Shown here: one piece after another, positions 1 to 30,067 of the stretch
Numbering within the stretch: the stretch's first letter is position 1
Layout of the letters: each line of letters opens with the position of its first letter
Virus record (IMG/VR): IMGVR_UViG_3300025598_000119
Coordinates: 1-30,067 of that record
Direction: 5' to 3' (one strand)
Origin: a virus
DNA: 30,067 bases
Translations under genes and position numbers: made by a program
Notes under the pieces: model-generated
Databases searched by the model: none
What the model was told of the DNA's origin: nothing
Seen by the model: the letters and a program-made list of their open reading frames with translations, nothing else

Positions 1-58
1 TCGCTCATATAGTCGCTATAATGGTGCTCTTGAATGGTCTTAGTTTCTATTTCAGATT

Positions 59-108
59 AACCTAGTGCGTCCTAGATAATCCTGAGAGATATTCTGAGCC
101 ATTCTAAG
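59..108. repeat. Phased CTRAG-type short repeats
   Basis: The core CTAG, CTGAG or CTAAG recurs five times, starting near 62, 72, 82, 94 and 104, so the spacing is 10, 10, 12 and 10 bases, about one helical turn. No credible gene covers this end of the window: the longest minus-strand reading frame here is only about 16 codons. The phasing would suit a protein bound on one DNA face, but this could be chance in a short stretch. Confidence 0.3.
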
Positions 109-114
109 TAATAA

Positions 115-169
115 TGGTATTACTAATAACCTCTATAAGTATCTGATTATAAAGGTTATTATAATACCA
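115..169. terminator. Long A+T-rich hairpin after the last leftward gene
   Basis: Bases 115-122 pair with 162-169, 124-132 with 153-161, and 134-138 with 147-151, giving about 22 base pairs with one bulged base and an 8-base loop. It begins three bases beyond the stop codon of the gene at 172-390. There is no T-run after the stem on the minus strand, so it may act as an mRNA-stabilising or processing hairpin rather than a classical intrinsic terminator. The structure itself is clear; the role is inferred. Confidence 0.55.
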
Positions 170-171
170 CT

Positions 172-390
172 TTAAGCTAATTTAGCAGTTAATTTAGCTA
201 ATTTCTCCTGAGCAGCTTTAATCTGCGCTTCGATTTTCGCTTTCTTTTCTGCTTCTTTATTCTGCTTAATGATTATCTTGGTAGATTTATTCAATAATAC
301 ATCCTCCTTAATCATTTCACGGAGAGATTTTACTAAAGCACGCTTATCCTTAATAGATAATGAAGAAATGGTGTCGATAAATGTAGTCAT
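172..390 (-). CDS. Small Lys/Ala-rich coiled-coil protein, unknown function
   Basis: A 72-residue protein. The first half is mixed and helical; the second half (about residues 40-72) is rich in Lys, Ala, Glu and Gln and should form one charged helix or coiled coil. An AAAAGGA ribosome binding site lies 8 bases before the ATG, which supports the start. It follows the 114-residue gene at 440-784 by 49 bases, and its stop lies just before a long hairpin, so it is probably the last gene of that unit. The gap holds two copies of TACCATTA 13 bases apart. I do not recognise a family. Confidence 0.7.
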   Translation of the reverse strand: MTTFIDTISSLSIKDKRALVKSLREMIKEDVLLNKSTKIIIKQNKEAEKKAKIEAQIKAAQEKLAKLTAKLA

Positions 391-439
391 AATATATTCC
401 TTTTAGTTAATGGTAATTGATAATGGTACAGCTTGATAA

Positions 440-784
440 TCACGCAAATTTACGATATAATCTAATACCAGCTTTTGCGCCTCTTACTGCTTTACTGGTT
501 AATCGGTCACTTTTCGTGGTAATAATATGACCGCCATTATTGAGATAATCCAGTATATCCTTTTGGATTTGAATATCGGCAATAATCTTGGCATTTTCTA
601 CTGGTTTATTATACTGCTTACCAGTGAATTTAGCCGAGATAGTATTAGCGATAATATACTCATTATCCATAATAGCAGCCTTTTTAGCCGCAGCTTTCTC
701 CTTACGCTTAATAGACTTAATATCCTGATTAACTCTGGATAATAGCTGCTTTAATTCAGTTAATGATAATCCGTTAATATCCAT
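440..784 (-). CDS. Small basic protein, unknown function
   Basis: A 114-residue basic protein with a helical N terminus (LTELKQLLSRVNQDIKSIKRK), an Ala/Lys stretch near residues 30-38 and a Lys/Arg-rich C terminus, which suggests nucleic-acid binding. No Shine-Dalgarno sequence is visible before the ATG; the upstream bases are almost all A and T. A good sigma70-type promoter lies about 55 bases upstream, with a GC-rich hairpin between it and the gene. It is probably an early-expressed accessory gene. Family unknown. Confidence 0.65.
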   Translation of the reverse strand: MDINGLSLTELKQLLSRVNQDIKSIKRKEKAAAKKAAIMDNEYIIANTISAKFTGKQYNKPVENAKIIADIQIQKDILDYLNNGGHIITTKSDRLTSKAVRGAKAGIRLYRKFA

Positions 785-805
785 ATAATATACAATATAA
801 TAAAA

Positions 806-822
806 TGCGCAAACGGTGCGCA
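806..822 (-). terminator. Attenuator-like hairpin in the leader of the 440-784 gene
   Basis: TGCGCA is repeated with a 5-base spacer. Because TGCGCA is its own reverse complement, the two copies form a 6-bp GC-rich stem. On the minus strand it is followed at once by TTTTATTATATT. It sits between the promoter at 837-864 and the ATG at 784, where an intrinsic terminator would act as an attenuator. The structure is seen; the regulatory role is inferred. Confidence 0.45.
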
Positions 823-836
823 GAACCGATTATAGG

Positions 837-864
837 AGTATACAGGAACCATGGTTTTTGTCAA
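837..864 (-). promoter_or_regulatory. Sigma70-type promoter for the leftmost small genes
   Basis: On the minus strand TTGACA (859-864), a 16-base spacer and TATACT (837-842). The -35 is perfect and the -10 matches 5 of 6. It points at the gene starting at 784. Expected use is by unmodified host RNA polymerase early in infection. Confidence 0.7.
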
Positions 865-920
865 GTGGTATTATTGAGATTGGCGCAGGGGCTGGTGGTT
901 TATTGGCCGATGATGGCCAG

Positions 921-1004
921 AGTGTTGTATTGGAGCAACGGCTGTGGCTGCTTAGAGGCTGGTATTGTGGTGCTCAGAGGAAAAAGTGTTGTATCGGAGC
1001 AACG
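921..1004. repeat. Pair of 20-bp direct repeats, each an imperfect hairpin
   Basis: Positions 921-940 and 985-1004 are identical except for one base (T or C), with starts 64 bases apart. On the minus strand each reads CGTTGCTCCRATACAACACT, with GTTG and CAAC as short inverted arms. A related copy is at 7992-8011. The bases between the two copies hold a second, weaker repeat (CCTCTRAGCA with a following CCACA-like tail). The whole stretch 785-1078 has no convincing gene. It holds the promoter at 837-864, the hairpin at 806-822 and these repeats. Confidence 0.6.
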
Positions 1005-1065
1005 TTCCGAGCAGTATGGAAAAAAGCTCTGGCCAGGTCAAATCAATGTTTCAGTAACTCCTTTT

Positions 1066-1118
1066 CCAGGAAATTTTTTCAGGATCCGACTTTTTTGGAA
1101 TCGAAATTTTTTTCCTGG
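1066..1118. repeat. Inverted repeat CCAGGAAA / TTTCCTGG
   Basis: Eight-base arms at 1066-1073 and 1111-1118 flank a T-rich stretch that itself holds near-repeats of GAAATTTTTTTC. It spans the stop codon of the gene at 1079-1282, so it may be a transcription end or mRNA-stability hairpin. On the minus strand there is no T-run beyond the stem. Confidence 0.35.
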
Positions 1119-1282
1119 TCCCGGACTTGAATCCAGACTAATGCCTCAGATAGATTCATCCACGGAGAATACTCTTTGGTTCTTTCGTCTACCCATTGAT
1201 ATTCGTGAGTTTCGCCTATCCACCACGAGTTTGCGCTGTGGTCCCATCGAGCAGAAGGATTACTTTGTTTCTTTAATATCAC
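1079..1282 (-). CDS. Small Trp-rich protein, unknown function (GTG start)
   Basis: A 67-residue reading frame rich in Trp and acidic residues. It overlaps the end of the upstream gene (1260-1451) by 23 bases. The assumed start is GTG at 1282, since no ATG gives a sensible protein, and the ribosome binding site is weak. The composition looks like a real small phage protein, but the weak start keeps confidence moderate. No family recognised. Confidence 0.45.
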   Translation of the reverse strand: MILKKQSNPSARWDHSANSWWIGETHEYQWVDERTKEYSPWMNLSEALVWIQVRDQEKNFDSKKVGS

Positions 1283-1451
1283 AGTTACACTCTAGTCTGC
1301 CTTGATTACAGGTACCATTACAGACTTTGTATTTTGGATATTGACATGGAGCATCATAGTTCAGTTCACACCGATGGTCACAGGTAAATACTACATTGAA
1401 GTATTTCTCTATTAATCGGAGATACCAAGTTTTAGGTCTACAGTTCTTCAT
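1260..1451 (-). CDS. Cys-rich small protein, unknown function
   Basis: A 63-residue protein with eight cysteines, spaced roughly as CDHRC, C, C, C and CNC after residue 24, together with His and Asp. The pattern suggests metal binding or a disulfide-rich fold. There is no signal peptide, so a cytoplasmic zinc-binding role is more likely than a secreted one. The start overlaps the end of the gene at 1438-1680 by 14 bases. I do not recognise a family. Confidence 0.55.
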   Translation of the reverse strand: MKNCRPKTWYLRLIEKYFNVVFTCDHRCELNYDAPCQYPKYKVCNGTCNQGRLECNCDIKETK

Positions 1452-1680
1452 GTTCTATTAATGTCCTACTTTGAATATCCCAAAAATTCTCTACACCTCT
1501 CTTGGCATAGTCCATACTGATATATTGTCCTAATATAAGCGATTCATTGGTGGTAGAATAGACCTGAGCGCCCCATATGGAATGGTTGTTACCGACTTTA
1601 TATACAGAGCCTATGATTTTACCATCATCGGTATCATAGTATACTCTCTGTTCGTATTCTTTCTCAGCCCAATTCTTCAT
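1438..1680 (-). CDS. Small conserved-looking phage protein, unknown function
   Basis: An 80-residue protein beginning MKNWAEKEYEQR. The start at 1680 is preferred over one four codons upstream because it makes an ATGA overlap with the stop of the gene at 1677-1952. The middle (residues about 15-55) has alternating Gly, Tyr and Val residues like a small beta-sheet domain. It is part of the run 1079-2110, which is probably cotranscribed. No function can be assigned. Confidence 0.6.
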   Translation of the reverse strand: MKNWAEKEYEQRVYYDTDDGKIIGSVYKVGNNHSIWGAQVYSTTNESLILGQYISMDYAKRGVENFWDIQSRTLIEHEEL

Positions 1681-1952
1681 TTCTTTTCCCAACGAATTCC
1701 TAATAGTTTATATAATAGTCTACGGACCAGAGGTGGAACTTTCTCTGAGGTAACTACAATATTATTACTATCTATATTGATACTGGTCGTCCATGTCGGT
1801 TTTGTAAATTCATAGGTTGACCCAAGAATTGGCATAGAATGAACTCCAGCAATCCCTTGAGCACGATAATATAAGTGAGTGGGCCCATACTCCAAGTCCA
1901 GAGGAATCTGTTCAGTCAGAGGCCAAAAAAATTGTATCTCGGTTTGATACAT
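1677..1952 (-). CDS. Small protein of unknown function, 91 residues
   Basis: The 91-residue protein starts MYQTEIQFFWPLTEQIPLDL and has a basic C terminus (VRRLLYKLLGIRWEKK). The ATG overlaps the stop of the upstream gene by one base (TAATG), which points to translational coupling. The mixed hydrophobic and aromatic composition suggests a soluble globular protein. No catalytic motif is visible and I do not recognise the family. Confidence 0.6.
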   Translation of the reverse strand: MYQTEIQFFWPLTEQIPLDLEYGPTHLYYRAQGIAGVHSMPILGSTYEFTKPTWTTSINIDSNNIVVTSEKVPPLVRRLLYKLLGIRWEKK

Positions 1953-2110
1953 TATTCTTCCTTAAAATCAGGCATTTCTTCGGTGTCTAGAATATCATCT
2001 TCTGAGAATGGCCATGGGGCCGATGTATCTTCCCAATCCTCAGGAACTTCTAGAGGTTTCTTTTTTGGATTCTCTGCGGACTCTCTATCTTCGGTGGTAA
2101 AAGTGGTCAT
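1952..2110 (-). CDS. Short acidic protein, 52 residues
   Basis: A 52-residue, strongly acidic protein (MTTFTTEDRESAENPKK..., ending in MPDFKEE). The start is supported by GGGAG nine bases before the ATG, and the stop overlaps the next gene by one base. It is the first gene after the sigma70-like promoter at 2147-2175 and so is likely expressed early. The mostly disordered, acidic composition recalls small phage proteins that bind host proteins, but no family is recognised. Confidence 0.6.
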   Translation of the reverse strand: MTTFTTEDRESAENPKKKPLEVPEDWEDTSAPWPFSEDDILDTEEMPDFKEE

Positions 2111-2142
2111 CTGTAATACTCCCGTAATATACTCGTTTACTA

Positions 2143-2150
2143 TATAAGTA
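2143..2150 (+). promoter_or_regulatory. Possible T4-like late promoter for the plus-strand gene
   Basis: TATAAGTA differs at one base from the T4 late octamer TATAAATA and lies about 53 bases upstream of the ATG at 2203, the same distance as for the perfect octamer at 25803-25810. In this A+T-rich intergenic stretch a one-mismatch match can arise by chance. Confidence 0.3.
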
Positions 2151-2175
2151 TAAACACTAATACGATTGGTGTCAT
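2147..2175 (-). promoter_or_regulatory. Sigma70-like promoter for the 1079-2110 gene run
   Basis: On the minus strand ATGACA (2170-2175), a 17-base spacer and TATACT (2147-2152), each matching 5 of 6. It is 37 bases upstream of the first gene of the run and overlaps the putative plus-strand late octamer, so the two transcription directions would compete here. Confidence 0.55.
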
Positions 2176-2202
2176 ACTCTAAAACTTCTCAAAAGGAAAA
2201 TC

Positions 2203-2358
2203 ATGAACTTCTTAAAACAAATTTCGGACGCTTTGAAGTCCTTCTTTAAAACTTATGGTCCTATGACTTTAGACGAGTATATCTCTCTAAAGCGTCCTCA
2301 GAATAATGCCGACTTGGATCGAATTGTTCGTGAGTTTAACGAACTTCGTTACTGGTAA
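2203..2358 (+). CDS. Small protein, the only rightward gene seen
   Basis: A 51-residue protein (start MNFLKQISDALKSFFKTYG). AAAAGGAAAATC precedes the ATG with good spacing, and the frame ends in TAA. An N-terminal amphipathic helix is followed by a charged helix with the sequence DLDRIVREFNELRYW. It faces the leftward genes on both sides: divergent from 1952-2110 and convergent with 2399-2620. Small Asp-Leu-Glu/Asp-Arg helix proteins occur in proteobacteria and phages, but I cannot assign a family with confidence. Confidence 0.65.
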   Translation: MNFLKQISDALKSFFKTYGPMTLDEYISLKRPQNNADLDRIVREFNELRYW

Positions 2359-2365
2359 GCCCCGG

Positions 2366-2400
2366 AAGCGCTTGAAAAACTTCTTGTTCTTTGAGCGCTT
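2366..2400. terminator. Hairpin between convergent genes
   Basis: AAGCGCT (2366-2372) and AGCGCTT (2394-2400) form a perfect 7-bp stem, with partial pairing inside. It lies between the plus-strand gene ending at 2358 and the minus-strand gene ending at 2399, the usual place for a shared terminator. No strong T-run follows on either strand. Confidence 0.4.
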
Positions 2401-2620
2401 ATAATGATTGTTGTTCGGTTAGGCCACGCCACTCGATAATTTTAAGTTTCGTTCCGCCAATATCATCCTCTGGTCCAAAATATTCCCGCCATTCGGTGCC
2501 GTTCCAATATGCTTTATGTGGAAACGGCCACGACCTTACTTTGACTTCGTAGATACCTTCGTAGACTGGTTTGATTTCTTTATTGAACCAGTCGGTCGTT
2601 TCGTATTGAACTTCTGACAT
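2399..2620 (-). CDS. Small Trp/Tyr-rich protein, unknown function
   Basis: A 73-residue protein with many Trp, Tyr and Gly residues in a beta-rich pattern (PVYEGIYEVKV, KAYWNGTEWREYFG). This resembles small phage proteins in which G-x-Y-E-V is followed by a W-x-G-x-x-W turn. AAGGCGAG precedes the ATG, and the start lies one base after the stop of the co-chaperonin-like gene, so the two are cotranscribed. Function unknown. Confidence 0.6.
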   Translation of the reverse strand: MSEVQYETTDWFNKEIKPVYEGIYEVKVRSWPFPHKAYWNGTEWREYFGPEDDIGGTKLKIIEWRGLTEQQSL

Positions 2621-2621
2621 A

Positions 2622-2924
2622 TTACTCGCCTTCGAACACCAGAACCAAATCTTCTTCGTTAACCACCCAATATTCTACTGCTTCGAATTTTACCTTTTTG
2701 GCTTTTTGCCAATTAGGTAAAACGCATTGACCGACTTCAACCAAAGAAACATCTGGACCAGCGGCTAGAATTCTAGCTTTAGAAACTTCTTCACGGTCTG
2801 CAGATTGCATAATGATACCACCTTTTGAAACGGTATCTTTTTTAATCGCTTCCACAATAATATTCGATTTGATAGGTTTGATACCGATACTAGCTGGTTT
2901 TGTTTTAGATTTTTTGGTTGCCAT
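2622..2924 (-). CDS. GroES-like co-chaperonin
   Basis: A 100-residue protein that fits the Cpn10/GroES fold in length and pattern. After a basic N terminus comes IKPIKSNIIVEAIKK, then the flexible loop region SKGGIIMQSAD, then ARILAAGPDV, VGQCVLPNW, and a C-terminal EEDLVLVFEGE. In GroES the same order is R-V-I-V, loop, V-x-A-V-G-x-G, V-x-V-G-D-x-V, and I-x-E-x-D-I-L-A. T4 gp31 is the phage counterpart that works with host GroEL to fold the major capsid protein. I chose the ATG at 2924; a longer frame from 2948 would overlap the upstream gene further. A perfect sigma70 promoter lies upstream at 2998-3026. Confidence 0.72.
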   Translation of the reverse strand: MATKKSKTKPASIGIKPIKSNIIVEAIKKDTVSKGGIIMQSADREEVSKARILAAGPDVSLVEVGQCVLPNWQKAKKVKFEAVEYWVVNEEDLVLVFEGE

Positions 2925-3135
2925 AAATTTTCTTTCTACATTCTTCAATTACTTTGGTGGGAACATCGGGGTGCCAACCACCGATTAACATATCACAATT
3001 ATACTTGATAGTTTCTGTCCTGTCAAATATTTTGTGGTAATCATCATCAGATACGAAACCATAGACCAAAGCAAATGCCACTATGCAAGAGAATAGTTGG
3101 ATTGTTTGGATGATATCGTATCTGTCTTTAAACAT
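2905..3135 (-). CDS. Small single-pass membrane protein
   Basis: A 76-residue protein with a hydrophobic segment at about residues 10-27 (IQLFSCIVAFALVYGFV), consistent with one transmembrane helix, and a charged C-terminal domain with two Cys. It overlaps the epimerase upstream by 8 bases and the co-chaperonin downstream by 20 bases. The promoter for the co-chaperonin lies inside this coding region. No family recognised. Confidence 0.55.
   Translation of the reverse strand: MFKDRYDIIQTIQLFSCIVAFALVYGFVSDDDYHKIFDRTETIKYNCDMLIGGWHPDVPTKVIEECRKKIYGNQKI
2998..3026 (-). promoter_or_regulatory. Perfect sigma70 promoter upstream of the GroES-like gene
   Basis: On the minus strand TTGACA (3021-3026), exactly 17 bases, then TATAAT (2998-3003): both hexamers are perfect consensus. 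It lies inside the upstream coding region and starts transcription about 65 bases before the co-chaperonin ATG. Expected recognition is by host RNA polymerase, giving early expression. Confidence 0.75.
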
Positions 3136-3934
3136 TTATTTTAAGCATTTCTTCATAGGTATAATTTCTGACCATATACTTAGATGGATTTTTTAGATAA
3201 CAGGCCTCCAAGTCACCTGGTCGTCTTGGACCATAAGTAACATTACAGTTTAGTTTATTGACCTTAGTAAAAATTTCCACAATCTCTCTGGTACTTTTAG
3301 TATCACCATAAGCAAGGTTCTCAATATCATTAGCCGGTTCATCGATTGCTTTAATGATGGCCGCACAGATATCATTTACATGTACATATTCACGAATACA
3401 AGTACCATCAAATGTATTGTAGTCGGATCCAAAAATGGTAAATTTACCAGTTTCTTTAATCTTCTCTAGGTTCAACATTAGACCTTCTGGATTGGTAGCG
3501 GGGAATCCATCTGTACCAATGACATTGTAGAAACGGAAGATAGTATAATCGTATGCCTTTTCTTTGACAACATCTTCAGCAATACGCTTAGAGAAACCAT
3601 AAGGTGAATCAGGATTAGATGCGGCGCCCGTAGAGGCAAAGATAAAGTTATGGTTCGGAATTTTTTCCAAAACATTGATTGTACCAGAAACATTGGTTTC
3701 ATAATAAAGAGTAGGACACTTAACAGAATTTCCAACACGAACTAAAGCCGCCAAGTGAATAATGGTATGAAATGTTTTTTCGCAACGGCACATATTACGA
3801 ATATCACATTCTTCAAGGCCTTCACCTGTAATATCTAAACCATATAATTTAATATCTGGTCTGGTTTCTTTAATCATTTTCCACAGGTGTTGGCCAATAT
3901 AACCTTTATGGCCAGTAATCAATACATTTTTCAT
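3128..3934 (-). CDS. NAD-dependent sugar epimerase/dehydratase (GalE-like SDR)
   Basis: A 268-residue extended short-chain dehydrogenase/reductase. The NAD-binding Rossmann motif is ITGHKGYIGQHL at residues 5-16 (GxxGxxG), followed by the acid-bearing strand YGLDIT, the IHLAALVRV strand, and the catalytic YGFSK (YxxxK). The C-terminal part contains EYVHVNDICAAI, typical of UDP-glucose 4-epimerase relatives. It would convert nucleotide sugars in the cytoplasm, perhaps for phage or host surface glycans, like the distant 25.9-30 kb cassette. It is shorter than E. coli GalE (about 338 residues). Exact substrate unknown. The start overlaps the upstream 55-residue gene by ATGA. Confidence 0.82.
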   Translation of the reverse strand: MKNVLITGHKGYIGQHLWKMIKETRPDIKLYGLDITGEGLEECDIRNMCRCEKTFHTIIHLAALVRVGNSVKCPTLYYETNVSGTINVLEKIPNHNFIFASTGAASNPDSPYGFSKRIAEDVVKEKAYDYTIFRFYNVIGTDGFPATNPEGLMLNLEKIKETGKFTIFGSDYNTFDGTCIREYVHVNDICAAIIKAIDEPANDIENLAYGDTKSTREIVEIFTKVNKLNCNVTYGPRRPGDLEACYLKNPSKYMVRNYTYEEMLKINV

Positions 3935-4098
3935 TTTGTTTTCTTTTTACATTCACACCAAGATTCTTTTTTACCACACTTGATACAGTAACCTTTTAGA
4001 ATCGGTCTATCACCAAAAATTGTATTCCATTTCTCAGCAAATTCTTCTTTTGGAATTGCAAAAGGTCTTGGAGAACTTCCTTTGCCACCGTCACTCAT
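3931..4098 (-). CDS. Short conserved phage protein with a Cys cluster
   Basis: A 55-residue protein starting MSDGGKGSSPRPFAIPKEEF, with NTIFGDRP in the middle and CIKCGKKESWCEC near the end. An N terminus of the type MSDGGKGS followed by F-x-x-x-W/F-x-x-I-F-G is, from memory, common in small proteins of many tailed phages. The four cysteines suggest a small zinc-binding knot. It is linked by ATGA overlaps to the genes on both sides. Function unknown. Confidence 0.7.
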   Translation of the reverse strand: MSDGGKGSSPRPFAIPKEEFAEKWNTIFGDRPILKGYCIKCGKKESWCECKKKTK

Positions 4099-4214
4099 TG
4101 TCTTTGTGCTTTCAATTGTTCTATTATATTTTTAACTTCGGTTCTCATAGGATTATTGTATGGTAACCAAACATATATTTTTTGTAGTAGTTGTAATAAC
4201 TGTTCAGGATGCAT
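4095..4214 (-). CDS. Very short helical protein, 39 residues
   Basis: A 39-residue frame (start MHPEQLLQLLQKIYVWLPYN) that begins inside the end of the upstream gene (overlap 11 bases) and ends with an ATGA overlap into the 55-residue gene. The tight packing and the fit between two real genes support it; the ribosome binding site is weak. Two predicted helices, no recognisable family. Confidence 0.5.
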   Translation of the reverse strand: MHPEQLLQLLQKIYVWLPYNNPMRTEVKNIIEQLKAQRQ

Positions 4215-4464
4215 CTTTATAGTCCAAGAATTTTATTACAGGTAACTTATTAGCAACTTCAACATAGGCATCTTTTAATGTTGGAGCTAAAACTTTACAA
4301 TGAAATATTCCATCTTCAATCATAATATCAAATGGTGCAACACCAACCCAAGATTCGTCAACAATACATCTAATATTCCATGCTTTGGCTTGCCGACATC
4401 TTTTAATCAACTCATTATATATTTTTTTTGGATTAAACGGATCTTCGTATACGACTTCAGGCAT
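4204..4464 (-). CDS. Small protein of unknown function, 86 residues
   Basis: An 86-residue alpha/beta protein: a helix KKIYNELIKRCRQAKAW, strands RCIVDESW and DIMIEDGIFHCKVLA, and a closing helix. It overlaps both neighbours by 8-11 bases and so belongs to the run of small genes below the VWA protein. No catalytic motif is evident and I do not recognise the family. Confidence 0.55.
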   Translation of the reverse strand: MPEVVYEDPFNPKKIYNELIKRCRQAKAWNIRCIVDESWVGVAPFDIMIEDGIFHCKVLAPTLKDAYVEVANKLPVIKFLDYKDAS

Positions 4465-4657
4465 TTTCGTTTAATAGTCCTGGTCCGTTACTTTCACCAT
4501 TAACAAAACTTTCAGCAAGTGATTCTGCCTTAGTGAAATCAGAAACAACTTCTTTACTAACAACTCTATCTTTTAGATAATAGTTTATAGTGTAAGCATA
4601 TTCTTTTCTTTCAATTACGGCTTTCTTATCACCATTGGTAAATTTAGATAGTTCCAT
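4457..4657 (-). CDS. Small protein, unknown function (paralogue-like to its neighbour)
   Basis: A 66-residue protein. The start MELSKFTNGDKK at 4657 is preferred because GGAGAG lies at the right distance. The pattern (a strand region with GDKKAVIERKEYAYTI, then FTKAESLAESFVNGE) loosely matches the upstream neighbour at 4644-4859 (KRIVTF, ATITWKNLFDL, FKNEAEAQEYAEHFV), so the two may be diverged duplicates. No function assigned. Confidence 0.55.
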   Translation of the reverse strand: MELSKFTNGDKKAVIERKEYAYTINYYLKDRVVSKEVVSDFTKAESLAESFVNGESNGPGLLNENA

Positions 4658-4859
4658 AATTTTCTCTCCAAACAAAATGTTCTGCATATTCTTGTGCTTC
4701 GGCTTCGTTCTTAAAGAACTTAGTATCCATAGCTACTAAGCCATCATCTTCTGCACAATCAACTTCAAACAAATCAAACAAATTTTTCCAGGTAATTGTG
4801 GCAGTTCTTTTGCCACCTTTACCTACAAAAGTTACAATTCTTTTTTCTCCGTCCATCAT
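4644..4859 (-). CDS. Small protein of unknown function, 71 residues
   Basis: A 71-residue protein with N-terminal strands (RIVTFVGKGGKRTATITW) and a C-terminal helix with the pattern NEAEAQEYAEHFV. The ATG overlaps the stop of the 711-residue VWA gene by ATGA, so expression is coupled to it. The fold resembles small strand-strand-helix proteins found in phages, but no family is recognised. Confidence 0.55.
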   Translation of the reverse strand: MMDGEKRIVTFVGKGGKRTATITWKNLFDLFEVDCAEDDGLVAMDTKFFKNEAEAQEYAEHFVWRENYGTI

Positions 4860-6991
4860 GATATCATTCCTACAAAACGATTTAACACAACACGATTACT
4901 CAAACGATTGCCAGCATATTTACTAAATGCTGAAACCAAACCACGAGTAGTAGCATTTTCTTTTACAGTAAATTCTACATCCTCATCAGTATCTAGGCCT
5001 TCTGCGCGGAGAAGATAATACTCATCAAAACCGGCAGATGTAACAACCATAGATTTATTTTTACGGAATTGATATTTAAGTTTATCTTGTAATGCGTATG
5101 AAGCATTAGGATAGAACTGGTAAATTTCACGGCCCAATTCACGACCAGATAAAACATAAAAACCAACAATGTTACAATTTGTTTTTAACTTTAACATCTT
5201 GATATAACCAGAAGTCAAATCACGGCCATGTGGATGGTCGACTACAACTTCAGATTTAGATTTAGGATCACGAATTACCATTTTCTTATTTGAACGATAA
5301 TCACTTCGTTCACTACCCATACCTGATACTTTAACGCCAAACTGATTGGTATAATAAACGTCACGCAAAGAGTGACCATCACCATCGGTTAAGAATACAG
5401 TATTTACAATTTGTAATTTGTATTGTTTTTGAAATTCAGGAACAATCTTCATTGCAGAAAGAATTGCTTCAGATAAAGGAGTGCCGCCTAATTGGAACCA
5501 ATTTGGTTTCCATGAACGGTACTTTGTAATATTTACCAAAGCAGAGCCAGCATAAGAAAATTCAGCCGCAGTCATTTTACTTGAAAGTAAATTCAGTAAT
5601 TTAAAAGGACGAGTTTGAATATCACCTTCAACAAAAGGCGTAGAATACTGGTCATGGTACTCGGAACTGAAAGCATAAACTTCGTAAGGAATATTTACTT
5701 TCTTACAAAACATTACCAAATTAATTAATTGCTTTAAAGTGTTTTCAAGATGATTGTGCATACTGCCTGACCAATCTAAGAACATAACCAAGCCATGGGA
5801 TTTACCATTAGGCAACACGGTGATTTTCTTAAACAAATCTTCAGCAAATTGATATGAATAAATTTTACTCATATTCAGTTCACCAGTTTTGGCAACAGAT
5901 GCACGTTTTAATTGGTCGGCATTTTTACGCAACTCAAATTCTTTGGCCAAATAACCAACAACTTTTTTAGCATCATTACGCATTTTTTGGAAACGCTCAA
6001 CATCGACACCGGTGGGCGCCCAACGAGGGTCTCTTGAATAAACGGAAAGTTCTGTACGATAATCATTCCACAATTTTTTGTGAGTAACGATAGCTTTATC
6101 TAAATCGATATTAGGAATATTACCATAATAGAAAATATTGCTATTTGTTAAATCAAACAGTTTGCTTTCATTCTTACGATAGTTTTCATCCGTAAAAGAT
6201 TTAATTGTTTGATCGGATTCGTGTTCTGGATCGGAACCACCAGAACGAGTTTTATCGGACTCACGATCATCAGCATCATCTGCATCGTCAGAATCAGTAT
6301 TGGAATTTTCAGATTCACGGGATTCGGTCTCATCGTCCCAATCATCAGAATCATCGTAACCTTCAGAATCAAATTCTTCATAATCGCCATCTTCATCAGG
6401 TTCGAATTCTTCTGGATTATTCTTTTTACGCTCTTCTTCTTCATGTTTCATGAAGTCCATAACCAAGCGTGCAACTTCCATTACATCTTTGTAAGTTTCA
6501 GTAGATTCAATTTTATTGAGTAGATATTTTTCGGCTTCTGTAAATTGAATACCTTGAGTTGCCCCACCCTTAGTATAAAGGTTAACTCTGTCAATAAAGT
6601 TCAAATCATTAACATCAATATCTTTAGTACCAAAGAAATCTTTATCAATTAATTCTTTGTATGCACGAACAAAAGAGGCACGAATACCAGGATATTTGTT
6701 TTTAATCTTACGCTCGATACGGGAATCTTCCAATACATTCATAATAGACATTGGAAGTTTTTCTTCATGCGCTTCAAGCATGCCAGAAAGAGGAGTATAG
6801 AGTGCATGACCAACTTCGTGACCCATAAAAAGGTCATAAAGATAGCCAGAAATATTTTTGTCAAGAATTGGTACTGTTAAAACACGATTTTTAACGTCAA
6901 AAGATGCCGTTTGAACATTTTTCTGTTCAACAGTCAAGTTTTCTGTTGCCATTAATTTGGCAAGTAATGATTTTGATTGAATAAGTTGCAT
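4856..6991 (-). CDS. HExxH and VWA-domain protein (CobT-like), putative metallopeptidase
   Basis: A 711-residue protein. Residues 58-62 read HEVGH, a zinc HExxH motif, with the third ligand probably Glu88 in NVLEDSRIERK. Residues about 184-260 are an extremely acidic Asp/Glu/Ser linker. Residues from about 400 form a von Willebrand factor A domain with the MIDAS motif DWSGS (406-410) and a later TDGDGHS. The order metal-binding N domain, acidic linker, C-terminal VWA is that of CobT/CoxE-like proteins, which usually work with a MoxR-type AAA+ ATPase; none is seen in this window. Similar proteins occur in T4-like cyanophages, where they are annotated as peptidases. The gene has its own strong promoter (7015-7043) and ribosome binding site (CGGAG). 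Confidence 0.82.
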   Translation of the reverse strand: MQLIQSKSLLAKLMATENLTVEQKNVQTASFDVKNRVLTVPILDKNISGYLYDLFMGHEVGHALYTPLSGMLEAHEEKLPMSIMNVLEDSRIERKIKNKYPGIRASFVRAYKELIDKDFFGTKDIDVNDLNFIDRVNLYTKGGATQGIQFTEAEKYLLNKIESTETYKDVMEVARLVMDFMKHEEEERKKNNPEEFEPDEDGDYEEFDSEGYDDSDDWDDETESRESENSNTDSDDADDADDRESDKTRSGGSDPEHESDQTIKSFTDENYRKNESKLFDLTNSNIFYYGNIPNIDLDKAIVTHKKLWNDYRTELSVYSRDPRWAPTGVDVERFQKMRNDAKKVVGYLAKEFELRKNADQLKRASVAKTGELNMSKIYSYQFAEDLFKKITVLPNGKSHGLVMFLDWSGSMHNHLENTLKQLINLVMFCKKVNIPYEVYAFSSEYHDQYSTPFVEGDIQTRPFKLLNLLSSKMTAAEFSYAGSALVNITKYRSWKPNWFQLGGTPLSEAILSAMKIVPEFQKQYKLQIVNTVFLTDGDGHSLRDVYYTNQFGVKVSGMGSERSDYRSNKKMVIRDPKSKSEVVVDHPHGRDLTSGYIKMLKLKTNCNIVGFYVLSGRELGREIYQFYPNASYALQDKLKYQFRKNKSMVVTSAGFDEYYLLRAEGLDTDEDVEFTVKENATTRGLVSAFSKYAGNRLSNRVVLNRFVGMIS

Positions 6992-7014
6992 ATGTTCTCC
7001 GAGTTAATGAAACC

Positions 7015-7043
7015 ATTATACTCTAATTATCGCTTACCGTCAA
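7015..7043 (-). promoter_or_regulatory. Strong sigma70 promoter for the VWA gene
   Basis: On the minus strand TTGACG (7038-7043), a 17-base spacer and a perfect TATAAT (7015-7020), 24 bases above the ATG at 6991. About 18 bases further upstream (7061-7076) is a short inverted repeat GTTGCTAAAAAACAAC that resembles the elements at 921-1004 and 7992-8011. Confidence 0.75.
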
Positions 7044-7080
7044 ATGTTTTCTGAAAATGCGTTGTTTTTTAGCAACACCA

Positions 7081-7245
7081 TCAATCTTGATAAATTACCT
7101 TGCGTTTTTGGTAGTCGGAAAGGTCTTTTTCCATGCCGGACAACGCTGCCCATTTTCGGATTACGATATCCAACTTTTTCCAATAAGGAATTTCTTCATC
7201 ATCTGCTTTTGCATCGAGCCAAATGTAGTATCCGCTGTTATTCAT
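7081..7245 (-). CDS. Small Trp/Tyr-rich protein, 54 residues
   Basis: A 54-residue protein starting MNNSGYYIWLDAKADDEE. AAGGAAA lies at proper spacing before the ATG at 7245; a longer frame upstream would cover the preceding gene. It overlaps that gene by 8 bases. Mostly helical and charged, with no recognisable motif. It is the last gene before the promoter of the VWA gene. Confidence 0.55.
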   Translation of the reverse strand: MNNSGYYIWLDAKADDEEIPYWKKLDIVIRKWAALSGMEKDLSDYQKRKVIYQD

Positions 7246-7426
7246 GTTTATTTCCTTCGTTTTTTTCAAAAAAATTCTGCTCAATTGCAGATGCCAAGCG
7301 ATCCGCAAGCTTCGGATCGAACTTTACTAAAAAATACGCAACATCTTCTGTTGGTACATGACGCAAATTGAACATAATTTCATCAATTCCACGCAAAATT
7401 TGCGATTCTTCTTGCTGTCTTAGCAT
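7238..7426 (-). CDS. Small helical protein, 62 residues
   Basis: A 62-residue protein (MLRQQEESQILRGIDE...) with a GAGGAAAT site directly before the ATG. The central part VAYFLVKFDPKLADRLASAIEQNFF suggests two amphipathic helices. It lies 7 bases after the stop of the upstream small gene and overlaps the next gene. No family recognised. Confidence 0.55.
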   Translation of the reverse strand: MLRQQEESQILRGIDEIMFNLRHVPTEDVAYFLVKFDPKLADRLASAIEQNFFEKNEGNKHE

Positions 7427-7433
7427 AATTTCC

Positions 7434-7592
7434 TCATTGTAAAATGTCGGTTTGCACGGAAGTCACTACACTACCTCTTTCCTTCGCAATTCCGACTGAT
7501 TTTAACCATTCAATCTCAATTTGTAACTCTTCCTCTGTCAAGGTTTCCAAATATTCTTCATATTCGGCCCAATCTTCTGCTGAAATGCTCAT
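7434..7592 (-). CDS. Small acidic protein, 52 residues
   Basis: A 52-residue protein starting MSISAEDWAEYEEYLETL. It starts with an ATGA overlap onto the stop of the gene at 7589-7930. The N-terminal half is acidic with many aromatic residues. The frame is intact and its packing between two genes supports it. Function unknown. Confidence 0.6.
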   Translation of the reverse strand: MSISAEDWAEYEEYLETLTEEELQIEIEWLKSVGIAKERGSVVTSVQTDILQ

Positions 7593-7930
7593 CTTCTCAT
7601 ACTCGCTATGTCTTTTGCTTCATTATCTGTGAATACCGGCACAGCATTTGATTTATGCATGGTACCGATGCCTTTAATTTTGTCTCCTGTGTAGGAATTT
7701 TGCAATCTTTTTGTGCAAGGAATAAATCCTGTGTCTAAAGATTTAAAGTCAGGGGTTTCCCTGTGGAAAGGTACCATCTTTTTCAGAGGTAGTTTAGTTT
7801 TAATGACGGGAGAATGTGAATATCTTTTTGAAGATATTTTATTGATAGCCTCTAACCATTGATGCTTTTGCTCTTGTTGAGCTTTAGTTAGTTTTTTTGG
7901 CTTTGATTTGGGAATATAACCGTATATCAT
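7589..7930 (-). CDS. Conserved T4-like phage protein of unknown function
   Basis: A 113-residue basic protein. The start MIYGYIPKSKPKKLTKAQQ at 7930 is preferred because GGAG precedes it and it begins just after the perfect promoter at 7959-7987. The C terminus ends with IKGIGTMHKSNAVPVFTDNE and KDIASMRR. From memory, this ending (G-T-M-H-K-S-N-A-V-P) is shared by a family in T4-like cyanophages whose function is unknown. Confidence 0.7.
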   Translation of the reverse strand: MIYGYIPKSKPKKLTKAQQEQKHQWLEAINKISSKRYSHSPVIKTKLPLKKMVPFHRETPDFKSLDTGFIPCTKRLQNSYTGDKIKGIGTMHKSNAVPVFTDNEAKDIASMRR

Positions 7931-7958
7931 ATAATCAATTTCTCCATGTGAAGAAACA

Positions 7959-7987
7959 ATTATATAACAGGAGGTGCTGGATGTCAA
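7959..7987 (-). promoter_or_regulatory. Perfect consensus sigma70 promoter
   Basis: On the minus strand TTGACA (7982-7987), exactly 17 bases, then TATAAT (7959-7964): a full consensus match. It starts transcription just upstream of the gene at 7589-7930 and the small-gene run to 7081. Host RNA polymerase should use it without phage factors. Confidence 0.8.
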
Positions 7988-7991
7988 GCGC

Positions 7992-8011
7992 TGGTGTTGT
8001 ATGGAAGCAAC
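7992..8011 (-). repeat. Hairpin element upstream of a strong promoter
   Basis: On the minus strand TGTTGCTTCCATACAACACC, with TGTTG and CAACA arms able to pair. It matches the 921-940 and 985-1004 repeats at most positions and ends 4 bases from the -35 hexamer. It could be an operator, a short terminator for the upstream gene, or part of a repeat family. The gap 7988-8056 holds nothing else recognisable. Confidence 0.5.
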
Positions 8012-8056
8012 AATACCTTTATTTCAAAAGCGGACATACCTACTTATAAGAAAAAA

Positions 8057-8236
8057 TTAGAAATTTCTATTTTCTTCTGGTAAACTTGTATCTTCTAATT
8101 CACTTAATAATTCTTCAACAGTTCTATTTTTGAGTTTTTTGATTTCAGCATGCTCATTTTTGCTTCTTTTTGGTACATAAGCATAATCATCATTATACTC
8201 TTTATTCTTGCGGAATTTTGCCACAAATTTTGTCAC
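8057..8236 (-). CDS. Short basic conserved phage protein (GTG start)
   Basis: A 59-residue protein encoded from GTG at 8236, with AGGAG nine bases upstream deciding the start. The translation begins (with Met for GTG) MTKFVAKFRKNKEYNDDYAY and has the segment KRSKNEHAEIKKLKNR. From memory, small proteins with D-D-x-Y followed by a basic N-E-H-x-E-x-K/R-x-x-K-x-R segment are widespread in T4-like marine phages, function unknown. The ribosome binding site overlaps the end of the nucleotidyltransferase gene. Confidence 0.65.
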   Translation of the reverse strand: MTKFVAKFRKNKEYNDDYAYVPKRSKNEHAEIKKLKNRTVEELLSELEDTSLPEENRNF

Positions 8237-8245
8237 TTATTTCTC

Positions 8246-8617
8246 CTATTTCATCGTTTCAAAAGTTATGCCTCTAATTTTAGTTTCGGGCATGTTGTGC
8301 ATATCCATATTCGACACATAAGTGATGTCGGCATTTGGATAACAAATTTGTACAAGTTTGAGTAATTGGCAGACTGTGCCATCGGAATCATTAAACGAAA
8401 ATATTTCATCAACACAATTGATATTTTTTAATATTTCACGGCGAGTGTCATAATTTTGAACAAATCCACCTTGTGACCACATCATATACCAATCAGAATG
8501 AACACCGACAACTAACCAATCACCTTTTGACTTACATTTCATTAAGTATCTTAATTCTTCAATCGTAATCGGATCAAAAGTGCCGGATGTTATTATTATT
8601 CTATCTTTTCGTGGCAT
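8246..8617 (-). CDS. Cytidylyltransferase-like protein with a degenerate active site
   Basis: A 123-residue protein of the nucleotidyltransferase (TagD/RfaE-type) fold. The first strand and loop read RIIITSGTFDPITIEELRYL. This has the family's GxFDP start, but the catalytic HxGH position is occupied by T-I-E-E. The rest (VVGVHSDWYM, TRREIL, VDEIFSFND) follows cytidylyltransferases, in which R-x-x-x-V/I-x-x-x-x-x-V-D follows. Either the motif is relaxed or the protein has lost transferase activity and only binds nucleotides. It overlaps the upstream gene by one base. Confidence 0.7.
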   Translation of the reverse strand: MPRKDRIIITSGTFDPITIEELRYLMKCKSKGDWLVVGVHSDWYMMWSQGGFVQNYDTRREILKNINCVDEIFSFNDSDGTVCQLLKLVQICYPNADITYVSNMDMHNMPETKIRGITFETMK

Positions 8618-9042
8618 TACGGTAATAGATTTGGAAAAGCCTCTTTTACGAATTTATAGTTTAAACCTTTTACAGCTTGGTCTTTTTGGAAAATACCAAT
8701 CAATACTTCTGCATCACGGGGTTCCAAAGATTCCAAAATTTGTAGCAATAATTGATTTCTTTTCTCTGGTGTCAAACTTTCTGCTGTAGCATCACCTTTT
8801 TTGAAAAGATATAATTTACGCAATTGTGCAGCTAAAGAATTTGAAGTAATACCAGGTAAAATATCATCAGGTATTTTGTAATTATCTGGCATTTCAGTAA
8901 CTAACCATTGGCAATTTGGATGAAATGTTAATTGCAACACATCGACCAAAGTTTGAGAAAGATTCTTCTCTATTACTGCCATTTTTTCTTTTTTATCTTT
9001 AGCTTCTTCAAATTCATCAAATACTTCAAATATATTTTTCAT
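8617..9042 (-). CDS. Conserved T4-like phage protein (DUF6433-like), unknown function
   Basis: A 141-residue helical, acidic protein. Features are FDEFEEAKDKKEKMAVIEKN at the N terminus, LVDVLQLTFHPNCQWL, and a C-terminal segment with PRDAEVLIGIFQKD. This order resembles a family conserved in T4-like cyanophages next to replication genes, which I recall as DUF6433; that name is unverified. It overlaps RNase H by one base and was probably co-inherited with it. A helper of replication or late transcription is possible but not shown. Confidence 0.6.
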   Translation of the reverse strand: MKNIFEVFDEFEEAKDKKEKMAVIEKNLSQTLVDVLQLTFHPNCQWLVTEMPDNYKIPDDILPGITSNSLAAQLRKLYLFKKGDATAESLTPEKRNQLLLQILESLEPRDAEVLIGIFQKDQAVKGLNYKFVKEAFPNLLP

Positions 9043-9884
9043 TAAAATTCCTCGATTACTTCCATTAAGTTTTTCAGTTTATGTTCAATAAAATAATTCA
9101 ACAACTTATTCCGTTTTGCTGGAACTGTTTCATCATAAGTATTTATAATCTTTTCTTTTATTTCTTGTGGAATGAAAGACAAGTCAATTAACGTTTGATT
9201 TCTACCAAAATTTACAGTTTCATCGTATGAGAAATTTTTAACATCTTCATTCAGATATTTTTCTAATGTTTTTTGTGTAATTGGTTTTTGTCTTAAATCA
9301 CGGACAAAACAATCTGATGGTGAAAACATATTTGGTATGCCATCACCTTTATCACCACGAATAATTTTTTCTTTAAGTTCTAATACCGGATTTTCTGATT
9401 TTACAAACTTCTTTTGTGAAGGGTTATATTGCTTCACATTTGGATAGTTTTGCAACTGTAGGAAGTCACCATCACTCGATAGGATCAAAATCTTTTCGTG
9501 TGCTGAGTGCCGTGGTACTAGTGTGCCAATGATATCATCCGCTTCGGCGCCCTCAACGTCAATTACTTTATATGGGAAGTTTTCTTTGAGTTCGGCTTTG
9601 AATTTTGCAAGCATGTCAAAAATTAAATGCCAATCTAAGTTAGATTTGTCACGGTTCTTTTTACGATTTGCTTTGTAAAATGGGAAATACTCTTTGCGCC
9701 AGTATTTACGGTTATCACAACACAATACCACTTCACCATACTCACCTTTAAAATTCTTAATATGGTTACGAATGATATTTAAAATCATATGACGAATTAG
9801 ACTTTCATCTAATGCACCTTTATGGTTTGAAATCTGTGCCATAAGTCCGGCAAGTAATACTTGGTTTAAATCAACGAGAATCAT
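9042..9884 (-). CDS. rnh: T4-type RNase H (5'-3' exonuclease, FEN family)
   Basis: A 280-residue FEN/PIN-type nuclease. The acidic metal-binding residues are visible: the N-terminal MILVDLNQ (Asp5), CCDNRKYWRKEYFPFYKANR (residues about 55-75), VEGAEADDIIGTL (the E-A-x-A-D-D motif), ILSSDGDFLQL (D-x-D), and the helical clamp and DNA-binding loop IRGDKGDGIPNMF. T4 RNase H removes RNA primers and flaps from Okazaki fragments; length (T4 about 305) and motif order agree. It stands with the phage primase and reductase genes. The promoter at 9916-9944 lies just upstream. Confidence 0.88.
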   Translation of the reverse strand: MILVDLNQVLLAGLMAQISNHKGALDESLIRHMILNIIRNHIKNFKGEYGEVVLCCDNRKYWRKEYFPFYKANRKKNRDKSNLDWHLIFDMLAKFKAELKENFPYKVIDVEGAEADDIIGTLVPRHSAHEKILILSSDGDFLQLQNYPNVKQYNPSQKKFVKSENPVLELKEKIIRGDKGDGIPNMFSPSDCFVRDLRQKPITQKTLEKYLNEDVKNFSYDETVNFGRNQTLIDLSFIPQEIKEKIINTYDETVPAKRNKLLNYFIEHKLKNLMEVIEEF

Positions 9885-9915
9885 AATAAACTTTCAATAG
9901 TTTCCAATAGGTACT

Positions 9916-9944
9916 ATTGTATCACAGTTCTTTCAGTTTGTCAA
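9916..9944 (-). promoter_or_regulatory. Sigma70 promoter for the RNase H gene
   Basis: On the minus strand TTGACA (9939-9944), 17 bases, then TACAAT (9916-9921), one mismatch in the -10. It overlaps the last codons of the preceding gene and is 32 bases above the ATG at 9884. Confidence 0.65.
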
Positions 9945-10266
9945 ATGTTTTTTGAATAAAAGTGGTAGAAGTGGTAGTTTTGCGAGCCATGACACCATAC
10001 CAATTTTGTGGTATTAATCCAGAAATATATTCTAAAGGTTCCACAAAAACGGCATCAAAGCGGTCAACATCATATATGCCATCATGTGTATTATCTTCTT
10101 TGAATAATATAACATGATATGTATTACCCATTGTAGAATTGTTTAGGCTTTCACCTGGATTTTTGTATAAAGCTGATTCAATATGTATTTCGTCTTTTTT
10201 ATCGCTAGGTAGAAAAAAGATTGCGTCATGTGCCTCATTCTTGAGGTGTTTGAGAAATTCTAACAT
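9922..10266 (-). CDS. Protein of unknown function, 114 residues
   Basis: A 114-residue alpha/beta protein starting MLEFLKHLKNEAHDAIFFLP. AAGGAC precedes the ATG. The middle, YHVILFKEDNTHDGIYDV and DAVFVEPLEYISGLIPQNW, shows alternating strands. The N terminus overlaps the GIY-YIG gene by 32 bases in another frame. No motif allows a function call. It is part of the replication cluster. Confidence 0.65.
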   Translation of the reverse strand: MLEFLKHLKNEAHDAIFFLPSDKKDEIHIESALYKNPGESLNNSTMGNTYHVILFKEDNTHDGIYDVDRFDAVFVEPLEYISGLIPQNWYGVMARKTTTSTTFIQKTFDKLKEL

Positions 10267-10675
10267 TATAGTCCTTGATATGTGATTTGCGTACTCTTAC
10301 CATTATCCATGTGTTATAGTAATCTTCTGATTCCATAACTCCACGGACAAATTGCTCTTTTGCTTCGAGATAACCACATTCGCCTTTACTTCGGCATAGA
10401 TGTAATATTTCACGGGAAAAGTTTTCATGGCCTAATTGTAACACATCTTTCTTCAACATGTCACTACTTCCATAGTAAGTTTGCCAATCACTTGGAACTT
10501 TAATCTTTTTCTTTTTACCTTTGACTTGTTTGGTTTTGGCAGAATAAAAGAATTTCTTGCCTATGTATTTTTTACCATTCGTCAGATTAGTTATCTGATA
10601 CACGAACCCGTAATTATCACCAATCAAATCTTCAGTAAAATCTTTACCATTATACTGCCAATCTATTCGTCCCAT
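10235..10675 (-). CDS. GIY-YIG family endonuclease
   Basis: A 146-residue protein with the GIY-YIG core: GFVYQITNL and GKKYIGKKFF (residues about 23-43), the YYGSS segment, and FSREILHLC. The catalytic Glu is likely in the ECGYLEAKEQF stretch (around residue 104). Short stand-alone versions occur in T4-like phages and can be homing or repair-type nucleases. No intron or split gene is visible beside it: nrdB nearby is intact. It overlaps its upstream neighbour by 13 bases. Confidence 0.8.
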   Translation of the reverse strand: MGRIDWQYNGKDFTEDLIGDNYGFVYQITNLTNGKKYIGKKFFYSAKTKQVKGKKKKIKVPSDWQTYYGSSDMLKKDVLQLGHENFSREILHLCRSKGECGYLEAKEQFVRGVMESEDYYNTWIMVRVRKSHIKDYNVRISQTPQE

Positions 10676-10851
10676 TCCTCATTGTCCAAATCGTCATCAT
10701 CCTCTATATAGTCCTCGGATAATTCTTCGATTTGTTCACCACAGAATGGGCAATGTTCTGGTAAATCTTGAGATACTAATTCTTCCATATATGCTATGCT
10801 ATAAGATGATTCACAACTTAAGCATTCTCCAGATAATTGTTTTTGAGTCAT
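10663..10851 (-). CDS. Small zinc-ribbon acidic protein
   Basis: A 62-residue protein with CLSC (residues about 10-13) and CPFC (about 35-38), a two-CxxC zinc ribbon, followed by a strongly acidic tail (DDDDLDNEEWDE). A clear AAGGA site lies before the ATG. Similar short zinc-ribbon proteins follow nrdB in T4-like marine phages (remembered, unverified). It may assist the reductase or bind nucleic acid; unknown. Confidence 0.65.
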   Translation of the reverse strand: MTQKQLSGECLSCESSYSIAYMEELVSQDLPEHCPFCGEQIEELSEDYIEDDDDLDNEEWDE

Positions 10852-10860
10852 TAAAAATCC

Positions 10861-11847
10861 TTAATGTGCCCAAACATCACTCCAATCTCCAGACAAAGCA
10901 CCTTTTGCATAATCGGTTGCTCTATTCTCAAAGAAGTTTGTGTGTGTTGGTGCGTTAATCATTTCCTCTACCCAAAGTAAAGGATTTCTTTTCACTTTAA
11001 ACTGACCTTTGAGTCCTAAAGAAATCAAACGGCGGTCGGCAATATAACGAATATACTTCTTAACATCTTCAGCTGATAAATCTTCCATGGCGCCCATCTT
11101 AAATGCCAAATCAATAAATTTATCTTCAAGTTCTACCATTCTTTCAGCAATCGTATATAAACGACTTTTTAATTCATCGTTCCAAATTTCACGATTTTCT
11201 TCTATATATGTCCTAAACATTTTAATCATGTTTTCGGTATGTTGAGTTTCATCAACAATAGACCATGTTACAATTTGGCCCATACCTTTCATTTTGCCAT
11301 GTCGTGGAAAATTAAGTAACATAATAAAAGAGCTAAACAACTGCATACCTTCGGTAAATGCCGAGAATACAGCAATATGAGTTGCAGTGTTTTCTTTTGT
11401 AGTATTTTTACTGGAGATGTCCATAACATAATCGTGTTTCTCTTTCATTTCAGCGTATTCCATAAACTCATTATATGTTGTCTCTGGTAAACCTAAAGTT
11501 TCAATTAAATGAGAGTATGCTGCTACATGCAATGCTTCTCTTGCAGCAAAACCCAACAACATCATTCTTATTTCTGGTTGCGGAAAATAAGGTAAATAAT
11601 TATTAACATAACCACCAGCAACGTCAATGTCTCCTTGGGTGAAGAACCGAAAGATGTGTGTGAGAAATTGTTTCTCTTCCTTAGTGAGTTTCTTTTTCCA
11701 ATCTTTGACATCTTCGAGCATAGGTACTTCAGTATGCAACCAATGGGACTGCTCATGCTTAAGCCATGCATCATAAGCCCAAGCATAATTAAAAGGTTTA
11801 AAGTAAGTGCGTTCATCGGTTATTTTTGTTTCTGTTTTCTTAATCAT
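10861..11847 (-). CDS. nrdB: Ribonucleotide reductase small subunit (class I)
   Basis: A 328-residue R2 subunit that houses the diiron-tyrosyl radical cofactor for making dNTPs. Ligand motifs: EALHVAAY gives Glu104, His107 and the radical Tyr111 (E-x-x-H-x-x-x-Y); a later Glu in FTEGMQLF; and DETQHTE with Glu and His near residue 205. The Tyr is kept, so this is the radical type, not the Mn/Fe type lacking Tyr. Start: ATG at 11847, 2 bases after the nrdA stop; a longer frame to 11871 is unlikely because it runs into nrdA. It partners the NrdA next door. Confidence 0.92.
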   Translation of the reverse strand: MIKKTETKITDERTYFKPFNYAWAYDAWLKHEQSHWLHTEVPMLEDVKDWKKKLTKEEKQFLTHIFRFFTQGDIDVAGGYVNNYLPYFPQPEIRMMLLGFAAREALHVAAYSHLIETLGLPETTYNEFMEYAEMKEKHDYVMDISSKNTTKENTATHIAVFSAFTEGMQLFSSFIMLLNFPRHGKMKGMGQIVTWSIVDETQHTENMIKMFRTYIEENREIWNDELKSRLYTIAERMVELEDKFIDLAFKMGAMEDLSAEDVKKYIRYIADRRLISLGLKGQFKVKRNPLLWVEEMINAPTHTNFFENRATDYAKGALSGDWSDVWAH

Positions 11848-11849
11848 TC

Positions 11850-13634
11850 TTATCCTTCGCAAGCAATACAATCGTTACCTTGAGCTATCTGTGTCATATC
11901 AAGCTCTTTAATAACTTCTCTTTCTACTTTTTTGGCAACCTTATCTGCTTTGCCAATTTTTTCTGAACGGCAATAATATAAAGTTTTCAATCCTTTTTTC
12001 CACGCCATAAAATGAATGGCATGAATGTATTTGATATGTGCATCTGGCCTAAAAAATAGGTTTAATGATTGTGCTTGGTCAATGTATGCTTGACGGTCCG
12101 CAGCCAAGTCGATAACCCATCTCTGATCGATTTCCATAGAGGTTTTAAATACGTCTCGTTCAGCGTCAGATAGTATATCGAGATGCTGGCAAGAACCATC
12201 ATTAGCAATAATACTAGACCAAATGTCATTGTAGTCTTGTTCATCTTTTGCTTTCTCTTTAATAATTTTATCTAACCAACGATTCTTGTTTAAGAAAGAA
12301 CCCGAAAGAGTATCCTGCCGATAAGCGTTGGCACGATAAGGTTCAATAGAAGGAGAAGTATTCCCCATGATAATGGAAGAAGAAGCATTGGGAGCAATAG
12401 CCATAACATGACTAAACCTACGGCCAGTACCAGTCGCATCAGGAGCTTCACCTCTTTCGGTACCCAATTCGATATTTGCAGCATCTAAACCTTTCTTAAT
12501 ATGACTAAAGATTTTATTATTTGCAACTTTTGCCATTACACCTTCAAAAGCAATTCCGTTGCGTTGTAAGTAAGCATGAAAACCAAGAGCACCAATACCA
12601 ATGCTTCGTTCACGTTGAGCGGAGTACTTTGCTCTTGCAATAGCGTCAGGAGCATTTTCAATAAAGTATTGGAGTACATTATCAAGCATTTCTGCTACAT
12701 CTTTAAGAAACTGTTTATTATTTTTCCACTCATCATAAGTTTCTAGATTTAAACTTGATAAACAACATACTGCTGTTCTTTCTTCGTTTGTAGGTAAAAT
12801 AATTTCAGAACACAAATTTGATTGATGTACTTTTAGACCTTTATCTTTTAACCATTTTGGTAATTGGCGATTGCTCGTATCAATATAATGAATGTATGGT
12901 TCACCTGTATGCATACGCAATTCTAAAATTTGTTGCCATAGGTGTCTTGCTGATACCACTTCACGAATTTCGCCTGAATGTGGGTCTTTTAGTTCCCAAT
13001 CATCTTTAGCTTCAGGATCCAACATGCAATTTTCAATGAGTTGCATGAAGTCATCCGTAATATTGATACCATGGTGTAGATTCAGGCAACGCACATTTGG
13101 ATCGCCTGTTGGCTTTCTCATCTCAAGGAAGGGAATAATATCAGGATGAGATATATCAAGATAAGCAGCGTAACTGCCCCTACGGGTACGACCTTGACGA
13201 TAAGCCAAGCTAGAGGCATCATAGATTTTGAGATGCGGCATAACGCCAGTCGATTTATCGTCTGCCGAACGAATACCAAAACCAATGCCAACACCGCCAC
13301 CAAGCATACTAAGCCAATTAGTTTCTGAAAGATTATCAACTAAGCCCTCCGCAGTATCTTCAATATAATTAAGGAAACATGATATAGGCATGCCACGCTT
13401 ACTACGACCAAAACTGAGAATGGGAGTAGAATAAGATAACCAATGCTTGCTACTGTAGTCATATAATCTTTGTGCATGTTCTAAATTACTTCCAAATGAT
13501 TTTGATACAAAGGCAAATCTGTGTTGTGGCGATGTTTCATCTTCTTTCATGTACGATTCTTGTAATCGTTTTATTCCTAGTTCGTCAAAAAGTTTATCTC
13601 GTTGTAAATCAATAGTTAATCCTAGATATTGCAT
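11850..13634 (-). CDS. nrdA: Ribonucleotide reductase large subunit (class I, no ATP-cone)
   Basis: A 594-residue catalytic subunit that reduces ribonucleoside diphosphates. Seen: GMPISCFLNYIED (catalytic Cys), GGGVGIGFGIRS, SNLCSEIILPT (N-x-C-x-E active site), LKTLYYCRSEK (Tyr-Tyr radical relay), and the C-terminal CIACEG with its redox Cys pair. It lacks the N-terminal ATP-cone of about 90 residues found in T4 and E. coli NrdA (about 750 residues), so it probably lacks dATP feedback inhibition (inferred). Start: ATG at 13634, with AAGGTG at the right spacing; a GTG two codons upstream overlaps that site. Confidence 0.93.
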   Translation of the reverse strand: MQYLGLTIDLQRDKLFDELGIKRLQESYMKEDETSPQHRFAFVSKSFGSNLEHAQRLYDYSSKHWLSYSTPILSFGRSKRGMPISCFLNYIEDTAEGLVDNLSETNWLSMLGGGVGIGFGIRSADDKSTGVMPHLKIYDASSLAYRQGRTRRGSYAAYLDISHPDIIPFLEMRKPTGDPNVRCLNLHHGINITDDFMQLIENCMLDPEAKDDWELKDPHSGEIREVVSARHLWQQILELRMHTGEPYIHYIDTSNRQLPKWLKDKGLKVHQSNLCSEIILPTNEERTAVCCLSSLNLETYDEWKNNKQFLKDVAEMLDNVLQYFIENAPDAIARAKYSAQRERSIGIGALGFHAYLQRNGIAFEGVMAKVANNKIFSHIKKGLDAANIELGTERGEAPDATGTGRRFSHVMAIAPNASSSIIMGNTSPSIEPYRANAYRQDTLSGSFLNKNRWLDKIIKEKAKDEQDYNDIWSSIIANDGSCQHLDILSDAERDVFKTSMEIDQRWVIDLAADRQAYIDQAQSLNLFFRPDAHIKYIHAIHFMAWKKGLKTLYYCRSEKIGKADKVAKKVEREVIKELDMTQIAQGNDCIACEG

Positions 13635-13682
13635 ATTCACCTTGTTATTGTTATTGTTGTTTAAAAAATATAATATAAAATG

Positions 13683-14693
13683 CTAAACTTTTTTCCAGTT
13701 CACAAACTCCATTTTTGCTCTTAAATTTACAGCTGTATGTTTATCTATAATGTCTTGAATTTCGTCAGGTGAGAACCCATTCAATATCATATCATTAACA
13801 TCTTTTTCTTCAATAAATTCTGGCCAAATAACCACATTAAAATGATTGTCTATGGCGTGTTCCATCTTCTTTACAATCTCTTTGTTACGAGGCTCATTGT
13901 CGAACACTAACACCACCTTGGTCTTGTCCAATAAATCTGTAATTGATTCCAAATTAGAGTCTGCTGTTGCTACTGCATTCTCTATAAACATTGAATCAAT
14001 TGGACCTTCAAATACATATACTAATTTATCCTCGTCTATCCGATCAAGTCCAAATACTTTTTTGTTATCATCATGTAATTTTAATGTGATATACCGGAGT
14101 TTCGATTCCCCCAACGAGCGGCCTTGGATAGCCACGAGGTTCTTCTCTTTGTCATAGAACGGTATGACGAGCCGTTTATCGTCCTTATGAAGTCCTTCTT
14201 TTGCAATCCCCAAATCTTCAACGAATTTACTAAAATCTTCCGCATAGTATAATTGCGATGAAAAGGCCTCTGGAATCCGTCTTTGCTGAACATAGACCTT
14301 AGCAAAATGCGCTTCTGGTAAAGAGTCGATTGTTGGAAGCTCAAGTGATTTTTTGAAGATAGGCTTTTCCGTTTTAAATTCTTCAAACTCCGGCTTTGGA
14401 TAGTTCCCATTATTTGTTCCATTCTTATATCGTTCAAGTTGATATTCCTGTGAAAGATTAGGATCAACTTGTTTTAAAAAATTATAAAAAGTGGTGGATG
14501 CGCCACAATTATGGCACATATAAAAATAATCATTCTTCTTACGAAAAATGTAACCACGAGATTTAACTTTATTTTTTTGTGAGTCGCCACAAAGCGGGCA
14601 TCTGAAATTATAAAGGTCATCTTTCTTTTTAGAAAACCTTTGTAATTTAGGCGCAACTTGTAACAGGAAAGTCCTGTCAATAAAAACACTCAT
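13683..14693 (-). CDS. DNA primase (DnaG/T4 gp61-like)
   Basis: A 336-residue primase that makes RNA primers at the replication fork with the helicase. The N-terminal zinc-binding domain has CPLC (Cys32, Cys35) and CHNC (Cys60, Cys63). The TOPRIM domain has VYVFEGPIDSMFIENAVA at about residues 215-235, with the conserved Glu, then VVLVFDNE with the metal-binding Asp. Length matches T4 gp61 (342 residues). The ribosome binding site is poor (A+T-rich only). It lies upstream of nrdA with a 48-base gap. Confidence 0.88.
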   Translation of the reverse strand: MSVFIDRTFLLQVAPKLQRFSKKKDDLYNFRCPLCGDSQKNKVKSRGYIFRKKNDYFYMCHNCGASTTFYNFLKQVDPNLSQEYQLERYKNGTNNGNYPKPEFEEFKTEKPIFKKSLELPTIDSLPEAHFAKVYVQQRRIPEAFSSQLYYAEDFSKFVEDLGIAKEGLHKDDKRLVIPFYDKEKNLVAIQGRSLGESKLRYITLKLHDDNKKVFGLDRIDEDKLVYVFEGPIDSMFIENAVATADSNLESITDLLDKTKVVLVFDNEPRNKEIVKKMEHAIDNHFNVVIWPEFIEEKDVNDMILNGFSPDEIQDIIDKHTAVNLRAKMEFVNWKKV

Positions 14694-14714
14694 AATATAC
14701 TATTCAAATTTAAA

Positions 14715-15137
14715 TTAATGTAACGATTTCAGTATTGTATCAACGTTTGTGTGTGAAATCAACCAAGACGCAACAATTATACCACCGGCAATCATCCACT
14801 TCCATTGATTAAGTTTTTCAAATTGAAGTTTGGAATTCTCACTATGTTTTGTCATTGAATCTTTCAATTCTTTAATTTCACCCATAATACATTTCTCAGA
14901 ATCTTGTACCTTTTCCAAAACGGTATCAATTCTTTCATGTAACTCGGATATGTCCTCATCCTTTTCTTTTCGGTTGTTATTCATATCCTCGTATACTTTC
15001 GAAATGTGACGGTCGTGCTGTTCTACCAGCTTTTCTATAACCGTATCTAGTTTACTACAAATTGCAGATAAAGTCAATACTTGAGTTTTTAACACTCCGA
15101 CATCGACTTTAATTTCTGAAATTTCGTTTTCAGCCAT
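14715..15137 (-). CDS. Coiled-coil protein with a C-terminal membrane helix (holin-like candidate)
   Basis: A 140-residue protein, start MAENEISEIKVDVG at 15137, one base after the stop of the upstream gene. Residues about 5-110 are a long coiled coil. Near the C terminus WMIAGGIIVASWLIS (about residues 115-130) is a single membrane helix. This layout is like XhlA-type phage proteins, which help holins, but holins are too diverse to call. It follows the endolysin and spanin block, which fits a role in lysis or membrane remodelling. Confidence 0.6.
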   Translation of the reverse strand: MAENEISEIKVDVGVLKTQVLTLSAICSKLDTVIEKLVEQHDRHISKVYEDMNNNRKEKDEDISELHERIDTVLEKVQDSEKCIMGEIKELKDSMTKHSENSKLQFEKLNQWKWMIAGGIIVASWLISHTNVDTILKSLH

Positions 15138-15138
15138 T

Positions 15139-15321
15139 TCACTTCTTTTTTGCTGGTGCTGGTGCAACAGGTGCCACTTCTAACTTCTTGTGTACCTTGA
15201 TGGTTTTGCAAACATCTTTACCAGTCTTTTCATTTTTAACACAAGCCTTCTCCATAATGCCTTCAGCAAATACAGAAGAAGTGATCAATGTTGCCAAGAT
15301 TACTAATAGTGATTTTTTCAT
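15139..15321 (-). CDS. Small secreted protein with signal peptide
   Basis: A 60-residue protein. Residues 1-19 (MKKSLLVILATLITSSVFA) are a clear Sec signal peptide with AxA-type cleavage before Glu20. The mature part has two Cys (ACVKN, VCKTIKVHKK) that may form a disulfide, and a Pro/Ala/Lys-rich tail. GGAG precedes the ATG, and it follows the upstream gene directly. Proteins of the type D-V-C-K-T-I-K-V-H-K-K are, from memory, found in betaproteobacteria, which may hint at host origin. Periplasmic role unknown. Confidence 0.65.
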   Translation of the reverse strand: MKKSLLVILATLITSSVFAEGIMEKACVKNEKTGKDVCKTIKVHKKLEVAPVAPAPAKKK

Positions 15322-15870
15322 TTATAACTCCGGTTGTGGTGGTTGAATTGGCATTGGTTTGCCGGTTGAACTCATTACGATGCCTGGAACAAAAGGTGGC
15401 ATAGGTGCAGATTGTGGTGCAAATGCTTGAGGCATATTTAATGGCACATTACCAAAATTACCCATTGGAGGCATCGATGGTCCACCAAAAGGTGATGGTG
15501 AAGGCATTGGTAAACCAAAAGAACCTGGCGTCATTGGTGATGGACCAGTTGGTCTTGTTGCGGCCTGTAATGCTGCCATTTTTGCATCTTTATCATTACC
15601 AGCCAGCATAATGCCAGATAATGTACCTGTCAAAAATGTGGCAATAGGAACAATTAGTTCAAAGAATTTCTGGTCGATTGGAGAAATAGCATTAAGTGGT
15701 TGAGTTACAAAAATCAACGAATATAATACCACAAATACAATACCAGTTAAAGTTAAAGAAAGGCAAACACCAATGAAGAATTTCAGACGAGCCATTAATT
15801 GTTCTTCTGTATACATGATATGTTGTGTAGTTTCTTCTTTAGTTGAGGTGAAGGTATCTAAAAAACTCAT
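15322..15870 (-). CDS. Two-TM membrane protein with Pro-rich tail (holin candidate)
   Basis: A 182-residue protein. Two hydrophobic segments (about residues 31-54, FFIGVCLSLTLTGIVFVVLY, and 70-89, IVPIATFLTGTLSGIML) follow a charged N terminus. The second half (about 100-182) is Pro/Met/Gly/Ser-rich and probably disordered. Size, two membrane helices and position beside the endolysin make it the best holin candidate here, but the long Pro-rich tail is unusual for a holin. ATGA overlap with the gene before it. Confidence 0.55.
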   Translation of the reverse strand: MSFLDTFTSTKEETTQHIMYTEEQLMARLKFFIGVCLSLTLTGIVFVVLYSLIFVTQPLNAISPIDQKFFELIVPIATFLTGTLSGIMLAGNDKDAKMAALQAATRPTGPSPMTPGSFGLPMPSPSPFGGPSMPPMGNFGNVPLNMPQAFAPQSAPMPPFVPGIVMSSTGKPMPIQPPQPEL

Positions 15871-16133
15871 TTACAATTTACTCCTGTTGGTACTGGTGCT
15901 GACATTACTGGTGCGGGAGCGCTAGTATTTTGTCCTGTTCTCGGATCGTGTCCTTTGAAGATTAATTCTGGACAAGTTCTTGTTACATCACAAAGAGGTA
16001 ACTTGCAAATATCTTTTTCCCAATTTGCTGGATCTTGGCAAGGATAACGAAATCTATCGCCACTACAAAAAGCTAGAGCCAATGGCATTAATACTAAAAC
16101 GGCCATATACTTGACTAATTTGTGGTCGTGCAT
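15867..16133 (-). CDS. Small exported or membrane-anchored Cys-rich protein
   Basis: An 88-residue protein, start MHDHKLVKYMAVLVLMPLAL at 16133, two bases after the endolysin stop. Residues about 8-24 are hydrophobic with a following Cys (LALAFCSGDRF), like a signal or lipoprotein sequence, although Phe at -1 is not the usual lipobox. The mature part has RYPCQDP, ICKLPLC, RTC and a final Cys. The SGDRFRYPCQDPANW stretch is, from memory, typical of conserved small proteins in T4-like marine phages. Function unknown. Confidence 0.65.
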   Translation of the reverse strand: MHDHKLVKYMAVLVLMPLALAFCSGDRFRYPCQDPANWEKDICKLPLCDVTRTCPELIFKGHDPRTGQNTSAPAPVMSAPVPTGVNCK

Positions 16134-16134
16134 C

Positions 16135-16761
16135 TTAGGCTCCAAGGATTTGCATAGCTCGTTTATAATGAGCAATTCGGTCATCCAAACCAAATGTACC
16201 ACCATTAATTCGTCTGGTCATACCTTCAAAATCTCCAGAATCAGCAAAAGCATTTAAATTATTATTTTCCCAAAACCAACATGCTGACTGTGCGGCACCT
16301 TCAAAAGTTTGCAAATATTCAGATGCATCGTCTGGAGAAATACTAATAGATGCAGCAAACCAAGAATAGTTATCTCTACCTGTCAATTGAATCAGTCCAC
16401 GACCACAGAAACGAAAACCATCGCCAGACGCTTCATCTCCATTACCCATACGATTGGCATAGATTCTATTAGCAATAGCTTCTTGTTTATTTGGCTTAGA
16501 ACAATATTCAGTAGCTTCTGCTATTCCACCAGGAAAATGACTTCCAAACAATTTTATCAATGTTGCAGGACGATAATTCAAATTTTCTTTTAAAGCAGTA
16601 AACTCAGCAGATTCGTGTGCACATTGAGCCAAAAAAGATGCAATACGTTGTGGTGTATTGATATCGTAATCAGGAAGTAATTGTGACAAAGCACCATACC
16701 AATGATCAACATATGGGTTCTTTGGTAGAAATTGTTTAAGTTGGTCTAATGTTAATTCCAT
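16135..16761 (-). CDS. Endolysin, glycoside hydrolase family 19 (chitinase/muramidase-like)
   Basis: A 208-residue lysozyme-like enzyme that cuts the glycan strands of peptidoglycan. AHESAEFTALKENLNY holds the predicted catalytic Glu50 with Glu59; GRGLIQLTGRDNY is the family signature; AACWFWENN-type and NGGTFGLDDR motifs complete the GH19 fold. It has no signal peptide, so a holin must release it. AAGAGAT precedes the ATG. Genes for spanins and membrane proteins on both sides make this the lysis cassette. Confidence 0.9.
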   Translation of the reverse strand: MELTLDQLKQFLPKNPYVDHWYGALSQLLPDYDINTPQRIASFLAQCAHESAEFTALKENLNYRPATLIKLFGSHFPGGIAEATEYCSKPNKQEAIANRIYANRMGNGDEASGDGFRFCGRGLIQLTGRDNYSWFAASISISPDDASEYLQTFEGAAQSACWFWENNNLNAFADSGDFEGMTRRINGGTFGLDDRIAHYKRAMQILGA

Positions 16762-16770
16762 GTTTATCTC

Positions 16771-16980
16771 TTAATATACAGCTGATGCAACTTGTATGAC
16801 ATTTAAAATAAAAGCACGATATTGTTGATCCATTGCAAAATCATTTGCATCATCTGCAATTTGACTAACAACTTTTAAATCTTCACACAATTCTTTAAAT
16901 TCGGAAGCCGATAATTGACCTGCTTGGTATTGTTGTTGTATATCTTGTGCTTGTTGTGCTAAATTTACTAGTGCGCTCAT
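16771..16980 (-). CDS. Small helical protein, 69 residues
   Basis: A 69-residue, mostly helical protein (start MSALVNLAQQAQDIQQQYQA) containing LSASEFKELCEDL. No signal peptide and no membrane helix, so it is probably cytoplasmic or a structural adaptor. Its ATG overlaps the stop of the lipoprotein gene by ATGA. Small proteins with this Gln-rich helix occur next to endolysins in T4-like marine phages (remembered). Role unknown. Confidence 0.65.
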   Translation of the reverse strand: MSALVNLAQQAQDIQQQYQAGQLSASEFKELCEDLKVVSQIADDANDFAMDQQYRAFILNVIQVASAVY

Positions 16981-17351
16981 CTTGGTTTGCTCCCCACAAC
17001 TTGTTGTATTTGTTCTGCCGATTTTGCTATGATATTTAGTTTAATTTTGCAATAAGCAGGGCTAAAAGATTCTTTCTTATGTAATTCATCTACTAATGTA
17101 TAGAGTTTATTACTCAAGTCAATTGTTGCTTTATTTTGTGGCAAATATTGTGAAAAATTCTTAAATTCTGTAACATTGACATACAAAGATTCAATGCTGG
17201 TAGCTGATTGAATTGGATTATCACAATTAGTTAATTCTGCCGTTGTTCGAACTTTAGTCACTAAAAGATATTCATTAGTATCATAAGGACCAATTAACAA
17301 AGAGCATCCGGAAAGAAATATAATAGCACAACTAATAATTAGTTTTTTCAT
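16977..17351 (-). CDS. Putative lipoprotein, 124 residues
   Basis: A 124-residue protein with a lipoprotein signal: MKKLIISCAIIFLSGCSLLI, lipobox L-S-G-C with Cys16 as the lipid-anchored residue. The mature part is helical with a Cys pair (NCDNP and YCKIK). It starts with an ATGA overlap on the o-spanin gene. It may be an outer-membrane lipoprotein for lysis or superinfection exclusion; no family assigned. Confidence 0.7.
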   Translation of the reverse strand: MKKLIISCAIIFLSGCSLLIGPYDTNEYLLVTKVRTTAELTNCDNPIQSATSIESLYVNVTEFKNFSQYLPQNKATIDLSNKLYTLVDELHKKESFSPAYCKIKLNIIAKSAEQIQQVVGSKPR

Positions 17352-17647
17352 TTTACACTTTCATAGATTTGTTTTTGTGTATTGTACCAATCTTGCCAAG
17401 CTTCATACTTCTCTTTTAATTGGTAATACTTGCCAAAGTTTTCATTGGCATTTTGAATCAAGTCCGCAAGACTTTTCTTGTCTGCGGCCAAAGGATCTAA
17501 ATTTGTAGCTGGTTCAGTTAAACTACTTGGTGCTTCCGGCCACGCCATTTTGACTGGCACGGTTGTAGAGCATCCAAGCTGTATCAGACAACTTACACTC
17601 AGCATTAATACTATTGCGATTCGCTTCAATACCTTTGGCATTAACAT
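17348..17647 (-). CDS. Outer-membrane spanin (Rz1-like lipoprotein)
   Basis: A 99-residue protein with a signal-like N terminus and a lipoprotein cysteine (CLIQLGCSTT, the Cys following Gly is the likely anchor; Gln at -3 is atypical), then a Pro-containing linker and a helix. About 125 bases of its start overlap the C-terminal coding of the i-spanin in another frame, the classic Rz/Rz1 layout. O-spanins pair with i-spanins across the periplasm to fuse the membranes at lysis. The start could be either of the first two Met. Confidence 0.72.
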   Translation of the reverse strand: MLMPKVLKRIAIVLMLSVSCLIQLGCSTTVPVKMAWPEAPSSLTEPATNLDPLAADKKSLADLIQNANENFGKYYQLKEKYEAWQDWYNTQKQIYESVK

Positions 17648-17978
17648 TTACATTATCCTTAATATTCTTAACTTTCTCAGCCACTTTTTGTTCAATATTT
17701 GTATTAGCTTCTTTTGATTGTTGTTCCGCCACTTTAACTTTTGCTTGTAAATCAGCAATCTTAGCACGATACATCATTTCAACATCAAGTCCACCTTCAA
17801 ACCAAATACCACCAATTAGTATTAAAACGCCAATTTGTTTGGCAATAGCTGCATAAGAATTAACAAAAGGAACATATTTAAGTAAAGCTCCACCAAAAGT
17901 CAAAAACAAACCAACAATTACTACACCATGGATGAACCATGTCAATAACCAATCAGGAAGAAAAGATAAAAACCACAT
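17523..17978 (-). CDS. Inner-membrane spanin (Rz-like)
   Basis: A 151-residue protein. Two hydrophobic segments at about residues 8-32 (WLLTWFIHGVVIVGLFLTFG) and 43-62, then a charged coiled-coil domain (IADLQAKVKVAEQQSKEANT) as in i-spanins. Known Rz has one membrane segment, so the second is unusual. The overlap with the downstream lipoprotein gene (17523-17647) is the strongest support. The ATG overlaps the stop of the small CWTGY protein by one base. Confidence 0.72.
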   Translation of the reverse strand: MWFLSFLPDWLLTWFIHGVVIVGLFLTFGGALLKYVPFVNSYAAIAKQIGVLILIGGIWFEGGLDVEMMYRAKIADLQAKVKVAEQQSKEANTNIEQKVAEKVKNIKDNVNVNAKGIEANRNSINAECKLSDTAWMLYNRASQNGVAGSTK

Positions 17979-18250
17979 CAGATTTTAGGTGGCTTTCTAT
18001 GAGCCATTCCCATCATAACTGGATTATGAGTGTTCTTCTTTCTTTTTCTCAAATCGACACCAGGTTCACCACCTTTACCACCAGAACCAGCGATTGCACC
18101 ACCGCCAACCACATTAGTTGGACCGGCTGACATTGCGCCACCACCCATACCATCTTCTTTTACACAAGAGCCTTTTGAAAATGCTTTTGTTCCAGGAACT
18201 CTTTTATATCCGGTCCAGCACTTCTCTCTTAATTCTTTAAAAGTTTTCAT
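17978..18250 (-). CDS. Small Gly-rich phage protein with CWTGY motif
   Basis: A 90-residue protein starting MKTFKELREKCWTGYKRVPG; the start at 18250 overlaps the upstream stop by one base, while a GTG four codons earlier would intrude further. CWTGY and GSCVKED (residues about 11-33) recur in the next gene upstream (18250-18990). The middle is Gly/Ala/Ser-rich, the end basic (RKRKKNTH). The N terminus resembles a capsid targeting sequence but is one residue out of register. Unknown virion-associated role. Confidence 0.65.
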   Translation of the reverse strand: MKTFKELREKCWTGYKRVPGTKAFSKGSCVKEDGMGGGAMSAGPTNVVGGGAIAGSGGKGGEPGVDLRKRKKNTHNPVMMGMAHRKPPKI

Positions 18251-18990
18251 TAGCAATTCCACTTTCTTAAAGCCTTGTTGATGCGGGAATCTGGATCACG
18301 AGCAGTTTTAGTAGAAGTCAAACGTCTTTTCATACCACTCATACGAGCACAGAATGATTTACGGCGCTTAGCTGCTTTACTACCTTTTTTCAACTTCGAT
18401 GGCTTTGTTGTAACAGCCATTGATAATTTAGAACCAGGATGCTCTCTACGATAAGAAGCAATACCTTTACGATTTAAACCACCTTTTGGATCTTTACCTG
18501 CTTTACGTTGCCATGCGGCAGTTTCGTACAATTCTTCAAATTCTTCATCTGATAAGTTTTCCCAAACAAGTTCAGGATCCAATTCGTATTCTATTGCAGC
18601 TTCACCAATTAGTTCTTCAAATATACCAAACATTTCTTCAGTTTCTTCATCTAAATCATGAGTACCACAGGTATAGTCATATGCAGTTGAAACATAATCT
18701 TGTGCTAAAGTAATTTTAGATTTAACCCACTCAGGCAAATCATCATCATCAGTAAGTTCATCGTGCATCTTTTGTGCATTGTGAATAATGATGCGCAATT
18801 TGTCTTTAATCATTTCACCAACATCATCATCTTTGGCTTCTTGAATTTGAGTTTCTTCTGGTACACAATTAGGAACGGTACGACCATTCTTTTTCTTTGT
18901 GCCGACAGCAGTATAACCAGTCCAACATGCTTTCTTTAAATCGCCTGTTGGCTTTTTAACTTCTTCTAAAAAATGTTTGAATGTTTTCAT
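18250..18990 (-). CDS. Putative capsid-associated protein with CTS-like N terminus
   Basis: A 246-residue protein. The first ten residues, MKTFKHFLEE, match the T4 capsid targeting pattern MKTYQEFIAE with L-E-E at the T4 gp21-type cleavage site (L/I-x-E). Then comes KKACWTGYTAVGTKKKNG with VPNCVPEE, a motif shared with the next protein, an acidic middle (about residues 60-150) and a very basic C-terminal part (KLKKGSKAAKRRKSFCARMS, about 197-216) of a type that could bind DNA. The N-terminal residues are seen; packaging is inferred. Confidence 0.65.
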   Translation of the reverse strand: MKTFKHFLEEVKKPTGDLKKACWTGYTAVGTKKKNGRTVPNCVPEETQIQEAKDDDVGEMIKDKLRIIIHNAQKMHDELTDDDDLPEWVKSKITLAQDYVSTAYDYTCGTHDLDEETEEMFGIFEELIGEAAIEYELDPELVWENLSDEEFEELYETAAWQRKAGKDPKGGLNRKGIASYRREHPGSKLSMAVTTKPSKLKKGSKAAKRRKSFCARMSGMKRRLTSTKTARDPDSRINKALRKWNC

Positions 18991-19373
18991 ATTTGTCTCA
19001 ATATCTCTGCGATATTCATGTCTACGGGAATATCATCCGTAATAATTGTTTTACCTTTAATACCTTTGACTATTTTTGGTAGTATATTTAAATACAACAA
19101 AAATGTCTTTAAAATGTCATAATCTCTTTCGTCAATTCTATAAAATAATATTCTTGCGGTCACTTCTGGACCAAAAACATTATTTAATAGAATGATATGA
19201 TTCAATATCAATCGTTCTTTTACTACTTTAGTGACCTTGTATCTGCGAAATAGACGCTTTAGATATTTGGTCCTTTTAATATCTCCTTCAAATTCAGACA
19301 TTACGCAATGTGGTGAAGTATAGCACTTCATTGCATATATCATAAAATTATCTTCATTCAAATCATCAAACAT
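18987..19373 (-). CDS. Conserved T4-like phage protein of unknown function
   Basis: A 128-residue helical protein starting MFDDLNEDNFMIYAMKCYTS. Later segments are EFEGDIKRTKYLKRLFRRYK (basic) and LNHIILLNNVFGPEVTARIL. The pattern of an N-terminal NEDNFxxYAxKxY and a KRxKYxKRL stretch occurs, from memory, in T4-like cyanophages. It lies between structural genes and is probably transcribed on from the region upstream. It has no clear ribosome binding site. Function unknown. Confidence 0.65.
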   Translation of the reverse strand: MFDDLNEDNFMIYAMKCYTSPHCVMSEFEGDIKRTKYLKRLFRRYKVTKVVKERLILNHIILLNNVFGPEVTARILFYRIDERDYDILKTFLLYLNILPKIVKGIKGKTIITDDIPVDMNIAEILRQI

Positions 19374-19395
19374 TATTATTATTCTTTTTACATGA

Positions 19396-19428
19396 TGAAA
19401 AACGGAGACAGCCTAAACCATCTCCGTT
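19396..19428 (-). terminator. Intrinsic terminator after the structural protein gene
   Basis: AACGGAGA (19401-19408) and TCTCCGTT (19421-19428) form a perfect 8-bp stem with a 12-base loop. On the minus strand the stem runs into TTTTTC. It lies 9 bases beyond the stop of the 209-residue gene. Confidence 0.8.
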
Positions 19429-19437
19429 ATTTTGACA

Positions 19438-20067
19438 TTAAACGCCAGTAAAGTAAGTCAAAGAATTACTTGTATTACCGGACAATGTGTTAGCTGCAGT
19501 TGGATTAGCAAGAGCAACCAAAACTTCATTTTGAACACGACCAGCACGACCGCCAGTAAATGTTCTTGTACGAACCCAACCGGCATGTGGAACAGAACCT
19601 AGATTAAACTGGTTTGTACCATTGGCTACACCAGCATATACTGCATTAGCCAAACGAGTTGGAGTCACCAATACGGTATCGTTGTTATAAGTCGTATCAC
19701 CTGGTTTATTTGTGTTGTAAGAAATGGCGGTATCAAATGTAACAGTAGCTCCAGCAGGAGTAGTATTGAATGAAGCATTAGTCAATACAACATTGTTACC
19801 ACTAACGGAAGCAACTTGTGTGTTAGAAGCAAAGAATCCTGGATATCCGTTACCGGCTGTACCGGAAACAAAATAAACGGATTGACCTGCTACAATACCC
19901 AAGTTAGCAGCGCTGTTTGGTCCACCATCATAAACTGTTAAAGTAACAACGGTATTACCAATAGCAGTGGTATTGGCAGTAGTTGCGGTTACGGTTTGTC
20001 TTACTTCACGCTCACGATCCCATTTAGGTTTCTGATTGTGATTATCTGTATTTCCCCATGTTGGCAT
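19438..20067 (-). CDS. Beta-rich virion structural protein (late gene)
   Basis: A 209-residue protein starting MPTWGNTDNHNQKPKWDRER. It is rich in Thr, Val, Asn and Gly with repeated strand-turn patterns, and ends with GTNQFNLG, HAGWVRTRTFTGGRAGRVQN. The composition is like a decoration or tail-type structural protein; the same N terminus recurs in T4-like marine phages from memory. A strong AAGGAG ribosome binding site, a late octamer just upstream and a terminator just downstream make it a monocistronic, probably highly expressed late unit. Exact place in the virion unknown. Confidence 0.72.
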   Translation of the reverse strand: MPTWGNTDNHNQKPKWDREREVRQTVTATTANTTAIGNTVVTLTVYDGGPNSAANLGIVAGQSVYFVSGTAGNGYPGFFASNTQVASVSGNNVVLTNASFNTTPAGATVTFDTAISYNTNKPGDTTYNNDTVLVTPTRLANAVYAGVANGTNQFNLGSVPHAGWVRTRTFTGGRAGRVQNEVLVALANPTAANTLSGNTSNSLTYFTGV

Positions 20068-20101
20068 TATTTTCTCCTTGATGAGCCTTTGGTTATAGTA
20101 C

Positions 20102-20109
20102 TATTTATC
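20102..20109 (-). promoter_or_regulatory. T4-like late promoter (GATAAATA)
   Basis: GATAAATA on the minus strand, 7 of 8 matches to TATAAATA, 35 bases above the ATG at 20067. T4-like cyanophages are reported, from memory, to use NATAAATA. Such octamers are read by the phage late sigma factor (gp55 type) with the sliding clamp. Confidence 0.6.
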
Positions 20110-21384
20110 TTATTTGTTTTCTACTTTTTTGTTGACCGTACCATCATCTTTTTTGTTGCCATTCAAATCTGGTCTTGATTTCATTTGTGGATCAATCTCC
20201 ACGGTATCACGCTTCTCACCAGTCATAGTAGTTCCACCAGACATTACTGCTCTGGCTTTTGGTTCACCATCAGGTAAAGCATTTGGATCTTCTTTACTTA
20301 GTTTTGGATTTTTTCCATTAGGTTTACCAGGAGATGTTTGATTCTTATCATCCTTTTCGTGGTCATACATTTCTTCTTTGACTGGTTTACATACAGATTT
20401 TATTGTCTTTAATGTTTTTGACATACCATGTTTTCTTGGTAGAACATCATGAGTATCATCTGTATTATTGGCGCCATCGTATGGAGACTGTGTGGCTGCA
20501 TTAGGATCAGCAAAGTTATCTTCCGATACTGGTTTCATACCAACTTTACGTTGTAAATAACCTTTTAAACCTTTAACACGTTTTTTAGCAATTTCATCAG
20601 ATTTCTTATGTAGGTCGGCAAAACCTTTGGACATATGTTTGCCATGCTCGGCTGCATCACGGTTTGTCTGAGCATTTTTAAGACTAGCTGTAGATTTATC
20701 TTTATAAGAAGCCAATGTAGATTTAGAGATTTCATCAATCTGTTCAACTTCTTCTTTATTTAAAGACTTTTCTAAACGGTCAATAGCACCTTTCATGTCA
20801 TTCTTACCAGCAGCATGACGAGCAGCAGTTGCTTTTTTAAGTTCATCGTGTTTCTTTTGACGTTCTTGTGATGCTTTACGAAATTTCATCAAAGCTGTAA
20901 CTTTTTCTTCTGTACGAATTTCTTTTTGAGCATTTTTAGCTTTGTTCAAAAGAGTTTTCTTTGCTTCAGTAGGAGCTGGATGTAAACTTGAAGTATCTTC
21001 GTGCATATGGTGTGCTTGCCATACTAAAAAAGCTTTTGATTTTGAGTAAGAAATCTTTTGATCTTTTGTCATAACTTCAGGATTCAAACCACGAGATTTT
21101 AAATACTGATCCAATGAAGCGGATTCATTTACATATTCAGTACTTTCAAATTTATGATCATTCATCCATTTCTTATATTCAGCAGATTTGGCATGAGAAA
21201 TTTTAGTATCTCTAGAAACAAAATTAGGATTTATTCCTTTAGCTTTTAAATATTGTGACAATCCTCCAGCTTCAGCAATTTGATTTGTGGCTGAATATTG
21301 GCCTAACTGACCAGGATTAACATAATTTGTGCCTCTGGCCGGCTCAGGGTTCTTTTTAACTACATCCTTTAATTTCTTTGCCAT
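20110..21384 (-). CDS. Lys-rich, repeat-bearing putative structural protein
   Basis: A 424-residue hydrophilic protein. Two tandem repeats with the consensus L-x-Q-Y-L-K-x-[KR]-G-[IL]-N-P...D-x-K-I-S-x-[AS]-K-S...W lie at residues about 42-78 and 91-127. A coiled, Lys/Glu-rich middle follows, then EQIDEISKSTLASYKDKS (about residue 212), a motif common in phage head-region proteins from memory, and a Lys/Asp-rich disordered tail. I-D-E inside it fits the (L/I)-x-E prohead protease site. Probably a head-associated protein; no enzymatic motif. Confidence 0.6.
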   Translation of the reverse strand: MAKKLKDVVKKNPEPARGTNYVNPGQLGQYSATNQIAEAGGLSQYLKAKGINPNFVSRDTKISHAKSAEYKKWMNDHKFESTEYVNESASLDQYLKSRGLNPEVMTKDQKISYSKSKAFLVWQAHHMHEDTSSLHPAPTEAKKTLLNKAKNAQKEIRTEEKVTALMKFRKASQERQKKHDELKKATAARHAAGKNDMKGAIDRLEKSLNKEEVEQIDEISKSTLASYKDKSTASLKNAQTNRDAAEHGKHMSKGFADLHKKSDEIAKKRVKGLKGYLQRKVGMKPVSEDNFADPNAATQSPYDGANNTDDTHDVLPRKHGMSKTLKTIKSVCKPVKEEMYDHEKDDKNQTSPGKPNGKNPKLSKEDPNALPDGEPKARAVMSGGTTMTGEKRDTVEIDPQMKSRPDLNGNKKDDGTVNKKVENK

Positions 21385-21393
21385 ATTATTCTC

Positions 21394-22677
21394 TTAGTTA
21401 GAAATTTTGCCCATCATGGTTTCATTCTTCAACTTTTTGAAAGCGGAACGAGCCAAATCTTTAGCACGGGACATTGGTGTATGTTTAGCACCAGACTTGT
21501 CTGTTACAGTAGCAGGAGATTTCTTCCATGGTGTTTCTTTATGCCATGAACCCTCGTCAGCTTCTTCATTCTTTTTACCATAATAAGCACCTAAAGCCAT
21601 TTTCTTACGTTCAGCTTTAGATTTACCAGCAAACTTAGGATTTTTAGAATGTATGAAATCATGAATCCAATCACCAGCATCAGCATCTTTAGAAAGAACT
21701 TCGTTGATCATTTGGTCAAGTTCAACATCAGTTGCTGATTCCATTTTAAGATTTGGAAGATTAACATGGGGTTCTTTTGCTTTGATAGACTTACGAGCAG
21801 TAGTTTCTTCAGCATCTTTTACGGCAGGAGCTTTCATCTCACCATCAGTTTTCAACTGTAATTTATAAGATTTAAATTCATTTGCATTTCCACCTTTTAC
21901 ACGACCACGAATCATATCTGTGGTAACTTCATTTGGTTGTGCTGCTGGTGTAGTAACTTCTGCTTCAGATAATTCAACTTCTTCTTTCCATTCATTACGA
22001 GCTTTAGCAAGATTATCTTTATGGGAGATTGTATCTTTCTTAGGATCTTTAACATCAGTCATGGTCAAAGGTTTTTCACCTTTTGCTTTACGGAGAAAAG
22101 CAGGAACATCGGACTTACGAACTTCTTCACCAATGTTATTGTCGGTGAAAGTTTCTTGTGGTTGATTACCTTTGTTTTCTTTAATCTTTGCTTTTGCTTT
22201 TTCTTTCCACTTATGACCTAATGTCATTTCTTCTTTGTGATGCATACTTTTCTCATGACCTTTTACTTCTTTCTTAGCAATTTTCTTTGCTTCAGGTTCA
22301 GTAACACAATCACCTTCTTCTTTGAGGTCTTTTTCTTTAGGACCTTTGAGTTTGTCTAATTCATGTTTCGTTTGATCACGATGAGCTTTGGCAGCATTAC
22401 CATAACGATGGCCATATACCTTCATGCCTGTTGGAGTAGGCACCTTCTCAGAACTCTCTTCCATTTCAATTGCTTCTGCATGAGACTTTGCAGTAACAGG
22501 ATATTTTTTGCCTTGGAATTCAAAATGAGTTTGATTTGCTTTCTTAGCAGCATGAGCAGCTTTATGAAAACCAGTTTCATCTAATTCTGGTTCCAACAAC
22601 ATGCGTTTTTTTTCTTCAGAAATAACACTATTAACAGCATCAATCATTGATTGTGAAATTTTATTTTTTGTGAACAT
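21394..22677 (-). CDS. Large charged putative head-associated protein
   Basis: A 427-residue protein starting MFTKNKISQSMIDAVNSVIS, then ISEE, a possible prohead-protease site. It is Lys/Glu-rich and mostly disordered or coiled, with a conserved segment HSKNPKFAGKSKAERKKMAL plus GAYYGKK near residue 360, a motif seen in several T4-like marine phage structural proteins (remembered). CGGAG lies before the ATG. It lies between the nucleotidyltransferase-kinase gene and the repeat protein gene. Role unknown; a scaffold or internal head protein is plausible. Confidence 0.6.
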   Translation of the reverse strand: MFTKNKISQSMIDAVNSVISEEKKRMLLEPELDETGFHKAAHAAKKANQTHFEFQGKKYPVTAKSHAEAIEMEESSEKVPTPTGMKVYGHRYGNAAKAHRDQTKHELDKLKGPKEKDLKEEGDCVTEPEAKKIAKKEVKGHEKSMHHKEEMTLGHKWKEKAKAKIKENKGNQPQETFTDNNIGEEVRKSDVPAFLRKAKGEKPLTMTDVKDPKKDTISHKDNLAKARNEWKEEVELSEAEVTTPAAQPNEVTTDMIRGRVKGGNANEFKSYKLQLKTDGEMKAPAVKDAEETTARKSIKAKEPHVNLPNLKMESATDVELDQMINEVLSKDADAGDWIHDFIHSKNPKFAGKSKAERKKMALGAYYGKKNEEADEGSWHKETPWKKSPATVTDKSGAKHTPMSRAKDLARSAFKKLKNETMMGKISN

Positions 22678-22689
22678 TTTTAGTCTCCG

Positions 22690-24579
22690 TTATTTGTTCT
22701 TTTTTTTCTTTTTAACTATTTCGATACCAATATTTCTATTAGGATCTTTGTAACTATCCATATATTCTTTATTATCACTACCGCCTAACATTCCACCAAA
22801 ACCTGATTCGGGTTCGTTTTGGAATCCATTATATTCTTTAATTGTCTTTCTAAACTTCTTAAACTCTTTTTTTGGAGCAGTGTAAGCACTATCTCCTAAT
22901 GGATTTGGTGTGATACCCGCTGGCATTGCTGTGCTGGCAGGATTTGCATTACTATATTCTTCACCTTCACTATAAGTCTGATTACCTAAGCCCATGCCAC
23001 CAGTTAAACCTGAACCATTTGTTCTTGTGTCCCATGATGAACCTAGTCCATCTGGTCTACCTAGTGCCGATTCTTTTCCAGACTTATCAAAACCACGTTT
23101 CTTTAATTTGATTTTGTCTTTGTCTTGCTGGAAGTTGCTTTCTTTGGCTTTGTTGTAGACTTTCGTGATTGGCTGGCTTTCTTCGTAGGCTGCGTGCCAC
23201 GCACCGCCGGAGTGGCCTTTGTTGAAGTTGTCTTTTCTGGCGCCCGTGTTGCCTTTAACTTGGTCTTGTCCAGGGGGAACAATGGATCCTTGGTTGTCGT
23301 GGGTGATATCGTCTGGTCCTTTGGCTCTTGGACTGGAGTAGTTTTTTGCGACTTTAAGAAACCGATTATTCGTTTTAACATTATTTTCTTCCTCAATTTT
23401 AAATTTACGATTCAACCAATCTTCAGCCGTTTCGTTTACAGTATTTGAATCAAGAAAAACCTTAGTGTTTTCATATACTTCATGGATATCATATTCTTTA
23501 CTATGAATATCGCCTGTATTATCAAAAACAATAAAATTTTTAAATGATTCGGTGAAATATTTAGTATTTCTCTGTGATTTAGACCATTTGTCCTGTCTAA
23601 CAGATTCCATCATCATTCTAGACAACAAAGAATTACGTTCTTTACTTACTTCATCTGTGGTATTCACAAATATCATCATAGTCTCATATCCAAGACTTTC
23701 CAATTCTTCTTTGATATGAGAAATTTTATCTTTATCATCGGCTGGACCATTAATGATTAATGGACCACGTTGACGAATTGCTTCTCTACGGTAATCATTT
23801 GTTTTTTCAGATAACTTTTGTTTATCACCCAAGTAATCTTGTGCTTGTATGAAATTCAATTCCACAATGTGAGATTCGGCAATAGCTTCACGAATAACAA
23901 TATCTTTACCAGAACCTGGACCACCAGTCACAAAGATTGCATGGAAACGGCCATGATCCGTAGATTCATGTAATCCCATGCCTTTACGAACATCGTGCAT
24001 TAGTTCTTTTGCGTGTTCATCTTTTACATGATGTGGAACACCTTGACGGAAAGAATGGAAATCTTTATTCTTTGCATGTTCTCTCATCTTAGTACCAGAC
24101 ATGCCTTCTGCACCTTCGGCATCAGGATCTCTATGACCAGCAGAATGAACTTGAATTTTTTTAAATTTATAATAACCGTGTTTACCTTTTACACCATTAT
24201 ATTGATGTAATAGGTGGTGCATTTCTTTAACACGGTCAGAACCAGCGACTACATGAAGTTCGTCATGATCTTTGTCATGTAATTTTGAAGCATGATGTAA
24301 TATTGTTGGATGTTCTTTTGATGCGGCCTCAATGTGAGTGCCAGGAGAATATCTTTTGAGGTGTTTAATTTTCTGTTCGGCAGACAAAGGATTCTTTTTT
24401 GAGTCCTGTGTATGTGAAACAACCACGGTGTGCTTGGCACCAAGTTTCTCAGCAGTAGACTTTACTTTGTCGATAAGCTTTAAATGACCAGTTGTTGGAG
24501 GATTCATACGACCAAAAGCCATTACTACTGGCTTAGAGTCCTTTTCTTTTTCCTCAATTAACTCTCTAAAACTTTTCAT
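22690..24579 (-). CDS. Fused nucleotidyltransferase and P-loop kinase, CTS-like start
   Basis: A 629-residue protein. Residues 1-10 (MKSFRELIEE) match the capsid targeting pattern with I-E-E. Residues 17-175 are a cytidylyltransferase/NMNAT-type domain: VVMAFGRMNPPTTGHLKL holds the TxGH catalytic motif (Gly31, His32), and MSGTKMR (160-166) is the ISxTxxR-like motif. Residues 213-370 hold a kinase with Walker A GGPGSGKD (219-226). The tail from about 390 is disordered with Gly, Asn and Lys. The domain order recalls NadR (NMN adenylyltransferase plus riboside kinase), but the substrate is unknown. It overlaps the ligase-like gene by ATGA. Confidence 0.78.
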   Translation of the reverse strand: MKSFRELIEEKEKDSKPVVMAFGRMNPPTTGHLKLIDKVKSTAEKLGAKHTVVVSHTQDSKKNPLSAEQKIKHLKRYSPGTHIEAASKEHPTILHHASKLHDKDHDELHVVAGSDRVKEMHHLLHQYNGVKGKHGYYKFKKIQVHSAGHRDPDAEGAEGMSGTKMREHAKNKDFHSFRQGVPHHVKDEHAKELMHDVRKGMGLHESTDHGRFHAIFVTGGPGSGKDIVIREAIAESHIVELNFIQAQDYLGDKQKLSEKTNDYRREAIRQRGPLIINGPADDKDKISHIKEELESLGYETMMIFVNTTDEVSKERNSLLSRMMMESVRQDKWSKSQRNTKYFTESFKNFIVFDNTGDIHSKEYDIHEVYENTKVFLDSNTVNETAEDWLNRKFKIEEENNVKTNNRFLKVAKNYSSPRAKGPDDITHDNQGSIVPPGQDQVKGNTGARKDNFNKGHSGGAWHAAYEESQPITKVYNKAKESNFQQDKDKIKLKKRGFDKSGKESALGRPDGLGSSWDTRTNGSGLTGGMGLGNQTYSEGEEYSNANPASTAMPAGITPNPLGDSAYTAPKKEFKKFRKTIKEYNGFQNEPESGFGGMLGGSDNKEYMDSYKDPNRNIGIEIVKKKKKNK

Positions 24580-25757
24580 TTTTTAAAATCTTTCAATAAA
24601 TTGGCTTTTGCAAACTCTTTACGATTGACCAATTTAGTTGGTTCGCCTGCATGATGTACAACAAATCCTTCTGGATCAGTAGGTTTATCGCCTATATGAT
24701 GTTCTAATCCACCAGTATGTTGATTTAAATTATGTACCAATACATTTTTTGCTTGTTGTATGTGATGGTGCATTTTTAACAAATTTTCATAATCTTTTTT
24801 GTGAGCATCAATGTGCTTACTGTGAGAGTTTAATTCTGCTTGCTTACGACCTTGCGCAGCAGGTGTTTTTAATTTTTTAATACTATCGTTGTATCTAGAA
24901 CCAATAAACTTCTTTAATCCTTCAGCTGAAGGTTTCTCATCTGTTCTGACAGTATGATTTATATATGTAGCCATGTGGCCGGCTTCACCACTATGTGGTT
25001 CTGTATTACTGTACATAGTCTTTTTATGTTCATCATGTATTTTCTGTGCGGCCGTCATGTGTTTATGAAACTCATCTTGATCATGTTCAGAATAATGAAT
25101 ATTACGAGTGTCGTGCTCAGGATGTTTAGTCCAGACATCTCTATGTGGTGTAAAATTGTGTAGGTCTGGATGTGGATCGGCAGACATTGAGGCGGCAGTC
25201 TTACCATGGTATTGTGTATGAACTACAACACCAATTTTAGAATCTTTGATTTTTTGTGCTTCGTCACCATGACCAGTATAAGTGATGGTGTTTGGTGTAA
25301 ACGATACTTTACCATTTTTATGGTGTTTTAAATCGTCATGAGTATACATCAAATCACCTTGATATACACCAGTTTTAGGTGCAATTTTTTTAAGATGATT
25401 CAAAGACGCATGAAGTTTATCCATAAGACCAGGTGCGTGACCATGATTCTTCTTGATATCTTCGTGTGTATAATTAATTTTTGGATTTTTATTGAAAGCG
25501 GACTTGGAAGCTACAAAGAATTTGCCTGTCTCTGGATGATGACCAAAAACAATAGAAGGTGAACCATCATATTTCATAGTAAGATGAGTACTTTTACTAC
25601 CAGACTTCATATGTTCATGTGCTTGTGTTAGAGCCGCCTTAGCATGTTCAAAACCTTTCGAACCATGGAATAAAGGTCTATCTTCAGCATGATGAATATG
25701 CTTGAGTTTGCTTCCTTCTTCGGTTTCTTCTTTAAGAAAGGTTAAAAACGGCTTCAT
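24576..25757 (-). CDS. Ligase-like covalent nucleotidyltransferase, CTS-like start
   Basis: A 393-residue protein that I would place in the phage family DUF6267 (from memory). Motifs of ATP-dependent DNA/RNA ligases are present in order: I, KYDGSPSIVFG (Lys62 as the predicted nucleotidyl-lysine); III-like, VYQGDLMY (about 131-138); IV, EGFVVH (Glu363); V, KLVNRKEF (Lys375). Residues 1-10 (MKPFLTFLKE) match the capsid targeting pattern with L-K-E. It is very His/Lys-rich. Start at 25757: AGAAGGAAA precedes this ATG and a late promoter is upstream. Its role in DNA or RNA sealing is inferred. Confidence 0.65.
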   Translation of the reverse strand: MKPFLTFLKEETEEGSKLKHIHHAEDRPLFHGSKGFEHAKAALTQAHEHMKSGSKSTHLTMKYDGSPSIVFGHHPETGKFFVASKSAFNKNPKINYTHEDIKKNHGHAPGLMDKLHASLNHLKKIAPKTGVYQGDLMYTHDDLKHHKNGKVSFTPNTITYTGHGDEAQKIKDSKIGVVVHTQYHGKTAASMSADPHPDLHNFTPHRDVWTKHPEHDTRNIHYSEHDQDEFHKHMTAAQKIHDEHKKTMYSNTEPHSGEAGHMATYINHTVRTDEKPSAEGLKKFIGSRYNDSIKKLKTPAAQGRKQAELNSHSKHIDAHKKDYENLLKMHHHIQQAKNVLVHNLNQHTGGLEHHIGDKPTDPEGFVVHHAGEPTKLVNRKEFAKANLLKDFKK

Positions 25758-25802
25758 GAATTTCCTTCTAGACTTGCAACACACTTTGGTTGCCGGACAC
25801 CT

Positions 25803-25810
25803 TATTTATA
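25803..25810 (-). promoter_or_regulatory. T4-type late promoter (TATAAATA)
   Basis: A perfect TATAAATA on the minus strand, 46-53 bases above the ATG at 25757 and downstream of the glycan cassette. The 124-base gap 25758-25881 also has a short GCAAC/GTTGC hairpin at 25776-25793 within the leader. It would drive the late block 25757 and onward. Confidence 0.72.
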
Positions 25811-25881
25811 CAACTTTTGAATTAATATCACCAAACAGTAAAAAGATTGGCTTCGATACATAGTGTCAAAAATTGTTGGAT

Positions 25882-26586
25882 TTAAAACTGAGTTCCCTCA
25901 AAATCCAACCAATAGTTAGACATTCTACCCTTGCCTTGTAGAAGATAGAATGGTAAAGTATGAATTAGACCTCGACTGGAATTATAGTATAACATATCTT
26001 TAGGTCCTCTGTCAAGTGAAAAGGCAAAATGTGTTGTTCCTGTGTCACCACCAACAAATATTTCGGCATCCATAATGTGGTAAACATTGGTCATGAAATC
26101 GGTACTATTAACCCATTCTTCTCCAAAATAAGTAGGTTCTTTGGTACATATCACTTTAACATAATCCTTATATTCTTCATCATTGTATTTTTCAATCAAA
26201 TGTTGAAGTAACTGTTTTGGCCAATTACGATAGGTGTTATATGGTGCGTCAAACAAAGGAAATATAACAATTTTCTTTTGCATTGGTTTGTCATTAGGCA
26301 CTTTAACTAAATCGCCACAAATATCTCTAAAATCCCATACATTAACTCTGCGCCAGGGTAAAGTTTCTTGACCTGGATGTGAGGAGAAATAATTTGTTTG
26401 ACATAAAAGAAATGAATGAAAATCTTGAACATATCTTTCTGTACTGACTGTTTCTGGTTTTAAATAGAACCGAATATATGGATCGCTGTTTGTTTTTCTA
26501 ATATGTTCTATTACATTACAAACACCAAGTAAATCTCCATTGCGTAATGGTCCACCAAAAGTACCAGGTTCAATATTGATAATCAT
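25882..26586 (-). CDS. Glycosyltransferase family 9-like protein
   Basis: A 234-residue protein. The C-terminal half has KKIVIFPLFDAPYNTYRNWP and the late segment EIFVGGDTGTTHFAFSLDRG, typical of the donor-binding domain of GT-B enzymes of the ADP-heptose LPS transferase type (V/I-G-G-D-T-G-x-T-H). It is short for GT9 (about 320-350 residues), so the N-terminal domain may be reduced or shared with its neighbour at 26583-27320, which looks like another half. It probably acts in the host cytoplasm on a surface glycan. ATGA overlap with the gene before. Confidence 0.65.
   Translation of the reverse strand: MIINIEPGTFGGPLRNGDLLGVCNVIEHIRKTNSDPYIRFYLKPETVSTERYVQDFHSFLLCQTNYFSSHPGQETLPWRRVNVWDFRDICGDLVKVPNDKPMQKKIVIFPLFDAPYNTYRNWPKQLLQHLIEKYNDEEYKDYVKVICTKEPTYFGEEWVNSTDFMTNVYHIMDAEIFVGGDTGTTHFAFSLDRGPKDMLYYNSSRGLIHTLPFYLLQGKGRMSNYWLDFEGTQF
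25986..26015 (-). promoter_or_regulatory. Possible sigma70 promoter inside the GT9-like gene
   Basis: TTGACA (26010-26015), an 18-base spacer and TATACT (25986-25991) on the minus strand. It lies in coding sequence, upstream of the late promoter and the ligase-like gene. The -35 is perfect, the spacer one base long; it may be fortuitous. Confidence 0.35.
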
Positions 26587-27320
26587 AGTTGTAAATCTTT
26601 AGCATGAACAAGTTTAGCTTGACGATTTAAATAGAAATGTTTTTCAAATACTTTATTAATATCTTTGCCATCGTCCCACGATACATTATCACCTACTCTA
26701 AATTCTGGCTTCCAATCTTCTGCTTTCCATACACAATATAAAGGAACATTACAAAGATCAGCAAGCATGCCAACACCTGTAAAGTTTGTAATAAATGGTT
26801 TCTTTAGATTTTTAATGATGTAAGCATTTTCTAACATCGTATTATTGAAATCAATAAATTCACAATCTTTTAGATGTGATAATATATGAGTTTCTCTACG
26901 AGTATCAATTTCACCTACTGCCCATCTATCACCAACATAGTAAGCATCTTTAACTTCAATATCATATTCTGGTGTCTTAACAATAAAATTATCATCAACT
27001 TCAAACATCAAATCATATTTGTCTCTTAACCAATTTTCATAACGACAAGTTTCAATTGGTCGATTTGGATCACCTTTAGTTTCACGACTTGGCCATGAAC
27101 TTAATTGAACCATATCACCATACGGAATAATATCATCATCAAATTCAACATCAGTAAATAAATCTTGATACATTAAAAATTCTTTAATGCCTTTAAACTT
27201 CTTCATTGAACCTTTAATGATAAGAGAATATTTACCATAAGACTTGCTGACGCCAGACAGTACCGGCATAGAATTTAAAAAATCACCAAGATTGGCTGTA
27301 CCTGTTACATAAATCTTCAT
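26583..27320 (-). CDS. Glycosyltransferase-like protein (GT-B, partial similarity)
   Basis: A 245-residue protein starting MKIYVTGTANLGDFLNSMPV, the kind of N terminus (x-x-G-x-L-G-D) seen in ADP-heptose-type GT-B enzymes. The later segment FITNFTGVGMLADLCNVPLYCVW resembles the donor-site region in which thymidine or sugar nucleotides bind. AAGGAG lies before the ATG. With its neighbour it may form a split or duplicated transferase. Function in glycan assembly is inferred. Confidence 0.6.
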   Translation of the reverse strand: MKIYVTGTANLGDFLNSMPVLSGVSKSYGKYSLIIKGSMKKFKGIKEFLMYQDLFTDVEFDDDIIPYGDMVQLSSWPSRETKGDPNRPIETCRYENWLRDKYDLMFEVDDNFIVKTPEYDIEVKDAYYVGDRWAVGEIDTRRETHILSHLKDCEFIDFNNTMLENAYIIKNLKKPFITNFTGVGMLADLCNVPLYCVWKAEDWKPEFRVGDNVSWDDGKDINKVFEKHFYLNRQAKLVHAKDLQL

Positions 27321-28111
27321 TCACTAAACTCCTTAAAAGCCACAAACCAGTCATTAGATGAGACTGGATGTAATTCAAATAATTCAGGTTTCAATAGATA
27401 CGACATTAACAGTAATGTTTGGTCATCATCAACCAATTGATTTTTAATCAACTCGTCCATACTATGTGCTACTAATGCTTGTAATGTTGGCCACATTTTT
27501 TTATCTGCAACAATACAAGGTCCAGTAATATGTACATCATTATTGGCAATAACATCTTGTATGATTGTTCCTTCTTTCCAATCTTTAATGTTAAAGAAAT
27601 GAATTTTTTCTTTATCAAAAGGATAACTCCAAGTTGTTACATCATTTAGTGTTACTTGATCACGGCAATAACCAAAGTCCAACCAAGCAACTAAGTCATT
27701 ATCTATTACACCTCTACGAATTGCTTCAACAACAAAACTAGCCTTCATTAAATTTACTACAACATAATCAGCATTCCAATATTCTGGATTGCGTACTTGC
27801 ATGGGATTTATTTTTGCTTGATACTCAGGATTCTGTTGAATCTCGGTAACAATTTCTCGAATCTTTTTAAATGAATTTTTGAAATCCATTGTGATAATAC
27901 TGGTTGGCCTATCTTCTCTTAGTGCTTTAATTTTATCAACCATATCTGCTGATGTAAACACAATGATTTCATTTTCTAGTTTGGCCATATGACCAAATCT
28001 TTCAAGATAGGTTTCAGTTGTGCGTTGTAAGTAGTGTGGGAGATTTTTATCTGGTGTCCATTCGCCACGACCAATATCAAAGAAGGCAGTTACAATACTA
28101 ATTTCATTCAT
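27317..28111 (-). CDS. HtrL/YibB-type glycosyltransferase-like protein
   Basis: A 264-residue protein, start MNEISIVTAFFDIGRGEW at 28111 with ATGA overlap; a TTG two codons upstream is less likely. The motifs SIVTAFFDIGR, an EIIVFTS strand, and WLDFGYCRD (an acidic D-x-G-Y-C motif) match, from memory, the HtrL/YibB (WlaTC) family of putative glycosyltransferases associated with LPS or capsule loci. It sits in a run of glycan genes, which supports the call. Substrate unknown. Confidence 0.72.
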   Translation of the reverse strand: MNEISIVTAFFDIGRGEWTPDKNLPHYLQRTTETYLERFGHMAKLENEIIVFTSADMVDKIKALREDRPTSIITMDFKNSFKKIREIVTEIQQNPEYQAKINPMQVRNPEYWNADYVVVNLMKASFVVEAIRRGVIDNDLVAWLDFGYCRDQVTLNDVTTWSYPFDKEKIHFFNIKDWKEGTIIQDVIANNDVHITGPCIVADKKMWPTLQALVAHSMDELIKNQLVDDDQTLLLMSYLLKPELFELHPVSSNDWFVAFKEFSE

Positions 28112-28836
28112 ACCCAATAATACCTTTTATAATTATTAATAATTTCAATATGTGCTGGTTGATTCTGTACAAATCCATCATAATCGTAACCATCATTTCT
28201 ATGATGATGCGTATCAGTCAGATAAGGATTAACTGAATAATCTTTTCCACATAAAAAATAAAATACAACCATATAACAGTCCATGAAACCTAATGGTTCA
28301 TATTGTTTTTGAAAGTTATCATGATTTTGTTTGAACCATTCAATCACTTTATCATAGTTATTCAGAAATGTCGATACTCTGAATATTGAACCTCCACCAC
28401 ATCCATATTGATTGGTGATAGGTCTACGACCAGAAAACTCAGCAATACTATCTATAATGTTTTCAGGAATGATGTTGCCAATTGTAATATTGTGGCCTGC
28501 CATTTCCCAAGAATCATTTATTGTAATTTCCTTTTTAATCCAAACATCGTCTTCCATCATCATTATATGTGAAGTCTCACACTTCTGGCAAGCGAGTTTA
28601 AATCGCTCAAACCATGTTAACAGTTTTTCTAAGTTGTAACTAGGATAGCCAACTTTATTGGAAAATGGAAAATAATCACAATTATTATTAATAGAAATAT
28701 CAGACAAATCATCCGCTGCGTCTGAACCTAAAAAATAATAAGCATCAGGATAATGTTTACGGACTTGTTCTACCATTTTTTCGGTAGATAGTTTTTTACC
28801 TGCTGATGCCAAATGGCAAAAAGAAATATTAGTCAC
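28108..28836 (-). CDS. Putative glycosyltransferase (GT-A-like, GTG start)
   Basis: A 242-residue protein beginning at GTG 28836, overlapping the methyltransferase by 8 bases. ISFCHLASAGKK leads; IMMMEDDVWI (about residues 91-100) resembles the D-x-D-type metal-binding acidic motif of GT-A transferases; and a Cys-Gly-Gly-Gly turn follows (YGCGGGSIFRV). Typical for small sugar transferases that add residues to surface glycans. Acceptor unknown. Confidence 0.55.
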   Translation of the reverse strand: MTNISFCHLASAGKKLSTEKMVEQVRKHYPDAYYFLGSDAADDLSDISINNNCDYFPFSNKVGYPSYNLEKLLTWFERFKLACQKCETSHIMMMEDDVWIKKEITINDSWEMAGHNITIGNIIPENIIDSIAEFSGRRPITNQYGCGGGSIFRVSTFLNNYDKVIEWFKQNHDNFQKQYEPLGFMDCYMVVFYFLCGKDYSVNPYLTDTHHHRNDGYDYDGFVQNQPAHIEIINNYKRYYWV

Positions 28837-29401
28837 CGTTTTTTATCCAAAAAATAATACTGTCACTAGCACCGGACGGCTCTCTGATGTCCGCAATTCC
28901 ACAGGCCATTCCTTCTGGTACCAAAGTTTTATATTCTTCTGCCCATTCCATTTGCAAAATATCTTCAATAACTAACATTCCGCCTTTGTTTATTTTTGGA
29001 ATATAAAGTTCTAAACACTTGAGATGACTTTCTTTGGTGTGTGGACCATCATCAATGATAAGATCAAAGTTTGGTAACATATCAGCAAATTCTTTTTGAT
29101 ATCCGTCAGCATAGATTACTTTAACTCTTGGATAAGGTTCACATTTCTGTTTTGCGCCATGGTCAACAGGATCGACACCATAGATTTCAGCATTAGGAAA
29201 GTAATGATGCCACACCGCTAAACTCCCACCACGATGTATTCCAATTTCTAGTAATCGTAAGTTTTTTTCACGATAAGGTGCAAATGTCTGATCATAAAAG
29301 TTACTACAATATTTGTGGTGAAATTCTTTATCAGTTCCAAATTCATAATGAGTATCATTACGCAGGTTGTTCTCAACCATAATATCAACGAGAGTTTTCA
29401 T
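28829..29401 (-). CDS. SAM-dependent methyltransferase (glycan or antibiotic type)
   Basis: A 190-residue methyltransferase. The Rossmann glycine motif is RLLEIGIHRGGSL (residues about 49-61, E-x-G-x-x-x-G), followed by an acidic second strand with IYGVDPVD, then DLIIDDGPHTKESHLKCLEL and GGMLVIEDI. This resembles the CmcI/macrocin O-methyltransferase type that methylates sugars or small molecules. The ATG overlaps the stop of the epimerase by one base. Likely modifies a sugar in the cassette. Confidence 0.78.
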   Translation of the reverse strand: MKTLVDIMVENNLRNDTHYEFGTDKEFHHKYCSNFYDQTFAPYREKNLRLLEIGIHRGGSLAVWHHYFPNAEIYGVDPVDHGAKQKCEPYPRVKVIYADGYQKEFADMLPNFDLIIDDGPHTKESHLKCLELYIPKINKGGMLVIEDILQMEWAEEYKTLVPEGMACGIADIREPSGASDSIIFWIKNGD

Positions 29402-30067
29402 TACATTAACCTATCTTTCCATGTTCTAGGGGTTTTATCAGATACAATTTCTAATGGATATGTGTAATCAAAAGGTTTAGGTCCTTTCTTTTTAACATAA
29501 GCCACAGTTTCTTGTATTGCTTTTCTTAAATCAGTTTTAGTTTCATAATCTAATAACTTACGAGCTTTGTCTGCGGTGCAAGATGCGTGTTTAACTTCTC
29601 TTGGTCGGTCAGGCATATGAATTGGTGGCCAAATAACATCTTTTCTCATATCACATTCTTCAGCTACTAGTTTGGCCAGTTCAGCAACAGTAATTGTACC
29701 TTCATCAGGACCAATATTGATAATTTCACTTGTGATGTTAGGATCCAAAGCCATCTTCTCTAAACAATTAATACAATCACCAACATAAGAGAAACAACGA
29801 GTTTGTAGACCATCGCCATAAATGATTGATGGTTTATTTTGTAGATTACGATTAATCATGATACTCATTACATTACGGAATGGATCATCATATCTTTGAC
29901 GAGGACCAACAATATTATGTGGTACAGCAATGTTCCATTCCATGCCATGAGTTTCACACAAGGCTTTTAATACATCTTCACCGGCAACTTTAGCGATGCC
30001 ATATGGATCTACTGGTTTAGGATCCATACCTTCATGAAATGGAGCTTCTTGGTCGCCATATCGTGCC
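29401..30067 (-). CDS. NDP-sugar epimerase/dehydratase, 5' end outside the window
   Basis: The C-terminal 222 or so residues are seen; the frame is open to the right edge, so the start and the NAD-binding GxxGxxG lie beyond 30067. Upstream of the first Met (30027), in frame, is ARYGDQEAPFHEG, typical of an extended SDR. PYGIAKVAGE has the catalytic YxxxK, VPHNIVGPRQ is the substrate region, and QTRCFSYVGDCINCLEKMA matches the R-x-F-x-Y-V-x-D motif of UDP-glucose 4-epimerase and 4,6-dehydratase relatives. It heads the glycan cassette as the nucleotide-sugar maker. Confidence 0.82.
   Translation of the reverse strand, partial: ARYGDQEAPFHEGMDPKPVDPYGIAKVAGEDVLKALCETHGMEWNIAVPHNIVGPRQRYDDPFRNVMSIMINRNLQNKPSIIYGDGLQTRCFSYVGDCINCLEKMALDPNITSEIINIGPDEGTITVAELAKLVAEECDMRKDVIWPPIHMPDRPREVKHASCTADKARKLLDYETKTDLRKAIQETVAYVKKKGPKPFDYTYPLEIVSDKTPRTWKDRLM

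Follow-up and report, generated by a model that had tools for sequence, protein, structure and literature searches.

A DUF6267 protein with a putative ligase-type core and its linked nucleotidyltransferase, a candidate head-packaged nucleic-acid end-repair unit of T4-like phages

Phage T4 mends cut nucleic-acid ends with a separate Rnl1/Pnkp set. Its RNA ligase 1 (gp63), which has a ligase core with motifs in the order KxDG, EGYV, KxK, is functionally paired with PseT, a PNK-type P-loop protein. A ligase and a PNK-like P-loop module also occur within one system in fungal Trl1 and in bacterial Pnkp/Rnl/Hen1 RNA repair. Three further systems bear on the locus described here. First, in NadR a nucleotidyltransferase domain is followed by a P-loop kinase domain. 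Second, the T4 internal proteins and Alt are basic, late, head-packaged proteins with a short N-terminal signal of the (L/I)xE type, and signals of this type direct the encapsidation and injection of T4 internal proteins (PMC3012670). Third, the cyanophage protein T4-GC190, a nucleotidyltransferase, was reported in S-SM1 virions in 2010, in work whose passages on T4-GC190 note neither a DUF6267 assignment nor ligase features (PMC3037559).

The window analyzed here, a virus record of 30,067 bases taken at its full length, holds a gene pair that can be compared with each of these systems. The gene for a DUF6267 protein, the ligase-like protein of the preliminary description, lies directly upstream of that for a nucleotidyltransferase-P-loop fusion protein with an ATGA overlap, and both reading frames were confirmed on the minus strand. 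The features of the locus are as follows.

25803-25810, minus strand: T4-type late promoter octamer TATAAATA, an exact match
24576-25757, minus strand: DUF6267 protein (393 aa), assigned from PF19782 (E = 1.3e-96), an AlphaFold (AF2) model and Foldseek
25728-25757, minus strand: capsid-targeting-like N-terminus MKPFLTFLKE, DUF6267 residues 1-10, a pattern enriched in orthologues
25563-25574, minus strand: motif I, KYDG, with Lys62 as the predicted nucleotidyl-lysine, invariant in 77 orthologues and in the short cyanophage forms
24660-24671, minus strand: motif IV, EGFV, with motif V (KLVNR, residues 375-379) after it, assigned from conservation and from consecutive strands in the model
24576-24579, minus strand: ATGA stop/start overlap of the two genes, read from the sequence
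22690-24579, minus strand: nucleotidyltransferase-P-loop fusion protein (629 aa), PF01467 above cut-off and phrog_3041 cytidyltransferase at E = 1e-65
24550-24579, minus strand: capsid-targeting-like N-terminus MKSFRELIEE, fusion-protein residues 1-10, a pattern enriched in orthologues
23965-24579, minus strand: TxGH (HIGH-superfamily) nucleotidyltransferase domain, residues 1-205, CTP_transf_like in 46 of 48 members
23395-23955, minus strand: P-loop kinase-like domain of zeta toxin/AAA_33 (PNK) type, residues 209-395, Zeta_toxin in 25 and AAA_33 in 20 of 26 members
22690-23394, minus strand: Lys/Gly-rich tail, poorly conserved, pI 9.4, from alignment and composition

The upstream protein is a clear member of DUF6267 (PF19782), scoring 324.6 bits against a cut-off of 27 over model positions 2-373 of 376. 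The family, a conserved T4-type phage protein that databases label "unknown function", matches 470 phage records, mostly of cyanophages, and a literature search under the family name, the accession PF19782 and its PHROG numbers found no paper naming them. We rejected a cellular origin, as the matches in species genomes lie nearly all in metagenome-assembled contigs, which we read as probable phage. The motif set of covalent nucleotidyltransferases that had been noticed in this protein (KxDG, GD, EGFV, KLVNR) occurs in the order claimed, as K62-Y-D64-G65, QGD (133-135), EGFV (363-366) and K375-L-V-N-R379, and its conservation among orthologues argues against chance. In an alignment of 77 orthologues that are 30-77% identical to the window protein, none departs from K62, D64, G65, K85, D135, E363 or G364, and K375 and R379 are close to invariant. 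Motif III is formed by D135, an Asp in place of the ligase Glu, which is a point against the ligase reading. KxDG, EG[FY]V and K..[N/D]R are kept down to ~28% identity, and a shorter cyanophage form that is missing part of the helical region retains every motif.

Sequence comparison places DUF6267 outside the Rnl1, Rnl2 and DNA ligase families. The window protein matches neither the Pfam models of Rnl1 and Rnl2 (PF09511, PF09414) nor that of ATP-dependent DNA ligases (PF01068), and hhalign gave nothing significant against T4 Rnl2, where motif IV alone was aligned (E = 0.26), or against T4 gp30. Against PDB sequences the DUF6267 profile hit nothing beyond chance, the matches falling in the helical region, and phmmer searches of both proteins against solved structures found none.

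Structure prediction is more informative. The AF2 model of the window protein is confident (pLDDT 93.2, pTM 0.90, low confidence in residues 1-14), as is that of the short cyanophage form (pLDDT ~93). In the window model K62 stands at the end of a strand, and the other motifs keep the succession seen in ligases, each on a strand of its own: motif III (131-139), a IIIa-like strand, motif IV (364-369) and motif V (372-376). A helical block of ~120 residues lies between IIIa and IV, and after motif V there is one helix only and no OB domain. When the window model was compared with the PDB by Foldseek, the best match by both E-value and probability was the adenylation domain of an NAD+-dependent DNA ligase (LigA), and RNA editing ligase 1, Trl1 and capping enzymes were among the others. 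The short form has DNA ligases in all of its top five places and a ligase or capping enzyme in 13 of its top 15. When viral models were searched, the first named hits that lie outside the family and have another function were an Rnl2-like protein and an RNA ligase that bears a polynucleotide kinase domain. Ligases and capping enzymes thus top three structure searches, each match being weak and individually non-significant (best E = 0.024, for the short form; low TM-scores). It is the agreement of motifs, model topology and structure ranking that leads us to regard DUF6267 as very probably a highly divergent member of the ligase/capping (covalent nucleotidyltransferase) superfamily, and in this the earlier proposal of a ligase-type core around Lys62 finds support. 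Relative to T4 gp63, the protein has no significant sequence match, carries the helical insertion between IIIa and IV, and lacks a separate C-terminal domain.

It is less clear which nucleic acid such a protein would act on. Having no OB domain behind motif V, DUF6267 stands nearer to RNA ligases than to DNA ligases, and this, together with the absence of T4-type RNA ligases from the window's near relatives (Pfam), favors an RNA substrate. Oppositely, the DNA-ligase structure matches and the replication neighborhood in cyanophages favor DNA. DUF6267 could then serve T4-like cyanophages and their kin as DNA ligase for replication or repair, in place of T4 gp30, with packaging in the window's clade being secondary. 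Several observations are consistent with this idea. The gene lies among replication genes near gp43, uvsX, gp41, gp61 and nrdA; in Kyanoviridae the pair is surrounded by the same primase-reductase neighborhood as in the window, where two large basic proteins and then endolysin, primase and ribonucleotide reductase genes lie 3' of it. Of 20 genomes that encode DUF6267, 13 have no PF01068 DNA ligase and all are without an NAD+-dependent one; in the Kyanoviridae tested, none of the DNA and RNA ligases sought by Pfam model was found. Clokie and colleagues found no known g30 homologue in cyanomyoviruses in 2010 and suggested that a distant one may have been overlooked (PMC2984593). On the other hand, ATP-dependent DNA ligases, including that of Thermococcus (6wbo), which is among the best structure matches of the short form, have an OB domain and an N-terminal DNA-binding domain that DUF6267 lacks. 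Moreover, in the relatives nearer to the window (G001-G004) a canonical DNA ligase, but no Rnl, is present beside DUF6267, which weakens the idea that it simply replaces gp30. A late promoter and a targeting signal would ill suit a replication enzyme, and in T4 the host ligase can substitute (PMC2984593). We consider this reading unlikely, if worth keeping in mind. Rnl1 and Rnl2 are each absent from 18 of the 20 carriers (Pfam), which favors the end-repair reading given below. In eight T4-like genomes without DUF6267, gp30, Rnl1 and Rnl2 are all present; these genomes were picked through Rnl2, so that its presence there is by construction, and the Rnl contrast with the carriers tracks phage lineage.

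The partner protein begins with a domain that has both motifs characteristic of the HIGH superfamily (PF01467), of the types [HT]xGH and [ST]x3R, here PPTTGH, with H32 invariant, and SGTKMR, with R166 nearly invariant. Its best PDB profile matches are UPF0348 MJ0951 (E = 4e-4) and phosphopantetheine adenylyltransferases (PPAT). In the P-loop domain, Walker A reads GGPGSGKD and the P-loop residues are near-invariant; the zeta-toxin match of the window protein itself is weak (Pfam), as are matches to adenylate kinases and Pnkp kinases. Thus, the fusion proposed earlier stands, with its TxGH/SGTxxR nucleotidyltransferase and its Walker A motif, but the catalytic Asp expected of the kinase is absent in this clade. 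The general-base segment N[ST]D expected after strand 2 is kept, as NSD or NTD, only in distant members and is FIQ in the window (a position assigned by alignment only), and a working kinase is for this reason doubtful. Unlike PseT, the partner lacks a phosphatase and has a TxGH nucleotidyltransferase, and relative to Trl1 and Pnkp/Rnl/Hen1 the pair has a nucleotidyltransferase instead of a phosphodiesterase/phosphatase. We know of no obvious place for a nucleotidyltransferase in known end-repair chemistry, and this counts against a repair function.

The nucleotidyltransferase could instead belong to a cofactor pathway, in which it and the kinase would make a dinucleotide such as NAD+, as NadR does, and restore NAD+ after a host NADase defense; DUF6267 would then use up NAD+ or have a small molecule as its substrate. 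The domain order is that of NadR, the fusion protein has weak NadR and NMNAT profile matches, an orthologue is named NMNAT in the cyanophage literature (PMC9602691), and NAD+ synthesis genes are established in phages (PMC9503650). Yet the score against the NadR equivalog model (TIGR01526) is 16.7 bits, far under the cut-off of 341; the window protein reads TxGH, like PPAT, where NMNAT has HxGH; its nearest PDB hit by profile is UPF0348; and the P-loop domain is akin to zeta toxin/AAA_33 and not to ribosylnicotinamide kinase, besides missing the expected Asp. On the family scores, the TxGH motif and the P-loop family we rejected NadR-type NAD salvage, which the preliminary description had entertained, as the primary reading, and a cofactor pathway in the broader sense seems to us quite improbable.

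The pair also carries signals that T4 gp63 and PseT do not share, which point to late expression and to the head. The perfect late promoter noted earlier, one of only two exact octamers in the window, stands 46-53 nt upstream of the DUF6267 ATG. The same octamer occurs near the start in 86 of 228 non-identical orthologue upstream regions, where ~0.02 would be expected per 211 bp. Likewise, the capsid-targeting-like starts noted on both proteins, which are both basic, fit the (L/I)xE type of T4 gp22, gp24 and Alt. By one fixed strict pattern, such an N-terminus is found in 80% of DUF6267 and 68% of nucleotidyltransferase orthologues versus 6.6% of other ORFs. The likeness to the T4 internal proteins and Alt is one of signals, as the mature proteins have no known sequence relation to the pair.

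Published virion proteomes bear on the proposal, made at the outset, that the pair is packaged. They support it for the nucleotidyltransferase, orthologues of which were detected in cyanophage virions: besides T4-GC190, which shares family and locus with the window protein but lacks its added P-loop domain, gp140 is in the S-SZBM1 proteome (PMC9146016), ORF154 in that of S-CREM2 (PMC10665884), and an NMNAT-named protein in that of S-SCSM1 (PMC9602691). For the latter two phages the authors allow that carry-over is possible despite CsCl purification (PMC10665884, PMC9602691). DUF6267 is missing from the virion protein lists of S-SZBM1, where it is gp141 (PMC9146016), and of S-CREM2 (PMC10665884). 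The S-SZBM1 DUF6267 N-terminus, MAKNTHLEHLED, is without the targeting signal and that of its nucleotidyltransferase, MGLMRFRQFIIEA, has it; the S-CREM2 nucleotidyltransferase begins MKNFSSFLTEA. In these few cases signal and detection thus agree. Among cultured relatives, HTVC008M and Melnitz have a DUF6267 with a targeting-like N-terminus. Head packaging of the partner is plausible, and DUF6267 of the window's clade, where both proteins bear the signal, may be packaged as well. Contrary to what had been supposed, the pair is not wholly new, the 2010 work on T4-GC190 having already placed the nucleotidyltransferase in virions (PMC3037559).

Presence in the virion might also reflect a role in assembly, be it as part of the head core or as an enzyme of maturation; nucleotidyl transfer would then have been lost or would have phage proteins as its target. 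The nucleotidyltransferase is a virion protein, adjacent genes code for virion proteins (S-SZBM1_139, S-SZBM1_136), and T4 RNA ligase 1 is, according to its database record, also a catalyst of tail-fibre attachment. But the whole nucleotidyl-transfer motif set is invariant over very divergent orthologues, which points to catalysis, and we judge an assembly role to be distinctly unlikely.

The reading we favor is that DUF6267, as a ligase, and its nucleotidyltransferase partner form a late-made, probably head-packaged unit for nucleic-acid end repair, and we put the chances of this combined statement at about even. In such a unit, Lys62 of DUF6267 would accept AMP (or another NMP) and transfer it onto the 5' phosphate of a nucleic acid, so that ends are joined. 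DUF6267 would act together with the TxGH nucleotidyltransferase and P-loop domain, which could condition the nucleic-acid ends or supply the nucleotide. In the window's clade the pair would be expressed late and sent to the prohead core, where the prohead protease would trim both proteins, and then be packaged and injected, most likely to mend RNA (or DNA) ends cut by the host or its defenses at the start of infection. The linkage of the pair is well supported, as is the predicted fold of DUF6267 as a whole, though its structure matches are individually weak; we infer the catalysis, substrate, packaging of DUF6267, injection and repair role. That DUF6267 is, in addition, the unrecognized and only phage-encoded ligase of T4-like cyanophages and related aquatic phages, acting in the window's clade with its partner as an injected, head-packaged end-repair unit, appears rather unlikely as a whole. 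If DUF6267 is a ligase, it would be a candidate for the noted gap in cyanomyoviruses, where no ligase was found, the common "virion cytidyltransferase" would gain a functional context, and injected nucleic-acid repair enzymes would become a testable class.

The two genes are not, in most relatives, found apart. DUF6267 is linked to the nucleotidyltransferase in 124 of 133 informative loci: the latter lies within 50 bp in 64 and within 3 kb in 42, is fused in 18 and is missing from 9. The natural fusions would predict that the two proteins touch. A spacing of -4 is by far the commonest (76 of the 153 loci that hold both genes). In S-CREM2 the two genes are unlinked, ~65 kb apart. The modules recombine both as fusions and as separate genes. 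In HTVC008M a P-loop protein is encoded by a separate gene between those for DUF6267 and the nucleotidyltransferase. When all fetched loci are counted, 20 complete ORFs are DUF6267-nucleotidyltransferase fusions, and a 591-aa protein of S-PM2, annotated as cytidyltransferase-like, structurally matches the DUF6267 model.

At four other loci, DUF6267 is made up of two ORFs with a short overlap (L116:3399-4587, L127:3665-4853, L219:2302-3496 and L119:686-1854), and every time the break falls within the loop that connects motif III to the IIIa-like strand. Because the split genes represent two sequence types, the arrangement may have had two separate origins. A sequencing error may also account for these splits.

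Extra copies of the nucleotidyltransferase also occur. Each of four genomes of relatives near the window (G001-G004, the records of L040, L042, L056 and L055) has two copies near DUF6267, and at loci with the fused DUF6267-nucleotidyltransferase form, a second, more divergent copy often lies downstream. A separate protein related to the P-loop domain of the fusion protein is encoded at L165-L168 (about 5911-6633), loci within which neither DUF6267 nor the nucleotidyltransferase was seen.

In composition, histidine makes up about 12% of the window DUF6267 and nucleotidyltransferase domain (22690-25757), compared with mostly 1-5% in other window ORFs and 3.6% in the shorter cyanophage form of DUF6267. 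Four gene products in a row (20110-22677 and 22690-25757, together spanning 20110-25757) are strongly basic, whereas their surroundings are largely acidic.

Elsewhere in the window, the product of 18250-18990 has a targeting-like N-terminus, MKTFKHFLEE, and a C-terminal part matching several PHROGs of unknown function. The block upstream of the DUF6267 pair (25882-30027) probably consists of surface polysaccharide genes. It encodes a nucleotide-sugar epimerase as well as a methyltransferase-like protein, and it also gives a weak match of glycosyltransferase type.
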